This document shows positions 1 through 57,569 of a DNA stretch of 57,569 nucleotides, in pieces; the stretch's first letter is position 1; every line of letters starts with the position of its first letter. The stretch comes from Prevotella sp. (GTDB taxonomy: Bacteria > Bacteroidota > Bacteroidia > Bacteroidales > Bacteroidaceae), in the NCBI GenBank assembly GCA_017483185.1, contig JAFULM010000051.1, forward strand, positions 1 to 57,569, read 5' to 3'. Position numbers and translations under genes: made by a program. The notes under the pieces were generated by a model. The model was not told the DNA's origin, did not search any database, and saw only the letters and a program-made list of their open reading frames with translations.

Positions 1-48
1 AACTTGCCAGAATCTTATAGTCAAATGCTGATCGCTTACTCATGAGTG

Positions 49-56
49 CAAAGGTA
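49..56 (-). promoter_or_regulatory. Outward -7 promoter element
   Basis: The minus strand reads TACCTTTG, matching the Bacteroidetes TAnnTTTG element, and points left out of the window. An ATG on the minus strand at 43-41 opens a frame to the window edge (MSKRSAFDYKILAS), which may be the start of a gene, but it sits almost at the expected transcription start. No clear -33 element was seen. Confidence 0.4.
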
Positions 57-128
57 ATGCTTCTTATAAACATTTAAGCATTAAACAAGAAAATATAGAC
101 CTATACTACAAAAATAAGCCACGGATAT

Positions 129-633
129 TTGCAACTGTGCCATAAAAAATGTTTGTTTGTTACGCTTACGCTCTCGCTAGGCGGTTATCTATACAAAGAA
201 GAGCTGCCCTCGGGTTTTAATATAAAAAGGATGGAAGATATAAGCACACTTCGCAGTAAAATTAAAATGATGCGAACTCATTCTGACCTATATGATGTTC
301 TGAATGAGATAAAGAAGCTCCATGCCGAAACAGAAAGCATCACTTTCTATCCAATCAACGGAAGCAACTTTGACTATTATATTAATGCCAAAACGTATAG
401 GAACCAGTATTATAAGGAATTTGACATCAGGAAAAAATACAATGACGGCAAAAGGCATATCATAGCCCCCCTATATGGGACTGAAGGATATCCAAAAGGC
501 AATATCGTTGATGCTTCAACTCGTATATTCTCCATATAATAATGTGAATGGCTTCGTACAAGGGCGTTGTATCGTGCAGAATGCCTATCCGCATGTATTC
601 CAGAATTTGACATGCCCTCCTTACGGCATCTGA
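129..633 (+). pseudogene. Reverse transcriptase N-terminal remnant, frameshifted
   Basis: This looks like the first part of a retron-type reverse transcriptase. Frame one carries the usual opening: DLYDVLNEIKKL, then a tyrosine/asparagine-rich stretch, then YKEFDIRKKYNDGKRHIIAP, matching the family pattern F-I-KK-G-R-I-AP. Just after this, near the C6 run and GGGA at 466-480, the match moves to the next frame. There it continues with GLKDIQKAISLMLQLVYSPY and VNGFVQGRCIVQNAYPHV, the expected GLK..IQ and GFV.GR.IV.NA..H blocks, up to a TGA at 631-633. The palm domain with its YxDD motif is absent, so the gene is both frameshifted and truncated. The original start is uncertain: ATG at 129 or the ATG near 231. 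It lies between an outward promoter and phoH. The family call rests on remembered motif patterns, not a search. Confidence 0.65.
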
Positions 634-676
634 AACCTTTTTTCATGTTTTATTCGTCTATTCCGCATAATTTCCT

Positions 677-684
677 TAATTTTG
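677..684 (+). promoter_or_regulatory. -7 promoter element for phoH
   Basis: TAATTTTG fits TAnnTTTG exactly. Transcription would begin near 690, so the TTG at 682 that opens the longest phoH frame lies inside the promoter and cannot be the start codon. Confidence 0.55.
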
Positions 685-711
685 CATCTGAATTTTAAAA
701 TTTTATATCAA

Positions 712-1659
712 TTGATAGAGAAACATATTGTATTGGAGGACATTGACCCCGTGGTGTTCTACGGAGTGAATAATGTCCACCTGCAGATGATAAGGGCACT
801 TTACCCTAAATTGAGGATCGTGGCGCGCGACAACGTGATGCGTGTGCTCGGCGACGAAGAACAGATGTGTGCTTTAGAGGAAAGTGCGGAAAAGATGCGC
901 CGTCATATCATGAAATTCAATACTCTCAAGGAAGAAGACATTTTGAATATCGTCAAAGGTGAGCGAACCAACGATGAATATCCGGACGGCGTGGTGGTCT
1001 ATAATATCTCCGGGCGACCGATAAAGGCGCGTGGCGAAAACCAGCAGAAACTGATTGACGCATACAACAACAACGACATGATATTTGCCGTAGGACCGGC
1101 AGGCACGGGAAAGACATATCTTAGTATCGCCTTAGCCGTGAAAGCGCTGAAAGAGAAGACCATCAGAAAGATCATATTGAGTCGCCCGGCAGTGGAAGCC
1201 GGTGAAAAACTCGGGTTTCTCCCCGGTGACATGAAAGACAAGATTGACCCCTATCTACAACCTCTGTATGATGCATTGGAAGACATGTTGCCGGCTGTGA
1301 AACTACAGGACATGATGGAAAAGCATGTCATACAGATAGCTCCACTGGCATTTATGCGAGGACGGACACTCAGCGACGCGGTCGTCATATTGGATGAGGC
1401 ACAAAACACGACACCTGCTCAGATAAGGATGTTTCTGACCCGTATGGGATGGAACACCAAAATGATAATCACAGGAGATATGACACAAATCGACTTACCA
1501 AGAGAACAGAAGAGCGGTCTTGTGGAAGCATTGAACATATTGAGCGACATCGAGGGCATTGGTATCGTCCGGCTCAACAAGAAAGACATCGTCCGCCACA
1601 AACTGGTAACAAGGATTGTCAATGCGTATGAGGCGTTTGACAAGAAACCGAAGGAATAA
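712..1659 (+). CDS. phoH: PhoH-like ATPase
   Basis: A cytoplasmic P-loop ATPase of the PhoH family, linked in bacteria to RNA metabolism and phosphate stress; its exact role is not settled. With the chosen start it has 315 residues. Walker A is GPAGTGKT (lysine near 134) and Walker B is VVILDEAQN (Asp-Glu near 228-229). ITGDMTQIDLP follows as the C-terminal sensor-like motif. The start is taken as TTG at 712, giving (M)IEKHIVLEDIDPVVF, where the family normally begins; an upstream TTG at 682 lies in the promoter. It leads a same-strand run with purC 49 bases downstream. The family call is secure and the start less so. Confidence 0.9.
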   Translation: MIEKHIVLEDIDPVVFYGVNNVHLQMIRALYPKLRIVARDNVMRVLGDEEQMCALEESAEKMRRHIMKFNTLKEEDILNIVKGERTNDEYPDGVVVYNISGRPIKARGENQQKLIDAYNNNDMIFAVGPAGTGKTYLSIALAVKALKEKTIRKIILSRPAVEAGEKLGFLPGDMKDKIDPYLQPLYDALEDMLPAVKLQDMMEKHVIQIAPLAFMRGRTLSDAVVILDEAQNTTPAQIRMFLTRMGWNTKMIITGDMTQIDLPREQKSGLVEALNILSDIEGIGIVRLNKKDIVRHKLVTRIVNAYEAFDKKPKE

Positions 1660-1708
1660 AATTTATTGTTCGCGAACATTATTATAAAATATATAAAACG
1701 ATCATAAG

Positions 1709-2659
1709 ATGAAAGCATTAACAAGAACTGATTTCAACTTTGAAGGACAGAAGAGTGTTTATCACGGCAAAGTGCGTGATGTCTATGACATCAATGACGA
1801 CCTGATGGTCATGGTTGCGACAGACCGAATATCGGCATTCGACGTCATCCTGCCCAAAGGTATCCCGTTTAAAGGTCAAGTGCTCAACCAGATTGCAGCC
1901 AAATTTCTGGATGCCACGAATGACATCTGTCCTAACTGGAAATTGGCAACTCCGGACCCAATGGTCACTGTGGGGCTGAAGTGTGAGGGCTTTCGCGTGG
2001 AGATGATAATCCGCTCCATACTGACCGGTTCGGCATGGCGTGAGTATCAGAAGGGATGTCGCGAAATCTGTGGCGTGAAACTTCCTGAAGGCATGCGTGA
2101 AAACGAACGTTTCCCGGAGCCTATCATAACTCCGACAACAAAAGCCGACGAGGGACACGACCTGAACATATCAAAGGAGGAAATCATCAGTCAAGGCATT
2201 GTCAGTGCGGAAGACTATGAGATAATGGAGGATTACACGAGAAAGCTCTTTAAGCGCGGCCAGGAAATCGCAGCACGTCAGGGACTTATCCTCGTAGACA
2301 CGAAGTATGAATTCGGAAAGCGTGACGGCAAGGTCTATCTCATTGACGAAATCCACACACCGGACTCAAGCCGTTACTTCTACGCCGAAGGTTACGATGA
2401 GAAGTTTGCCAAAGGAGAACCGCAGAAGCAGTTGTCCAAGGAGTTTGTGCGACAGTGGCTCATCGAACACGATTTCATGAACGAGCCGGGGCAGACCATG
2501 CCGGAGATTACGGATGAGTATGCTGAAAGCGTAAGCGAGCGTTACATCGAATTATACGAGCACATCACCGGAACAAAGTTTGACAAGGCTACAGAAGACG
2601 GTGATATCGCCGCACGTATCGAAAAGAACGTGAACGAATATCTCGCAAGCAGAAAGTAA
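1709..2659 (+). CDS. purC: SAICAR synthase
   Basis: Phosphoribosylaminoimidazole-succinocarboxamide synthase joins aspartate to CAIR using ATP, a late step of purine synthesis in the cytoplasm. Recognisable blocks are [11 protein letters not shown] with the ATP-binding loop at residues 18-28, [13 protein letters not shown] at 37-49, the GSAWREY block near 110 and [14 protein letters not shown] near 215. At 316 residues it is the longer form usual in Bacteroidetes and fungi, not the roughly 240-residue form. It follows phoH by 49 bases and precedes menG by 56. purM is three genes further on, so two purine steps share this cluster. Confidence 0.95.
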
Positions 2660-2715
2660 CGAAAAATGTCCGTACTGTCATAGGAAAGAGGCAACATTGA
2701 TTTTTCCCGAAAAAC

Positions 2716-3450
2716 ATGTATAAGCAGGAAGAGATAAAACCATACGAGCAGGATATGGAAAAAGGTGAGCAAGTGGAGATGATGTTTGACAACATCGCCC
2801 CCACTTACGACACCTTAAACCATCGTTTGTCGTGGAATATAGACAAGGGATGGCGTCACAAGGCCATACGCCAGCTCGCTCCATACAGTCCAAAGACCAT
2901 TCTTGACATTGCCACCGGTACCGGTGATTTTGCCATAATGCAGGCTGAAATATTGCATCCTGAAAAGATTTTGGGTGTGGATATCAGCATGGGAATGATG
3001 GATATCGGACGCCGCAAAGTCACTGAACGAAGGCTTGACGGCATAATCTCTTTCTCACGGGAAGACTGCATGAAGTTGTCTTTTGCCGACGAGTCGTTTG
3101 ATGCTGTGACAGCCGCATTCGGGATTCGCAATTTCCAAAACCTGGATGCCGGATTGCGAGAGATGTGTCGAGTGTTGAAGCGAGGGGGACACCTGAGCAT
3201 TGTCGAACTTACGACACCGGTTGGTTTCCCCATGAAACAATTGTTTCACATCTATTCGCATACAGTGCTCCCCGTTTACGGCCGATTGATATCAAAGGAC
3301 AACAGCGCTTATAGTTACCTCACGGCCACAATGGAAGCGTTTCCTCAAGGCGAGCGTATGGTTGAAATATTGAAGAATGCGGGGTTCCGAGAAGCCTCAT
3401 TCAAACGCCTCACGTTCGGTATCTGCACAATGTATTTTGCAACAAAATAG
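2716..3450 (+). CDS. menG: Demethylmenaquinone methyltransferase
   Basis: An S-adenosylmethionine-dependent methyltransferase of the UbiE/MenG family. In an anaerobe that uses menaquinone it would methylate demethylmenaquinone. SAM motif I is [11 protein letters not shown] (Asp near 64), followed by the acidic GVDISMGMM and [10 protein letters not shown], a UbiE/COQ5 family signature. The length of 244 residues is typical. The N terminus [10 protein letters not shown] resembles other Bacteroidales members, supporting this start. It sits 17 bases upstream of aroE. A ubiquinone role is unlikely in this phylum. Confidence 0.92.
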
Positions 3451-3467
3451 AAAGGTATATTTAAAAT

Positions 3468-4250
3468 ATGGACAAATACGGTTTAATAGGTTATCCGCTC
3501 GGTCACTCTTTCTCCATAAGCTACTTCAATCAGAAGTTTATTGACGAGGGAATCGACGCCCAGTATGAGAATTTTGAGATACAGACAATTGAAGCTCTGC
3601 TCGAGGTGCTCAGTTCCAATCCTAACCTGAGAGGACTCAATGTGACCATACCTTACAAGCAAAAGGTCATCTCCTATCTTGACTCTATAAGTCCGGAGGC
3701 ACGTGCCATTGGAGCTGTAAACGTCATACGCGTGGACCATGACGGCAATCGAACAATACTGAAAGGTTACAATTCGGATGTCATCGGTTTCACACAAAGC
3801 ATCGAACCTATGCTTGAGAAGTGGCACAAAAAGGCTCTAATCTTAGGAACTGGCGGTGCTTCAAAAGCCATTGACTATGGACTCAAAGCTCTTGGTCTCG
3901 AAACCGTATTTGTGAGCCGCTTCAAACGCCCCGGTACTGTATTATATAAGGATGTTACGCCTGAGGTCATAAAGGAATACAACGTGATTGTCAACTGCAC
4001 ACCTTGCGGCATGTATCCACATACAGAAGAGTGCCCCGAGCTGCCCTATGAGGCGATGGATAATCACACAATTCTTTATGATCTCATCTATAACCCCGAC
4101 GAGACTCTCTTTATGAAAAAAGGTAAAGTCCACGGGGCAAATACGAAAAACGGTCTTGAAATGTTATTGTTGCAGGCATTCGCCAGTTGGGAGTTTTGGA
4201 ATGGCAAGAATATCGAACAACAGACACCCATTTCGCCTACCGCGGAATAA
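3468..4250 (+). CDS. aroE: Shikimate dehydrogenase
   Basis: Reduces 3-dehydroshikimate to shikimate with NADPH, in the path to aromatic amino acids. The N-terminal substrate domain has GYPLGHSFS (8-16), NVTIPYK with the catalytic lysine at 64, and YNSDVIGF with the catalytic aspartate at 104. The nucleotide-binding loop is LGTGGASKA near 126-134. NCTPCGMYP and NGLEMLLLQA are further family blocks. At 260 residues it is slightly compact. It lies 17 bases after menG, consistent with one transcript. Confidence 0.95.
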   Translation: MDKYGLIGYPLGHSFSISYFNQKFIDEGIDAQYENFEIQTIEALLEVLSSNPNLRGLNVTIPYKQKVISYLDSISPEARAIGAVNVIRVDHDGNRTILKGYNSDVIGFTQSIEPMLEKWHKKALILGTGGASKAIDYGLKALGLETVFVSRFKRPGTVLYKDVTPEVIKEYNVIVNCTPCGMYPHTEECPELPYEAMDNHTILYDLIYNPDETLFMKKGKVHGANTKNGLEMLLLQAFASWEFWNGKNIEQQTPISPTAE

Positions 4251-4347
4251 CAACTAATAGCAATAAATACGACCTCTAAAAAAATTGCGAACAGATTACA
4301 GAGAGAAACCGCAGGCAACATAAATTCAATATTTACAGAATAAAATC

Positions 4348-5517
4348 ATGGACAAGAACAATCGTTATATGATGCGCGGCGTGAGTGCTGCCAAAGAGGA
4401 TGTGCATAATGCAATCAAGAATATAGACAAGGGTATATTCCCACAAGCCTTTTGCAAGATTATCCCGGACATTCTGGGAGGTGATCCTGAGTATTGCAAC
4501 ATAATGCATGCAGATGGCGCCGGCACAAAGTCATCGCTCGCATACATGTACTGGAAAGAAACCGGCGACCTGAGCGTATGGAAAGGTATTGCTCAGGATG
4601 CACTCATAATGAACACGGACGACCTGCTGTGCGTGGGAGCGGTGGATAACATTCTCGTTTCAAGCACAATCGGACGCAACAAGATGCTGGTGCCGGGTGA
4701 AGTAATATCTGCAATCATAAACGGCACGGACGAACTACTGTCACAGATGCGAGACATGGGCATCGGCATATATGCCACCGGAGGCGAGACCGCAGATGTG
4801 GGAGATTTGGTACGTACCATAATTGTAGACTCTACCGTGACATGCCGTATGAAGCGCAGCGATGTCATTGACAATGCCAATATCCGCCCCGGTGATGTTA
4901 TCGTAGGACTGTCATCTTGCGGCCAGGCAACCTATGAGGAGCGCTACAACGGCGGCATGGGCAGCAACGGATTGACCAGCGCCCGTCATGATGTCTTTGC
5001 AAAATATCTGGCTGAGAAATATCCGGAAAGCTATGACCATGCCGTTCCAGAGGAACTGGTTTACAGTGGCAACTATCACTTGGATGACCCCGTGGAAGAA
5101 ACACCCCTTACAGCAGGACAGCTTGTGCTATCCCCTACCCGCACTTATGCCCCTGTAATAAAGCGTATTCTCGATGAGTTGCGTCCGGAAATCCACGGTA
5201 TGGTCCATTGCACGGGAGGAGCCCAGACAAAGGTTCTTCATTTTGTTGGAGACAACTGCCGCGTCATAAAAGATAACATGTTCCCCGTTCCACCTCTCTT
5301 CAAAATAATCAGAGAGCAGAGTGGAACAGATTGGAAAGAGATGTACAAGGTTTTCAATATGGGCCATCGTATGGAGATTTATGTTCGTCCGGAGATAGCT
5401 GATGCCGTCATGAAAATCAGCCGCAGCTTCAATATTGATGCTCGTATCATAGGTCACATTGAGGAAGGCAAAAAGAGTCTTACTATCAAATCTGAATTTG
5501 GAACTTTTGAATATTGA
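4348..5517 (+). CDS. purM: AIR synthase (FGAM cyclo-ligase)
   Basis: Closes the imidazole ring of FGAM with ATP to give AIR in purine synthesis. Visible PurM blocks include the opening RGVSAAKEDV, MHADGAGTKS, the metal/ATP segment MNTDDLLCVGA, ATGGETADVGD, and the C-terminal MVHCTGGAQTKVL. At 389 residues it is longer than the enterobacterial enzyme (about 345), as is usual in Bacteroidales. It follows aroE by 97 bases. The purC-menG-aroE-purM order is one I associate with Bacteroidales genomes. Confidence 0.92.
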   Translation: MDKNNRYMMRGVSAAKEDVHNAIKNIDKGIFPQAFCKIIPDILGGDPEYCNIMHADGAGTKSSLAYMYWKETGDLSVWKGIAQDALIMNTDDLLCVGAVDNILVSSTIGRNKMLVPGEVISAIINGTDELLSQMRDMGIGIYATGGETADVGDLVRTIIVDSTVTCRMKRSDVIDNANIRPGDVIVGLSSCGQATYEERYNGGMGSNGLTSARHDVFAKYLAEKYPESYDHAVPEELVYSGNYHLDDPVEETPLTAGQLVLSPTRTYAPVIKRILDELRPEIHGMVHCTGGAQTKVLHFVGDNCRVIKDNMFPVPPLFKIIREQSGTDWKEMYKVFNMGHRMEIYVRPEIADAVMKISRSFNIDARIIGHIEEGKKSLTIKSEFGTFEY

Positions 5518-5903
5518 AACAGACACAACAATGACACATATTCCGACCTTTGGAACACTTTGAGAAAAGTACAGCTATTTTTATGAACAAACACGGGAAA
5601 CATCCCCGTATCACCAGCAGAAGCGTAAGAAGTCATTCCACTAATACGTTACGACAGTGATATAGGAATGTTTCCTTTTTTAGGAAATACAGAAGAACTC
5701 CCTTTTTAAGGCAATCGGAAAGTCTTTAGGAAAGTCTTTTATTGTAATAAAAGCTCCTTTTTACTTGAAAGACAACGGTTTATCGAATAAAAGATGTAAT
5801 TTTGCAGTCCGAGAAGCCTTATTATTGTGCAGCCGCAACGGTCTCATTACAAATCAAGGCAACAGTGAGATAACATTCTAAACCAAACATAGAACAACAT
5901 TTT
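5518..5903. other. Spacer between purM and prfA
   Basis: 386 bases with no gene. The middle holds short direct repeats around GGAAAGTCTTT (about 5719-5743) and a weak hairpin, GGAA-TGT-TTCC followed by T6 (5664-5681), that may end the purM transcript. The only confident signal is the promoter element at 5797-5804. Confidence 0.5.
5797..5804 (+). promoter_or_regulatory. -7 promoter element for prfA-pyrF
   Basis: TAATTTTG matches TAnnTTTG. The predicted transcript starts near 5811, leaving a leader of about 90 bases before prfA. No well-spaced -33 TTTG is evident. Confidence 0.5.
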
Positions 5904-7016
5904 ATGCCAGAGAACAATAGTATATTGGAAAAATTGGACGGCCTGGAAAGCCGATACGAAGAAGTCGCAACACTTATCACCGCCCCCAATGTCATTGGCG
6001 ACCAGGAGCGTTACGTCAAACTCACACGTGAATACAAAGACCTCGGCGACATCATGGATGCCAGAAGGCGCTATATCAGTTGTCTCAATTCCATAAAGGA
6101 AGCAAAGGATATCCTCGCCAATGAGACTGATCCGGAGATGAAGGAAATGGCACGTGAGGAATTGATTGAGAACGAAAATCTCCAGCCAAAACTGGAAGAG
6201 GAAATCAAGATTGCCCTTGTTCCCAAAGACCCGGAAGATGCCAAGAACGTCCAAATGGAGATAAGGGCCGGAACGGGAGGTGACGAAGCCGCGCTGTTTG
6301 CCGGCGACTTGTTCCAAATGTATAAGAGATTTTGCGATTCCAAGGGATGGACACTTTCCATAACAAGTGTCAGCGAAGGTGCTGTCGGAGGTTTCAAGGA
6401 AATCGACTTTGCCGTCAGCGGAGATAATGTTTATGGCATATTAAAATATGAATCAGGCGTACACCGTGTCCAGCGTGTGCCTGTGACAGAGTCAAACGGA
6501 CGTATGCAGACTTCTGCCGCCACCGTTGCCGTTCTTCCGGAAGCCGACAAATTCGAGGTAAGTATCAATGAAGGTGAGATAAAATGGGATACCTTCCGCA
6601 GCTCCGGAGCCGGTGGTCAGAATGTGAACAAAGTCGAATCCGGAGTCAGACTGCGCTATATGTGGAAAAACCCCAATACCGGAGAAACCGAAGAAATACT
6701 TATCGAATGTACCGAGACACGTGACCAGCCAAAGAATAAGGAGCGTGCCCTATCCCGTTTGCGCACTTTCATCTACGATAAAGAACACCAAAAGTATGTC
6801 GATGATATCGCCAATCGTCGCAAAACGCTTGTTTCCTCCGGTGACCGCAGTGCAAAAATCAGAACATATAATTTTCCCCAAGGACGTGTGACTGACCATC
6901 GTATAGGTTATACAACCCACGACCTGCAAGGTTTTCTCGGTGGCAATATCCAGGACATGATTGACGCGCTGACCGTTGCGGAAAACGCGGAGAGAATGAA
7001 AGAAAGCGAACTATAA
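5904..7016 (+). CDS. prfA: Peptide chain release factor 1
   Basis: Recognises stop codons UAA and UAG on the ribosome and triggers release of the finished chain. The peptidyl-release motif GGQ is at residues 237-239, in SGAGGQNVNKVESG. The codon-reading tripeptide is PVT at 193-195, marking RF1 rather than RF2, which carries SPF. The length of 370 residues fits the family. An N-terminal coiled coil is visible around residues 60-110. pyrF begins 27 bases downstream, and a promoter at 5797 and a terminator at 7907 bracket the pair. Confidence 0.96.
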   Translation: MPENNSILEKLDGLESRYEEVATLITAPNVIGDQERYVKLTREYKDLGDIMDARRRYISCLNSIKEAKDILANETDPEMKEMAREELIENENLQPKLEEEIKIALVPKDPEDAKNVQMEIRAGTGGDEAALFAGDLFQMYKRFCDSKGWTLSITSVSEGAVGGFKEIDFAVSGDNVYGILKYESGVHRVQRVPVTESNGRMQTSAATVAVLPEADKFEVSINEGEIKWDTFRSSGAGGQNVNKVESGVRLRYMWKNPNTGETEEILIECTETRDQPKNKERALSRLRTFIYDKEHQKYVDDIANRRKTLVSSGDRSAKIRTYNFPQGRVTDHRIGYTTHDLQGFLGGNIQDMIDALTVAENAERMKESEL

Positions 7017-7043
7017 AGGCAAATACCGACAAACAATAGAACA

Positions 7044-7868
7044 ATGAATAGAAAAGAACTGATAGAGCAGATAAGAAGCAAGAAAAGTTTCCTCTGTGTA
7101 GGTCTCGATACAGACCTAAAAAAAATCCCCCAGCACCTTCACACTTGTGAAGACCCGATATTTGAATTCAATAAAGCTATCATTGATGCCACGGCTCCTT
7201 ACTGCGTGTCATACAAACCCAATCTTGCTTTTTATGAAGCATTTGGCGTGAAAGGTATGATTTCCTTTGAAAAAACGATTCATTATCTGAAAACAAATTA
7301 TCCCAAACACTTCATCATTGCCGACGCAAAACGTGGTGATATAGGAAACACTTCCGCCATGTATGCCCGCACTTTCTTTGACGAATATGATATCGACGCA
7401 CTGACCGTTGCTCCATATATGGGTGAAGACAGTGTGGTGCCGTTTCTCAATTATAAGGACAAATGGGTCATTCTTTTGGCCTTGACAAGCAATAAAGGAA
7501 GTCACGACTTCCAGATGACAACAGACACCAACGGCGAACGATTGTTTGAAAAGGTGTTGCGTACAAGCCAACAATGGGGTAATGAAGACAATATGATGTA
7601 TGTTGTCGGAGCCACACAGGGCGAAATGTTCAAAGATATACGCAAGGTTGCGCCCAACCATTTCCTACTTGTCCCCGGCGTAGGTGCCCAAGGAGGAAGT
7701 CTGCAAGAGGTTTGCCGTTACGGTATGACTGAAGACTGCGGACTTTTGGTCAACAGTAGTCGTGGAATAATATATGCGTCATCAGGCGAGGATTTTGCAG
7801 AAGTTGCCGCACATAAGGCTGCCGAACTTCAGAAAGAAATGGGAAAGGAATTGGAGAAAATCTTGTAA
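7044..7868 (+). CDS. pyrF: Orotidine 5'-phosphate decarboxylase
   Basis: Decarboxylates OMP to UMP, the last step of de novo pyrimidine synthesis. The signature [13 protein letters not shown] holds the catalytic aspartate/lysine pair near 94-96. [10 protein letters not shown] (15-24) and the phosphate-binding [11 protein letters not shown] and NSSRGIIYA are also present. At 274 residues it belongs to the longer type 2 OMP decarboxylases common in Bacteroidetes, not the roughly 240-residue type. It is second in the prfA operon and is followed by a strong hairpin terminator. Confidence 0.94.
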
Positions 7869-7906
7869 AACACCAGTTCTGAACAAGAACAATAAATCAT
7901 AAAGAG

Positions 7907-7979
7907 GTCGGAAACGCAAACTTATGCCGATATAGCAATTTAGATACCGTCGCATGAGTCTGCCTTTCCGATTTTTTTT
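7907..7979 (+). terminator. Terminator after pyrF
   Basis: Imperfect 21-bp arms at 7907-7927 and 7952-7972 (CGGAAACGC against GCCTTTCCG) are followed by T8 ending at 7979. The hairpin lies 38 bases past the pyrF stop. Confidence 0.75.
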
Positions 7980-8071
7980 AGAATTTCAAATCTGCACTGA
8001 ACGCGACAACACTGATTGTGTAGTACGGCAGATGCGCATCATGAAACGAATAAATTGCAAAGGGCTGTAAA

Positions 8072-9322
8072 ATGAATGATACGAAAATAATCAACGACCC
8101 GGTTTTCGGATTTATTAAGATACCACGCGGGCTGCTGCTTGACATTGTGGATCATCCGCTCATGCAGCGTCTCACGCGAATCAACCAACTGGGTCTTGCC
8201 TCTGTGGTATATCCCGGAGCACGTCACACCCGTTTCCAACATTCCGTCGGAGCATTCCACTTGATGAGCGAGGCAATACTGACTCTTCAACAGAAAGGCC
8301 ATTTCATATTTGACAGCGAAGCCGAAGCTGTCGAAGCGGCCATACTCATGCACGACATTGGCCACGGTCCGTTCAGCCACGTTTTGGAACATACGTTGAT
8401 CAACGGAATATCTCATGAGGATATATCCCTGCTCATGATGGAACGCATCAACCAGGATCTTGGCAACCAACTCGGATTGGCCTTGAAGATATTCAAAGAC
8501 GAATATCCCAAACATTTCCTACATCAGCTCATCAGCAGTCAACTCGACATGGACCGCTTGGACTATCTTAGACGCGATTCATTCTATACCGGGGTTACGG
8601 AAGGAAACATCGGCAGTGCACGGATAATAAAGATGCTCAATGTCATAGACGACCGCCTGATGGTCGACTCCAAGGGCATTTATTCGATTGAAAACTATCT
8701 TACGTCACGCCGTCTGATGTATTGGCAAGTCTATCTGCACAAGACAGCTGTCGCATTTGAAAATGTATTAGTCAATATGCTCACTCGTGCAAAGGAACTC
8801 ACACGGCGTGGTGAATCGCTTTTTGCAACCCCGGCACTATCCTATTTTCTCCATAACAGTGTAGACAAGACTTGGTTTGATACTCACCCCGAGGCACTAC
8901 AAATGTATGCGGAGTTGGATGACAACGACATTTGGAGTTCTATCAAAGTGTGGATGCACCACGACGATAGGATTTTGTCGACACTTGCCCGAGATATGGC
9001 ATGCCGTAAGATTTTCAAAGTCGAAGTCCACGACTATCCCATAGACGACAATTATATCGCTGACATACGCCGTGAAATAGCACAGAGCATGGGAGTGAAC
9101 GAAGATGAGGCCCGCTATATGATGGGTGTCAAGACCATCCAGAAAGACATGTATGATCCGGAAAACGAAACCATATCCATCCTCTACAAAGATGGCACGG
9201 TCAAAGACATATCGCAAGCGTCCGAGCTATTCAATATGCAGCTGTTGTCTAAAAAGATAAAGAAACACTATCTGTGTTATCAGCAAATAATTCAAGAAAA
9301 AGACAAAAGAGGTAGATTGTAA
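8072..9322 (+). CDS. HD-domain phosphohydrolase
   Basis: An HD-superfamily metal-dependent phosphohydrolase related to dGTPases, cytoplasmic with no membrane segment. The metal ligands of the HD fold are visible: RHTRFQHS (His near 52 and 57), the HD pair in HDIGHGPFSH (94-95) and the distal aspartate in QLDMDRLDYLRRDS (159). The 416-residue length and RHTRFQHSVG pattern match the conserved YdhJ-like group rather than E. coli Dgt. The substrate (dNTP or another phosphoester) cannot be told from sequence. It stands alone, about 200 bases after the pyrF terminator region, and has its own terminator. Confidence 0.88.
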   Translation: MNDTKIINDPVFGFIKIPRGLLLDIVDHPLMQRLTRINQLGLASVVYPGARHTRFQHSVGAFHLMSEAILTLQQKGHFIFDSEAEAVEAAILMHDIGHGPFSHVLEHTLINGISHEDISLLMMERINQDLGNQLGLALKIFKDEYPKHFLHQLISSQLDMDRLDYLRRDSFYTGVTEGNIGSARIIKMLNVIDDRLMVDSKGIYSIENYLTSRRLMYWQVYLHKTAVAFENVLVNMLTRAKELTRRGESLFATPALSYFLHNSVDKTWFDTHPEALQMYAELDDNDIWSSIKVWMHHDDRILSTLARDMACRKIFKVEVHDYPIDDNYIADIRREIAQSMGVNEDEARYMMGVKTIQKDMYDPENETISILYKDGTVKDISQASELFNMQLLSKKIKKHYLCYQQIIQEKDKRGRL

Positions 9323-9354
9323 GAATCTAAAAGATGACACAAAACTTCGATTAA

Positions 9355-9381
9355 CAACGGCTTCCTCTGGGGAAGCCGTTG
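9355..9381 (+). terminator. Terminator after the HD protein gene
   Basis: A perfect 11-bp stem, CAACGGCTTCC and GGAAGCCGTTG, with a 5-base loop, followed by TCATTTCT. It lies 33 bases past the stop. Confidence 0.75.
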
Positions 9382-9556
9382 TCATTTCTGCTTTCCTCCG
9401 CATCCACATCTGTGGAGTGATAATTCGATTAATACCCTCATTAGCCCCTTAAAGACTTCCGAATTAGGTTGGCACATCGTTCACAACCAACGACAGATAT
9501 TGGTGCTTCGAACGGACGGTGTAACGGCAGGGACACGGAAACGTCAGAATAATATC

Positions 9557-9928
9557 AAATTTTTAACATTTCACTTTTCTCCAAAATCGAGACAAAAACG
9601 CCGCGATTTTAACATTGCCATGTTGTTTTCCAATCAAAAAAAATTGAAGGCTGAGCAATAAGGGCCTTATTGCATCACAACGAGCACGCCATTGGTCTGC
9701 AACGGGCACGCCGTCGCAATGCAACGAGCGCCCCGTTGCGATGCAATAAGGCCCTCACGGCAAGACGCAGAATATTTAGAAATTTTTCAATATTACACAT
9801 TCAGTTGATATTCAGCATGTTATGAAAACCGGCGAAAAATCGCAAAATTTGGCCCGAGAATAGGATTCCTCCGAATGATGAACGTTTTGAGAGGCATTTG
9901 TAAAAATTGTTCTGAGTTTTTAACACTT
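9557..9928 (+). repeat. Dispersed 22-bp-ladder element, copy 1
   Basis: First copy of a family also found at 16531-16915 and inverted at 27997-28380. It opens near TTTTTAACATT and closes with GAGTTTTTAACACTT (9914-9928). The core at 9653-9760 is a ladder of 22-bp imperfect units. After a partial first unit, the full units lie at 9669-9690, 9691-9712, 9713-9734 and 9735-9756; the first two end GCACGCC and the third GCGCCCC. The left flank shares GATTTTAACATTG with copy 3. The right flank is the most diverged of the three. It contains no open frame shared between copies. Confidence 0.8.
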
Positions 9929-10037
9929 TATCCCTGACCCCGATTTCATCCGACATGTCACTCCAAATGTCGGGTGAACCTTATATTAACCTAACAAAAC
10001 ACCATTCTTTTTTTGTTAAATAGCGTTAACCACATTG

Positions 10038-10067
10038 TTGCCCTTTCTACAAAAATATTTACCTTTG
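10038..10067 (+). promoter_or_regulatory. Promoter of the efflux operon
   Basis: TTG at 10038-10040, a 19-base gap and TACCTTTG at 10060-10067 match the Bacteroidetes promoter well. Transcription should start near 10074, leaving a leader of about 137 nt before the first gene. Confidence 0.65.
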
Positions 10068-10126
10068 CAGTCGTTTTCGGGCTTTCATAACAATGAGCAC
10101 GGATAAGGATTCCGTCGATCGTATAA

Positions 10127-10198
10127 TTTTTGATAGTTGCAAGTCAAATCAGTTCGCGTGGATTCACACTGATTTAAAATTGAGACAACTATCAAAAA
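10127..10198 (+). promoter_or_regulatory. Nested hairpin in the efflux operon leader
   Basis: A perfect 13-bp outer stem, TTTTTGATAGTTG (10127-10139) with CAACTATCAAAAA (10186-10198), encloses an 8-bp inner stem, AAATCAGT (10146-10153) with ACTGATTT (10168-10175). The structure ends 12 bases before the TolC-like start codon, where it could control ribosome access. A short frame from ATG 10093 runs through it and overlaps the start of the next gene. Function is inferred. Confidence 0.55.
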
Positions 10199-10210
10199 TA
10201 AAAAAAATCA

Positions 10211-11536
10211 ATGACACGAAAAACTATTTTTCCGGCATTGCTTCTCGCAATGTTCATGGGCGATATGGGCTCTTTGGTTCATGCAGCACAACCCATCATT
10301 CTGTCTGTGGACAGTCTTTTTCGTCTAATTGACGACCGTAGTCGCACAATCAGACTAAAAGCACTGTGCGTAGATGAAGCCGTGAGCGGAGAGAGTGTGG
10401 CACGCAGTTCTCTCTTGCCCCACATCGACGCTACCCTCTCGGTGGGTTATCTCGGCGACGGCTATCTCACGGATCGTGATTTCGGTAATGGCATGATGGT
10501 CCATAATCCACACTCAAAAAATGACTTCGCGCTGGAAGCCATGCAGGTGATATACAGCGGAGGTGAGCTTTCGGGCAGCATACGCATGGCCAAACTCAAT
10601 GCCGACATGGCGCGGCTCAACCTGGAGGAAAGCCGCCAGCAGGTGAAATTTTTACTGCTGGGCTGGCTGATTGACCTTCAATACATCCACAACCGCATAC
10701 GTGTGCTCGACGAGAACATCGGGTTGGCACGCAGCGTGTTGGACAACGTGCGTGCGAGATACGACGAGGGGGTGGCCCTGAAGAGCGACATCACTCGATA
10801 TGAACTTCAGCTCGAAGCATTGAAGCTCCAGCGGGAGAAGGCCGGCGAGACCATGCGCACCACAAACTACCGGCTGGCCAACGCCCTCGGCTTCCCGACT
10901 GGTGACACCGAGTTCATTCCCGTCATGCCACTGATGGACGGCACAAAGGAGATTGAGCCGGAGAACAGCTGGCAGGAACAGGCACATTCGTCAAGCATCA
11001 TGCTTCAAAAGGCCGGATTGGGCATATCCATGAGCGAGACGAGCAGAAAGATTGCCACAGCTGCTCTCCGGCCGAAGCTATCTCTTTTCGCCTACGGTCA
11101 ATTTAACTCCCCGATTGTAACAGAAGTTCCGATTATCAACAAGAACATAATGTTCTGGGGATTCGGGGCGAGCCTGAGCTTCAACATCTCATCATTATAT
11201 ACGGCCAACCATCGCATCCGTCAGGCACGCATAGCCGAAATGGAAAGCCGGGAAGCCTACAACCTCGGAGTCGAGAATGTAGAGGACAACGTACAGGCTG
11301 CATACGAAGGCTACCGGACGGCTGTCACCGAACTGCGTACACAGGAAAAGAGTCTCGAACTGGCCCGTCAGAACTATGACATCGTCAACGACCGTTTTGA
11401 GAACGGAATGGCGCTGGTCACCGATATGGTCGACGCCGCCAACATGCGACTCTCGTCGGAGACAGGTGTAGAAAACGCGCGCACGACGCTACTCTTCCAC
11501 TATTACAAGCTGAAATATGCAACGAACACTTTATAA
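10211..11536 (+). CDS. TolC-family outer membrane efflux protein
   Basis: The outer membrane channel of a tripartite exporter, spanning the outer membrane and periplasm. It has a signal peptide (about residues 1-28, ending HAAQP) and two repeated halves with the long helical and short strand segments of TolC proteins. Family-like stretches are the SLLPHIDATLSVGY segment, then ARYDEGVALKSDITRYEL and the equivalent DRFENGMALVTDMVDAANMR near the C terminus. At 441 residues it is of normal length. The membrane-fusion protein and the inner membrane transporter follow on the same strand, so the three probably form one pump. An imperfect hairpin (11546-11562 with 11591-11607) lies in the gap to the next gene and may lower downstream expression. 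Confidence 0.9.
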   Translation: MTRKTIFPALLLAMFMGDMGSLVHAAQPIILSVDSLFRLIDDRSRTIRLKALCVDEAVSGESVARSSLLPHIDATLSVGYLGDGYLTDRDFGNGMMVHNPHSKNDFALEAMQVIYSGGELSGSIRMAKLNADMARLNLEESRQQVKFLLLGWLIDLQYIHNRIRVLDENIGLARSVLDNVRARYDEGVALKSDITRYELQLEALKLQREKAGETMRTTNYRLANALGFPTGDTEFIPVMPLMDGTKEIEPENSWQEQAHSSSIMLQKAGLGISMSETSRKIATAALRPKLSLFAYGQFNSPIVTEVPIINKNIMFWGFGASLSFNISSLYTANHRIRQARIAEMESREAYNLGVENVEDNVQAAYEGYRTAVTELRTQEKSLELARQNYDIVNDRFENGMALVTDMVDAANMRLSSETGVENARTTLLFHYYKLKYATNTL

Positions 11537-11639
11537 AATGGGATAAACGCAAAAACACAAAGAATAAATTGCAATGGAACAGTAAAAAAACTTCGTGCCT
11601 TTGCGTTCAAACAGACATAAAACATCAACATCATAGACA

Positions 11640-12689
11640 ATGAATATCAACAACATCATGAACAGAAAAACAAAAGTACGCATATACAACATCGTTGTAA
11701 TCGCCCTGCTGATTGCGGGCATTGTATTTGTGATTTCAAAATTCACCCACCTCGGTAACGTTGAGTTCACCGACAACGCTTACGTCCACCAGCACATCAC
11801 GCCCATCAACAGCCGCGTGGCTGGATTTATCAAGGAGATACGCTTCGACGAATATACCCCGGTACACAAGGGCGACACGCTCGTCATCATTGAGGACACG
11901 GAGTTTCGCCTCCACGTCGCACAGGCTGAGGCCGCTCTCGGCAACGCCCTCGCCGGACATAAGGCTTCGGCGACGTCGGTTCAGACAGTCGAGAGCAACA
12001 TCGGGGTGAACGATGCTGCAATTGCAGAATGTCGCGTACAGTTAGAGAACGCACGCCGTGAGGACGAGCGCTACAGCCGCCTGTTGGAACGCAAGTCAGT
12101 CACACGCCAGCAGTACGACAACGTCCATACGGCATACCTGGCAGCAAAGGCACGCTACGACCAGCTGACACGTTCGCGCCAATCGACATCGCTCGTCAAG
12201 AACGAACAGAGCCATCGCCTCGAACAGAACGACGCCGGCGTGAAAGTAGCGCAGGCGGCACTCGACCTGGCACGCCTGAATCTGTCATACACCGTGATTG
12301 TCGCTCCGTGTGACGGTGTGTTGGGCCGCAAGGACATCAATGTCGGTCAGCTCGTACAGCCGGGCCAGACACTGGTGGACATCGTCGACTCCGGCGACAA
12401 GTGGATTGTGGCAAACTTCCGTGAAACGCAACTTCACAACATTGCCGAGGGCGGCAAGGTATACATGACGGTCGACGCACTGCCCGGATGCCGGCTGACA
12501 GGAACCGTAGTCTCGATTTCAGATGCGACCGGCTCGGCCGTATCAATGATTCCGACTGACAACGCGACGGGCAATTTCGTCAAGGTCGAACAGCGCATAC
12601 CGGTGCGCATAACCATCGACGACCGCAAGTCTGAGGATTACGCCCGCCTTAGGGCCGGTATGAGCGTTGAATGTGAAGTAAGATACTGA
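11640..12689 (+). CDS. EmrA/HlyD-type membrane fusion protein
   Basis: The periplasmic adaptor linking the inner membrane transporter to the TolC-like channel. One N-terminal membrane anchor is visible (about residues 17-35, IYNIVVIALLIAGIVFVIS). The biotinyl-lipoyl-like fold follows, split around VEFTDNAYVHQHITPINSRV and VIVAPCDGVLGRKDINVGQ. Between the halves lies a helical hairpin (about residues 80-200). The TDNAYV and GVLGRK-NVGQ-V-PGQ-L blocks are typical of EmrA. A second ATG at 11658 (MNRKTK) is a possible start. The transporter gene begins 6 bases after the stop. Confidence 0.92.
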   Translation: MNINNIMNRKTKVRIYNIVVIALLIAGIVFVISKFTHLGNVEFTDNAYVHQHITPINSRVAGFIKEIRFDEYTPVHKGDTLVIIEDTEFRLHVAQAEAALGNALAGHKASATSVQTVESNIGVNDAAIAECRVQLENARREDERYSRLLERKSVTRQQYDNVHTAYLAAKARYDQLTRSRQSTSLVKNEQSHRLEQNDAGVKVAQAALDLARLNLSYTVIVAPCDGVLGRKDINVGQLVQPGQTLVDIVDSGDKWIVANFRETQLHNIAEGGKVYMTVDALPGCRLTGTVVSISDATGSAVSMIPTDNATGNFVKVEQRIPVRITIDDRKSEDYARLRAGMSVECEVRY

Positions 12690-12695
12690 TGCGGC

Positions 12696-14276
12696 ATGGC
12701 AGAAAATAACAAAGAATGGCATGGCGTATTCGCCATGCCGATGTTCAAGGACTGGGTTCCGGAATGTATTCGCCCGTGGCTGTATGTCTATTTGGCATTC
12801 ACGTTCCAGCTATCTGGCGGCGTCTATATCGGAGCGCTGAACGAGATGATGGGCTCTATGTCTCTGATGCGCGAGGATCTGCTGATGTGCCTCTATGCCG
12901 GACTTTGCGGTCTGGCATTCACATTCCCCATCCTCTTCCGGACGAAATTCCGGTTTACCAACCGGACGCTACACCTCACGTCGACACTTGGCATTGCGCT
13001 ATGTAATCTGCTCGGGATGTACGTCACCAATCTTCCTCTACTGTGGCTGATATGTTTCATCGCCGGCTGTCTGAAGATACAGGGCACGTTCGAGTGCATG
13101 TCGAACATACAATTGTGGATGACACCAAAACGTGACTTTCGTGTGTTCTTCCCGCTGCTGCACCTATGGATCATGCTTTCAATAGCGGTTTCCGACCTGC
13201 TCGCGGCATATTTCTGCCATGTGGCGACATTCCAGTATATGGCATGGCTGATGACGGGCGTCATGCTCTTCAACGCCCTGTGGCTGTTCGTCTGTACACG
13301 CCATTTTCGTTTCATGCGCCCACTGCCGTTCTATTCGATAGACTGGCTGGGCGCCATCCTATGGGTCCTTTCTGTCATGCAGGTTGTCTATATCTTCTGC
13401 TACGGTGAGTTCTACAACTGGTGGGAAAGCGACGTGATATGTATGCTCTCCGTGACGGCTACGCTAACCCTGATTTTGGCCGTCATGCGTATGTTCCTCA
13501 TACGCCATCCGTACATAGAGCCGAAGATGTGGCGCAACCGAAGTTTACCTGGGCTATTCTTCCTCGCCTTGATAATCGAGGCCCTGCTCGCCACGGAACA
13601 TGTCCTCGAAGAGGTCTTCTATGAAAGCGGGATGGAATGGCACAGCCATACAACCGCCGTGCTCAATTATCCGGCAATGGTGGGCGTCATTCTCGCCTGT
13701 CTCTTCGCACTGCTTTGGTTGAAAGTTTGGCAGAAAGGGCGCGTCAGGCTTATCGCCATCGGAGTGGCCGTATTCATCGCCTACGTATTGTGTTTCTATT
13801 TCACGGTGTCAACGGAGATGACCATTCGCCAGCTCTATCTGCCGATGTTCCTGCGTGGCTTCGCCGCAACACTGCTCGGTATTGTACTGCTCTACACCAT
13901 CCAGTCTGTCATGAACTTCATGGTCTTCTTCCAGTCGCTGGCCATATTCCAGACACTCCACCTCCTCGTGGGCGGCGTAATCGGTGCGGCATGCTACGCC
14001 TTCGGTATCCGTTATCTCATGGCTGACAGCATTGCCCGCTATGGTGCTGCGATGGACAGCCTCCGTATGCCGGCCGGCACGGTCACCCGCCATATCGGCG
14101 AGCTGATGACCCAGTTTCAGGTAGCAAGTGTAAAACAGCTCTACGGCATCGTGGCCTACGTAGCCATCGCCCTACTCATCTCCATTCTCCTATACGACAG
14201 TCCGGCCAGACGCGACCGCCGTCAGTGGATGCCGTCATGGACGGCCGTCGGAAAGGTCCTGCGAAAGAGGATATGA
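12696..14276 (+). CDS. MFS transporter, EmrB/DHA2-like
   Basis: A major-facilitator inner membrane protein with about 14 hydrophobic segments over 526 residues, the size and arrangement of DHA2 drug:proton antiporters. Bacteroidetes members diverge strongly from E. coli EmrB, and classic signature motifs are weak here. The assignment therefore rests on topology, length and position directly after an EmrA-like gene. The substrate is unknown; drugs, bile salts or fatty acids are possible. The stop codon is one base from the converging stop of the ZIP gene, with no terminator between them. Confidence 0.8.
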   Translation: MAENNKEWHGVFAMPMFKDWVPECIRPWLYVYLAFTFQLSGGVYIGALNEMMGSMSLMREDLLMCLYAGLCGLAFTFPILFRTKFRFTNRTLHLTSTLGIALCNLLGMYVTNLPLLWLICFIAGCLKIQGTFECMSNIQLWMTPKRDFRVFFPLLHLWIMLSIAVSDLLAAYFCHVATFQYMAWLMTGVMLFNALWLFVCTRHFRFMRPLPFYSIDWLGAILWVLSVMQVVYIFCYGEFYNWWESDVICMLSVTATLTLILAVMRMFLIRHPYIEPKMWRNRSLPGLFFLALIIEALLATEHVLEEVFYESGMEWHSHTTAVLNYPAMVGVILACLFALLWLKVWQKGRVRLIAIGVAVFIAYVLCFYFTVSTEMTIRQLYLPMFLRGFAATLLGIVLLYTIQSVMNFMVFFQSLAIFQTLHLLVGGVIGAACYAFGIRYLMADSIARYGAAMDSLRMPAGTVTRHIGELMTQFQVASVKQLYGIVAYVAIALLISILLYDSPARRDRRQWMPSWTAVGKVLRKRI

Positions 14277-14277
14277 A

Positions 14278-15063
14278 TCATCCCAACACGACATCGAGCA
14301 CCATCATCAGCGTGAAGCCGACGGCAAAACCGATCGTGTTCAGATTGGAATGAGGCTCTCCGCTGGCCTCAGGAATGAGCTCTTCAACCACGACATATAT
14401 CATGGAACCGGCTGCAAAAGCCAACATATAGGGCATAACAGGGGTCAGCAACGCGGTCAACATTATAACAGCAATACCTCCGAGAGGCTCCACCGCACCA
14501 CTCAGGCTGCCTATCAGGAAGGACCGCAGACGACTATTGCCCTCAGCCCGCATGGGCATCGAGATGATTGCACCTTCCGGTATGTTCTGTATGGCAATGC
14601 CAGCACACATGGTCAAGGCTCCTGCCGCACTTATTTCCGCATCACCCGACATCGCGCCGGCCAGCACAACGCCGACAGCCATGCCCTCCGGTAGATTGTG
14701 GATTGTCACAGCCAGTGACAGCATCGCAGTGCGGGAAAAGTGCGACGGAAGTCCTTCCGGTGTAGTCGTACCCAAATGAAGATGCGGGGTGAGATTGTCG
14801 ACTAATAGCAAAAAGCCTATACCGGCCAAAAATCCGATGGCAGCCGGAGCTACCCGCGCCAATCCTTCCGCTCCGGGGATGAAATCGAGGCTCGGCAGGA
14901 GCAACGACCACACAGAGGCGGCTACCATTACGCCCGATGCAAAACCGAGCAAAGTCTTCCGCACTTGCAGCGACATGTCGTGCTTCATGAAAAACACCAG
15001 CGCGGAACCGAACACTGTTCCGAGAAACGGAATGAGCAATCCTAAAATGATGTCGTATGTCAT
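14278..15063 (-). CDS. ZIP family metal transporter
   Basis: An inner membrane carrier that probably imports zinc or other divalent metals. About eight hydrophobic segments fit in 261 residues. The metal-site motifs of ZIP proteins are intact: HNLPEG (122-127) in one helix and IQNIPEG (158-164) in the next. A histidine-containing loop, LTPHLHLG (91-98), precedes them. It resembles the GufA/ZupT branch. Its ATG overlaps the stop of the upstream protease gene by 4 bases (ATGA), so the two are translationally coupled. Confidence 0.92.
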   Translation of the reverse strand: MTYDIILGLLIPFLGTVFGSALVFFMKHDMSLQVRKTLLGFASGVMVAASVWSLLLPSLDFIPGAEGLARVAPAAIGFLAGIGFLLLVDNLTPHLHLGTTTPEGLPSHFSRTAMLSLAVTIHNLPEGMAVGVVLAGAMSGDAEISAAGALTMCAGIAIQNIPEGAIISMPMRAEGNSRLRSFLIGSLSGAVEPLGGIAVIMLTALLTPVMPYMLAFAAGSMIYVVVEELIPEASGEPHSNLNTIGFAVGFTLMMVLDVVLG

Positions 15064-16412
15064 ATTCTATTCAATTTTTTCACCTTTGTTCCTTTCGTAA
15101 CCCCCTGCCCTAACTCCCGGAGTGTTTTGGGAACCACAAGTTTGCGGAGATTACGGGCGTATGCGAACGCCCCGTTGCCGACAAACGTCACTCCATGCGG
15201 CAGCGTCACCTCGGTCAGACTGTTACACGAGTTGAAGGCGTTTGCACCGATGGTGCGCAACGAGCGCGGCAGCTTGACTTCGATGAGATTGAAGCATCCC
15301 GAAAAAGCTCTTTGACCAATGTGACTGACAAGCGTATGGATGCGTATCTCGTTGAGATGGGAACAACCGGCAAAGGCGTAGTTACCGATTTCCGGCAGCG
15401 TTATAGGCAAGGATATATATGTCAGACGCTCACTTCCACAAAACGCAGAGTCAGGCAATGTCAATATAACACTCTCACTCAAATCGATGATGGCAAGATT
15501 TCCACGACGTGACGACTTGTCGCCACCACCTCCACCAGCCAACCGACGCAACAGGGCGATATCCTCGCGTCCGATACTTCCAGTCACCTTGATGCTCTGC
15601 ATCGTAAGCCAATCATCCTCAGTAATATAGGAAGCCAGACGCCCGGGGCGCTCGACATCCACACGTTTGGTCTTGGGACGAACGGTCTCTGGTGTCACTC
15701 CGGTCACCATCCGCTGGTGAGCGCGAAAGCCGTAGAGAGTATCGGGATGGTAATATCCGTTGCGACGGCCTCCCCACCCCCAGTTGACATGCACAAGCGA
15801 ATCACGACAACCGTCAATGATAAACACGTGGGCATTGTAGGCGCTTTTTTCTCCACGTATGATTACGGGGCGACCGGACCTCAACTCATTGTATATAAGT
15901 GTCTTCCACGCTCTGCTTCCGGATTCGCCAGAATAGAAGTCACGGTCGGAGATGTGCATATAACGGTTATATCCGAAATGGCTTTTCAACCCCGTAACCA
16001 CGCTGTTCAGTTTTGTCGAACTTGCACTCAGCCGATAGTTTGTCTCCGCCGCCGTACCGCAATCGCGTATCAACCGTGCCACGGCATCCTGAACGGCGAT
16101 ATCAAGGGTATCCGTCACGCGGTCGGACATCAGATGCCACTGATAGCGGTGACCGAGACGAACGCTTTGTGACGGCCGACCATAACGACGTATGACTTGC
16201 GACATGACCAACGGTCCACACCCGGCATAAAGATGCTTCTCCACAGAGTCTATCATGACCGTTGGACACATCCGATTGTAAGGATACTCCTGCCCCCACT
16301 CCGTGGTAAGAAGTGGAGCGACCTCCTGCGGAAAGACGTAACCCTGACCTTGGGCTGCAACCGTAGCAAGGAATGTCATGAATGTGACCAATGTTACAAA
16401 TATCTTTTTCAT
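15060..16412 (-). CDS. C10 cysteine protease with LRR_5 repeats
   Basis: A secreted papain-fold protease of peptidase family C10 (streptopain; interpain A and PrtT in oral Bacteroidales). A signal peptide ends near ATVAAQG. The catalytic cysteine is in HLYAGCGPLVMSQV (Cys65 from this start). The histidine is in AYNAHVFIIDG (His195), followed by the diagnostic VNWGWGGRRNGYY. From about residue 320, BspA-like leucine-rich repeats follow, such as IGNYAFAGCSHLNEIRI and IGANAFNSCNSLTEVTL, which may bind host or bacterial surfaces. The pro-domain is very short or absent. The start is ATG 16412 (MKKIF), giving a clean signal peptide; an upstream ATG at 16430 is less likely. No type IX C-terminal domain is seen. 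Confidence 0.88.
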   Translation of the reverse strand: MKKIFVTLVTFMTFLATVAAQGQGYVFPQEVAPLLTTEWGQEYPYNRMCPTVMIDSVEKHLYAGCGPLVMSQVIRRYGRPSQSVRLGHRYQWHLMSDRVTDTLDIAVQDAVARLIRDCGTAAETNYRLSASSTKLNSVVTGLKSHFGYNRYMHISDRDFYSGESGSRAWKTLIYNELRSGRPVIIRGEKSAYNAHVFIIDGCRDSLVHVNWGWGGRRNGYYHPDTLYGFRAHQRMVTGVTPETVRPKTKRVDVERPGRLASYITEDDWLTMQSIKVTGSIGREDIALLRRLAGGGGGDKSSRRGNLAIIDLSESVILTLPDSAFCGSERLTYISLPITLPEIGNYAFAGCSHLNEIRIHTLVSHIGQRAFSGCFNLIEVKLPRSLRTIGANAFNSCNSLTEVTLPHGVTFVGNGAFAYARNLRKLVVPKTLRELGQGVTKGTKVKKLNRI

Positions 16413-16441
16413 GCTCGTGTCGATGTCCATTCGTATTTATG

Positions 16442-16449
16442 CAAAAGTA
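16442..16449 (-). promoter_or_regulatory. -7 promoter element for protease-ZIP operon
   Basis: TACTTTTG on the minus strand (TAnnTTTG), about 30 bases before the chosen protease start codon. No good -33 partner was found. Confidence 0.5.
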
Positions 16450-16530
16450 CTGATAAAATATGAATTCCGGTGACTTCAACATCATTGATTATACTATTTT
16501 AAGTTACTTTTCATGTCATGATAATATCAC

Positions 16531-16915
16531 GAATTTTAACACTTGAAAATCGCTTAAAAAAAGAGCGGCAGAGCCTTGGATTTAACATTTGAGCCTTATT
16601 TTTCAACAAAAAAATTCCAACGCTCGAGCAATAAGGGCCCCGTTAGTCTGCAATAAGCACGCCGTCAGGTGACAACGAGCATGCCGCTGCAAGACAACGA
16701 GCGCCCCGTTGCAGAGCCGTAAGGCCCTTATTGCTTGGAAAAATTTGCGAAATCATTGCACACTTTTACAAGATCTCGTCATAACGCACTGAGATACAGA
16801 GAGAAAAAGATGCACGCGAAATTTTAAAGAATTTGAGAGCAAGGGACCACGTGATGCAGAATTTATGTTAAAATCAAGGTCGTTTGTAAGATTTATTCCG
16901 AGTTTTTAACACTTA
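16531..16915 (+). repeat. Dispersed 22-bp-ladder element, copy 2
   Basis: 385 bp, opening with GAATTTTAACACTTGAAAA and closing with CCGAGTTTTTAACACTT, so both ends carry TTTTAACACTT in the same orientation. Full 22-bp core units lie at 16642-16663, 16664-16685, 16686-16707 and 16708-16729. The core is bounded by a perfect 13-bp inverted repeat, AGCAATAAGGGCC (16627-16639) and GGCCCTTATTGCT (16723-16735). The right flank shares GCACGCGAAATTTT (16812-16825) exactly with copy 3. It lies in the spacer between the protease promoter and the end of the helicase gene. Confidence 0.85.
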
Positions 16916-17061
16916 CTTTGCGCCTCACAGACATACTAACATGACGGATATACCTTCCCGAAAAATGCCAGACGGATGGAGTGTGATACCCTATCTACTA
17001 TTTGTGATGTGTGTCACTCGCCATCCGCATTTGGCATATAAGAGAGACGCTGACAGGCAGA

Positions 17062-19083
17062 CTAACCGTTGTGCAGACCACGTATGTACTGCCACAGACG
17101 GCGATAGAAACGATGGCGGGTTATCGTCGATGCGTCACCAAGAATTATAAGTTTCATTCGGGCACGTGTGATAGCCACGTTCATGCGGCGCAAATCGCGC
17201 AAAAAGCCGATGTCACCGTTTTCGTTGGCACGCACCATCGAGATGAGAATGATGTCCCGCTCCTGCCCCTGAAATCCGTCGACGGTGTTGACGGAGATAT
17301 AACGACGGAACGGTTTGAAGAATTCACGCTTCATGAGCAGACGACGCAGATATTGCACTTGTGCCCTGTATGGTGAAATAATGCCCACATCCAACCGCTC
17401 GTCCAATATGCGCTGTTTGCCGATGCGGGTGAAATATGCTTCAAGCGTGTCAAGCGTTATTTCGGCTTCGACCTTGTTTATGCGCCCGAAGCTCTCACCC
17501 ACAAACTCCTCAACATAGTCACGTGACGACTCTTCACCCATTGTCTCCGATTCGGCTGCAGCACCTAAGGATGTTCCGACAGGCCCTCCGACATTCTCGG
17601 ATGCAGCGTCGACAACACCGCCGACTTCTTCCGGTATCACCGGAGACTGACCGCTGGGACTGACCCACTCCATCGGAATGTCATAATCCAATATACCACG
17701 ATATCTGACCTCAGGCGCAGACTCTACCATTCCACCATAAAACCAGTCGCTGGAGAAGCGCATGATGTCCTCGTTCATACGATATTGCACTTTGAGCAGC
17801 GTCACGACTTCCGGCTTTTGCTCCACGATGCGTTCCATGAGCGTAGTGGCCAACCCGCCACGCATGGCCTCATAACTTTTCACTGTGGGCGGAAGTTGGC
17901 AATGGTCACCCGCCAGTATGACACGCGCCGCACGGCGTATGGCTATCCAGCAGGCGGCTTCGAGGGCCTGGGCCGCCTCATCAATGAAGAGCGTTCCGAA
18001 CTTCATGCCGTCCAACAGGCGACTGGCACTGCCCGTCAGCGTCGATGCGATGACACGGGCTTCACCAAACAACTCGTTGTTTATGCGCAACTCGATCTCC
18101 GTCGCACGGCTCTTCAGACTCTCCATCTTCTGATGCCAACGCTCGTCTCCGCGGCGACGATGAGCGCGCAAGTCACGTATGGCCTTGCGTATGCTCCACA
18201 ACTGCGGATAATCGGGATGGGCCTCGAAGCGTCGTTCGTAAGTGAAAGAAAGCATTTTGTCATTGACCTTGGTCGGATTACCGATGCGCAGGACGTTGAC
18301 ACCACGGTCGACAAGTTGCTCGCTAATCCAGTCGACGGCCATATTGCTTTGGGCACAAACCAGAACCTGACTCTCTCGGCGCAACGTTTCGTATATGGCT
18401 TCGACGAGAGTTGTCGTCTTTCCCGTACCGGGAGGGCCGTGAACGACAGCCACGTCTTTTGCCCGTAACACTTCGTTGACGGCTCGTTCCTGCGTGGGGT
18501 TCAAGTAAGGAAAACGCATCGGACTGAATGTGAGAGTATCTGCCTTCTGCGAAGAATAGAACAGGTCGCGCAGATAGGCCAGCCGCCCTTTAGCCCGCAT
18601 GGTACGGTCGAGGGCCTCAAACATCAACCGGTAGCTCGTTTCATCAAACGAGAGTTGCACCCCGACGTGCTCACGGCCTTGCAATTCTGACACACTGAAA
18701 CCATCCGGCAGGGTGACAACCATCCGATCGCCGTCAACATAGCTGACAGTGGATTTCAGTTTCGGATGCAACGGTGTGAATGTGGTGGGACGACGGTCCG
18801 CCGATGAAGTCTCTTCAAACGTGAAGAAACTTATCGGGCGGCCAAACTCAAAATTGTGCTCTATGTCCTCATCGCCTGTTCTAAATATTTCCACGACAAG
18901 TTGATTGAGCGAATTATAATAGCTACGTCCTATTCGAACTGGCCACCACGCATCACCACGCTTTACTCTGCGCATGATGCCGATGGCCTCCGTGTGACGT
19001 AGGAAATCCTCTTTGTCGGAGGCATACTCTATCTCAAGCAACTGACGTTGCCTCTGCAGTGCCTGTATGGGAGACGGTGTCAT
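17062..19083 (-). CDS. Superfamily 1 helicase, Upf1/IGHMBP2-like
   Basis: An ATP-driven DNA or RNA helicase of superfamily 1B. All core motifs are visible: Walker A GPPGTGKT (Lys222), LFIDEAAQALEA (motif II, DEAA), LAGDHCQLPPTV (motif III), VQYRMNEDIM (motif IV), NTVDGFQGQERDIILIS (motif V) and NVAITRARMKLI (motif VI). An N-terminal beta-barrel-like region covers residues 1-180. Between about 470 and 530 is a Gly/Ser/Glu-rich insert unlike the rest, probably a disordered loop. At 673 residues the length is normal for bacterial homologues. It starts 24 bases after the YhcH gene, so it appears to be the last gene of the glycosidase operon. Its substrate is unknown. Confidence 0.9.
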   Translation of the reverse strand: MTPSPIQALQRQRQLLEIEYASDKEDFLRHTEAIGIMRRVKRGDAWWPVRIGRSYYNSLNQLVVEIFRTGDEDIEHNFEFGRPISFFTFEETSSADRRPTTFTPLHPKLKSTVSYVDGDRMVVTLPDGFSVSELQGREHVGVQLSFDETSYRLMFEALDRTMRAKGRLAYLRDLFYSSQKADTLTFSPMRFPYLNPTQERAVNEVLRAKDVAVVHGPPGTGKTTTLVEAIYETLRRESQVLVCAQSNMAVDWISEQLVDRGVNVLRIGNPTKVNDKMLSFTYERRFEAHPDYPQLWSIRKAIRDLRAHRRRGDERWHQKMESLKSRATEIELRINNELFGEARVIASTLTGSASRLLDGMKFGTLFIDEAAQALEAACWIAIRRAARVILAGDHCQLPPTVKSYEAMRGGLATTLMERIVEQKPEVVTLLKVQYRMNEDIMRFSSDWFYGGMVESAPEVRYRGILDYDIPMEWVSPSGQSPVIPEEVGGVVDAASENVGGPVGTSLGAAAESETMGEESSRDYVEEFVGESFGRINKVEAEITLDTLEAYFTRIGKQRILDERLDVGIISPYRAQVQYLRRLLMKREFFKPFRRYISVNTVDGFQGQERDIILISMVRANENGDIGFLRDLRRMNVAITRARMKLIILGDASTITRHRFYRRLWQYIRGLHNG

Positions 19084-19107
19084 ATCAGTGGTAGTGCTGT
19101 TTCTTCG

Positions 19108-19758
19108 TTATTCGACATAATCCAGTTTGACTACTATCACACGGATCGTCTGGTCATCGCCGTCGTTGTTGACCTTGGCTATATGCCAGTCGGACGGGAA
19201 GAAGATGAAAAACTTATCCGGCGTAGAATCATAAAAACGCGCCTTGGCCACGTCATAATCATAGTGTATGACATCCGGGCGATATTTGCTATTAGGCGTG
19301 CTCGTCTCATGATCGATAATTCCGAAGCGTTCGGTGCCCTTGACAACATATTGGAAGTCTACGTGATGATAGTGGCTCTCGCTGCGTCGCTTTGCCAATG
19401 GACCATTCTCGCTGTCTTCCACGCTTGCAACAAGGCCGGTGTCACCTATCGGATGTTTGCCTTTGGGTATGGTCAGCAGATCCGTTTCGGCCAACCAGCG
19501 GAACATGGCATTCCACTGTGCCTTGTTCTTGGAATACTGCTCATAAAAGTCAACAGCATTAACACTCTCATGGGGTGCCGCAGCCGCAAATCCATTACGC
19601 CACTTTCCCTTTTTCATCCACTTGATGGCTTTCTTCTGCAACGCCTTGTCGTTGCACTCTCGGGTGTAAACGCCCTGTGCCACCGCACTTAGGGCGACAA
19701 CCACCGCAGCCAAAAACATCGTTATTCGCTTCATAACACCTTTTTCTCTGTTATTCAT
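19108..19758 (-). CDS. Exported YhcH/YjgK/YiaL family protein
   Basis: A cupin-like protein of the YhcH/YjgK/YiaL (DUF386) family. Cytoplasmic relatives act in sugar metabolism, for example NanQ-type sialic acid anomerase. The metal-site signature is ESHYHHVDFQYVVKG, with FFPSDWHIAKV near the C terminus as the second part. Unlike the usual roughly 150-residue cytoplasmic form, this one has a signal peptide (MKRITMFLAAVVVALSAVAQ) and about 70 extra residues before the cupin, so it should act in the periplasm. The ATG at 19758 overlaps the GH3 stop as ATGA; an internal ATG (codon 9) would also give a good signal peptide. An anomerase or lyase role on released sugars is inferred. Confidence 0.82.
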   Translation of the reverse strand: MNNREKGVMKRITMFLAAVVVALSAVAQGVYTRECNDKALQKKAIKWMKKGKWRNGFAAAAPHESVNAVDFYEQYSKNKAQWNAMFRWLAETDLLTIPKGKHPIGDTGLVASVEDSENGPLAKRRSESHYHHVDFQYVVKGTERFGIIDHETSTPNSKYRPDVIHYDYDVAKARFYDSTPDKFFIFFPSDWHIAKVNNDGDDQTIRVIVVKLDYVE

Positions 19759-21950
19759 TTGTTATACTGAAAAACGACCTTACCACGCACGTCATCGACT
19801 GAAGCACAAATGTATGCACAGAACTTTCCCGGTTCGACTTTCCATCCGTGAGAGGTCTCATCCCAAAATTTGAGTTCATCGTCGGTGATGTCCATTGTCA
19901 CCGTCTTTGTCTCACCCGGACGGAGCGCCACCTTGGCGAAACTCTTCAGTTCTTTCTTCGGACGGTCGACAGAGCACTGTTCGTCACCAATATAAAGCTG
20001 GACAATCTCCTTGCCCTCGCACTTGCCGGTATTGGTCACGTCGACCGAAACCGTCCATGCGGCGTTGCCCTTTGCTACAATTTGCGGCTTGCCATACTTG
20101 AATGTCGTGTATGACAGACCGAAGCCAAAGGGGAACTGGGGCTTCACGCCACGGGTATCGAAATGGCGGTAGCCGACATAGATGCCTTCGTCATAGCGTA
20201 CTTCCTTGCCGTCGCCAGGATAACCGATTGTACCGTATTTGAAACACGGATAGTCGTTCTGCGCTTTGGCGAACGTCACGGGTAGCTTGCCGCTCGGGCA
20301 TACCTTGCCGCTAAGTACGTTGGCAAGAGCCGTTCCTGACTCAGAACCGAGATACCAACAATGCACGAGAGCCTGAACACGGTCAATCCACGGTGTGGCG
20401 TACGGATTGCCACCGAACATCACAACAACAGTGTTCTTCTGAATGGCTGCCAATTCGCTGATTAGTTCGTTCTGCCCGAACGACAGGTCGTAGCTCTCAC
20501 GATCGCCATTTTCGCAGTCCTGCTTGTGGTTCTTGTTGAGTCCGCCGATGAAGATGATGAGGTCGGCTTTCTTTGCCTTATCCAAAGCCTCTGCCTTGAG
20601 CTGCGCCAGCAGTTCGGGTTTCACCTTGTCCACATGGTCATAGAGCGGGCGACCGGAGGAATAACCTTTTGCATAGTCAATCTTGTCGCCGTAGAGAGCC
20701 TTCAGTGCCTCCAGCGGAGAGATATCGCGCAGCGTCTTCAGCTCACTCGAGCCTCCGCCTTCGGTCAGACTGCGGGTGGCATTCTCGCCTACGACAAGTA
20801 TGCGGCCGTAACTGTCGGCATTGAGCGGAAGGATGTTCTTCTGATTGCGCAGTAGCACGATGCCTTCTTCGGCGATGGCACGGCATGCCTCATAGTGAGC
20901 CTCCGAACACTGGCTGCCGATGACCTTATCGGGATTCATCGACGTACGGAACATCGTGCGCAACACACGGGCCACCTTATCGTCAAGTACAGACATCGGT
21001 ATCTTGCCCTCGTTAATGAGTCGCTCAAAAGGACGTGCCAGATAGTAGTCGTCGTAGGTGAACTCCGATTCCTTCAGCTTACCGTCGGTATAAGAACCCA
21101 TTTCAATGTCCATACCGCCCGTAGCGGCCTGCCATGTGTCGGTGACGCCGCCCCAGTCGCTAACAACGGCACCGTCGAAGCCCCATTCCCTTTTGAGTAT
21201 GCCATTGAGCAGGGCGTCGTTCTGACAGCAGTGGTAGCCCTGCCACAGGTTATAGCTCCCCATGATGGACCACACCTTGGCTTCCTTAACAGCACGTTCA
21301 AAAGCCGGAAGATAAATCTCCCTCAGTGCACGCTCGCTCACTTTGACGTCAACGGCGAAACGGTCTATCTCCTGATTATTAAGCGCAAAATGTTTCAGGC
21401 AACAGGCCACGCCATTCTGCTGGGCGCTCTTGATATATGGAACGACCATGCGGCCGGCCAGATACGGGTCCTCACCCATGTATTCGAAAGCGCGGCCGTT
21501 GAGCGGCGTGCGGGCGATATTGACGCCGGGGCCGAGCATGATGTCCTTATAGCGGAAGGCGAACTCCTCGCTGACGGCATTGCCGTAGACGGCCGACAGT
21601 TCCGGATTCCACGTTGCGGCCAGACACGTCAGCGACGGAAAGGCAACGATGGAGTCGTTGGTCCACTTGGCCGGCGACCAGGAGTTCCACTCCAGCTCCT
21701 CGCGCACTCCGTGAGGGCCGTCGTCCATGTTGAGCTGGCGCAGGCCGAGGCGCGGCACTCCGGCTGATGTGAACTTACTCTGTGCGTGAAGCACTTGAAT
21801 CTTCTCGTGGACGGTCATGCGACTGAGCGCATCCTTCACACGCTCCTCTACCGGCGCCTTGGCGTCAAGATAGAGCGGCTTGGCCGTCTGGGCCGATGCT
21901 GTCATGGCGCCTAAGGCCAGCAGCAATACTGATAAATATCCTTTCTTCAT
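19755..21950 (-). CDS. GH3 family beta-glucosidase
   Basis: A periplasmic or surface exo-glycosidase of family 3, most often beta-glucosidase and sometimes beta-xylosidase. A signal peptide (MKKGYLSVLLLALGAMTASAQ) precedes the TIM-barrel domain with GPGVNIARTPLNGRAFEYMGEDP and KHFALNNQE. The nucleophile lies in GAVVSDWGGV (Asp265). The second domain carries the GGGSSEL loop, and a fibronectin III-like domain ends the protein (from about residue 630, VDVTNTGKCEGKEIVQLYI). Its 731 residues match the three-domain form. In xyloglucan loci such an enzyme removes backbone glucose after xylose is trimmed. It is coupled to the YhcH gene by an ATGA overlap. Confidence 0.93.
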   Translation of the reverse strand: MKKGYLSVLLLALGAMTASAQTAKPLYLDAKAPVEERVKDALSRMTVHEKIQVLHAQSKFTSAGVPRLGLRQLNMDDGPHGVREELEWNSWSPAKWTNDSIVAFPSLTCLAATWNPELSAVYGNAVSEEFAFRYKDIMLGPGVNIARTPLNGRAFEYMGEDPYLAGRMVVPYIKSAQQNGVACCLKHFALNNQEIDRFAVDVKVSERALREIYLPAFERAVKEAKVWSIMGSYNLWQGYHCCQNDALLNGILKREWGFDGAVVSDWGGVTDTWQAATGGMDIEMGSYTDGKLKESEFTYDDYYLARPFERLINEGKIPMSVLDDKVARVLRTMFRTSMNPDKVIGSQCSEAHYEACRAIAEEGIVLLRNQKNILPLNADSYGRILVVGENATRSLTEGGGSSELKTLRDISPLEALKALYGDKIDYAKGYSSGRPLYDHVDKVKPELLAQLKAEALDKAKKADLIIFIGGLNKNHKQDCENGDRESYDLSFGQNELISELAAIQKNTVVVMFGGNPYATPWIDRVQALVHCWYLGSESGTALANVLSGKVCPSGKLPVTFAKAQNDYPCFKYGTIGYPGDGKEVRYDEGIYVGYRHFDTRGVKPQFPFGFGLSYTTFKYGKPQIVAKGNAAWTVSVDVTNTGKCEGKEIVQLYIGDEQCSVDRPKKELKSFAKVALRPGETKTVTMDITDDELKFWDETSHGWKVEPGKFCAYICASVDDVRGKVVFQYNK

Positions 21951-22049
21951 AGTCTCTTTTTATTTTTTTAGGGTTGTGGAAGTTCTTTGGGAATTTCTTT
22001 TGGAAAATTCTTTGGGAGAGTTCTTTGGGGATTATGGGAGAGATGGGAA
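21951..22049. repeat. CCAAAGAA-type short repeats between GH2 and GH3
   Basis: The 99-base spacer reads on the minus strand as at least four imperfect copies of CCCAAAGAA, spaced 12-14 bases, preceded by CCCAT-rich copies that reach into the GH2 3' end. No promoter is seen, so GH3 is probably co-transcribed with GH2. Confidence 0.5.
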
Positions 22050-24587
22050 TTATGGGAGGGATGAGACCGCTCTATCGGAAGAACCTTCGGACAGCGATAT
22101 GGCTTCCGCGGACTTCAGCCCGATGCTTCTGGCGCGGACGTTGCCCTTTCCCTTCACCACCACCATACAGCGGCCGAAGAAGGCTTTGCGGCGGGGAGCG
22201 GTGAAACGTTCCATCGAGGTCTGGCAGCCGTTGTCCGTCGCCACGATTTCAGCACCGCCGTCGGCGCTGAAATCTATCATGTTTTCGGTCCACGGGCATA
22301 CCGTTCCGCGGTCGTCAACGACTTCGGCGTTGATGAACGTGAGGTCGCGACCACGATAGTCGACGGACAGGCGCACCGCCGCAGGAGCGCCGGCGGTGCG
22401 ATTCACCTGTTCGGCCACCACCCTACCGTCACGGCGGGCCACCACCTTCGCCTCACCCGGCTCGAACGCCACCCGCCACATCACATGATACTGATGGCTG
22501 TCGGCCTTGCGGCGCACGCCCTGACTGCGGCCGTTGATGAACAGCTCCACCTCGTCAGCCTGACTGTAGTAGCACCACAGGTCGACGGTCTGTCCCTCCA
22601 TCCAGTTCCAATGAGGGAAAAGATGGAGCACAGGACGCTCCGTCCACTCGCTCTGATACATATAATATACGTCCTTCGGAAAACCGGCAAGGTCGATTAT
22701 TCCAAAATAGCTCGAACGGGCTGGAAAGGCGTAAGGTGTCGGTTCGCCAATATAGTCAAATCCTGTCCAGATAAACTGCCCGCCAACGTATGGCGTGTGT
22801 TTCACTACATCCCACGTCTCCTCATGAGTAGAACTCCATGATGTATGCATATTGTCGTAGGCCGAACACATGAACGTCGGGTCGGTGTACGGCAGCCACC
22901 ACTCCACCGGTGCGACATAAATAGAGTCGCTCGGCATCATATAGAAGTGGCGCGTCTGCAGCGCAGACACGCTTTCGGTCAGGATGAACGGCTGTCCGGA
23001 GAAATTTTTCGGCACGTCCTTAATCCACTGATGATGGTAGTTGAAGCCGATAATGTCAAGCGCATTGCTCCGGAAAAGATGATTGTCAGGTGACGGTTCG
23101 TTGCAGCCGGCCGTTACCGGGCGCGTCGGGTCGAGATGGCGCACAATGTCGGCGAGGTGGCGCGTGAGCAACGAATTGACACTCATTTCCCCCTCGCGGG
23201 CCAGCGTCGAAGCGTCATGGCCGGCATTAAGAATGAGATTGGCCTGTTCGAGCGACAGCGTATCGGCTTCGGCCGACGACCACTGTTCAAGAACCTCGTT
23301 TCCGATGGACCACATCAGGACGGAGGGGTGGTTTCGGTCGCGGCGCACGAGGTCGCTGAGGTCGCGCTCATGCCACTCGTCAAAGAAGCGGGCGTAGTCG
23401 TTCTTCGTCTTGCGGCGACGCCACATGTCGAAACTCTCGTCCATCACGATAAATCCCATTGTATCGCACATCGTTAGCAGTTCCGGCGCCGGAGGATTGT
23501 GGGAGCAGCGGATAGCGTTGCATCCCATCGCCTTCAGGCGGACGAGCTTGCGGTGCATGGCGTCTTCGTTGAAAGCCGCTCCGAGACATCCGAGGTCGTG
23601 ATGCTCACACACACCGTTTATCTTCACGTTGCGGCCGTTGAGCCAAAAGCCCGTAGCAGCATCAAAACGAAACGGGCGGAAACCTGTCACGGTGACAACC
23701 TCATCGACCGTACGGCCTCCAACGATGACCTCTGTCCGCACCTTATAGATATAAGGATTTTCCGGAGACCACAACTGCGGACGTTTGATGCGCAGACGCT
23801 GTGAGTCCTTCGCACCGGCAGAAGCCTTGACCCGCGCCGACGATGAAGCCAGACTGCGGCCCTGAGCGTCCGTCACTGTATGGCGCACCGTAGCACCGGC
23901 GGCACCCTCGCCGTCCAGCTCCGTGCTGACCGTCATCCGGCCGTCGGCCTCCGTCATCACATGAACACCCCAATGGGCTATGCGTAGCCGTCCCGTCACG
24001 GTGAGCCACACGTGGCGGTAGATGCCGCATCCGCTATACCACCGGCAGTTGGGCTGGTCGCTGTTGTCCACACGTACAGCAACGACATTGTCGCCCGCCG
24101 TGACGTATGGCGTTATGTCATATTCAAACGAGCTGTAACCATACGGACGGAAGCCCACCTCATGGCCGTTGACATAGACCGTCGAGTTCATATAGACACC
24201 GTCGAAAGTTATGCTGATGCGGTCGGAAGCGTCGGAACGGAAATGTTTTCGATACCATCCTATGCCTCCTGGCAACGCTCCTCCACCCGCTCCAGACGGA
24301 TTGCCGGCATAAAAATCGCCTTCGATGGCCCAATCGTGGGGAACATCGAGCAGCCTCCAACGGCTGTCGTCATATTCCGGTGAGGCCATTCCTGCAGAAT
24401 CGGCCAAAATAAAACGCCAGTTGCGATCGAAAGAAATATTATTCCGGCCCTGTCCTGTTGCAGATGCAGCCAGCGATACATCAGCCGCATCGTACAACCG
24501 AGATGGTCCTAATACAGACAAAAAATCGTGCGCAGAGGCAGAAAGGCCCCCGCACACGATGTACAATATAATCACAATTACTTTCAT
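22050..24587 (-). CDS. GH2 family beta-galactosidase (locus 1)
   Basis: An exported family 2 glycosidase, probably a beta-galactosidase. The signal peptide is MKVIVIILYIVCGGLSASA. In order come the sugar-binding jelly roll (WRLLDVPHDWAIEGDF, ending RWYSGCGIYRHVWL), an immunoglobulin-like domain, and the TIM barrel with the acid/base glutamate in MWSIGNEVLEQ (Glu431) and the nucleophile in PFILTESVSAL (Glu538). Two further beta domains follow. 845 residues is normal. The ATG overlaps the GH31 stop by 4 bases (ATGA). In xyloglucan degradation it would remove galactose from side chains before GH31 acts on xylose; this role is inferred from context. Confidence 0.92.
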   Translation of the reverse strand: MKVIVIILYIVCGGLSASAHDFLSVLGPSRLYDAADVSLAASATGQGRNNISFDRNWRFILADSAGMASPEYDDSRWRLLDVPHDWAIEGDFYAGNPSGAGGGALPGGIGWYRKHFRSDASDRISITFDGVYMNSTVYVNGHEVGFRPYGYSSFEYDITPYVTAGDNVVAVRVDNSDQPNCRWYSGCGIYRHVWLTVTGRLRIAHWGVHVMTEADGRMTVSTELDGEGAAGATVRHTVTDAQGRSLASSSARVKASAGAKDSQRLRIKRPQLWSPENPYIYKVRTEVIVGGRTVDEVVTVTGFRPFRFDAATGFWLNGRNVKINGVCEHHDLGCLGAAFNEDAMHRKLVRLKAMGCNAIRCSHNPPAPELLTMCDTMGFIVMDESFDMWRRRKTKNDYARFFDEWHERDLSDLVRRDRNHPSVLMWSIGNEVLEQWSSAEADTLSLEQANLILNAGHDASTLAREGEMSVNSLLTRHLADIVRHLDPTRPVTAGCNEPSPDNHLFRSNALDIIGFNYHHQWIKDVPKNFSGQPFILTESVSALQTRHFYMMPSDSIYVAPVEWWLPYTDPTFMCSAYDNMHTSWSSTHEETWDVVKHTPYVGGQFIWTGFDYIGEPTPYAFPARSSYFGIIDLAGFPKDVYYMYQSEWTERPVLHLFPHWNWMEGQTVDLWCYYSQADEVELFINGRSQGVRRKADSHQYHVMWRVAFEPGEAKVVARRDGRVVAEQVNRTAGAPAAVRLSVDYRGRDLTFINAEVVDDRGTVCPWTENMIDFSADGGAEIVATDNGCQTSMERFTAPRRKAFFGRCMVVVKGKGNVRARSIGLKSAEAISLSEGSSDRAVSSLP

Positions 24588-27520
24588 AAGCTCACTGTAA
24601 TGGCATGTCCGTCATAATCAACCATTTTTCCATGCGGACTCTCGAGGTCGAGTTTCCGTGGAGCCCCCACAGACACAAGCACGACATTGAAGCGACGTTT
24701 CTTCAGCATACCGTCAAACGACCCACTGCGACGACCGATGGTAACGGTGCGCGAAGCGTCGTCGTAGGAAATGTCAATTGTGGCAAACTTTCCTTTCTCG
24801 TAGTTATAGTTAGTTCCCTCATCCTCGTAAAGTCGGAAACTGCCGTTGCGGCCGGCATAGACATACATATTGATGAGCTCGGCCGGCTTCTCGTCACACC
24901 ACTCCATAGACGGTCCGAGGGGAAGGATAGCACCCTCTGGTACAAAGACGGGAATACGTTCGTATGGTGCTGGAGATGTAATCGTGTGGCCGCCATCATA
25001 GTGCTTGCCTGTGTAAAGGTCATACCATCCGCACTGCTGCGGCAAATATACTTCACGCGAACGCATCTTATAACGCCCGACGGGACAAGCCATGAGTGAA
25101 GGACCGAACATCCACTGATCCTTGATGTCAAGCACACGGCCGTCACCATTGAAGTCCATCACAAGCGGACGCATCATCGTATAGTCACTGAAGTGCACCC
25201 ATCCGGCCATCGAATACAAATATGGCATCATGTGGTAGCGCAGCCGGTCGTACCATACGATGGTTTTATAAGCCGGATGATTCTCGGGAGCGATGTTCCA
25301 CGGCTCGCGCAGAGGCCACTGGCCGTGAGCGCGGTAGAGCGGGATGAAACACCCGAACTGGTTCCACCTTGTCTGCAACTCGCGCCACTCCTTGAGGTCT
25401 TCACTCTCCAGTCCGCTCTTGTCGAATATCTTCTGAGCGGCCACATAACGGTTCTCAACCGAAAAACCGCCCTGGTCCATGCCCCAGAAAGGCAGTCCGG
25501 AGATGGAGTAGTTGAGTCCGGCGGTCATCTGCGAACGCATGTCCTCCCACCGCGTACCGATGTCGCCGCTCCACGTCGCCGTGCTGTAACGCTGCTCGCC
25601 AGCAAATCCGCTGCGGGTCAGCAGGAAGACGCGGCGGTTGGGCTGGACGGAACGCTGGCCGTTGTAGATGGCGTCGGCGTTGACGATGCTGTAGGCATTG
25701 AAATATTCCGTGGACGAGCCGAGAGCCGTCGGACCACAGAGTGCCTTGCGATACCACATCGGCGTACAATCACGCACGTTGGGTTCGGATGCATCCATCC
25801 ACCATGCGTCAATACCGTATTTATATTTTGAATATAAATTCTCATCCATCTGACGCCAGAACATCTTGCGGGCGCCGGCGTCGTAGGCATCATAGAACGA
25901 GCCGCGGAAGCCGAGCCAGTCGTGAATGTCGTCCTTGATAGCCTGATGGTACATCCAGCCCTTGGCATCAATCTCCTTGTAGTTGTCAACGGTGTCGTAG
26001 AACTTCGGCCACACGCTGATCATGAACCGTCCGTTCATGGCGTGGACGCTGTCGAGCATGGCCTGCGGATCGGGATAGCGCGCGGCCTCAAACGTGTGGT
26101 CGCCCCACGAGTCGAGCTTCCAGTAGTTCCAGTCCTGAACGATGTTGTCCACGGGAATGTGGCGGCGGCGGAACTCCTTCATTGTCTGCTCTATGTCAGC
26201 CGACGACTTGTAGCGCTCGCGGCTCTGCCAGTAGCCCAGCGTCCATTTGGGATAAACGGGAGCCTTGCCGGTCAGCGTGCGATAGCCGGCAATGATGTCG
26301 TCCATGCGCTCTCCGGCTATGAAATAGTAGTCCATGTAACGGCTCATCTCGCTCCAGATGCTGAGGCGTCCCTGCTCCTCGGCCGTGCGTGGCGTGGCGA
26401 CGCGCAGTCCGCAGTAGCTCACACCGCCATCCGGGCGCCACTCTATGCGGATAGGAACGCGGCGTCCTGCCTTCAGCTGGCACGTGAACTTCCACACATT
26501 GGGGTTCCACGCCGTGCGCCAGCGCTCGGTCACGACCTCATGGTTGTCCACATAGACGCTCATGTAGCCGGCGTAGTAGAGCAGGAAGTGATAGTCGCAG
26601 TCCTCGGGCGCCTCGATGTAGCCCTCGTATGTGACGTGGGCACCGTCGAGATTGAAATCCTTCGGCAGGGCGTAGATGCCGAGGTCTTGGCGATGAAGCG
26701 GATTGACCTCGGGCACGGCATGCTCAAAGTAAATGGAGTCCTCGCTGCGCACGACCACCCGACCGGTTTTGTCGGTATAGGTACCGGTGAGTGAGCCGGG
26801 GCGGCCGTCACGGTCATAGAGGCGGAATATGCGCTGCAACTGACAATACTCGTCAGGATTGCCGAAGCGGCAATAACTATAAGAGTCCCATAACAAACCA
26901 TAGCCACGGTTGCTGAGTACTATCGGCACACTCACCTTCGTGTTATATTGAAACAATTCTTCGTTCTTACCCTTCATGTTCAGCTCTTCGGCCTGATGCT
27001 GTCCAAGCCCGTAGAAGGCCTCGTCGGCAGGTGACTCAAACTGCGTATGCCATGTCCAACCGTGACGGGCCTCATCCGGCAACATGCCCGGCCCTATTTC
27101 ACGCTCGGGTACGACAAACGAACGGAATGTCTTTCCACCATTCTCAGTTTCGCCAAGCAACAACCGTCCCTCTGCGTCGCGGAATTCTATGCGCCCGGTC
27201 ACGGTGCTGACCCTGGCGCTCACACCGGCCGTACTCACGGTGACGAAACCGTCACTTTCGCTGACGGAGAAACGGGCCTTCGTCTTCTGCGGTACGACGA
27301 TGAGACTCTGCTTCTCGGCAAAAGCCTCCTCGGGCGTGGCTTCAACGCGGATTATTCTGTCGCCCATCACCTGCAGCCGAACCATCCGCGCACCTCCCTC
27401 ACCGGGAGAGCTGACATTGATGGTCACGGCGTTACCTTTTTTCACGTAGCCGGCAGCTCTGATGTCGGTATGGGTGCAGAGGCACAGGCCGGCTGAAAGT
27501 AATAGATACTTATATTTCAT
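24584..27520 (-). CDS. GH31 alpha-xylosidase-like enzyme with PA14 domain
   Basis: An exported family 31 glycosidase whose motifs suit alpha-xylosidase. A signal peptide covers about residues 1-22. The N-terminal beta-sandwich is interrupted near residues 240-380 by a PA14-like insert (VTYEGYIEAPEDCDYHFLLYY, then YVDNHEVV), as in characterised xyloglucan alpha-xylosidases. The barrel holds the nucleophile in DAWWMDASEPN (Asp576) and the acid/base in TWSGDIGTRW (Asp653). 978 residues fits the PA14-bearing type. It is first of five co-oriented genes ending with the helicase. A -7 element lies at 27546-27553. Alpha-glucosidase cannot be excluded without structure or assays. Confidence 0.9.
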   Translation of the reverse strand: MKYKYLLLSAGLCLCTHTDIRAAGYVKKGNAVTINVSSPGEGGARMVRLQVMGDRIIRVEATPEEAFAEKQSLIVVPQKTKARFSVSESDGFVTVSTAGVSARVSTVTGRIEFRDAEGRLLLGETENGGKTFRSFVVPEREIGPGMLPDEARHGWTWHTQFESPADEAFYGLGQHQAEELNMKGKNEELFQYNTKVSVPIVLSNRGYGLLWDSYSYCRFGNPDEYCQLQRIFRLYDRDGRPGSLTGTYTDKTGRVVVRSEDSIYFEHAVPEVNPLHRQDLGIYALPKDFNLDGAHVTYEGYIEAPEDCDYHFLLYYAGYMSVYVDNHEVVTERWRTAWNPNVWKFTCQLKAGRRVPIRIEWRPDGGVSYCGLRVATPRTAEEQGRLSIWSEMSRYMDYYFIAGERMDDIIAGYRTLTGKAPVYPKWTLGYWQSRERYKSSADIEQTMKEFRRRHIPVDNIVQDWNYWKLDSWGDHTFEAARYPDPQAMLDSVHAMNGRFMISVWPKFYDTVDNYKEIDAKGWMYHQAIKDDIHDWLGFRGSFYDAYDAGARKMFWRQMDENLYSKYKYGIDAWWMDASEPNVRDCTPMWYRKALCGPTALGSSTEYFNAYSIVNADAIYNGQRSVQPNRRVFLLTRSGFAGEQRYSTATWSGDIGTRWEDMRSQMTAGLNYSISGLPFWGMDQGGFSVENRYVAAQKIFDKSGLESEDLKEWRELQTRWNQFGCFIPLYRAHGQWPLREPWNIAPENHPAYKTIVWYDRLRYHMMPYLYSMAGWVHFSDYTMMRPLVMDFNGDGRVLDIKDQWMFGPSLMACPVGRYKMRSREVYLPQQCGWYDLYTGKHYDGGHTITSPAPYERIPVFVPEGAILPLGPSMEWCDEKPAELINMYVYAGRNGSFRLYEDEGTNYNYEKGKFATIDISYDDASRTVTIGRRSGSFDGMLKKRRFNVVLVSVGAPRKLDLESPHGKMVDYDGHAITVSL

Positions 27521-27545
27521 ATACTAAAGTTTCGCATGCACTCAA

Positions 27546-27553
27546 CAAAAGTA
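27546..27553 (-). promoter_or_regulatory. -7 promoter element for the glycosidase operon
   Basis: TACTTTTG on the minus strand, 26 bases before the GH31 start codon. No matching -33 element was found, which would suit a promoter that needs an activator. Confidence 0.45.
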
Positions 27554-27708
27554 GTGAAATGGATCTATTGGAAGATATCGATCCTTTCGATCGCTAAGAA
27601 GAAAGAAGACAATAGCACCAGCCACTGAGACATCTGTCCTTTATCTTCCATTATCTCCTTCACTTACCAAAATTGAGTTCATAATATATTATCGTAAAAA
27701 CAGCTTGA

Positions 27709-27963
27709 TTATTGTGGCCATGAGCCAGCTTTTATACCCTCGGTGATACCTTCCATTGCCGGAGCACAGAACACGCTGAGCGAAGAGCGGTTGAGAATGG
27801 TCATAACACCGGTCTCGCCACCCTGATTGAGCGAGTTTATGTCCCATGCAAAGGTGACAATGCCATTGTTGACGGCCAGACGGTTGACGTTGCGGAAGAA
27901 AGCCTTGATGGAAGAAACACTTCGTTTCCAGACAAAAAAAACGGATAGCATCCTACAATACAT
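27709..27963 (-). pseudogene. C-terminal remnant of a GH5-like glycosidase
   Basis: The last roughly 60 residues resemble the C-terminal end of family 5 endo-glucanases. FFRNVNRLAVNNGIVTF is followed by AWDINSL, where GH5 enzymes have their late Trp-Asp-Asn block. ETGVMTILNRSSLSVF and PAMEGITEGIKAG follow, matching the usual closing 'family of nucleophilic barrel end' with IFNR...S...ALEGI. The gene reads into GH31 on the same strand, ends in a normal stop, and has no catalytic glutamates left. The sequence upstream of the match (from about 27920) is unrelated, and 30-40 bases later copy 3 of the dispersed repeat begins. This looks like an endo-glucanase/xyloglucanase gene lost by deletion. 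The family call is from pattern memory. Confidence 0.5.
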
Positions 27964-27996
27964 CGCTGGGTCTCACCCATCGTTATGTATTTTCAC

Positions 27997-28380
27997 AACT
28001 GTTAAAAATTCAGAAGAATCACAACAAAAGCCTCTCCATTTTTGAAGAATTTGAAAATAAAAATCCTGCGGCCGCAAATTCTTCAAAATTTCGCGTGCAT
28101 ATTTTTCTTCTTGACCCTCAGTATGTTACGACAATTTTAGCCAAAATGTGCAATTTTTCCACAGATTTTTCCGAGCCGTAAGGGCCTTACGGCTTTGCAA
28201 CGGGGCGCTCGTTGCTTTGCAACGGCGTGCTTGTTGGAGTCCGATAAGCATGCCATTGCAGACCAACGGGGCCTCTATTGCTCGACCTCCGGATTTTTTT
28301 CACAAAAAAACGACGCGCCAATGTTAAAATCATGACCATGCCACCAATTTTTTGAGCGATTTTCAAGTGTTAAATTCCGG
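27997..28380 (-). repeat. Dispersed 22-bp-ladder element, copy 3 (inverted)
   Basis: 384 bp on the minus strand relative to copies 1 and 2. Read on the minus strand it opens CCGGAATTTAACACTTGAAAA and ends CTGAATTTTTAACAGTT. The core is 28172-28284, again a partial unit plus four 22-bp units, the third ending GCAACGAGCGCCCC. It shares TTAACACTTGAAAATCGCT with copy 2 on one side and GCACGCGAAATTTT (plus-strand 28085-28098) on the other. Its inner end lies 34 bases from the broken GH5-like frame. Confidence 0.85.
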
Positions 28381-28516
28381 GATATTATATTTACACTCCT
28401 GATTTGCTCCTCTCCATTAAGACAACCTGCAAACAAGCTCACATTGTTCTCATCTGCACTGTATTTGCATAATTGATGCCTATGTAAAGATACCTTTTCG
28501 GATTTTAAACACAAAA

Positions 28517-28604
28517 AGAGGGTGTATCAAAATGGCCACATGATGCTTGGTAGGGACATATTTTTCTCTACAATGTGCTTCCCCTGTATTTTGACACACC
28601 CTCT
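28517..28604. mobile_element. MITE-like element with 17-bp terminal inverted repeats
   Basis: 88 bp bounded by AGAGGGTGTATCAAAAT (28517-28533) and ATTTTGACACACCCTCT (28588-28604), which pair at 16 of 17 positions. The ends resemble insertion sequence termini, but there is no transposase. Inside is GTAGGGACATA, a word also found in the hairpin at 57434-57538. No clear target duplication was seen. Confidence 0.6.
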
Positions 28605-28615
28605 CGTAAACCGGT

Positions 28616-28643
28616 CCATCCATCCCATCCATCCCATCCATCA
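28616..28643. repeat. CATCCCATC microsatellite
   Basis: Tandem copies of a 9-base word built from CATC and CCATC lie 37 bases upstream of the -33 element of the next gene. Confidence 0.6.
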
Positions 28644-28679
28644 GTTCATCCGGCCCATCGGCCGCTCCGTCGGGAAAAG

Positions 28680-28711
28680 GTTGGACGGGCGGGCGGAAAC
28701 GTCTATCTTTG
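28680..28711 (+). promoter_or_regulatory. Promoter of the barrel-like protein gene
   Basis: TTG at 28680-28682, a 21-base gap and TATCTTTG at 28704-28711. The start codon at 28733 follows after a leader of about 15 bases. Confidence 0.6.
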
Positions 28712-28732
28712 CCGACCGAAATGAAATAGGGA

Positions 28733-29644
28733 ATGAGTATGGACAAGACGATATGGGTGGCGGCGATGGCGGCAGCCTTCATCATGCCGGCGGAGGTGAC
28801 GGCACAAGGGACAATAGAATACGGAAGTGACGCCCGGAGCTCGCTGAGGGACGAAGAGGGCAACCGTTATGGAGGCGGAACGATGGAGAGAGTGACGGCA
28901 AAGGTGGCCATTCCGCTCGGCACGAAGACCGACAGTCTCGGCCGCGTGACGGCATGGCAGGCGGCGCTGAGCGCTTCTTATGCCACGCTCAGCTGTGACG
29001 GAGAGGCGGCTGAGATGAATCCGGAGACCATCGTGAACGCCGGCGTCAATATCATGCACCGGCGTCCGATCGGCCGGCGGTGGAGTCTGATGGTGGCGGC
29101 GGGATGCGGGGTATATGCCCCGAAAAACGAAATCAGGACGCGAAGCATACTGGCCAACGGCGGAGCAATGTTCATCTATCGCATCAACAGGGGCATGAGC
29201 ATCGGTGTGGGCGGCGGGCTGACGAATGCCTACGGAGTGCCGATGGTGATGCCGATGATGTATTTCAGCTGGATGAGCCGCGGACGGTTTGAGCTGAAGG
29301 TGGATTTGTCGAGTGGCATGGAGGTGGCCGTGGCTACGAAAATAGGACGCCGGATGAGGGTTGAGCTTGTGGCAGTGGAGATGGACGGCATGATGGCCGT
29401 TACGGAGATTGACGGGAAACCGCAGATTTATTCGTCGGCGAGGATTGGCTCGCGTCTGCGTCCGTCGGTGAGAATAGACCGCAAGACGGCTCTGTTCGCG
29501 AGTTTCGGAGCCACATGGCTGCGCAGTGCGGACATAACGGACCGCAGTCTGCGCGGGCTGGCGGAGAGTTTCCGTGAGGACCGCGACAAGCGTTACTTCA
29601 ATCCGGCGCTGTCCTTCACCGCCGGTGTTTCATACGGGTTGTGA
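28733..29644 (+). CDS. Predicted outer membrane beta-barrel protein (DUF6268-like)
   Basis: An exported protein of unknown function. A signal peptide (about residues 1-25, ending AEVTAQG) is followed by alternating short amphipathic segments typical of outer membrane beta-barrels (WSLMVAAGCGVYAP, MSIGVGGGLTNAYG, TALFASFGATWL). It ends ALSFTAGVSYGL, with a terminal aromatic/hydrophobic strand as in OMP C termini. It resembles DUF6268 proteins. It has its own promoter and precedes a two-component pair by 111 bases. ATG 28739 (MDKTIW) is an alternative start. Base composition is GC-rich compared with the AT-rich spacers. The barrel call is from pattern only. Confidence 0.6.
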   Translation: MSMDKTIWVAAMAAAFIMPAEVTAQGTIEYGSDARSSLRDEEGNRYGGGTMERVTAKVAIPLGTKTDSLGRVTAWQAALSASYATLSCDGEAAEMNPETIVNAGVNIMHRRPIGRRWSLMVAAGCGVYAPKNEIRTRSILANGGAMFIYRINRGMSIGVGGGLTNAYGVPMVMPMMYFSWMSRGRFELKVDLSSGMEVAVATKIGRRMRVELVAVEMDGMMAVTEIDGKPQIYSSARIGSRLRPSVRIDRKTALFASFGATWLRSADITDRSLRGLAESFREDRDKRYFNPALSFTAGVSYGL

Positions 29645-29706
29645 CGGAACGGCGGGCGAAAGAACAGGAGGCGGCATCTTAACAAAACGAAAAACGCGGC
29701 ATTTCT

Positions 29707-29737
29707 TTTGCCCGAAAAACAAAAAACCGTAACTTTG
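29707..29737 (+). promoter_or_regulatory. Consensus promoter of the two-component pair
   Basis: TTTG (29707-29710), exactly 19 bases, then TAACTTTG (29730-29737). This is the best match to the Bacteroidetes consensus in the window, and it separates the regulator genes from the upstream barrel gene. Confidence 0.75.
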
Positions 29738-29755
29738 GAAGACTGAAAGAAAAAG

Positions 29756-30526
29756 ATGGCAAGATATATTTTAGTTGAAGACGAGCGCTTCGCATACGAG
29801 GAGATAAAACGGATGATGACGCGGTTGCGCCCCGGGTGGACGCTCGCGGGATGGGCCGACACGGTCGAACAGACGGCGCTGCTGCTCGGTCAGGGGGCGG
29901 CCGACGTGATGATAGCCGACATAAGGCTGGCCGACGGACTGTGTTTCGAGGTGTTTGACGTATGTGATACGGACATTCCCGTGATATTCACCACGGCATA
30001 CGATGAGTATGCCATCAGAGCCTTCAAGGTCAACGGCATCGACTATCTGCTCAAACCGATAGAAGAGACTGACCTCGAAGCGGCTCTCTGCAGGTTTGAA
30101 CGCGGACGGGAGCTGCGGCCGTCGTCGCCGGAGTGGCAACGGATGAGACGCGGACTGGACGTGACGGAACGGAAGAGTCGCTTCATGGTTCAGGCCGGAG
30201 ACATCTTCCTCCATGTGGCAACGACCGACGTGGCGTTCTTCTACAGTGAGGATAAATATACGTGGCTGCATCTCTTCAACGGACGGCGGTACATCACGGA
30301 CCACACGCTGGACCGCATCGAGACGATGGTCGACGGCCGGATGTTCTTCCGCGTGTCGCGCAACTGCATCGCCAACATCATGGCTATCAGGAAAAGCACA
30401 CGCCATTTCGGAGGACGGATGAAACTCCATCTCTGTCCGGAGTGTCCCCATGAGGTGATTGTGAGCCGGAACCGGGCGGCCGGTTTCCTGCGGTGGATGG
30501 ACGGGGAGGACGTGAACGAAAGATGA
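29756..30526 (+). CDS. LytTR-family response regulator
   Basis: A cytoplasmic two-component response regulator. The receiver domain covers residues 1-120, with acidic pocket EDE (8-10), phosphoacceptor Asp55 in VMIADIRLADG, TTAYDEYAIRAF, and the lysine in YLLKPIEE. A LytTR DNA-binding domain covers about 150-250, with IFLHVATTDVAFFYSEDKYTWL and FFRVSRNCIANIMAI, where LytTR proteins usually have ...RVHRSYIVN. Its histidine kinase follows 18 bases downstream, so the two form a pair. Targets are unknown; LytTR sites are not recognisable by eye nearby. Confidence 0.94.
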   Translation: MARYILVEDERFAYEEIKRMMTRLRPGWTLAGWADTVEQTALLLGQGAADVMIADIRLADGLCFEVFDVCDTDIPVIFTTAYDEYAIRAFKVNGIDYLLKPIEETDLEAALCRFERGRELRPSSPEWQRMRRGLDVTERKSRFMVQAGDIFLHVATTDVAFFYSEDKYTWLHLFNGRRYITDHTLDRIETMVDGRMFFRVSRNCIANIMAIRKSTRHFGGRMKLHLCPECPHEVIVSRNRAAGFLRWMDGEDVNER

Positions 30527-30544
30527 AAACCGACGCTATTGGAT

Positions 30545-31591
30545 ATGATTTCTGAAAAACAAAAACGCAACTCCGGTTTGCCGGCATGGCTGGCACCACT
30601 CAACGGGATTTCCGGCGGGCTGCTGTTCCTGAGTATGATCAGTCTTTCGCTGCTCGTCATACTCCTCTCCTACAGCATTATCAGCAACTTTCTGACAACG
30701 GAAATACTCATAACCAGGTTTGCACTGAACCTTCCGTTCTGTATTCTGCTCGGGTTTATGGACCTATGGACCATCAACGTCATCAACAGAAGGAAAGCCG
30801 GAGGAAGTAATGCGGCGAGGATTGCCATTGATCTCACCGTGACGACAATGATGAGCATCGTTTCTACCGCCTTAATCAACTATATAATAATGTATGGCAA
30901 CAAGACGATTGACGAGGTCCTCAAAAACTCCATAACAATCATTCCGATAAACTGGATTATCGTCTCGCAGATTGAGATATACATATATCACAGGCAACAG
31001 GCCGACACGGAGAGAAGGTTGGGAGAGATGGAAAAGGAAAGGGCTCTCTATCAGTTGGAGGCCCTGAAAAACCGCGTCAGTCCGCACTTTCTCTTCAACA
31101 GTCTCAACATTCTGGCGTCGCTCGCATATCAGGACGCAGACAAGACAAATATGTTCGCCAAGAAACTGTCGTCCGTCTACCGCTATCTGCTCATGACCCA
31201 AGGCCGGCCGACGGTGACGCTCGAAGAGGAGATGCAGTTTGTCCATTCATACATCTATCTGGAAACGATACGCTTCGGCGACACGCTCGCCATCGAAACC
31301 TGCGACTATACGCCGTATTTGCAGCGCACCGTGATACCGGCAAGCATACAGATGCTTGTGGAGAATGCTTTGAAGCACAACAGAAATACGACGAAATCGC
31401 CGCTGAGAATAACAATCCATGCCGGTGATGACGGCATTACCGTCGCCAACAATCTGCAAATGCGCAAAAACGTGGGGGCAAGCGGGACGGGACTCGACAA
31501 TCTGAGGCGGCAATATACGCTCTACGGAAAGGAAATAAGCGTCACTAAGAACGGACGCGAGTTCTCCGTGAAGATGCCGTTCGTTGACTGA
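30545..31591 (+). CDS. LytS/YehU-type sensor histidine kinase
   Basis: A membrane histidine kinase of the His_kinase (LytS/YehU) class, partner of the upstream regulator. Four hydrophobic segments span about residues 20-140, followed by a coiled coil (ADTERRLGEMEKERALYQLE). The phosphoacceptor region is NRVSPHFLFNSLNIL (His181). The ATP-binding N-box is MLVENALKH (Asn274) and the glycine box is GTGLDNLRRQY near the end. The ATG at 30545 is preferred; a longer frame from TTG 30539 adds only two residues. No extracellular sensor domain is seen, so the signal may be membrane-linked. Confidence 0.92.
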   Translation: MISEKQKRNSGLPAWLAPLNGISGGLLFLSMISLSLLVILLSYSIISNFLTTEILITRFALNLPFCILLGFMDLWTINVINRRKAGGSNAARIAIDLTVTTMMSIVSTALINYIIMYGNKTIDEVLKNSITIIPINWIIVSQIEIYIYHRQQADTERRLGEMEKERALYQLEALKNRVSPHFLFNSLNILASLAYQDADKTNMFAKKLSSVYRYLLMTQGRPTVTLEEEMQFVHSYIYLETIRFGDTLAIETCDYTPYLQRTVIPASIQMLVENALKHNRNTTKSPLRITIHAGDDGITVANNLQMRKNVGASGTGLDNLRRQYTLYGKEISVTKNGREFSVKMPFVD

Positions 31592-31632
31592 AGATGAAAG
31601 CGAAAACCGGTATGACGGCCACGGAGCATGCG

Positions 31633-31720
31633 ATTTTGACTATGAAAACACGTAATTTCGATTATGAAGACATGGCATTTCGATTACGGAGACATGTTAT
31701 TTTGATTATGAAGACATAAA
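31633..31720. repeat. Four tandem 22-bp repeats after the kinase gene
   Basis: Units start at 31633, 31655, 31677 and 31699 with no gaps. The shared pattern is ATTT(T/C)GATTA followed by TGAAGACATG. The last unit runs into the terminator stem. The sequence around the kinase stop codon (TTCGTTGACTGAAGATG) resembles the unit, so the array may have grown from the gene end. Confidence 0.8.
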
Positions 31721-31768
31721 AATAAAGCGGAGAAGCAAGTCTTAAAGACCGGCTTCTCCGCTTTATTT
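31720..31768. terminator. Bidirectional terminator between kinase and thrS
   Basis: A perfect 17-bp stem, AAATAAAGCGGAGAAGC with GCTTCTCCGCTTTATTT, has A-rich and T-rich outer ends, so it works for both converging transcripts. Confidence 0.8.
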
Positions 31769-31791
31769 ATATCAATAAGTGAGTTCCGATA

Positions 31792-33759
31792 TTACTCCGG
31801 ACGAATGTCCGTAGCCTTCAGCTGCTCGGCAACCTCACCGTTAATCTTGTCTGCAAACTCAGCGATAGTCATCACGCCGCGCTCCTCTGAACCCTGCTTG
31901 CGCACGCTGACAGTGCCGTCGGCCTGTTCTTTTTCGCCGACAATGACCATGTAGGGGATTCGCTTGAGCTCGTTGTCACGCACCTTACGGCCGATTTTCT
32001 CGTTGCGCTTGTCAACCGTGGCACGCACTCCGGCACGGTCAAGCTCATCTGCCACACGGGCGGCATAGTCGTTATACTTCTCCGAGATGGGCAGGATGGC
32101 AACCTGATCGGGTGTGAGCCAGAGCGGGAAGTGACCTGCGGTGTGCTCGATAAGCACGGCGCAGAAACGCTCCATAGAACCGAACGGCGCACGGTGGATC
32201 ATCACCGGTGTCTTCTTCTGGTTGTCCTCGTCGGTATATTCGAGCTTGAAGCGCTGCGGCAGGTTGTAGTCTACCTGAATAGTACCCAGCTGCCAGCGGC
32301 GGCCGATTGCGTCTTTCACCATGAAGTCGAGTTTCGGACCGTAGAATGCGGCCTCTCCATACTCTACCTTTGCCTTCAGTCCCTTCTCCTTGCAAGCCTC
32401 GATGATGGCCTGTTCGGCTGATGCCCAAACCTCGTCGCTTCCGATATACTTCTCATGATCGTCGGGGTCGCGCAGCGAAATCTGCACTTCGACGTTATCG
32501 TCGGAGAAGTTGAACGTTGAGAACACGGTCTGGATAATGTCCATCACGCGCAGGAATTCGTTCTTAACCTGATCAGGACGGCAGAAGATATGGGCATCGT
32601 CCTGTGTGAACGAACGTACACGTGTGAGTCCGTGAAGCTCTCCGCTCTGCTCATAACGGTAGACCGTACCGAACTCTGCGATGCGCAGAGGCAGATCTTT
32701 GTATGAGCGCGGCTTCCATGCGAACACCTCGCAGTGGTGAGGACAGTTCATCGGCTTGAGCATATACTCCTCATCTTCCTCAGGAGTGTGTATCGGCTGG
32801 AACGAGTCCTTGCCGTAGTGAGCGTAGTGACCGCTGGTTACGTAGAGGTTCTTCGAGCCGATATGCGGTGTGATGACCTCCTGATAGCCGTAACGCTTCT
32901 GTATCTTGCGCAGCATGTCCTGCAGACGCAGACGCAACTCGGTGCCCTTCGGCAGCCAGATGGGCAGTCCCTTGCCGACACGCTCGGAGAACATGAAGAG
33001 CTCCATCTCCTTGCCAATCTTGCGGTGGTCGCGCTTCTTGGCCTCCTCTATCATGACAAGATATTCATCAAGCATCTTCTTCTTGGGGAACGAAATGCCG
33101 TAGAGACGCTGCATCTGCTCACGTGTTGCGTCGCCACGCCAAAACGCTCCGGCCACGCTTGTCAGCTTGACAGCCTTGATTGCGCCCGTGTTCAGAAGAT
33201 GCGGGCCACGGCAAAGGTCGGTGAAAGCGCCCTGTGTATAGGTCGTTATTGTGCCGTCCTCAAGGTCCTGATCGATGTGCTCGCACTTGTATGTCTGTCC
33301 GGCAGCACCGAATTCAGCAAGGGCGTCGGTCTTGGCCACTTCCTTGCGAACGACAGGTTCTTTCTTTCCGGCCAGCTCTTTCATCTTGGCTTCAATCTTG
33401 GGGAAGTCTGACTCCTTGATTGACTCGCCATCCTTAAGCAGCACATCGTAGAAGAATCCGTTCTCAATGGCAGGGCCGAATCCGAACTGTATGCCGGGAT
33501 AAAGCTCCTGCAACGCCTCTGCCAGCAGGTGAGCGGAGGTGTGCCAAAAAGCATGGCGGCCCTCGTCATCATCCCACTTGTAAAGCGCGATTGTTGAGTC
33601 CTCGTTTATCGGACGATTAAGTTCTACTGTCTCACCATTCACTCCGCAGGCCAATACGTCGCGGGCCAAAGCCGGTGATATGCTTTCGGCAATCTGCAAT
33701 CCTGTTACGCCCTGCTCATACGAGCGAACAGAACCGTCAGGAAATTTAATGTTAATCAT
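31792..33759 (-). CDS. thrS: Threonyl-tRNA synthetase
   Basis: Charges tRNA-Thr. An N-terminal TGS domain ([17 protein letters not shown]) is followed by the editing domain with [11 protein letters not shown]. The catalytic core has the zinc ligand cysteine in MKPMNCPHH, class II motif 2 in [12 protein letters not shown] and motif 3 in [14 protein letters not shown]. The C-terminal anticodon-binding domain begins near [16 protein letters not shown]. With start ATG 33759 it has 655 residues, normal for the family; a longer frame from 33789 adds ten unlikely residues. Its leader carries 21-22 bp repeats. In many bacteria infC-rpmI-rplT follow thrS, but here a terminator and a converging gene follow. 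Confidence 0.96.
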
Positions 33760-33774
33760 ATCTACAATATATGT

Positions 33775-33845
33775 TTTGGTTTTAATCAATGCTTGTTTCG
33801 GTTTGGCCGATATTTGTTTCGGTTTTAATCGATTTATATACTTCG
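33775..33845. repeat. 21-22 bp repeats in the thrS leader
   Basis: On the plus strand, TTGTTTCGGTTT-type units with a tail like AATCGAT recur about every 21-22 bases, at roughly 33775, 33797 and 33818, followed by a weaker CTTCGGCTTTATCCGA unit. The sequence differs from the 31633 array but the period is the same. Confidence 0.55.
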
Positions 33846-34022
33846 GCTTTATCCGACGATTAGGGATAATGCAACCCGATGCGATGGAAGTCTCCTTTCA
33901 AATCACCGGATGCGGCTTATCTCATGCAAAGGTATGTATTTTTATCAAAACACGGGCATGTCGTAAGGGCTTTTTTGCCATAACATGCACAAAAACAAGG
34001 ATTATAATAATTCAGCGGGACA

Positions 34023-34649
34023 TTATTGACGTCCTTTCCTCTCATCAGCATTTTTACGCAGAAGCTCAATGGCCTGTCTGCCGGCAGCATCCATCCATTC
34101 GACGGCGGGATTGGTGCGGCCTGTGCGAAGCTCCCGCTGTCTTATATTTCCGCTTGTCTCATCAAGAAAACCGAATATCTCCTTCAGTTTGACGTCAGCT
34201 CTGTCAATCATCACAGCATAGCCATCATGCTCGGCCCGCAGCGCCTTGTGGGTCTTGAAGAGATAGGACGTCTTCTTGATTTTGCTTAGTTTCTGATATT
34301 CTTCCTCACTGAACTGCGTTTTGACAACGGCCGTATCCGGCAGCGATGGCATCGTTCCGAGCTGTACATCAAGCGTTATTCCACAGGCGGCAGCACGCTT
34401 TGTCAACACCCCGACACTGTCCTCCAACAGCGGGAAGCCCTTCGACATGATGTTAAGAGCTTCAACATCACTCCTAACAACCTTACATAACTCAACCACT
34501 TCTCCATGTATTTCCTCCAATCCAGAATTGGGTATGGCCATCGAGACAAGTTTTCTGGCGGTGGACAGTTGGGCCTCAGCCACGGAACTGCCGCCGAACA
34601 GCAACATCGCGAGAATCAATATTCTCATTCCTGACACTTGTCTTTTCAT
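34023..34649 (-). CDS. Exported protein of unknown function
   Basis: I do not recognise this family. From ATG 34649 it has 208 residues, with a signal peptide (MRILILAMLLFGGSSVAEAQ after a short lead). The mature part is mostly helical and charged, with segments such as EEYQKLSKIKKTSYLFKTH and AVMIDRADVKLKEIFGFLDE that could form a periplasmic helical bundle. The frame extends upstream to 34694, but that part is made by tandem repeats and overlaps the stop of the glycosyltransferase gene, so the later start is preferred. It lies between a glycosyltransferase and thrS on the same strand. Confidence 0.7.
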   Translation of the reverse strand: MKRQVSGMRILILAMLLFGGSSVAEAQLSTARKLVSMAIPNSGLEEIHGEVVELCKVVRSDVEALNIMSKGFPLLEDSVGVLTKRAAACGITLDVQLGTMPSLPDTAVVKTQFSEEEYQKLSKIKKTSYLFKTHKALRAEHDGYAVMIDRADVKLKEIFGFLDETSGNIRQRELRTGRTNPAVEWMDAAGRQAIELLRKNADERKGRQ

Positions 34650-34714
34650 ATCAAAAGCCTTTTTTGAAACATCAGAAGCCTTTGGGGAAAACATCAGAAG
34701 CCTTCATTTTTATC
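34650..34714. repeat. Three 21-22 bp repeats carrying stop and start codons
   Basis: On the minus strand AAGGCTTCTGATGT recurs three times at 21-22 base spacing (plus-strand anchors 34650, 34671 and 34693). The first copy contains the TGA stop of the glycosyltransferase gene and the last leads into the ATG of the next gene. Confidence 0.75.
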
Positions 34715-35740
34715 CTTGCCGCTCACTATTGATTCGTACTCCAGATTACCTTTAGTCTGTCCTCCGTGCATCAGCACACGCTCAATATTGAACCGCGGAC
34801 GGCCCTTCACCTCTATATATATCTTGCCGACATACTCACCAACGATTCCAAGACCGATGAGAATACAGCCGGAACAGAACCACAGCGACAGCATCAGCGA
34901 CGACCAGCCCTGTACGGCATGGCCGGAAACGTAGGTGTAGAGAATCCACACGAGTATGCAGAAGGCTATGAATATGAACATTATGCCAAGATACAGGACA
35001 AGATGGACAGGATATGAAGAGAAACTGGTGATGCCGTCGAAAGCAAAGGCCAGCATCTTCTTCAGCGGATATTTGCTTTCTCCGGCGAAACGCTCCGTGC
35101 GGTCATAATACACACTAGCTGTGCGGTAGCCGACAAGGGGAACGATGCCGCGCAGGAATATATTGCGTTCGGAGAACCGGAGAAGATGTTTCACGGCGCG
35201 GCGGCTCATCAGACGGTAGTCGGCATGATTGTAGACGGTCTTCACTCCCATTGCAGCCATGAGACGGTAGAACGTCTGGGCGGAGAAACGCTTGAACCAC
35301 GTGTCGCTCTTACGGCCGGCACGCACTCCATAGACAATATCACAACCTTCCTCATAGCGCTGCAACATCTCGCGGATGGCATTGACATCGTCCTGCAGGT
35401 CGGCATCTATCGTAACAGCAACATCGCACCGTTCGACGGCCACGGTCAATCCGGCGACAAGCGCATTCTGATGACCGACATTGCCGGCGAGGTTCACTCC
35501 GCAGACAAAATCGTTGGTTTCATGAAGGCTTTCTATGAGCGGCCACGTCCCGTCGCTGCTTCCATCATTGACATAAAGGATATAGCTGTCTGCCGATATA
35601 CGCCCCTCGTCCACTAACGACGTGACGACGTCCGTCAGACGGCGCGTCGTTTCCGTGAGCACCTTTTCCTCCTTATAGCACGGCACCACTATGGCTATCC
35701 GCAGCGGAGATTTGTTTTTCATTCCTGTTCCATTATTCAT
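34694..35740 (-). CDS. GT2 glycosyltransferase, GtrB/DPM1-like
   Basis: A membrane-associated family 2 glycosyltransferase that probably transfers a sugar from a nucleotide donor to a polyprenyl phosphate. The catalytic domain opens with RIAIVVPCYKEEKVL. The donor site is YVNDGSSDGTW and the DXD-type metal motif is in TIDADLQDD, followed by NHADYRLMSRRAV. Two C-terminal membrane segments (about 270-325) are typical of GtrB/CsbB enzymes. The start at ATG 35740 (MNNGTG) or 35722 (MKNKS) fits the family; the longer frame to 35800 is unlikely. It sits between the TPR gene and an unknown exported protein gene, interrupting a usual def-TPR-thrS order. The product may serve surface polysaccharide modification. 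Confidence 0.9.
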   Translation of the reverse strand: MNNGTGMKNKSPLRIAIVVPCYKEEKVLTETTRRLTDVVTSLVDEGRISADSYILYVNDGSSDGTWPLIESLHETNDFVCGVNLAGNVGHQNALVAGLTVAVERCDVAVTIDADLQDDVNAIREMLQRYEEGCDIVYGVRAGRKSDTWFKRFSAQTFYRLMAAMGVKTVYNHADYRLMSRRAVKHLLRFSERNIFLRGIVPLVGYRTASVYYDRTERFAGESKYPLKKMLAFAFDGITSFSSYPVHLVLYLGIMFIFIAFCILVWILYTYVSGHAVQGWSSLMLSLWFCSGCILIGLGIVGEYVGKIYIEVKGRPRFNIERVLMHGGQTKGNLEYESIVSGKDKNEGF

Positions 35741-35845
35741 TGTCACCGTCGGTATTTTCACTATTATAGTTATGCTCTGCCACGGCCATGTGTTTCGCAC
35801 TCAAATGTCGTGGCGGACATGTCATCCATGCCCCACCCCACCGTG

Positions 35846-37807
35846 TCACTTCCTGTACTTCTTTATCACGCTGTATGACATGTATAGTCCCAATTCACCT
35901 GCCTTACTAAGATCCTCGAGGCCTTCTACTGTTTTTTCACTGAGCAATCTGGCTATACCTCGATTATAATAAGCCTCAGCCAAATTGCGATCCACCTCCA
36001 ACGCTCGGGTATAATCGTCTATCGCACGGGCATAGTCCTTGCGCGAAGCATAGACATTGGCTCTATTATAATACAAATAAGCGCATTGGTCATTATAAAG
36101 TATAGCATGCGTAAAGTCGTCATTTACATTGGCCATCTTCAATGTCACATCGTCACCTTGAGAAGCATCAAACTCATTCTGCTTCCACTGGCATACGGCG
36201 CGTTGCCAATAGGCCATTGACAACGTGCTATCTTCACGCAGACATGCTGTCAGATCTTCAATTGCAGCAGCGAAATTTTGTGTCACAGAATAAGCCACAG
36301 CCCGATTCAACAGTAGCCGGGAATTCACATCATTGTTATCAACTGTACGGGAAATAACAACGGACAAACTGTCTATGTATGCAAAATAATGTGCTGACTT
36401 TTTTTCGTCGAGCACCGTCGGGTTACAGTTGATATATATATGATCTGCCGCAGGAATGTTCTGGTTGTATGCATCCACCTGTCTGTCGTACGCCATATAC
36501 GGTTTGACCTCCGTGCGATGTTGTTCGTATGACAATTCAAACATTGGAAGGAAAGCCATATCAACTTTGTGGTTTTGAACCCGCCCCCGGTATTCACTTT
36601 CATATTCATGCTCGACTTCCTGCTCATCTGCCACCACGAGCTGATTATATTTATCAGGATCAACATCACTCCGTTTGCGTAGTTGTTCCTTATTTAGTCG
36701 TGGCTGTGCACCATAAAGATGTTTGTATAATTGCGCTTTGTAAACCCGGAATTCATCGGCTTCAGCCTGTTTTACCATACCGAGGCGGCGATAGCAAGCC
36801 GCACGATACTGAAGGCCGGTCCAAAAATTAGGAAATTCTTTTATAACCTTGGTATAATCGCGTATGGCACCACGCAAATCACCGGTCTTGTCAAGCAACA
36901 AAGCACGATTGAAAAGTGCCATAACATTGTCCGGTTCAAGGTCAAGGACGAAATCAAAATCCGTTATGGCACGATTGTCATCACCCACTTGAGCACGAAG
37001 CAGACCGCGGTTGTAATGTCCGAGGAAGTTGTTCGGTTCTAAATCCAGTGCTGTGTCATAGTCAGCCATAGCCCCACGCAAATTGTTCCGATTCACACGA
37101 GCCAAAGCGCGGTTGATATAATTGCCCGACTGCTTCGGCACGAGATGGATAGCCTTATCAAGATACGTCTCCGCTTCTTGCCACTTGCTTGCAGTCAGAC
37201 TCATCACCGCACGAACAGCCCAAGTTCCTCCGTCATACGGGTCGATCTCCAGACTTTTGTCCAAAGCCTCGATTGCACGTACCGTATCCTTCTGATGCAG
37301 ATAAATCTCTGCTCGCATGGAATATCCCTGAGCATAATTGCTCCAACGTGTGAGCACGGTATCTATATCAGCCAAAGCTGCATCATAATCTTTTTTATGT
37401 ATGCGACATAGCACACGGTTATGCCACAGCATACGGTTTTCGGGTTCATATTTCAGTGCGCGCGTATAATCGGCAATAGCACCGTCATAGTTTTCCTGTC
37501 TGATTCGCGACAAGCCACGTAACTCGTAAAGTCCGACAACATAAGGATTGCGCTCAATGGCCTCAGAACAATCACTCTCTGCTCCCGAAAAATCATCAAG
37601 ATAATATTTAGCCACAGCCCTATAAAACCACGGTTCATATAAATATGGCTTGGTATTTATGACTTGATTGAAATATTGCATGGAAAGAACATAGTCTTCA
37701 AAATAGAGTGCGCTTCGACCTATGGTTACCAGCCTGTCTGTATTAAACTGCGGCATGGCAGCAAGTGGAAGAAGTAATAATATGAAGACAACAACCTTTC
37801 TACGCAT
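35846..37807 (-). CDS. Exported tetratricopeptide-repeat protein
   Basis: A 653-residue periplasmic or outer membrane-linked scaffold made mainly of TPR units. A signal peptide (MRRKVVVFILLLLPLAAMPQ) is followed by about eleven TPRs in the first 380 residues, for example ALKYEPENRMLWHNRVLC, DLEPNNFLGHYNRGLLRA and DLEPDNVMALFNRALLLD. A non-TPR region (about 390-510) with many charged residues comes next, then three or more further TPRs. The ATG at 37807 gives a clean signal peptide; the longer frame to 37879 is rejected. It follows def on the same strand. Such proteins often assist assembly of surface complexes, but the partner is unknown. Confidence 0.88.
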   Translation of the reverse strand: MRRKVVVFILLLLPLAAMPQFNTDRLVTIGRSALYFEDYVLSMQYFNQVINTKPYLYEPWFYRAVAKYYLDDFSGAESDCSEAIERNPYVVGLYELRGLSRIRQENYDGAIADYTRALKYEPENRMLWHNRVLCRIHKKDYDAALADIDTVLTRWSNYAQGYSMRAEIYLHQKDTVRAIEALDKSLEIDPYDGGTWAVRAVMSLTASKWQEAETYLDKAIHLVPKQSGNYINRALARVNRNNLRGAMADYDTALDLEPNNFLGHYNRGLLRAQVGDDNRAITDFDFVLDLEPDNVMALFNRALLLDKTGDLRGAIRDYTKVIKEFPNFWTGLQYRAACYRRLGMVKQAEADEFRVYKAQLYKHLYGAQPRLNKEQLRKRSDVDPDKYNQLVVADEQEVEHEYESEYRGRVQNHKVDMAFLPMFELSYEQHRTEVKPYMAYDRQVDAYNQNIPAADHIYINCNPTVLDEKKSAHYFAYIDSLSVVISRTVDNNDVNSRLLLNRAVAYSVTQNFAAAIEDLTACLREDSTLSMAYWQRAVCQWKQNEFDASQGDDVTLKMANVNDDFTHAILYNDQCAYLYYNRANVYASRKDYARAIDDYTRALEVDRNLAEAYYNRGIARLLSEKTVEGLEDLSKAGELGLYMSYSVIKKYRK

Positions 37808-37892
37808 AAATATCCAATCAAAAGCAATGAGGTAAGAATGAAGAGATATGATTAACTCTAAAATATCATACCTCTTCACCTTAACTAATTCA

Positions 37893-38456
37893 TTATTTTT
37901 TCACTGCTGCCTTTGTCTTATATCCGCAGCGATAACGTCCCTGAAGCAACGCTCGCATTTTACTCTTAATGAGTTGTTTTCTCAAAGGGGATATTCTGTC
38001 GACAAAGACTTTACCTTCCAAATGATCAAATTCATGTTGCATAACACGGGCCAAATAACCGTCCACCCATTCATCATGAGGTTTCATGTCGGCATCCATG
38101 TAACTTACACGAATTCGCGTAGGACGTGTCACCTTCTCATGTATTGCGGGCAAGCTAAGACAACCCTCTTCCATCGTTTCCGTATTAGTATCGTCATATT
38201 CCAAGATATGCGGATTTATGTATGCTTTACGGAAATCCTTATATTCTGGCAGTTCGTCGGACAAGACGTCAAGGTCTATCACCACGACACGAATGGACTT
38301 GCCTATCTGCGGAGCAGCCAACCCGACACCATCAGATTCCACCAGCGTCTCAAACATGTCACGTATCAATTCATCCAAATTAGGATAGTCCGCGGGAATA
38401 TCCTCGGCAACCTTACGCAACACAGGTTGGCCATATATATATATAGGTAATATCAT
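37893..38456 (-). CDS. def: Peptide deformylase
   Basis: Removes the formyl group from the first methionine of new proteins, using a bound metal. All three signatures are intact: GVGLAAPQIG (43-52), EGCLSLP with metal ligand Cys99, and QHEFDHLEG with His141, Glu142 and His145. The start at ATG 38456 (MILPIYIYGQPVL) gives 187 residues, matching Bacteroidales enzymes; the frame to 38507 adds seventeen unlikely residues. It follows ruvX with a 185-base gap and precedes the TPR gene by 85 bases. Confidence 0.96.
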   Translation of the reverse strand: MILPIYIYGQPVLRKVAEDIPADYPNLDELIRDMFETLVESDGVGLAAPQIGKSIRVVVIDLDVLSDELPEYKDFRKAYINPHILEYDDTNTETMEEGCLSLPAIHEKVTRPTRIRVSYMDADMKPHDEWVDGYLARVMQHEFDHLEGKVFVDRISPLRKQLIKSKMRALLQGRYRCGYKTKAAVKK

Positions 38457-38641
38457 TGTTATGAAATAACTCCATCCCGGACGGCCTTCGACGGATTGTT
38501 CGGACATTAATCTATTGTCTACGATATCAGGCCTTTCCGGATAGTTCGAAATGAATTCTTATCGGTTATACTTTTATGTTTATATTTGATGCACTACGCT
38601 CTATTCTTCTATTGCAGCCACGCTTCCCTAACCTTTTCGGC

Positions 38642-39067
38642 TTACGCCTTATTCGGATGACGAGCCCGCATATAGTCCTGCAGTATAATGGTTGCGCTGA
38701 TTTCGTCCACCAGTTCCTTATTCTGCCTGGCTTTGCGTCCCAGCCCTCCATCAATCATCGCCTTGTGAGCTAACACAGAGGTAAAGCGCTCGTCATAATA
38801 GTCCACTGGTATTTGTGGCATTTCCTTGGTCCACCGAGCCACAAACTGTCTCACCCGTCCCAGATTTTCACTCGGTCGGCCATCAGGTTGCCGCGGTTCG
38901 CCAATCACAATACGCTCCACATCCTCCCGAGAGACATAATCCTTAAGAAATGTCATCAGCTCTGATGTAGGAACAGTCGCCAGCCCTCCCGCTATAAGTT
39001 GAAGAGGGTCTGTGACTGCGATTCCCGTACGTTTTTTGCCGTAGTCTATCGAAAGTATCCGCGCCAC
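38642..39067 (-). CDS. ruvX: Pre-16S rRNA nuclease, YqgF/RuvX-type
   Basis: A small RNase H-fold nuclease (YqgF, also called RuvX) linked to maturation of the 16S rRNA 5' end. The N terminus ILSIDYGKKRTGIAVTDP holds the catalytic Asp of the first strand. IVIGEPRQPDGRPSE and YDERFTSVLA are the next conserved blocks, and the final DEISATIILQDYM carries the C-terminal acid. The 141-residue length is normal. It lies 23 bases downstream of the SPOR lipoprotein gene and precedes def, an order I know from other Bacteroidales. Confidence 0.94.
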   Translation of the reverse strand: MARILSIDYGKKRTGIAVTDPLQLIAGGLATVPTSELMTFLKDYVSREDVERIVIGEPRQPDGRPSENLGRVRQFVARWTKEMPQIPVDYYDERFTSVLAHKAMIDGGLGRKARQNKELVDEISATIILQDYMRARHPNKA

Positions 39068-39090
39068 GTTTCAAGAATATCTCATTCTGA

Positions 39091-39585
39091 TTAACGACCG
39101 CTGAAAAGCAACCATGCATCAGGATACTTCGAGCGGAACTCATTGCGGCTGACTGCAGCATCTGATTTATTATCAAATGTTGCTGCAACTACGCGATACA
39201 TGTTACGCGCTTCGTTCTTCACAACCTGAGCGTCATAACCACCGTTGCGCAAAGTTTGCTGCAATCCTTCCGCATTTGCAATCAGAGAGAACGAGCCGAC
39301 AACGACACTGTATGCCTTTAGACCGGAACCATTAATCAGAGACACTGTCTCCTGACGAACTTGAACATTGTCTGTATTATCAAGAACCTGCGACTCTGTG
39401 ACAGGCTTAACCTCCAAAGGAGTAACAACATTGGTTTCCTGCTGCACAGGCTCTACTGTTTGCTGGGCTGTCTCCTGAGCCTTAGCCTTCTCGTATGCTT
39501 TCTTATAAGCACTCTCACTTGATTTACAGCTCGTGAAAGCCATAGCCGCACACAATCCTGCGCATAACACCACGTATTTCTTCAT
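39091..39585 (-). CDS. SPOR-domain lipoprotein
   Basis: A 164-residue lipoprotein with a peptidoglycan-binding SPOR domain. The signal peptide ends in a lipobox, AMAFTSC, with Cys20 as the lipid site. A charged helix and a linker rich in Glu, Gln and Val follow. The SPOR fold covers about residues 85-160 (YSVVVGSFSLIANAEGLQQ, then YRVVAATFDNKSDA). Proteins like this bind denuded glycan strands at sites of cell division. The ATG at 39585 is chosen because it starts the signal peptide; the frame to 39678 adds 31 residues with no support. It is first of the minus-strand set leading to ruvX and def. Confidence 0.9.
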   Translation of the reverse strand: MKKYVVLCAGLCAAMAFTSCKSSESAYKKAYEKAKAQETAQQTVEPVQQETNVVTPLEVKPVTESQVLDNTDNVQVRQETVSLINGSGLKAYSVVVGSFSLIANAEGLQQTLRNGGYDAQVVKNEARNMYRVVAATFDNKSDAAVSRNEFRSKYPDAWLLFSGR

Positions 39586-39768
39586 TTTTAATACTTTATT
39601 AATAGTTAAACTTAGATATTGCTTATTTGCAAAAAATATTTGTGCGAAGTTACAAAATATCATCCAAACACCACACACACTCGCACATAAAGTTTGTTAA
39701 ATACCCGAAATAGTGACGTTTTAACAAAAAATGATAGTTCTGCTGACAACCTTTCAGAAAATGTTTCG

Positions 39769-39776
39769 TACATTTG
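39769..39776 (+). promoter_or_regulatory. -7 promoter element for the YtxH/holin-like operon
   Basis: TACATTTG fits TAnnTTTG and lies 36 bases before the first start codon. The -33 region is not clear. Confidence 0.5.
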
Positions 39777-39812
39777 TGAAATCAAAACTATTGTTTCACC
39801 ATTAAAAATCAA

Positions 39813-40031
39813 ATGATTATGAAAAGTTTAGGTTACATCGGAGCTTTCCTCGGCGGAGCACTCGCCGGAACAGTTGTTGGACTCTTGCTTGCCCCTGAGA
39901 CAGGAAAGGACACACGCGAGAAAATCACAGACGCAGTCGATGATTTTCTCAAGAAGCACAACATCAAACTCTCACGCAAGGAAGTCGGCGATCTCGTTGA
40001 CGACATCGAAGAAGCGACACCCAACGTTTGA
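39813..40031 (+). CDS. YtxH-domain small membrane protein
   Basis: A 72-residue protein with one N-terminal membrane segment (LGYIGAFLGGALAGTVVGLLLAP, about 4-27), rich in small glycine/alanine steps. A charged helical tail (ETGKDTREKITDAVDDFLKK) follows. This LLAPxxGxxTRxxI layout is the YtxH (general stress GsiB-associated) signature. Translation could start at ATG 39819 (MKSLGY), two codons later. It is the first of three small co-oriented genes and may belong to an envelope-stress set; that role is inferred from the family. Confidence 0.85.
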   Translation: MIMKSLGYIGAFLGGALAGTVVGLLLAPETGKDTREKITDAVDDFLKKHNIKLSRKEVGDLVDDIEEATPNV

Positions 40032-40079
40032 ACCACGGCCCCGGTGTGACAACGGCACGCCGGACATAGTTGAGAACTT

Positions 40080-40427
40080 ATGTTATCAAGCGACAAAAAC
40101 GTAGAATCATTAGCACAACTTGTCATTGTGCTCAAAGATTACATCGGACTTCAGAAAGACTATCTGAAGTTCGATGTAATTGACAAGTTGGTGCGTCTCG
40201 TAACAGCACTCACCCTGACCATCATCTTCTTCATTTTGATGATTGGCGTCCTCTTCTATTTTTCTTTCGCCACAGTCTTTTGGATGGCCCCACACACAGG
40301 CATAGCCTGCGCCTTTGCCATTGTGGCAGCATTCTTCCTGCTCTTGCTATGTGTGATTTTCGCTTTCCGCAAGAAGTGGATAGAGCGCCCACTCATCAAG
40401 TTCATGACAAAGACGCTGTTAGGATAG
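40080..40427 (+). CDS. Holin-superfamily-like inner membrane protein
   Basis: A 115-residue membrane protein with a charged N-terminal amphipathic helix (about 1-40) and two hydrophobic segments (LTLTIIFFILMIGVLFYFSFA and CAFAIVAAFFLLLLCVIFAF). It ends in a basic tail. This matches the chromosomal 'phage holin family' (YqjE-like) proteins often found beside YtxH genes; no lysis genes are near, so a phage role is unlikely. It lies between the YtxH gene and another short gene. Confidence 0.75.
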   Translation: MLSSDKNVESLAQLVIVLKDYIGLQKDYLKFDVIDKLVRLVTALTLTIIFFILMIGVLFYFSFATVFWMAPHTGIACAFAIVAAFFLLLLCVIFAFRKKWIERPLIKFMTKTLLG

Positions 40428-40453
40428 CCCCATCGAAAAACAACAATAAATTT

Positions 40454-40711
40454 ATGGAAACCGACAGAAACACCATCAACACCCTCGAAGAGCTACAAGC
40501 ACGCAAGGAGCAAATCAGAGTCGAAATCCATCAGAAAGGAGATGTTGTCGCCGAACTATGGAGTGGGCTCTTCACGGAAAAGAAGGCAAACACACGTGGA
40601 GAAATGATAGCAAGCATCGTGAGCAAAAGTATAACGGCGTTTGACGCATTCATGCTGACCAGAAAACTCATAAAACAATACGGGCATCTGTTCGGAAAAA
40701 GAAAACATTAA
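40454..40711 (+). CDS. Small conserved cytoplasmic protein
   Basis: An 85-residue product from ATG 40454 (METDRNTINT). It has a charged N-terminal coiled-coil-like helix (NTLEELQARKEQIRVEIHQ), a middle that may touch membranes, and a basic C terminus (GHLFGKRKH). I do not recognise the family beyond its position after YtxH and holin-like genes, where similar short proteins occur in Bacteroidales. The longer frame from 40280 overlaps the previous gene in another frame and is rejected. Confidence 0.65.
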   Translation: METDRNTINTLEELQARKEQIRVEIHQKGDVVAELWSGLFTEKKANTRGEMIASIVSKSITAFDAFMLTRKLIKQYGHLFGKRKH

Positions 40712-40737
40712 CGCCGTTGAAACCAATTTAAGGGTAT

Positions 40738-40799
40738 AAAAAAAGGAGTACCGCTGTACTCCAATCTTTGTTAACCTTAAATCTAATACTATGAAAAAC
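40738..40799 (-). ncRNA. Candidate small RNA of about 62 nt
   Basis: The minus strand carries a complete short unit with no gene. A promoter at 40806-40835 predicts a start near 40799. A perfect 7-bp hairpin with 4-base loop (40745-40762, GGAGTAC and GTACTCC) followed by T7 ends it near 40738. The body reads CATAGTATTAGATTTAAGG and GTTAACAAAGATTGG, which I recall as recurring in Bacteroides genomes. The first half is the complement of a generic start region, CTTAAATCTAATACTATG, so antisense action at ribosome-binding sites is conceivable. The hairpin could alternatively end the transcript of the metallohydrolase gene. Confidence 0.55.
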
Positions 40800-40805
40800 A
40801 CACTG

Positions 40806-40835
40806 CAAAATTAAGAATATTATTTTAAAGTGCAA
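40806..40835 (-). promoter_or_regulatory. Promoter of the small RNA candidate
   Basis: On the minus strand TTG (40835-40833), 19 bases, then TAATTTTG (40813-40806). Good fit to the Bacteroidetes promoter. Confidence 0.55.
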
Positions 40836-40901
40836 TACATTATATATGATAATTACACTTTAATAACATCGTTTAACAACTGTTTGAAAATCACAATCGC
40901 T

Positions 40902-41663
40902 TCACACCTCCAATATTTGACCGTCGTAAGCAAGTTCAATGCCATCCTGGAGCATCCGGTTGACATCCTCATGACGTCCGATGTGATGACTGGAGTGGAT
41001 CAACAGCGTGCGGCGCGCCCCCACTCGATGCGCGAAATCCACAGCGTCGGCGACAAGCTGGTGAGAATGGTGGACTTTCTCAAAACGCAGAGCGTTGACC
41101 ACAAGGGTTTTAACGCCATCGAGATAAGACAGCTCCATATCGGATATAGATTTCATATCGGTGACGTAAGCGAAACTTCCGAAACGATAACCGAGAATGG
41201 GCAGTCGGCCATGCATCACCTGTATCGGCATAATGTCAATGTCACCGATACATAACGGCACATGTGGCTCTATGACATTCAACCTTATCTCTGGAATATT
41301 GGGATATTTCACATCCGAGAAACAATAAGGAAGCGCCTGACGTAACGACTCCGCGGCACGGGCATCAGCATATACGTCGATATCACCAAAGATGCAATAA
41401 GGACGCACATCGTCTATGCCTCCGACGTGGTCATAATGAGCGTGAGTGACAAGTATGCCGTCAATGCGCCGGAACTCGCGCCCCATCATCTGCTGGCGAA
41501 AATCCGGGCCGCAGTCTATGAGCAACCGTGTCGACGCAGTCTCGATCAAAGCCGAACAGCGCGTGCGCTTATCATGAATGTCTGTACTTGTGCAAACATC
41601 ACAGCAGCAACCCAACGTTGGGACGCCACAACTTGTTCCTGTCCCAAGCAACGTTACCTTCAT
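40902..41663 (-). CDS. Metallo-beta-lactamase-fold hydrolase, PhnP-like
   Basis: A 253-residue metal hydrolase of the PhnP/RNase Z-like branch. PhnP itself cleaves cyclic phosphodiesters. The metal motif is VTHAHYDHVGG (His74, His76, Asp78, His79). A cysteine cluster near the N terminus, GCCCDVC (18-24), matches the zinc-knuckle seen in PhnP. HSSHHIG is the late histidine block. No phosphonate genes are nearby, so the natural substrate is open. Its ATG overlaps the murB stop as ATGA, indicating coupling. Confidence 0.88.
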   Translation of the reverse strand: MKVTLLGTGTSCGVPTLGCCCDVCTSTDIHDKRTRCSALIETASTRLLIDCGPDFRQQMMGREFRRIDGILVTHAHYDHVGGIDDVRPYCIFGDIDVYADARAAESLRQALPYCFSDVKYPNIPEIRLNVIEPHVPLCIGDIDIMPIQVMHGRLPILGYRFGSFAYVTDMKSISDMELSYLDGVKTLVVNALRFEKVHHSHQLVADAVDFAHRVGARRTLLIHSSHHIGRHEDVNRMLQDGIELAYDGQILEV

Positions 41664-42673
41664 ACGATATTGACCTCCGGTGTTATGTCGATACCGAACT
41701 TCTCCATCACGTCGCTGCGCACTGCCTCACACAACGCAACTATCTCCCGTCCCGTCGCTCCGCCGCGGTTGACGAGCACGAGCGCCTGACGCGAATGGAC
41801 ACCGGCACGTCCGAGCGACCGTCCTTTCCATCCGCACTGCTCTATCATCCAGCCCGCCGGAATCTTCTCGTGGGCGTCATCGACGGTGTAATGGGGCATG
41901 CCGTCATACTCCGCGGCCAGTCTTTCGTAGACGTCGCGCGTCACGACAGGGTTCATGAAGAAACTGCCGGCGTTGCCCTCCACCTCCGGATCGGGCAGCT
42001 TAGCGCGCCGTATGTCCGTTATGACCTGCCGCAGCTCAGCCGCCGTGGGCGTGGTGAAGCCCTGGCGCTCCAACTCCGCGCGGATGTTTCCGTAGTCAAG
42101 GTTGGGGCGGAAGACACGACTCAGGCGATAGGTGACATACGTAATCACGTATCTTCCGGCCCAATCGCGCTTGAAGCGGCTCTGACGGTAGGCATACTGA
42201 CAGTCGTCGCAGCAGAACGATACGGTCCCGCCGGTGGTCAGGTCGACGGCCTCCACCTTATATATAAGGTCTTTCACCTCCACTCCGTAGGCCCCTATGT
42301 TCTGGACGGCGCTCGCCCCCACCTCACCGGGAATAAGCGAAAGGTTTTCGGCGCCATGCCACCCGCGGGCCACGCACAGCCCGACAAGTTCGTCCCACAC
42401 CTCTCCGCTGCCCACGCGCAGCAGCACGCCGTCGTCCGTCACTGTTGGTTCGACACCACGGATGGCCGAATGGAGAACCGTTCCGGCGTAATCGCCCGTG
42501 AGCAGTAGATTGCTTCCGCCGCCAAGAATGAGCAGCGGGCGGTCGGCCTCTGTCAGCGACCGGGCGACATCCTGCAGTTCACTGACGGAAGAAAACTCTA
42601 TGAAACGGCGGCAACAGGCGTTGATGCCGAACGTATTGTGACGGCTGAGGTCATAGTTCTGAATATCTTTCAT
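41660..42673 (-). CDS. murB: UDP-N-acetylenolpyruvoylglucosamine reductase
   Basis: Reduces the enolpyruvyl group on UDP-GlcNAc to give UDP-MurNAc, in peptidoglycan synthesis, using FAD and NADPH. Clear blocks are YDLSRHNTFGI, the FAD loop LILGGGSNLLLTGDY, IPGEVGASAVQNIGAYGVEV, and NAGSFFMNPVV with the catalytic serine region. At 337 residues from ATG 42673 it is the longer type I-like enzyme. The frame extending to 42712 would start inside a perfect hairpin, so the MKDIQNYD start is preferred. The metallohydrolase gene is coupled downstream. Confidence 0.95.
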   Translation of the reverse strand: MKDIQNYDLSRHNTFGINACCRRFIEFSSVSELQDVARSLTEADRPLLILGGGSNLLLTGDYAGTVLHSAIRGVEPTVTDDGVLLRVGSGEVWDELVGLCVARGWHGAENLSLIPGEVGASAVQNIGAYGVEVKDLIYKVEAVDLTTGGTVSFCCDDCQYAYRQSRFKRDWAGRYVITYVTYRLSRVFRPNLDYGNIRAELERQGFTTPTAAELRQVITDIRRAKLPDPEVEGNAGSFFMNPVVTRDVYERLAAEYDGMPHYTVDDAHEKIPAGWMIEQCGWKGRSLGRAGVHSRQALVLVNRGGATGREIVALCEAVRSDVMEKFGIDITPEVNIV

Positions 42674-42703
42674 GCGGCTATCGGTTGTTTGGTAAATCTT
42701 TAT

Positions 42704-42773
42704 TTTGAACACAGAGACACTTCAGACACAGAGTAATATTGTCCTCTGTGTCTGAAGTGTCTCTGTGTTCAAA
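42704..42773. repeat. Perfect 30-bp inverted repeat upstream of murB
   Basis: Arms 42704-42733 and 42744-42773 pair without mismatch around a 10-base loop. The arms hold ACACAGAGACACTTCAGA. There is no T-run in either direction. It lies in the 172-base spacer between the DUF4348 gene and murB. Confidence 0.9.
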
Positions 42774-42844
42774 GTATAAACTAATTGTTGCAGCATACTT
42801 ATCAAAGGACCTTAATTATATATCAAAAAACCACCCGACACGGG

Positions 42845-43684
42845 TCAGGTGGTCAGTCTTGTGAGCATCCAGCGGCCGTTCTTGCGACGGAAAGTCATCT
42901 CCATCTCCAAACCGTTGGATATTCCACGTATAACGAAAATCTTGGTGTTGCTCTTGCCCGGATTCTCTCCGTAGTTGATGTTATATATCATCCGGTCCGG
43001 CATCTCCGGCGCGAAAGCCGGCCATGTGTCAGGAGTGATGACGCCTTCCATCTGCTCAAAGTCATCATCTGGGTCAGGACCGACAAACTGGACGGTCTCG
43101 TCGAGGCTCTCGATCTGGAAAGTGGAGTCGGTGGCGAAATGCTGGTAGAATTTGAGGAACGAAGCGTTCTCATTTTTGTATATCGGTGATATATTGATGG
43201 CCCGCATCATCCACAATCCGTTGACACGGTCGAAGACATACTGCTTGACCGTCTTGATGTCCAGATGGATTTTCTCCACCACGACATGGCTGACGGCCGT
43301 ATCCTTGCCAAGATCCATCTGACGACGGCTGTCGAATATCAGTGTATAATAGCCTTGACGCATGAAAAAGTGCTCCATCTTCCATTCGTCTTTTTCAATA
43401 TACTCTGTCGCATCACCGTTGGTCACCGGAAGTGGGAAAACGATACGTTCGGTTTGCAGTTTCCGGTTAGCTGCAAAATTAAACAAGAAGTCATCGAAGA
43501 GCTCGTCAGCCGCCTTCGGCATCGGCGTCTCCTCTATCAGCAGTTCCATAGTGTCTGTGGCCTCAGCCTCAACGCTATCCACCGAATCGGCAGGCACTTC
43601 GCCGCCATCACTCGTCATCTTGCCGCCCCTACACGAGAACATAAGCAAGACTGATGCGAAAATCGCTGTTAAAAACTTGTTCAT
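42845..43684 (-). CDS. DUF4348 lipoprotein
   Basis: A 279-residue lipoprotein of a family known mainly from Bacteroidales (DUF4348), function unknown. The lipobox is SVLLMFSC with Cys18 as the lipid site. An acidic, low-complexity linker (GGEVPADSVDSVEAEATD) follows, then a folded domain with DELFDDFLFNFAANRKLQ and WPAFAPEMPDRMIYNINYG. The ATG at 43684 is chosen because it begins the signal peptide. It is divergent from pheS, with promoter elements for each direction in the 125-base gap. Confidence 0.82.
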   Translation of the reverse strand: MNKFLTAIFASVLLMFSCRGGKMTSDGGEVPADSVDSVEAEATDTMELLIEETPMPKAADELFDDFLFNFAANRKLQTERIVFPLPVTNGDATEYIEKDEWKMEHFFMRQGYYTLIFDSRRQMDLGKDTAVSHVVVEKIHLDIKTVKQYVFDRVNGLWMMRAINISPIYKNENASFLKFYQHFATDSTFQIESLDETVQFVGPDPDDDFEQMEGVITPDTWPAFAPEMPDRMIYNINYGENPGKSNTKIFVIRGISNGLEMEMTFRRKNGRWMLTRLTT

Positions 43685-43724
43685 TTTAGTGTCATCGTAC
43701 GATATACGCCGTCCAAAAACAGCG

Positions 43725-43732
43725 CAAAAGTA
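43725..43732 (-). promoter_or_regulatory. -7 promoter element for the DUF4348 gene
   Basis: TACTTTTG on the minus strand, 40 bases before the start codon. Confidence 0.5.
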
Positions 43733-43774
43733 CAACTTTATTTTGATTTATGCTCTATTTTAAGTACAAAATAT

Positions 43775-43782
43775 TAACTTTG
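43775..43782 (+). promoter_or_regulatory. -7 promoter element for pheS
   Basis: TAACTTTG on the plus strand, 27 bases before the pheS start codon. A -33 TTTG at 43742-43745 is too far away to count. Confidence 0.5.
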
Positions 43783-43809
43783 CAGCGAATTTAATCAATC
43801 TAAGCAGAG

Positions 43810-44847
43810 ATGATAATTGACAAAATAGGACAGCTTCTCGAAGAAGTGAAAAACCTCAGCGCACAAAACGCAGAGGAAATAGAGGCTCTGAGACTTAAAT
43901 ATCTGAGCAAGAAGGGCGAGATAACAGCTCTTATGGCTGATTTCCGCAACGTGCCGGCAGACCAGAAAAAGGAAGTCGGAATGAAAATCAACGAGCTCAA
44001 ACAAACAGCCCTGGAGCGCATCAACGCCTTGAAAGAGCAGTTTGAGACAACCGACGGAGAGGCAGACGGCATGGATCTGACCCGCACGCCCTACCCCATC
44101 CGACTCGGCACACGCCATCCTCTGACAATCGTTACCAACGAGATTATAGACATATTCTCCCGCATGGGCTTTGTCTTGGCTGACGGTCCGGAGGTCGAAG
44201 ACGATTTGCACGTGTTCACCAAAATGAATTTTGCTGCTGACCACCCGGCCCGCGACATGCAGGACACATTCTTCGTTGAGCAGAATCCCAATGACGTAAC
44301 CAAGAACATGGTGTTGCGCAGCCATACCAGTTCCGTGCAGGCACGTGTCATGGAAACCTCTCAACCTCCCATCCGCATCATCTGCCCGGGCCGCGTCTAC
44401 CGCAATGAGGCCATTACTGCCCGTGCCCACTGCTTCTTCCATCAGGTCGAAGGTCTTTATATAGACAAGAACGTGTCGTTCACCGACCTCAAGCAGGTAC
44501 TTCTGTCGTTTGCACGCGAAATGTTCGGAACAGACACAAAGATACGTCTGCGTCCCAGCTACTTCCCTTTCACGGAACCAAGTGCCGAGATGGATATCTC
44601 CTGCCACATCTGCGGCGGCAAGGGCTGTGGCTTCTGCAAGCATACCGGATGGGTGGAAATACTTGGCTGCGGAATGGTCGACCCCAACGTTTTGGAGCAG
44701 TGCGGCATCGACAGCAAGGTCTACAGCGGCTACGCATTCGGCATGGGTGTGGAGCGCATCACCAACCTGAAGTATCAGGTCAGCGACCTGCGCATGTTCT
44801 CCGAAAACGACACACGCTTCCTGACTGAATTCGAATCGGCGAAATAG
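43810..44847 (+). CDS. pheS: Phenylalanyl-tRNA synthetase alpha subunit
   Basis: The catalytic alpha chain of the alpha2-beta2 enzyme that charges tRNA-Phe. It has an N-terminal coiled-coil (about 1-85) that binds tRNA, then class II motifs: LRSHTSSVQARVM, CPGRVYRNEAITARAHCFFHQ (motif 2), and GMGVERITNLKY (motif 3). FPFTEPSAEMDI is a family hallmark. At 345 residues it is normal. pheT does not follow, which is usual in Bacteroidales. It stands alone, with a large hairpin 44 bases after its stop. Confidence 0.96.
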   Translation: MIIDKIGQLLEEVKNLSAQNAEEIEALRLKYLSKKGEITALMADFRNVPADQKKEVGMKINELKQTALERINALKEQFETTDGEADGMDLTRTPYPIRLGTRHPLTIVTNEIIDIFSRMGFVLADGPEVEDDLHVFTKMNFAADHPARDMQDTFFVEQNPNDVTKNMVLRSHTSSVQARVMETSQPPIRIICPGRVYRNEAITARAHCFFHQVEGLYIDKNVSFTDLKQVLLSFAREMFGTDTKIRLRPSYFPFTEPSAEMDISCHICGGKGCGFCKHTGWVEILGCGMVDPNVLEQCGIDSKVYSGYAFGMGVERITNLKYQVSDLRMFSENDTRFLTEFESAK

Positions 44848-44890
44848 ACCGATGTCGGAAACACCAGAAGAAGACGCAAAAGAGTGAAAC

Positions 44891-44942
44891 AAAAATGCAA
44901 ATGGAGCATATGTCCCTAAACATATGCTCCATTTGCATTTTT
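44891..44942 (+). terminator. Perfect 22-bp hairpin after pheS
   Basis: Arms 44891-44912 and 44921-44942 match perfectly around the loop TCCCTAAA. The arms run AAAAATGCAAATGGAGC to GCTCCATTTGCATTTTT, so the outer ends give a T-run on both strands. It probably ends the pheS transcript; it is longer than needed for a terminator. Confidence 0.7.
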
Positions 44943-45292
44943 GACATAGTCCTTTTGATATATATAGCCTTACGTCTACGAACAAAAGTCACACAAGCAA
45001 CCATCACATTTCGTACAACCCCATATTCGCATTTTGCCAACCTCATTTTTATCAATCTCACATTTTGGGTCCTTCCGTCTTTTATCTTTACAAAATTCGT
45101 TCCGGAAAAACTCTCGTTTCCGGCTGTCTCCCATACCAATGAGGCCCTCTCGGCCCGCCATACCATCTGTCAGGCATGCAAAAAAACACTCGAAAAAATG
45201 CCGTCGGTATGCCGTAAGGGCCCCACGGCTCTTCAAAAACGAAGAAATCAGCGACTTTTTGCTTGCCGTTTTTGAGCAAAAAAGAGGTCGTC
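44943..45292. other. Spacer after pheS with degenerate repeat pieces
   Basis: 350 bases with no convincing gene. Several overlapping frames exist, but none has a family pattern. GCCGTAAGGGCCCCACGGC (45211-45229) and GAGGCCCTCTCGGC (45141-45154) look like scraps of the dispersed repeat core. Confidence 0.4.
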
Positions 45293-45404
45293 GGCGAGCA
45301 ATAAGGCCCTTATTGGGTCACAACGAGCACGCCGTCAGATTGCAACGGGGCGCTCGTTGCAATGCAATAACGGCCTCGTTGCAGAGCCGAGAGGCCCTTA
45401 CGAC
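45293..45404 (+). repeat. Dispersed 22-bp-ladder element, core-only copy 4
   Basis: A core in the same register as copies 1-3: a partial GAGCAATAAGGCCC unit, then full 22-bp units to about 45398, including one ending CAACGGGGCGCTC and one ending CAATAACGGCCTC. The last unit, GTTGCAGAGCCG, matches the final unit of copy 2 for twelve bases. The flanking TTTTAACACTT ends of the other copies are absent, so this is a diverged or truncated member. Confidence 0.75.
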
Positions 45405-45771
45405 AGCCCCTCAAACTCCACAAAAAAGCAAGAGCCTTCGGTTGCGATTGTAAGAGACTGTACACCAATAAATTACAAAAACAGCGATTTCCCGGCCGTA
45501 AAAAAGTCCGCTTTTCCACCTTCGCAGAATTTGAAAATTTGGGAGCATGGCAGGAAAATTTTGAAAAGTGGCCTTGGATTTTGCCTTAAAATTCAGATTT
45601 TTTCGGACATTCGCAGTTGTTGATGATCATGACCAATGCCCAAAGAGACTCTTCTTATGTCTTTGTTTGGACAAAAAAGTTCCCGAAAGTCTTTGTTCAA
45701 CTTTCGGGAACTGCTCAAAGCAGGCACATCATTATGACTAATACCTACGTAACACTTGTGTTAATACGTAC
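45405..45771. other. Spacer between repeat core and small peptide gene
   Basis: 367 bases without a supported gene. A hairpin, TTCCCGAAAG with CTTTCGGGAA (45680-45689 and 45702-45711), lies on the downstream side of the minus-strand small peptide gene and could end its transcript. Confidence 0.45.
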
Positions 45772-45957
45772 CTACAACGAACTGTCATCCTGTTCGTCAT
45801 CTTCCCAAAGTTCGAAATCATGGCCTTTTGAGTTCAATTCGCCTTCATAAGGATCTTTGTTTATCCCGATATTTCCCGTTTCCGGACTGCATGCCATTAT
45901 ATGAGCCATGTCACATTCCATAGTCTCACACAAAGGAGCAATATATTTTCTCTTCAT
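45772..45957 (-). CDS. Small acidic peptide of unknown function
   Basis: A 61-residue product beginning MKRKYIAPLCETMECDMAHI and ending in a strongly acidic tail (FELWEDDEQDDSSL). The opening K-Y-x-P-x-x-E-x-x-x-x-x-x-x-M pattern recurs in short orphan proteins scattered through Bacteroidales genomes; no function is known to me. Three cysteines are present in the first 25 residues. It lies 19 bases after the beta-helix protein gene on the same strand and may be co-transcribed. No export signal is evident. Confidence 0.6.
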   Translation of the reverse strand: MKRKYIAPLCETMECDMAHIMACSPETGNIGINKDPYEGELNSKGHDFELWEDDEQDDSSL

Positions 45958-45976
45958 AATCGTATAAGTTAAATCA

Positions 45977-47992
45977 CTATTTTATAATCACTTTCTTTCC
46001 TCCGACAATATATATACCGGCCTTCAAGCCCTGCGTGGAGCGTCTTATACATGTACCCTGCACTGTGTAAACATCGTCGTCATCGAGTTCACCTGAAGTC
46101 TCTACGGCTGCTATACCCGTGGTTCCGTTGTCATCATCTCCGATGACATGTACCTTGACAGCTTTCGCCTTACCGTCCGTATGATAGTCGTAGCTACCGT
46201 CTGCCTTGTTCTGTATTGTCAGATAAAATCTGCAAGAAGGCAAGGCTTGGTCTGCATTTGTGACTGAACGGAATGCCTGTTCGTCAGCATTGAGAAAATA
46301 GCCATACTTGTCAAGCAATGTCGTCTTGTCATAGATACCCACAAAGTTGAATTTCTGTTTTATCGTCGAGCAATCGATTTGTGGGACCTCCGTCTTTGCC
46401 AACGACGTACCTGTGACTGTCAAAGTCTGTTCGCCGGCTGTTTTCGCTTTTATCAGACATGGCATGTTAGGGGCTATCACGCTGCCTTCTTCAAGTTTTA
46501 TATATTCAATGGTCGGAGCCCCGTCAATGAGTTCGGTATCCCAGATTTCCGCAAAATCAAAATTTGCAAGAATATCTCCGGTGAGCGTGATCTGGAACGG
46601 AACAAACAACGTCTGCCATTTGTCAGAGAAGTTTCTTGTATAACTTACAGTGACATCATTGATGACTTCTTTTATATTTATGCTCTTCATGGCCGCATCC
46701 GACACGCTGATATTTGCACCACTGACAAGTTTCACTTTTGTACTTGTACCATCATTGTTTTCAAGTACGGCATTAAACAGTTCGTCCGTAGCACCGCTTA
46801 CGTTTCCACCGGTCATGACAATCGATGAATTGCTGCCAATGTTGACATCGCCTTCAACCGTTCCTCCATCAATATTGACGCTTGCGCCATTGCCCGTGGC
46901 CGACACGCCGTCCGTGATTGTTCCATCGGAGATTGTTATATTCGACTTCTCCGCTTGAGCGACGGCCTTTCCGGTGATTGTACCGCCTTTGATCTCTATG
47001 GAGGCGTCATAACCGTTGTTTACCACGTTGCCCGTGAACGTTCCGTTCTCGATAACGGCCGATGCAGGATTGGCTTTGCTCGTCCTGTCGACCTGAACAG
47101 CAGCGATGTGTCCATTAAACGTCCCATTGCCTTTTATCGTGACCGAACCTCCGGAGTTATAAATATACACGGGATAATTGGCTTCATAAGAACCACCGTC
47201 TATGGTAACATCAGAACCGTTCGATGGCGCTATGCATGCAGCGAAATAAGAATTAGTCGCTGTATTTTTCATCGTACAGTTTGTGAATGTCGCCGTCGAA
47301 CGGATCACGTCAAAAATCGGACCTACAGTCGTATCGACATTTACATTCGTAAAATTGATCGTACTGCCGGCCCCGGCCTGGAACACGCCTGCTGTCGCAT
47401 GAGTGCTTCTGCAGATGAAAGCGCCTCCGGTAACAGAAATGTTGACCTTCATTTGATAACCATTTATGATACTGTAAGTATGACCTCCGGTCTCTTCCGC
47501 ATTGACATTGTTGAACGTCAGAGACTGATTGCTTCCGCGAAAAGCGAAAAAGCTACCGTCACCAGTCGCGCCTTTAAAAGATACGTCACTTGCTATCAAT
47601 GTGGTATTGGCGCCGGCAGCACCGCTCGCATCGCGGAAATCAACAAAGCCATAGGACGTGGTGTTGGTCTCCGGAGTTACAATCCATCCGGAATTGCCAT
47701 CAATGGTGAGTGTGACATTAGATAGCCTGAACAATCTGTTCATTGTGACATTGTTAGTTATCGTATGTCCGCTCAAATCAAGGGTGATTGATTTTGTAAC
47801 CGGTATCATCTCCGTCACAGCGACATCACCCAACAGTGTGACCGTCTGTCCGTCTCCGGCGGCAGCTACGGCTTCTCCCAGAGTAGCATACTCTATCTCC
47901 CCTACTTTTGCATCGTTGGCAAAAGTACAAACAAATGTGCCTGCACCCAGCAAAAGGCACAAAGCGAAACGAGTGAAGTAATTTGTTTTCAT
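45977..47992 (-). CDS. Secreted beta-helix-like surface protein
   Basis: A 671-residue exported protein. The signal peptide ends near GTFVCTFANDA. YATLGEAVAAAGDGQTVTLLGDVAV begins the first repeat domain. From about 30 to 430 short strands repeat with the spacing of a right-handed beta-helix (IEIKGGTITGKAVAQ, ITISDGTITDGVSAT, VNIDGGTVEGDVNIG, IVMTGGNVSGATDE). A second domain (about 450-600) follows. The end, VYTVQGTCIRRSTQGLKAG then IYIVGGKKVIIK, resembles the short type IX-secretion tail found on Prevotella surface proteins. Ligand and role are unknown. A 35-nt gap with no good promoter is all that separates it from the terminator of the RNA upstream, apart from an 18-bp palindrome at 48053-48070. 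Confidence 0.8.
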   Translation of the reverse strand: MKTNYFTRFALCLLLGAGTFVCTFANDAKVGEIEYATLGEAVAAAGDGQTVTLLGDVAVTEMIPVTKSITLDLSGHTITNNVTMNRLFRLSNVTLTIDGNSGWIVTPETNTTSYGFVDFRDASGAAGANTTLIASDVSFKGATGDGSFFAFRGSNQSLTFNNVNAEETGGHTYSIINGYQMKVNISVTGGAFICRSTHATAGVFQAGAGSTINFTNVNVDTTVGPIFDVIRSTATFTNCTMKNTATNSYFAACIAPSNGSDVTIDGGSYEANYPVYIYNSGGSVTIKGNGTFNGHIAAVQVDRTSKANPASAVIENGTFTGNVVNNGYDASIEIKGGTITGKAVAQAEKSNITISDGTITDGVSATGNGASVNIDGGTVEGDVNIGSNSSIVMTGGNVSGATDELFNAVLENNDGTSTKVKLVSGANISVSDAAMKSINIKEVINDVTVSYTRNFSDKWQTLFVPFQITLTGDILANFDFAEIWDTELIDGAPTIEYIKLEEGSVIAPNMPCLIKAKTAGEQTLTVTGTSLAKTEVPQIDCSTIKQKFNFVGIYDKTTLLDKYGYFLNADEQAFRSVTNADQALPSCRFYLTIQNKADGSYDYHTDGKAKAVKVHVIGDDDNGTTGIAAVETSGELDDDDVYTVQGTCIRRSTQGLKAGIYIVGGKKVIIK

Positions 47993-48052
47993 CGTTATAA
48001 AAATTACCTTTCGTCACCCCCAAACGAATAAACCTAACTTAAAATGGCTTTC

Positions 48053-48070
48053 TATGTTGACTTCAACATA
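48053..48070. repeat. 18-bp perfect palindrome
   Basis: TATGTTGACTTCAACATA, 8-bp arms with two central bases, adjoining the T-run of the RNA terminator. It may be part of the terminator or a regulator site for the beta-helix gene 61 bases downstream. Confidence 0.6.
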
Positions 48071-48427
48071 AAAAAAGGCGGGGAGTTCTACCTTGACTCG
48101 TCCCGCTATCTGAGGCCTTCGCATTGCCCATCACTGCCTGAACGAGCAACGCAGAAGTCCCACACCATGCAATATAACAATACACTTCAATCCCGATACA
48201 ATGCCGCAACACACTCCATATATAGAATATAGGAGTGGCTACGACAAAGTTTGAAGTGACTATTAATCACATCCTGTGAGCATCTACTATTGCTTTGATT
48301 TGGCAGTGATTGAAAGTTGCGAAGTTTCAGATAGCCAAAGACAAAGCGCATGTAAACGCCTTTCTTATATATTAAAGTATTCTCATCCTTGCTCCAATCC
48401 CCAAAGAGAAGGAACGCGGCGTGAAAA
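48070..48427 (-). ncRNA. Candidate noncoding RNA of about 355 nt
   Basis: A minus-strand unit with a consensus promoter (48434-48464), a predicted start near 48427, and a GC-rich hairpin with T7 (48106-48070) at its end. It has no reading frame with a family pattern. I recall stretches such as TTTCAATCACTGCCAAATC, and the false peptide made from them, as recurring in many Prevotella and Bacteroides genomes, which argues for a conserved RNA. A local hairpin pairs CACTCC and GGAGTG at about 48210-48240. Bacteroidales-1 RNA, defined by just such a promoter-terminator unit, is one family to test. It could instead be the leader of the beta-helix gene. Confidence 0.6.
48077..48106 (-). terminator. 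Terminator of the 355-nt RNA candidate
   Basis: On the minus strand GCGGGACGAGT pairs with ACTCCCCGC (with a small bulge) around a 9-base loop, followed by T7 at 48076-48070. Confidence 0.75.
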
Positions 48428-48433
48428 TCGCAG

Positions 48434-48464
48434 CAAAGGTACAAAAATCTTGATACACAACAAA
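48434..48464 (-). promoter_or_regulatory. Promoter of the 355-nt RNA candidate
   Basis: On the minus strand TTTG (48464-48461), exactly 19 bases, then TACCTTTG (48441-48434). Confidence 0.7.
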
Positions 48465-48576
48465 AAAGACAACAAAAAAAATAACGAAAAGACAACAAAA
48501 GTAGATAAATCAGCGACTTGTAAAGATTTGCAAAGACGAAGAAAGATGATTTAAGTATTGAGAAAACACATCACAA

Positions 48577-48670
48577 TATCCGATATTGGGAGTGACCGCA
48601 ATATTGTTTGGTTGAGGCGTACCGCATCCCAACAATAGGCAGAGATTAATTTATCACTCCGATATCGGAT
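48577..48670. repeat. Nested inverted repeat downstream of rubrerythrin
   Basis: Outer arms ATCCGATATTGGGAGTGA and TCACTCCGATATCGGAT pair with two mismatches/bulges. Inside, ATTGTTTGG (48603-48611) pairs with CCCAACAAT (48628-48636) with one mismatch. It lies just past the rubrerythrin terminator and contains no frame. Confidence 0.55.
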
Positions 48671-48677
48671 GAAGCAC

Positions 48678-48727
48678 AAAAAAGTCCGGCTATCGTCGCA
48701 ACGAGATTGTTGTGACAATAGCCGGAC
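48678..48727 (-). terminator. Terminator of rubrerythrin gene
   Basis: GTCCGGCTAT (48684-48693) and ATAGCCGGAC (48718-48727) form a 10-bp stem, with further pairing inside (CAAC with GTTG), followed on the minus strand by T6. Confidence 0.8.
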
Positions 48728-48747
48728 AGATGAGACTGTTCTAAGAA

Positions 48748-49290
48748 TCAATAGTTTTCGGCCTTTATCTCGAAGTAGCTCTGTGCGTGGTCGCATACGG
48801 GGCATACCTCGGGAGCTTTCTTTCCGATGACGATGTGACCACAGTTGCGGCACTGCCATACGGTGTCACCCTCGCGAGAAAAGACGATGCCCTCCTCGAT
48901 GTTGGCCAACAGACGGCGATAGCGCTCCTCGTGAGCCTTCTCAACAGCAGCGACCCCGCGCATCCGGGCTGCAATCTCGATAAAACCTTCCTCTTCAGCC
49001 TCCTGTGCCATGCGGTCATACATATCCGTCCACTCGTAGTTTTCTCCTTCGGCAGCAGCCTTCAGATTCGACATGGTGTCGCGGATAGCACCGCCTTCAA
49101 GATACTTAAACCACAATTTTGCATGCTCCTTCTCGTTGGCAGCTGTCTCCTCAAAGAGAGCGGCAATCTGCTGATAACCTTCCTTCTTTGCCTTTGAAGC
49201 AAAGTATGTGTACTTGTTGCGTGCCTGTGATTCACCGGCGAAAGCCTCCATGAGGTTCTTCTCTGTTTTTGTTCCTTTCAATTCTTTCAT
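48748..49290 (-). CDS. rbr: Rubrerythrin
   Basis: A cytoplasmic peroxidase that removes hydrogen peroxide in anaerobes using a di-iron centre. The four-helix part has the iron-binding glutamates in [13 protein letters not shown] (Glu20) and [11 protein letters not shown] (Glu53 and nearby His56), repeated in [14 protein letters not shown]. The C-terminal rubredoxin-like iron site is CRNC at 147-150 and CPVC at 163-166. At 180 residues it is slightly shorter than the classical 191. It is divergently arranged with oxyR, 240 bases away, consistent with peroxide-controlled expression. Confidence 0.95.
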
Positions 49291-49388
49291 AATCTGTAAA
49301 GTTTAATATTGTTAATCAATTCTATTTCTCTTTGTCCGCCGACACAGCTACATCACCTGAATGTCGTCGGCTGCATCTTCTTTAATTG

Positions 49389-49417
49389 CAAAGATAGACT
49401 TTATAAATGACAAGAAC
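49389..49417 (-). promoter_or_regulatory. Promoter of rubrerythrin gene
   Basis: TATCTTTG on the minus strand (49396-49389) with a weak TTG-like partner about 20 bases upstream. Transcription would start near 49382, leaving a 90-base leader. Confidence 0.45.
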
Positions 49418-49493
49418 AACAAAAATATGATAGAATTATTCTTTCGGCTGATAGAAATCATCTATAAACGACATCCCCAAAACAATATTTTGA

Positions 49494-49501
49494 CTATCTT
49501 T
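49494..49501 (+). promoter_or_regulatory. -7 promoter element for oxyR
   Basis: TATCTTTG on the plus strand, 29 bases before the oxyR start codon. Confidence 0.5.
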
Positions 49502-49530
49502 GCATACATCAGAATACAAAAAAGCAATAC

Positions 49531-50457
49531 ATGACTCTACAACAAATGCAATACGTCACGGCTGTCAACCGCCTACGCCATTTCGCCCGGGCAGCCAAGG
49601 AGTGTGGCGTGACCCAACCCACACTCAGCGCCATGATACGCAAGCTCGAGGAAGAACTGGGAGTGGCAATCTTTGAACGCTCGTCACAACAAGTCGAGCC
49701 GACACCGGCCGGTCTGCTCGTCATAGAAGAAGCTCAGGCCATGTTGGACTGTGAACGCAGAATAAGGGACATCATCGACGAACAACGACAGTCGCTCTGC
49801 GGAACGTTCCGCATGGGCATCCTGCCCACCATCGCCCCCTATCTGTTGCCGAGATTTATGCCGTGGCTGGGCAAAAGATATCCCGAACTCAATCTGCATG
49901 TCTCAGAAATGAAGACGGAAGAGATAAAGGATGCGCTGGCACGAAGGGACATTGATGCTGCCGTGGCCGTGAATATCGACGGCCTGGAGGGGTTCACCCA
50001 AACGACACTCTATTATGAACAGTTTGTGGCGTACGTTTCGCGAGAGTCATCTCTTTTTGCCCGCCGTAACATCGTGGTCTCTGACATACGTAACGAATCG
50101 CTCTGGCTGTTGGACGAGGGCCACTGCTTCAGAGACCAGCTCGTAAAATTCTGTCAGCTGAAAGCGGCCGACAAAAGCAAATCCAACTATCTGTTGGGAA
50201 GCATCGAGACTTTCATGCGTATGGTGGAAAGCGGCAACGGCATCACATTCATCCCTGAGTTGGCCCTCGAACAATTGACATCACAACAGAAAGAGTTGGC
50301 GCGACCGTTCGGACTACCCATCCCTGTGCGCGAAGTGGTCATTTTGACAACCGGAAAATTCATACGCAAAGCGATATTAGACACGATAATCAATGCCATC
50401 GTGACCCACGTTCCCGAGCGCATGCTACGGCTTAACAATACGGAACAGCGCATTTGA
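49531..50457 (+). CDS. oxyR: OxyR-type peroxide sensor, LysR family
   Basis: A LysR-type transcription regulator that senses hydrogen peroxide. The N-terminal helix-turn-helix includes FARAAKECGVTQPTLSAMIR (18-37). In the sensing domain, LLDEGHCFRDQLVKFC places cysteines at 199 and 208, the same positions and spacing as the redox pair of E. coli OxyR. That is strong evidence for OxyR rather than another LysR member. At 308 residues it is normal. It faces rubrerythrin across a short shared promoter region, a likely target. Confidence 0.95.
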   Translation: MTLQQMQYVTAVNRLRHFARAAKECGVTQPTLSAMIRKLEEELGVAIFERSSQQVEPTPAGLLVIEEAQAMLDCERRIRDIIDEQRQSLCGTFRMGILPTIAPYLLPRFMPWLGKRYPELNLHVSEMKTEEIKDALARRDIDAAVAVNIDGLEGFTQTTLYYEQFVAYVSRESSLFARRNIVVSDIRNESLWLLDEGHCFRDQLVKFCQLKAADKSKSNYLLGSIETFMRMVESGNGITFIPELALEQLTSQQKELARPFGLPIPVREVVILTTGKFIRKAILDTIINAIVTHVPERMLRLNNTEQRI

Positions 50458-50487
50458 CTGTCATAAATGATGGTTTTAGAGAAAGTA

Positions 50488-50519
50488 TTTGCCGTTTCAG
50501 TGAAAATATAGTATATTTG
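50488..50519 (+). promoter_or_regulatory. Promoter of the second GH2 gene
   Basis: TTTG (50488-50491), 20 bases, then TATATTTG (50512-50519). The leader before ATG 50628 is about 100 bases. Confidence 0.65.
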
Positions 50520-50627
50520 CATAAAACATACCACAATCTTCCAACGACCGAATAGCCGCAATGGAAGTTGGTATCAAGATTACACATTATTATATATTAT
50601 AGAACTACTAAAATAAAATATAGCTAT

Positions 50628-53033
50628 ATGAGAAACAAACTTTTATTGTTCGCCCTGTCTATGGCAGCAACGGCGACAGCACAACGTCACGAAGTGACTC
50701 TGACCGACGGTTGGACGTTTTCACGCGACAAGGCGCAATGGGAAAATGTGACCATCCCCCACGATTGGGCCATCAGCGGTCCTTTCGACAAGAAGTGGGA
50801 TCTGCAGGTGGTAGCAATCGAGCAAAACGGAGAAAAGGAAAAGACTGAGAAGTCCGGCCGCTCGGGCGCCCTGCCGTGGATTGGCGAGGGACACTATCGG
50901 ACAACTGTCAGCATCCCGGCCGACTGCCGCCATGCCGAATTGGTCTTTGACGGCGCGATGAGCGAGCCGACAGTGAGCGTCAACGGACAGCGTGCGGGTT
51001 ATTGGGCCTACGGATATAACGCCTTTAATGTAGACATCACGCCATACATGAAAGCCGGTGACAATCTGGTCGAAGTCGACTTGAATAACGTGGAAGAAAG
51101 CAGTCGGTGGTATCCCGGTGGCGGAATATACCGTCCGGTGAAACTCATCACGACGGGCGACGCAAGGTTTGAGACTTTCGAGACGTTCGCCTATACGACA
51201 CGCGCCGACAAAAAGACGGCAGAAATGAAGGTGACAACAAAAGTGGCAGGTAATCTGACGGACGGAAACATCGGCGTGAACATTGCCCTCTACGATCAGA
51301 AAGGATTTATCGTAGCCGAAAGTCACTGCGGACAGACAGAGACGGGAGACATCGAGACGGTGATGAACATAAGGAAGCCGCAGCTATGGTCGCCGGAATC
51401 GCCCTACCTCTACAAGCTGGTGACGAAGCTCTTCCGCAACAACAAGCTGATAGACCAGCAGACGACCAACGTCGGAATACGCACGGTGACAGTGACGAAA
51501 GACGGCGGTTTCCAGCTCAACGGACAGACTCGTAAAATAAAAGGCGTCTGTCTGCATCACGACCTCGGCCCCTTGGGAGCTGCCATAAACAAGGCGGCAC
51601 TCATCCGTCAGATAAAGATGATGAAAGCGATGGGATGTGACGCCATACGCACGGCCCACAACATGCCGTCAACGATGCAGATGGACATCTGCGACTCGTT
51701 AGGCATGATGGTCATGGCCGAGAGCTTCGACATGTGGAAATATGCAAAATGCAAGAACGGATATGCCCGCTTCTTCGACGAATGGAGCGACCGGGACATC
51801 GAAAACCTGGTGAAGAACCACCGCAACCACCCGTCAATCATCATGTGGAGCATCGGCAACGAAATTCCGGAACAAGGCATGAGAGGCGGCAAGGAGATGG
51901 CCAAGAGACTTCAGAACATCTGCCACCGCCTCGACCCGTCACGCACGGTGACGCAGGGAATGGACCGCGTGGACAACGCGATGAAGACGGGATTTGCCCA
52001 GGTGATGGACGTTCCGGGCTTCAACTACCGTCTTCACAAGTATGAGAAGGGACTGAAGGAACTGCCGCAGGGCTTCCTGCTCGGTTCCGAGACGGCGTCG
52101 ACGGTAAGTTCGCGCGGCGTATATAAATTCCCGGTGGAAATCGCAAGCAACAAGAAGTATGCTGACGGACAATGCTCAGGATACGACACGGAACACTGCT
52201 CGTGGAGCAATCTCCCCGATGACGATTGGAGATGGCAGGATGACTACGACAAGGTCATCGGTGAATTTGTTTGGACCGGCTATGACTACCTTGGCGAGCC
52301 GACACCCTACGATGAGTATTGGCCCAGCCGCAGCAGCTATTTCGGTATCTGCGACCTGGCCGGTCTACCAAAGGACAGATATTATCTGTACCGCAGCAAA
52401 TGGAACAAGGATGAGCACACCGTACACCTTCTGCCCCACTGGACATGGCCGGAGCGCAAGGGAAAGGTGACTCCTGTCTACTGCTACACGGACGGCGTGG
52501 AAGGCGAACTCTTCATCAACGGCAAAAGTCAGGGCCGCGTGCGCAAGAACAAGGATGGCAGACTGGACCGCTACCGTCTGCGCTGGAACAACGTGAAATA
52601 TGAACCGGGCGAGATCCGCGTTGTCGTATTCGATGAAAAAGGCAACAAAATCGGAGAAGACAGCCGGCACACAGCCGGTAATCCGGCACAAATAGTTCTC
52701 TCGGCCGAATATGCGGACGACGCAACAAAGGCGTTGAAAGCAGACGGACACGATATGGCGTTTGTCACAGTCTCACTTGTCGACAAAGACGGAAACCTCT
52801 GCCCTACCGCTGACGACCAACTGACATTTGAGGTGACAGGTGACGGAACGTATCAGGCAGCGTGCAATGGTGACGCAACGTCGCTCGAACCGTTCACGCA
52901 ACCGCAAATGAAACTTTTCGGCGGACAGTTGGTTGTTGTTGTTCGCAGCACGAAGACAGCCGGTACAATGACGCTCAAAGTGACCGACAGCAAGCGTAAA
53001 CTGGTGAAGACGATAGACATCAAGAGTATCTGA
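50628..53033 (+). CDS. GH2 family beta-galactosidase (locus 2)
   Basis: An exported family 2 glycosidase, probably a beta-galactosidase. The signal peptide is MRNKLLLFALSMAATATAQ. The sugar-binding domain has NVTIPHDWAISGPFDKKW and RWYPGGGIYRPV. The barrel carries the acid/base glutamate in MWSIGNEIPEQG (Glu412) and the nucleophile in LLGSETASTVSSRG (Glu488). EFVWTGYDYLGEPTPY is a further hallmark. 801 residues is normal. It resembles the first GH2 in outline but diverges around the nucleophile (GSETAST here, TESVSAL there), so the two may have different substrates. It has its own promoter and no SusCD partner. The start at 50628 gives a clean signal peptide. Confidence 0.92.
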   Translation: MRNKLLLFALSMAATATAQRHEVTLTDGWTFSRDKAQWENVTIPHDWAISGPFDKKWDLQVVAIEQNGEKEKTEKSGRSGALPWIGEGHYRTTVSIPADCRHAELVFDGAMSEPTVSVNGQRAGYWAYGYNAFNVDITPYMKAGDNLVEVDLNNVEESSRWYPGGGIYRPVKLITTGDARFETFETFAYTTRADKKTAEMKVTTKVAGNLTDGNIGVNIALYDQKGFIVAESHCGQTETGDIETVMNIRKPQLWSPESPYLYKLVTKLFRNNKLIDQQTTNVGIRTVTVTKDGGFQLNGQTRKIKGVCLHHDLGPLGAAINKAALIRQIKMMKAMGCDAIRTAHNMPSTMQMDICDSLGMMVMAESFDMWKYAKCKNGYARFFDEWSDRDIENLVKNHRNHPSIIMWSIGNEIPEQGMRGGKEMAKRLQNICHRLDPSRTVTQGMDRVDNAMKTGFAQVMDVPGFNYRLHKYEKGLKELPQGFLLGSETASTVSSRGVYKFPVEIASNKKYADGQCSGYDTEHCSWSNLPDDDWRWQDDYDKVIGEFVWTGYDYLGEPTPYDEYWPSRSSYFGICDLAGLPKDRYYLYRSKWNKDEHTVHLLPHWTWPERKGKVTPVYCYTDGVEGELFINGKSQGRVRKNKDGRLDRYRLRWNNVKYEPGEIRVVVFDEKGNKIGEDSRHTAGNPAQIVLSAEYADDATKALKADGHDMAFVTVSLVDKDGNLCPTADDQLTFEVTGDGTYQAACNGDATSLEPFTQPQMKLFGGQLVVVVRSTKTAGTMTLKVTDSKRKLVKTIDIKSI

Positions 53034-53072
53034 CAGTCTGTTTTTCAAGACCTTTCAAACTCTTTCGTGGAA

Positions 53073-53158
53073 TAAGGAGTGAGGAATGAGGAGTGAGAAT
53101 AGCGTTGTAATCATCCGACAAAGCTATTCTCACTCCTCGTTCCACGCCCCTCACTCCT
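53073..53158. repeat. GGAGTGAG-rich long hairpin after GH2
   Basis: A perfect 16-bp stem, GAGGAGTGAGAATAGC (53088-53103) with GCTATTCTCACTCCTC (53123-53138), is extended outward by imperfect copies of the same word (AGGAGTGAGGAA, ACGCCCCTCACTCCT). There is no T-run. It may end the GH2 transcript. Confidence 0.75.
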
Positions 53159-53245
53159 CGTATATCCCATCTTTAAATATATCAAAAGATTATACCTACA
53201 ACCACTTTTTTCATTCAAACAGACCGATAAGTCGAAAAAAATGTG

Positions 53246-53253
53246 TAAGTTTG
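53246..53253 (+). promoter_or_regulatory. -7 promoter element for the ThiE-like gene
   Basis: TAAGTTTG, 26 bases before the start codon. Confidence 0.5.
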
Positions 53254-53278
53254 CAAACCGAAAAGAGATAGTCAACAG

Positions 53279-53887
53279 ATGAAACTCATAATCATGACTA
53301 AGCCCACATTCTTTGTGGAGGAAGACAAAATACTCGCATCACTTTTCGATGAGGGTCTGGATAACTTACACCTCTACAAACCGGGAGCTGAGCCAATGTA
53401 CTCAGAGCGGTTGCTCACACTCTTGCCGGATGACTATTATGGCAAGATTACTGTTCACGATAATTTTTATCTAAAAGACGAATACGGACTGAGGGGTATC
53501 CATTTGGATGACGACAAGGTTGAAATACCATCCAAATATAAAGGCCGCATCAGCAGGACGTGTTGTGCTTTGGAGCAACTGAAAGAGGCGAAAAAGAAGT
53601 CTGACTATGTCTTTTTGGACTATGTATTTGATAGTCAAACCTATCAGGAAAAGAAAGCCGCTTTCTCTCAAAGCGAACTGAAAGAAGCCTCAAAGCGAGG
53701 ACTGATTGACAAGCATGTGTATGCCTTAGGCGGTATGAACCTTGACAATCTGCATATCGCAAAAGATTTAGGCTTCGGAGGTGTTGTAATATGCGGAGAT
53801 TTGTGGAACAGATTCGATATTCACAACGAGCTGGATTATAAAGACCTTATCGCACATTTTGAAAAAATACGCAAAGCTGTGGGGTAG
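53279..53887 (+). CDS. Thiamine phosphate synthase-like protein
   Basis: A 202-residue TIM-barrel protein resembling the ThiE/TenI family, which joins the pyrimidine and thiazole parts of thiamine or acts as an aromatase. Blocks are MTKPTFFVEEDKILASLFDEGL, LHLYKPGAEP, KITVHDNFYLKDEYGLRGIHL and the late YALGGMNLDNLHIAKDLGFGGV and VICGDLW, where ThiE has its phosphate loop. Some active-site residues of true ThiE (GPI, TKT segments) are not evident, so it may be a TenI-type homologue. The rest of the thiamine pathway is absent here. It lies 44 bases upstream of prs. Confidence 0.8.
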   Translation: MKLIIMTKPTFFVEEDKILASLFDEGLDNLHLYKPGAEPMYSERLLTLLPDDYYGKITVHDNFYLKDEYGLRGIHLDDDKVEIPSKYKGRISRTCCALEQLKEAKKKSDYVFLDYVFDSQTYQEKKAAFSQSELKEASKRGLIDKHVYALGGMNLDNLHIAKDLGFGGVVICGDLWNRFDIHNELDYKDLIAHFEKIRKAVG

Positions 53888-53931
53888 AAAGAAAACATAA
53901 CACTGTATCAATTCATAACTGACAAACGAAA

Positions 53932-54870
53932 ATGAGTGCACAAAACTCTTACATGGTTTTCTCGGGTACAAACACGAGATATCTGGCAGAGAAGATTTGC
54001 CAAAGCCTTGGTTGTCCGTTGGGCCAACTTGTGATTACACATTTCTCTGATGGCGAATTTGCCGTATCATACGAAGAATCCATCCGCGGGCGCGATGTTT
54101 TCCTCGTACAGAGCACATTCCCCAATTCAGACAACCTGATGGAACTGCTGCTGATGATTGATGCGGCAAAAAGGGCTTCGGCAAGAACAGTCAATGCCGT
54201 AATCCCGTATTTCGGATGGGCTCGTCAGGACCGCAAGGACAAACCGAGAGTTAGTATCGGTGCCAAATTGGTGGCAGACCTGTTAAGCGTGGCCGGCATT
54301 GACCGCCTGATAACAATGGACTTGCACGCAGACCAGATACAGGGCTTCTTCGATGTTCCGGTAGACCACCTGTATGCATCCGGGGTCATCATGCCCTATC
54401 TGCAGAGCCTCCGTCTGAAAGACATGGTCATCGCGTCACCTGACGTGGGTGGATCTAAGCGCGCCAACACGTATGCCAAATATTTCGGATGCCCTCTCGT
54501 ATTGTGCAACAAAACACGAGCAAGAGCCAACGTGGTCGACAGCATGCAGATTATCGGTGACGTCAAAGGGAAAAATGTCATCATTGTCGACGATATGGTA
54601 GATACTGCCGGTACCATCACAAAGGCCGCAGATATCATGAAGGAGGCCGGTGCACTGACCGTAAGAGCATGCGCATCCCACTGCGTCATGAGCGGGCCGG
54701 CAAGTGAGCGCGTACAGAACTCTTCGTTGGAAGAGATGGTCTTCACAGACTCAATCCCCTACTCTCAACGCTGCGCCAAAGTCAAGCAGATCTCCGTTGC
54801 AGACATGTTTGCCGAGGCCATACGTCGCGTGATTCACAACGAGAGCATCAGTAATCTATACCTCGTATAA
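53932..54870 (+). CDS. prs: Ribose-phosphate pyrophosphokinase
   Basis: Makes PRPP from ribose 5-phosphate and ATP, feeding purine, pyrimidine, histidine and tryptophan synthesis. The hallmarks are FSDGEFAV (the nucleotide-binding start), FPNSDNLMELLLMIDAAKRA, YFGWARQDRKDKPR, TMDLHADQIQGFFDVPVDH with the metal site, and the PRPP loop NVIIVDDMVDTAGTI. At 312 residues it is normal. It follows the ThiE-like gene in what looks like an operon. The stop codon is immediately followed by an ACGAATT repeat tract. Products of purC, purM and pyrF in this window use its product. Confidence 0.97.
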   Translation: MSAQNSYMVFSGTNTRYLAEKICQSLGCPLGQLVITHFSDGEFAVSYEESIRGRDVFLVQSTFPNSDNLMELLLMIDAAKRASARTVNAVIPYFGWARQDRKDKPRVSIGAKLVADLLSVAGIDRLITMDLHADQIQGFFDVPVDHLYASGVIMPYLQSLRLKDMVIASPDVGGSKRANTYAKYFGCPLVLCNKTRARANVVDSMQIIGDVKGKNVIIVDDMVDTAGTITKAADIMKEAGALTVRACASHCVMSGPASERVQNSSLEEMVFTDSIPYSQRCAKVKQISVADMFAEAIRRVIHNESISNLYLV

Positions 54871-55043
54871 CGAATTACGAATTACGAATTTTGAACTACG
54901 AATTTTGAGTTGTCGGCTGCGCCGATTAGGAATTATATAATTAAGAATTAGCTGCGCGATGAATATCCCTTTCGCCAACAGACCCAATTCTAAATTGCAT
55001 GATTCGTAATCAGCACAGCCGACAATTCGTAATTCAAAACTCA
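54870..55043. repeat. ACGAATT tandem words within a palindromic element
   Basis: Beginning at the prs stop, 7-base words run ACGAATT three times, TTGAACT, ACGAATT, TTGAGTT (54870-54911). TGTCGGCTG (54911-54919) then pairs with CAGCCGACA (55016-55024), and inverted ATTCGTAATTC words close the element. GCTGCGC occurs twice inside. It fills the whole spacer to the next gene. Confidence 0.7.
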
Positions 55044-55065
55044 TATTATTCACAATATTAAAATT

Positions 55066-56172
55066 ATGAAGACTTTATTATCAATAACTGCCCTGATGGT
55101 CACAGGAAGCATTTTCGCAGCCTGCCAGTCGGGCACCTACCGCATAACCGGTAGCGGCGACATGCTGCAGGAAGGTGACACGCTGTTCCTAACCAACGAC
55201 TTCATGACCGGCGCACCGGTTGACACCGTTATTGCCAAAGCCGGGAAGTTTGAACTCACGGGGACGGCCGACTCAACGTTCATGTGCCTTATCTACAGCA
55301 AGAAGAATCAGGAAGTGATGAGCTCGCCGTTCTTCATCGAGGAAGGCTCTATCGAGCTTACGCTGTCAGACAACCCGAAAAACAGAAGGGTTTCCGGTTC
55401 TTCGCTCAATAATGAATGGCAGGAACTGAACGACAGTCTCAGCCTTATCGGACAGCAGTTCAGCATGATGGCCGAAAATATGGCCACCAACAATTTGACC
55501 GCCGAGGAGGCCCAGGCATTGAACGAGAAACAACAGAAACTCGTCAAGCAATGGCAGGACATAACCTTCCGTTATGCGAAGAAGAACGCAGACAACGAAC
55601 TGGGCTATTTCCTGATTACGCAGTTTTACGATCCTGACTGCAAGGACGCTGCTTCAAAGCAGCAACTGATAAGCATGTTGCCCAAAAACACGCAGGATAG
55701 ACCGCTCGTGAAAACCATTCAGACAAAACTCAACAGTTCAAAGGCCACATCAGAAGGTAACAAGATGAAAGATTTCACGATGAACGACATCAACGACCGC
55801 CCCATGTCCATACTCAGCGAAATTGCCAAAAACAAGATCACGGTGATTGACTTCTGGGCAAGCTGGTGCGGACCGTGCCTCAGGGAAATGCCGTCGATGG
55901 TCGAGATGTACAAAAAGTACAAGAACAACGGCCTCGGCATTATCGGCATCTCACTTGACTCGCGCAAATCCGATTGGGAGAATGCGACAAAGTGTTTCTT
56001 CATCGAATGGCCGCAAATTTCGGATCTGAACGGCTGGAACAACGCCGCCGCACAGATGTTCAACGTCCAGTCCATCCCCTACACCATCGTCGTCAGCAGC
56101 GACGGAACGATTCTGAAGAAAGGACTGCGAGGCAGCGAGCTGGAAGAGTTTGTCGCGTCACAACTGAAATAA
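55066..56172 (+). CDS. DUF4369-thioredoxin lipoprotein, TlpA-like (copy 1)
   Basis: A 368-residue periplasmic thiol-disulfide reductase. The signal peptide ends in a lipobox, SIFAACQSG, so it is probably a lipoprotein. The first part (about 25-130) is the DUF4369 beta domain common in Bacteroidetes (GDTLFLTNDFMTGAPVDTV). A helical linker follows (about 130-230). The C-terminal AhpC/TSA-thioredoxin domain carries WCGPC at 267-271 (FWASWCGPCLREMPSMVEM), followed by GIIGISLDSRKSDWENA. It may reduce or isomerise disulfides, or serve cytochrome maturation; the substrate is unknown. A paralogue starts 24 bases downstream. Confidence 0.92.
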   Translation: MKTLLSITALMVTGSIFAACQSGTYRITGSGDMLQEGDTLFLTNDFMTGAPVDTVIAKAGKFELTGTADSTFMCLIYSKKNQEVMSSPFFIEEGSIELTLSDNPKNRRVSGSSLNNEWQELNDSLSLIGQQFSMMAENMATNNLTAEEAQALNEKQQKLVKQWQDITFRYAKKNADNELGYFLITQFYDPDCKDAASKQQLISMLPKNTQDRPLVKTIQTKLNSSKATSEGNKMKDFTMNDINDRPMSILSEIAKNKITVIDFWASWCGPCLREMPSMVEMYKKYKNNGLGIIGISLDSRKSDWENATKCFFIEWPQISDLNGWNNAAAQMFNVQSIPYTIVVSSDGTILKKGLRGSELEEFVASQLK

Positions 56173-56195
56173 TCAACCATACCCGACAACACATC

Positions 56196-57323
56196 ATGAA
56201 CAAACTATTTATATCCATAATAGGACTGCTGGCCGCATCTGAAATATTTGCGGTCCGGCAGCCTGACGGATACAGGATAATGGGTGAAGCTGCGATGCTG
56301 AACGACGGCGACACTCTTTTCGTTACTGACGACCCGGTCAAAGGCACTCCAACGGACACGCTCATCGTAAGGAACGGAAAGTTTGAACAAGCTGGAAAGA
56401 TTGGCTCCACTGAGTTCCGCCTCGTGTACAGCACACATCGCAGAGGAATATATTCGCCTTTCTTCATCGAGCCAGGCACAATCAGCATAAGACTGTCCGC
56501 CAAACCGGAAGAGACAAGGGTGGAAGGCACTCCGACCAACGACGCATGGCAGGAGATGAACGACAGCGTGATGGAGATAAAGCGCAGGATTGACCGTCAC
56601 TATGAAAACAATAATCTGAGCGACGAGGAACAGCAACAGGAGTTCAAAGAGCTGAAAGCACTGCACGCTCAATATAAAGCTCTCGTTACGGACTATGCAA
56701 GAAAGAATGCAGACAACGAGTTCGGCTATTTCCTTCTTATGGCATACAGCGATATGGCCGGCAGCATCGGACTGCATGAGCCGAACGGACTGATTGACAT
56801 CGACACACGGTTGGAACTGATAAGCAAATTGCCGCATGACAAGCTGAAACGCCCCGCCATGAAACGTACCGTGGAAAAGCTCCACCAAATGAAAGCTACG
56901 GCCGAGGGCAATGTCATGCCTGACTTCACGATGGACGACATCAACGGAAAACCGGTCAATGCACTTACGGAAATCAGCAAGAACAAGCTCACCATCATTG
57001 ATTTCTGGGCAAGTTGGTGCGGACCATGCCGCATGGATATGCCCGACATGGTAAGCTTGTACAACACATATAAAAACAAAGGCTTGGGAATATTGGGCGT
57101 TTCGCTTGATTCCAAACGTGAGGCATGGGAGTCAGCGAGCAAAAATCTCGGAATTAGCTGGCCTCAGGTGTCCGATTTGAAAGGATGGAACAATGCTGTC
57201 GCACAGCTGTTCAACGTCCAGGCTATTCCACAGACCATAGTCGTCGGCAGCGACGGAACGATTCTGAAGAAAGGACTGCGGGGCAGCGAGCTGGAAGAGT
57301 TTGTCTCGTCGCAACTGAAATAA
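56196..57323 (+). CDS. DUF4369-thioredoxin protein, TlpA-like (copy 2)
   Basis: A 375-residue paralogue of the upstream gene. The layout is the same: DUF4369 domain (GDTLFVTDDPVKGTPTDTL), helical linker, then the thioredoxin domain with WCGPC at 274-278 (FWASWCGPCRMDMPDMVSL). The last 30 residues are nearly identical in the two copies (GSDGTILKKGLRGSELEEF). A difference is the signal peptide: the lipobox cysteine of copy 1 is replaced (SEIFAVRQPDG), so this copy is probably free in the periplasm. The ATG at 56196 is chosen because it begins the signal peptide; a longer frame from 55974 overlaps copy 1 and is rejected. Confidence 0.92.
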   Translation: MNKLFISIIGLLAASEIFAVRQPDGYRIMGEAAMLNDGDTLFVTDDPVKGTPTDTLIVRNGKFEQAGKIGSTEFRLVYSTHRRGIYSPFFIEPGTISIRLSAKPEETRVEGTPTNDAWQEMNDSVMEIKRRIDRHYENNNLSDEEQQQEFKELKALHAQYKALVTDYARKNADNEFGYFLLMAYSDMAGSIGLHEPNGLIDIDTRLELISKLPHDKLKRPAMKRTVEKLHQMKATAEGNVMPDFTMDDINGKPVNALTEISKNKLTIIDFWASWCGPCRMDMPDMVSLYNTYKNKGLGILGVSLDSKREAWESASKNLGISWPQVSDLKGWNNAVAQLFNVQAIPQTIVVGSDGTILKKGLRGSELEEFVSSQLK

Positions 57324-57433
57324 ACTCCACCAAATAAGCCACTTCACCCGACATTCGGAAGATATCCGACCTATACGCTGAATCTATTTTTATCTATTGC
57401 TGTCCGGTAAAACAGATTTCCGTACGGCATGCT

Positions 57434-57538
57434 CAATCTGTTGTAGGGACATAGTCTTGTCTTTGTCCGCAAATAACATATTGATATCCAATCTTTTTCT
57501 TGCGGACAAAGACAAGACAATGTCCCTACAACAGATTG
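57434..57538. mobile_element. MITE-like element with 39-bp inverted arms
   Basis: Arms 57434-57472 and 57500-57538 pair at 38 of 39 positions around a 27-base loop. The outer end reads CAATCTGTTGTAGGGACAT and the inner end TCTTTGTCCGCAA. There is no coding capacity. The word TAGGGACAT also occurs in the element at 28517-28604. Confidence 0.7.
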
Positions 57539-57569
57539 GGCTTTTCAGATGTATGGTAGGAGGTAAGCC

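Follow-up and report, generated by a model that had tools for sequence, protein, structure and literature searches.

The window, the whole stretch of 57,569 nt of Prevotella DNA analysed here, carries a non-coding element in four places. Copy 2 is a full element of 404 nt on the plus strand (16511–16914; nhmmer E = 4.3e-105) and served as the query of our BLAST search. It is bounded by terminal direct repeats, TGTCATGATAATATCACGAATTTTAACA on the left (16514–16541) and TTTGTAAGATTTATTCCGAGTTTTTAACA on the right (16883–16911), each located by a pattern match with one mismatch (control patterns, 0 matches). Between them lies a core (16628–16734) of five units with a 22-nt period, the last of which is shortened (16628–16649, 16650–16671, 16672–16693, 16694–16715 and 16716–16734), followed on the same strand by two boxes: box 1, TTGCACACTT (16756–16765), with TGCACA invariant in 35 aligned copies, and box 2, ATGCACGCG (16810–16818), with TGCA invariant in 35 aligned copies. 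A minus-strand gene for a Peptidase C10 protein with BspA-type leucine-rich repeats (15060–16430) adjoins this copy.

Copy 3 (27997–28397, minus strand, 401 nt; nhmmer E = 1.8e-106) is also a full element and is recovered with copy 2 as BLAST query (E = 4.8e-57). Copy 1 (9541–9929, plus strand, 389 nt; nhmmer E = 2.2e-72) is diverged, and its TTGCAC box 1 is not recognisable. These three copies are homologous end to end, and the 407-position profile, which has them among its source sequences, finds all of them. Copy 4 (45257–45602, plus strand; nhmmer E = 2e-29 to profile positions 79–397) is not a source sequence of the profile and belongs to a distant subfamily, with a core array recognisable in the alignment, and arms and ends that show no clear alignment. 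The original prediction, of a dispersed non-coding family with a minisatellite-like core inside conserved flanks, was right: three copies are present where it placed them, the ends that it saw in the same orientation are direct repeats of about 30 nt, and its GC-rich core is the array of five 22-nt units. Its figure of three full copies was far too low, given the fourth, distant copy in the window and the 65 elements located in the genome. Its constant length of 372–385 bp stands as to constancy and not as to the values, since the left end lies about 15–20 nt further out, giving 389, 404 and 401 nt for copies 1–3.

We compared the window's own genome (G000; 2.47 Mb, 75% complete) with those of two sister species, G314 and G144, both of them metagenome-assembled Prevotella. 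A genome-wide search for further copies with these ends had been named beforehand as a check, and many were found. BLAST of G000 with copy 2 gave at least 49 rows (best 40 of 180 candidates scored), and a 141-nt profile found 116 places at E ≤ 1e-4 (150 of 1,859 candidates scored; 51 rows listed), a count that may include opposite-strand matches to palindromic units. We located 65 elements in the fetched stretches of G000 and 42 in those of each sister. Full-length elements make up 120 of the 136 found by the profile; scaled to its 407 positions, 104 of the 120 measure 405–408 nt, 14 measure 415–419 nt and 2 measure 394 nt. The median identity among 31 copies from G000 is 67%, and only 2 of 465 pairs exceed 90%, one of them with identical flanks; the constant length therefore does not come from youth, and there has been no recent burst. 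Subfamilies of copies carry shared diagnostic letters. Two loci on different G000 contigs (L008 and L009, on C58 and C11) agree completely in the element and in about 1.5 kb of either flank, which reflects either a recent duplication or an assembly artefact.

The copies are intergenic and non-coding and lie in both orientations. A coding element is ruled out by stops in all six frames (108 copies, mean 3.5–5.4 per frame), in line with the earlier remark that no frame is shared. The gaps that hold elements (n = 118, simple ORF caller) are divergent in 42 cases, same-direction in 62 and convergent in 14; neighbouring genes are thus oriented −+ 42, ++ 31, −− 31 and +− 14 times, with no fixed orientation. 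The genes beside ten sites shared by the three species appear to be of ordinary metabolic, envelope, translation and chaperone types, including glutamyl-tRNA synthetase, methylmalonyl-CoA mutase, DXP synthase, Cpn10, PorP/SprF and an MgsA-like ATPase, and we found no recombinase or candidate reader among them. One copy searched by blastn against phage and plasmid collections, and one degenerate arm pattern searched exactly against viral contigs, gave no match, and a phage or plasmid origin was set aside. A replichore bias hinted at by the top matches in P. ihumii is unsupported, as a 400-kb sample has elements in both halves and on both strands.

Across 118 copies, the terminal 45 nt score higher as direct repeats (mean local score 21.0) than as inverted repeats (17.2), the latter exceeding the shuffled score (13.2, s.d. 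2.7). The ends of these copies are direct repeats of about 30 bp, and the terminal inverted repeats that mark MITEs were not found. Nor was a target site duplication: a flank word of at least 6 nt is shared in 2.5% of the 118 copies, against 3.2% for shuffled partners. We found no transposase associated with the elements, and the 16 listed right-end matches that lacked a profile match (end patterns, three draft genomes) are non-coding elements or remnants, with no gene-bearing version. An automatic search for empty sites among the fetched loci returned mostly occupied sites with variable spacers; only window site 2 is truly unoccupied, in G314, whose matching blocks lie about 31 nt apart there. 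The DNA that G144 has at this site is unrelated. No insertion junction can be read there, because about 150 nt of further unshared DNA adjoins the element in the window. Copies in both orientations, together with this one unoccupied sister site, make some mobility likely in the spread of the element. The suggestion of a nonautonomous mobile element was accordingly borne out in part: dispersal, both orientations and the unoccupied site agree with it, and the missing inverted repeats, target duplication and associated transposase do not, nor does the inheritance of most detectable sites across three species.

Comparison with sister genomes, the other check named beforehand, revealed homologous elements at the same sites. 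Between G144 and G314, 31 common sites (at least one flank matched) carry elements in the same orientation, 21 of them with both flanks matched, and 1 carries them in the opposite orientation; of the 42 G144 copies fetched, 30 are matched in G314 by a partner in the same orientation. Between G000 and the sisters, there are 30 pairs in the same orientation, involving 18 of the 65 G000 elements, and 1 in the opposite orientation (11 and 0, respectively, with both flanks matched). These are lower bounds, with 42 loci fetched per sister. Since independent re-insertion would give both orientations, the positions are inherited, and most detectable element sites are inherited across the three species. 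Both sisters have an element at window site 1, where the downstream flank alone is shared; at window site 3, synteny stops at 27912 and the fetched sister stretches hold no element. For one G144 element (L182), the flanks find their matches at two separate G314 elements (L159 and L146), and a rearrangement therefore passed through elements.

The sequences of the copies tell of a different history from their positions. G000 copies are no closer to their positional partners (median identity 0.674, 13 pairs) than random interspecies pairs are to each other (0.668 and 0.666). In a tree, the positional partner ranks only 22nd to 107th of 117 in similarity at eight shared sites, and a split (support 0.83) sets 39 of 41 G000 copies, together with two others, apart from the rest. 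Among the eight, L105 has a G144 copy as its nearest. G000 copies cluster by genome and not by site; therefore, dispersed copies have changed in concert since G000 split off, by gene conversion or shared selection. Between G144 and G314, partner copies are closer (median 0.88) than other pairs (0.71).

Indels are about four times rarer in elements than in the adjoining spacers. Between G144 and G314, we counted 74 gap events in 10,305 element sites (26 pairs at matching sites) and 240 in 7,630 spacer sites (44 of 52 spacer pieces usable), whereas substitutions differ little (12.1% in elements, 13.8% in spacers). Two pairs (L191/L130 and L168/L151) contribute 36 of the 74 element events, and unalignable spacers were left out, which biases the comparison against the contrast.

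The class extends across Prevotella, with a conserved right-arm motif and changing cores. The 141-nt profile matched 22 of 398 Prevotella genomes at E ≤ 1e-3, and a 92-nt arm profile that draws on eleven genome groups matched 54, of which 18 had at least five matches (10 candidates scored in each); among 294 other genomes of the order, 5 had one or two weak matches. A degenerate arm pattern (TTGCACAYTT, N15, YDAY, N4, TG, N4, TMAR, N10, BTGCACRC) found 31 stretches in 257 Gb of named genomes, all titled Prevotella, Xylanibacter caecicola or Prevotellaceae. Other Prevotella retain this right-arm motif, the spacing of the boxes is constant across the genus, and an array precedes box 1 in these species too, but with mostly other letters. 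Two oral-type genomes (G100 and G017) also carry elements of this class. Lag 22 gives the best autocorrelation among lags 8–40 in all 19 genomes analysed. Between the eleven groups (sister-trio pairs left out), box similarity reaches z = 4.4–10.3 in all pairs, a conservation that comes partly from data selection, because the boxes were the search target; core similarity stays below z = 4 in 44 of 52 pairs. The other 8 pairs, with core z of 4.6–14.2, fall into clusters such as Prevotella sp. 885, X. caecicola and G238. Within genomes, six groups have a core z of 21–70, whereas G358 has 5.7 and G288 has 6.7. With 8 similar pairs and these two low values, cores turn over gradually in clades and are not unique to each species.

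Elements with unrelated arms share a core. In G000, subfamilies A1 and B are at chance in the left arm (0.43, shuffled 0.43) and in the right arm (0.50), and resemble each other in the core (0.71, shuffled 0.47) and at the right end (0.80). In P. ihumii, 20 sampled stretches of 20 kb, 400 kb in all, contain five elements of the first type, and this species also has a second type of about 225 nt (L309, L314, L317 and L323–L325), with different ends and other arms, and the same core words as the first. The end motif of the second type, AAATAGAACAA, recurs at a spacing of 213–214 nt in 7 of 9 further loci inspected, and 8 of the 9 have 23 as their best lag. One core alphabet is therefore common to different carriers within this genome. 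By eye, a TAAC..TG..TTA-like stretch stands in front of the second-type core.

A dyad scan for compensatory covariation over 570 centres singled out column 169, at the midpoint of unit 3 (z = 5.8, against 3.0 for the runner-up), with excess pairing of unit 1 to unit 5 and of unit 2 to unit 4. The covariation is small (3,522 Watson–Crick cells against 3,381 expected), and neither strand prefers G·U (524 G–T against 649 A–C cells). Since G–T is not favoured, RNA accounts for this no better than a DNA hairpin or correction by template switching does. When single-stranded, the core can probably fold into one nested hairpin of about 110 nt, in which unit 1 pairs with unit 5 and unit 2 with unit 4, leaving unit 3 at the tip; it would be placed at the DNA level because neither strand favours G·U. 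General RNA-like helices are unsupported, as 8-nt antiparallel windows are not clearly above the parallel control (0.061 and 0.058). Independent local palindromes are likewise unsupported as the pairing unit: within-unit Watson–Crick pairing does not exceed independence. The self-complementarity of single units is not significant in most species. Both orientations are seen for units 2 and 3, with G..G or C..C at positions ±2 from the centre, where Watson–Crick combinations make up 3% against 33–34% expected. At an apparently orthologous locus in G100 and G017 (L254 and L268), matching changes were seen by eye in two inverted half-units (..CTCTTTT/AAAAGAG.. and ..CGGTTTT/AAAACCG..), as if core words swap as pairs.

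Two repeat families of the same order were met in the literature, and nothing else among the matches listed was recognised as this element. PINSR is described as a 188-bp repeat of Prevotella intermedia and P. nigrescens, with 177 and 184 copies, intergenic, without a protein or terminal inverted repeats, with about three quarters of its sites common to two strains and some inversions or translocations between copies (Naito et al., PMC4755523). Going by that description, it shares with the present class its genus, intergenic location, many copies, lack of coding capacity and of terminal inverted repeats, and sites common to close relatives. The two differ in length (188 bp against about 400, or about 225 for the second P. 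ihumii type) and in range: PINSR is described, from PCR and a database search, as limited to one clade (PMC4755523), whereas the present class is found again and again in the genus, each time with other cores. Every descriptive feature but length matches, and a relationship between the two is possible. Should PINSR belong to the class, the restriction to one clade reported for it would reflect core divergence and not absence elsewhere, and the present class may be the wider setting for a repeat described as limited to one Prevotella group.

BrickBuilt of Porphyromonas gingivalis, named in the original prediction as the closest idea, has a 23-nt unit in 1–22.8 copies at about 19 loci, with IS5-like terminal inverted repeats in part of its copies (Klein et al., PMC4596501). 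As a layout, the analogy is fair: both are intergenic Bacteroidales elements with a leader, a repeat array of 22–23-nt units and a tail. Membership is unsupported on the features compared. BrickBuilt as described has a variable number of 23-nt units, whereas the present class has a 22-nt period, five units in aligned copies, a fixed length and direct end repeats, and the 12-nt BrickBuilt inverted repeat (GAGACCTTTGCA-like; table 2 of PMC4596501) has at least three mismatches in and around all four window copies.

We conclude that these elements form a maintained, concertedly evolving class and not a decaying MITE, because their positions are inherited, copies resemble those of their own genome and indels are about four times rarer. 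Fixed length, the 22-nt period, direct end repeats, inherited positions and orientation, core homogenisation within a genome, core turnover between species and suppressed indels are established. The usual explanations for repeats between bacterial genes are transposon debris and REPIN/RAYT populations; in the present class, the inheritance of positions, the deficit of indels, a fixed period with replaced letters and a core common to unrelated arms point to a maintained system undergoing genome-wide concerted change. Our main reading, to which we give a probability of roughly 40%, is that a putative factor, with a specificity that drifts between species, reads the core in trans as an array of five sites, and that the ends and boxes form an older mobilisation apparatus. 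The working part of the modular, ~400-bp non-coding element would then be its five-unit, 22-bp-period core, and the putative reader a DNA-binding protein or recombinase; because its specificity would differ between species, each genome would hold one core alphabet whatever the arms. The boxes and end repeats would be the older, shared part of the elements. Direct-repeat-ended units would have spread earlier by mobilisation in trans, copies today would mostly pass down at fixed sites, and their likeness and constant length would be upheld by gene conversion, by selection through the shared putative factor, or by both. A testable prediction is that the reader would prefer the core of its own species. 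Against this trans-read core count the small covariation, the 8-nt windows that hardly differ from their parallel control, single units that lack significant self-complementarity in most species, the ordinary neighbour genes, the eight of 52 core-similar pairs and the low within-genome core z of G358 and G288, the use of the boxes as search target, and the period of 23 in the second P. ihumii type. A broader version is tentative: genus-wide 22-bp-period arrays would sit on several unrelated carriers, their letters switching genome-wide with a fast-evolving putative trans-acting reader, such as a partition, nucleoid or recombination protein. If true, bacteria would have in it a counterpart to satellite repeats that co-evolve with the proteins binding them.

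A plain non-autonomous transposon, MITE-like, direct-repeat-ended and without host function, amplified in species-specific bursts from a changed master copy, would leave copies scattered by the dozen between genes on both strands, subfamilies recognisable by diagnostic letters in common, the window site that lacks an element in G314, and copies at rearrangement breakpoints such as G144 L182 against G314 L159 and L146. We consider it unlikely, as no terminal inverted repeat, target duplication or associated transposase was found, only 2 of 465 pairs exceed 90% identity (one with identical flanks), 30 of 42 fetched G144 copies have a same-orientation G314 partner, indels are suppressed and box spacing is constant across the genus; nor does a burst explain copies that keep their position yet resemble those of their own genome. 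REPIN/RAYT systems show GTAG adjoining a hairpin. In a REPIN-like system, nested-hairpin repeats would be kept by a RAYT, a Y1 tyrosine transposase, and the present elements, numbering dozens of intergenic, inherited, hairpin-forming and genome-specific repeats, do resemble the inherited intergenic populations of hairpin-forming repeats described for REPINs (PMC8049555). A REPIN consists of two inverted REPs, whereas the present element is a 400-bp composite with boxes and direct end repeats. The distribution of the transposase (PF01797), present in 7 of 18 genomes with elements and 5 of 10 without and absent from G314 (99% complete), and the lack of an element beside any of its 15 matches speak against membership and largely refute such a system, which we regard as very improbable.

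The concerted evolution could also be pure gene conversion without a reader. Old copies would be homogenised neutrally by conversion and by template switching in the inverted repeats of the core, with no function; units 2 and 3 in both orientations would be the footprint of hairpin or conversion flips, and the concentric covariation without G·U bias and the grouping of copies by species at shared sites fit as well. Conversion alone leaves unexplained the suppressed indels relative to adjoining spacers, the 22-nt period that all 19 genomes have despite their unrelated letters, and the core common to elements with unrelated arms, and the closeness of G144–G314 partner copies (0.88, against 0.71 for other pairs) speaks against it and implies that conversion is slow; a purely neutral origin thus appears rather doubtful. 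A family of structured RNAs (sRNAs or UTR elements) transcribed from each copy, also raised in the original prediction, draws on the weak concentric compensatory covariation in the core, the constant length and the fold of one copy (−149.6 kcal/mol, z = −5.6; 0 of 100 shuffles as good). It is improbable, since there is no G·U preference on either strand (524 against 649 cells), no fixed orientation to neighbouring genes (n = 118) and no Rfam match for copy 2 at E ≤ 1, and core letters are replaced across species. At the gathering threshold, the window matches only FopS (RF04319), a Bacteroidetes paralogous sRNA, elsewhere, at 40735–40801 on the minus strand (78.4 bits).

The window contains further repeats apart from the trans-read array proposed here. 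Another 22-nt tandem repeat, in four copies (CATGTAATTTCGATTATGAAGA-like, 31627–31736), has letters unrelated to the element core and is directly followed by a GC-rich inverted repeat (31716–31772). Long inverted repeats, all with short loops, lie at 44890–44943 (24-nt arms, 100% identical), 42701–42776 (33 nt, 97%) and 57431–57541 (53 nt, 89%). Finally, two tandem stretches within long ORFs at 55741–57323, 72–80% similar and 1,151 nt apart, are probably duplicated genes.
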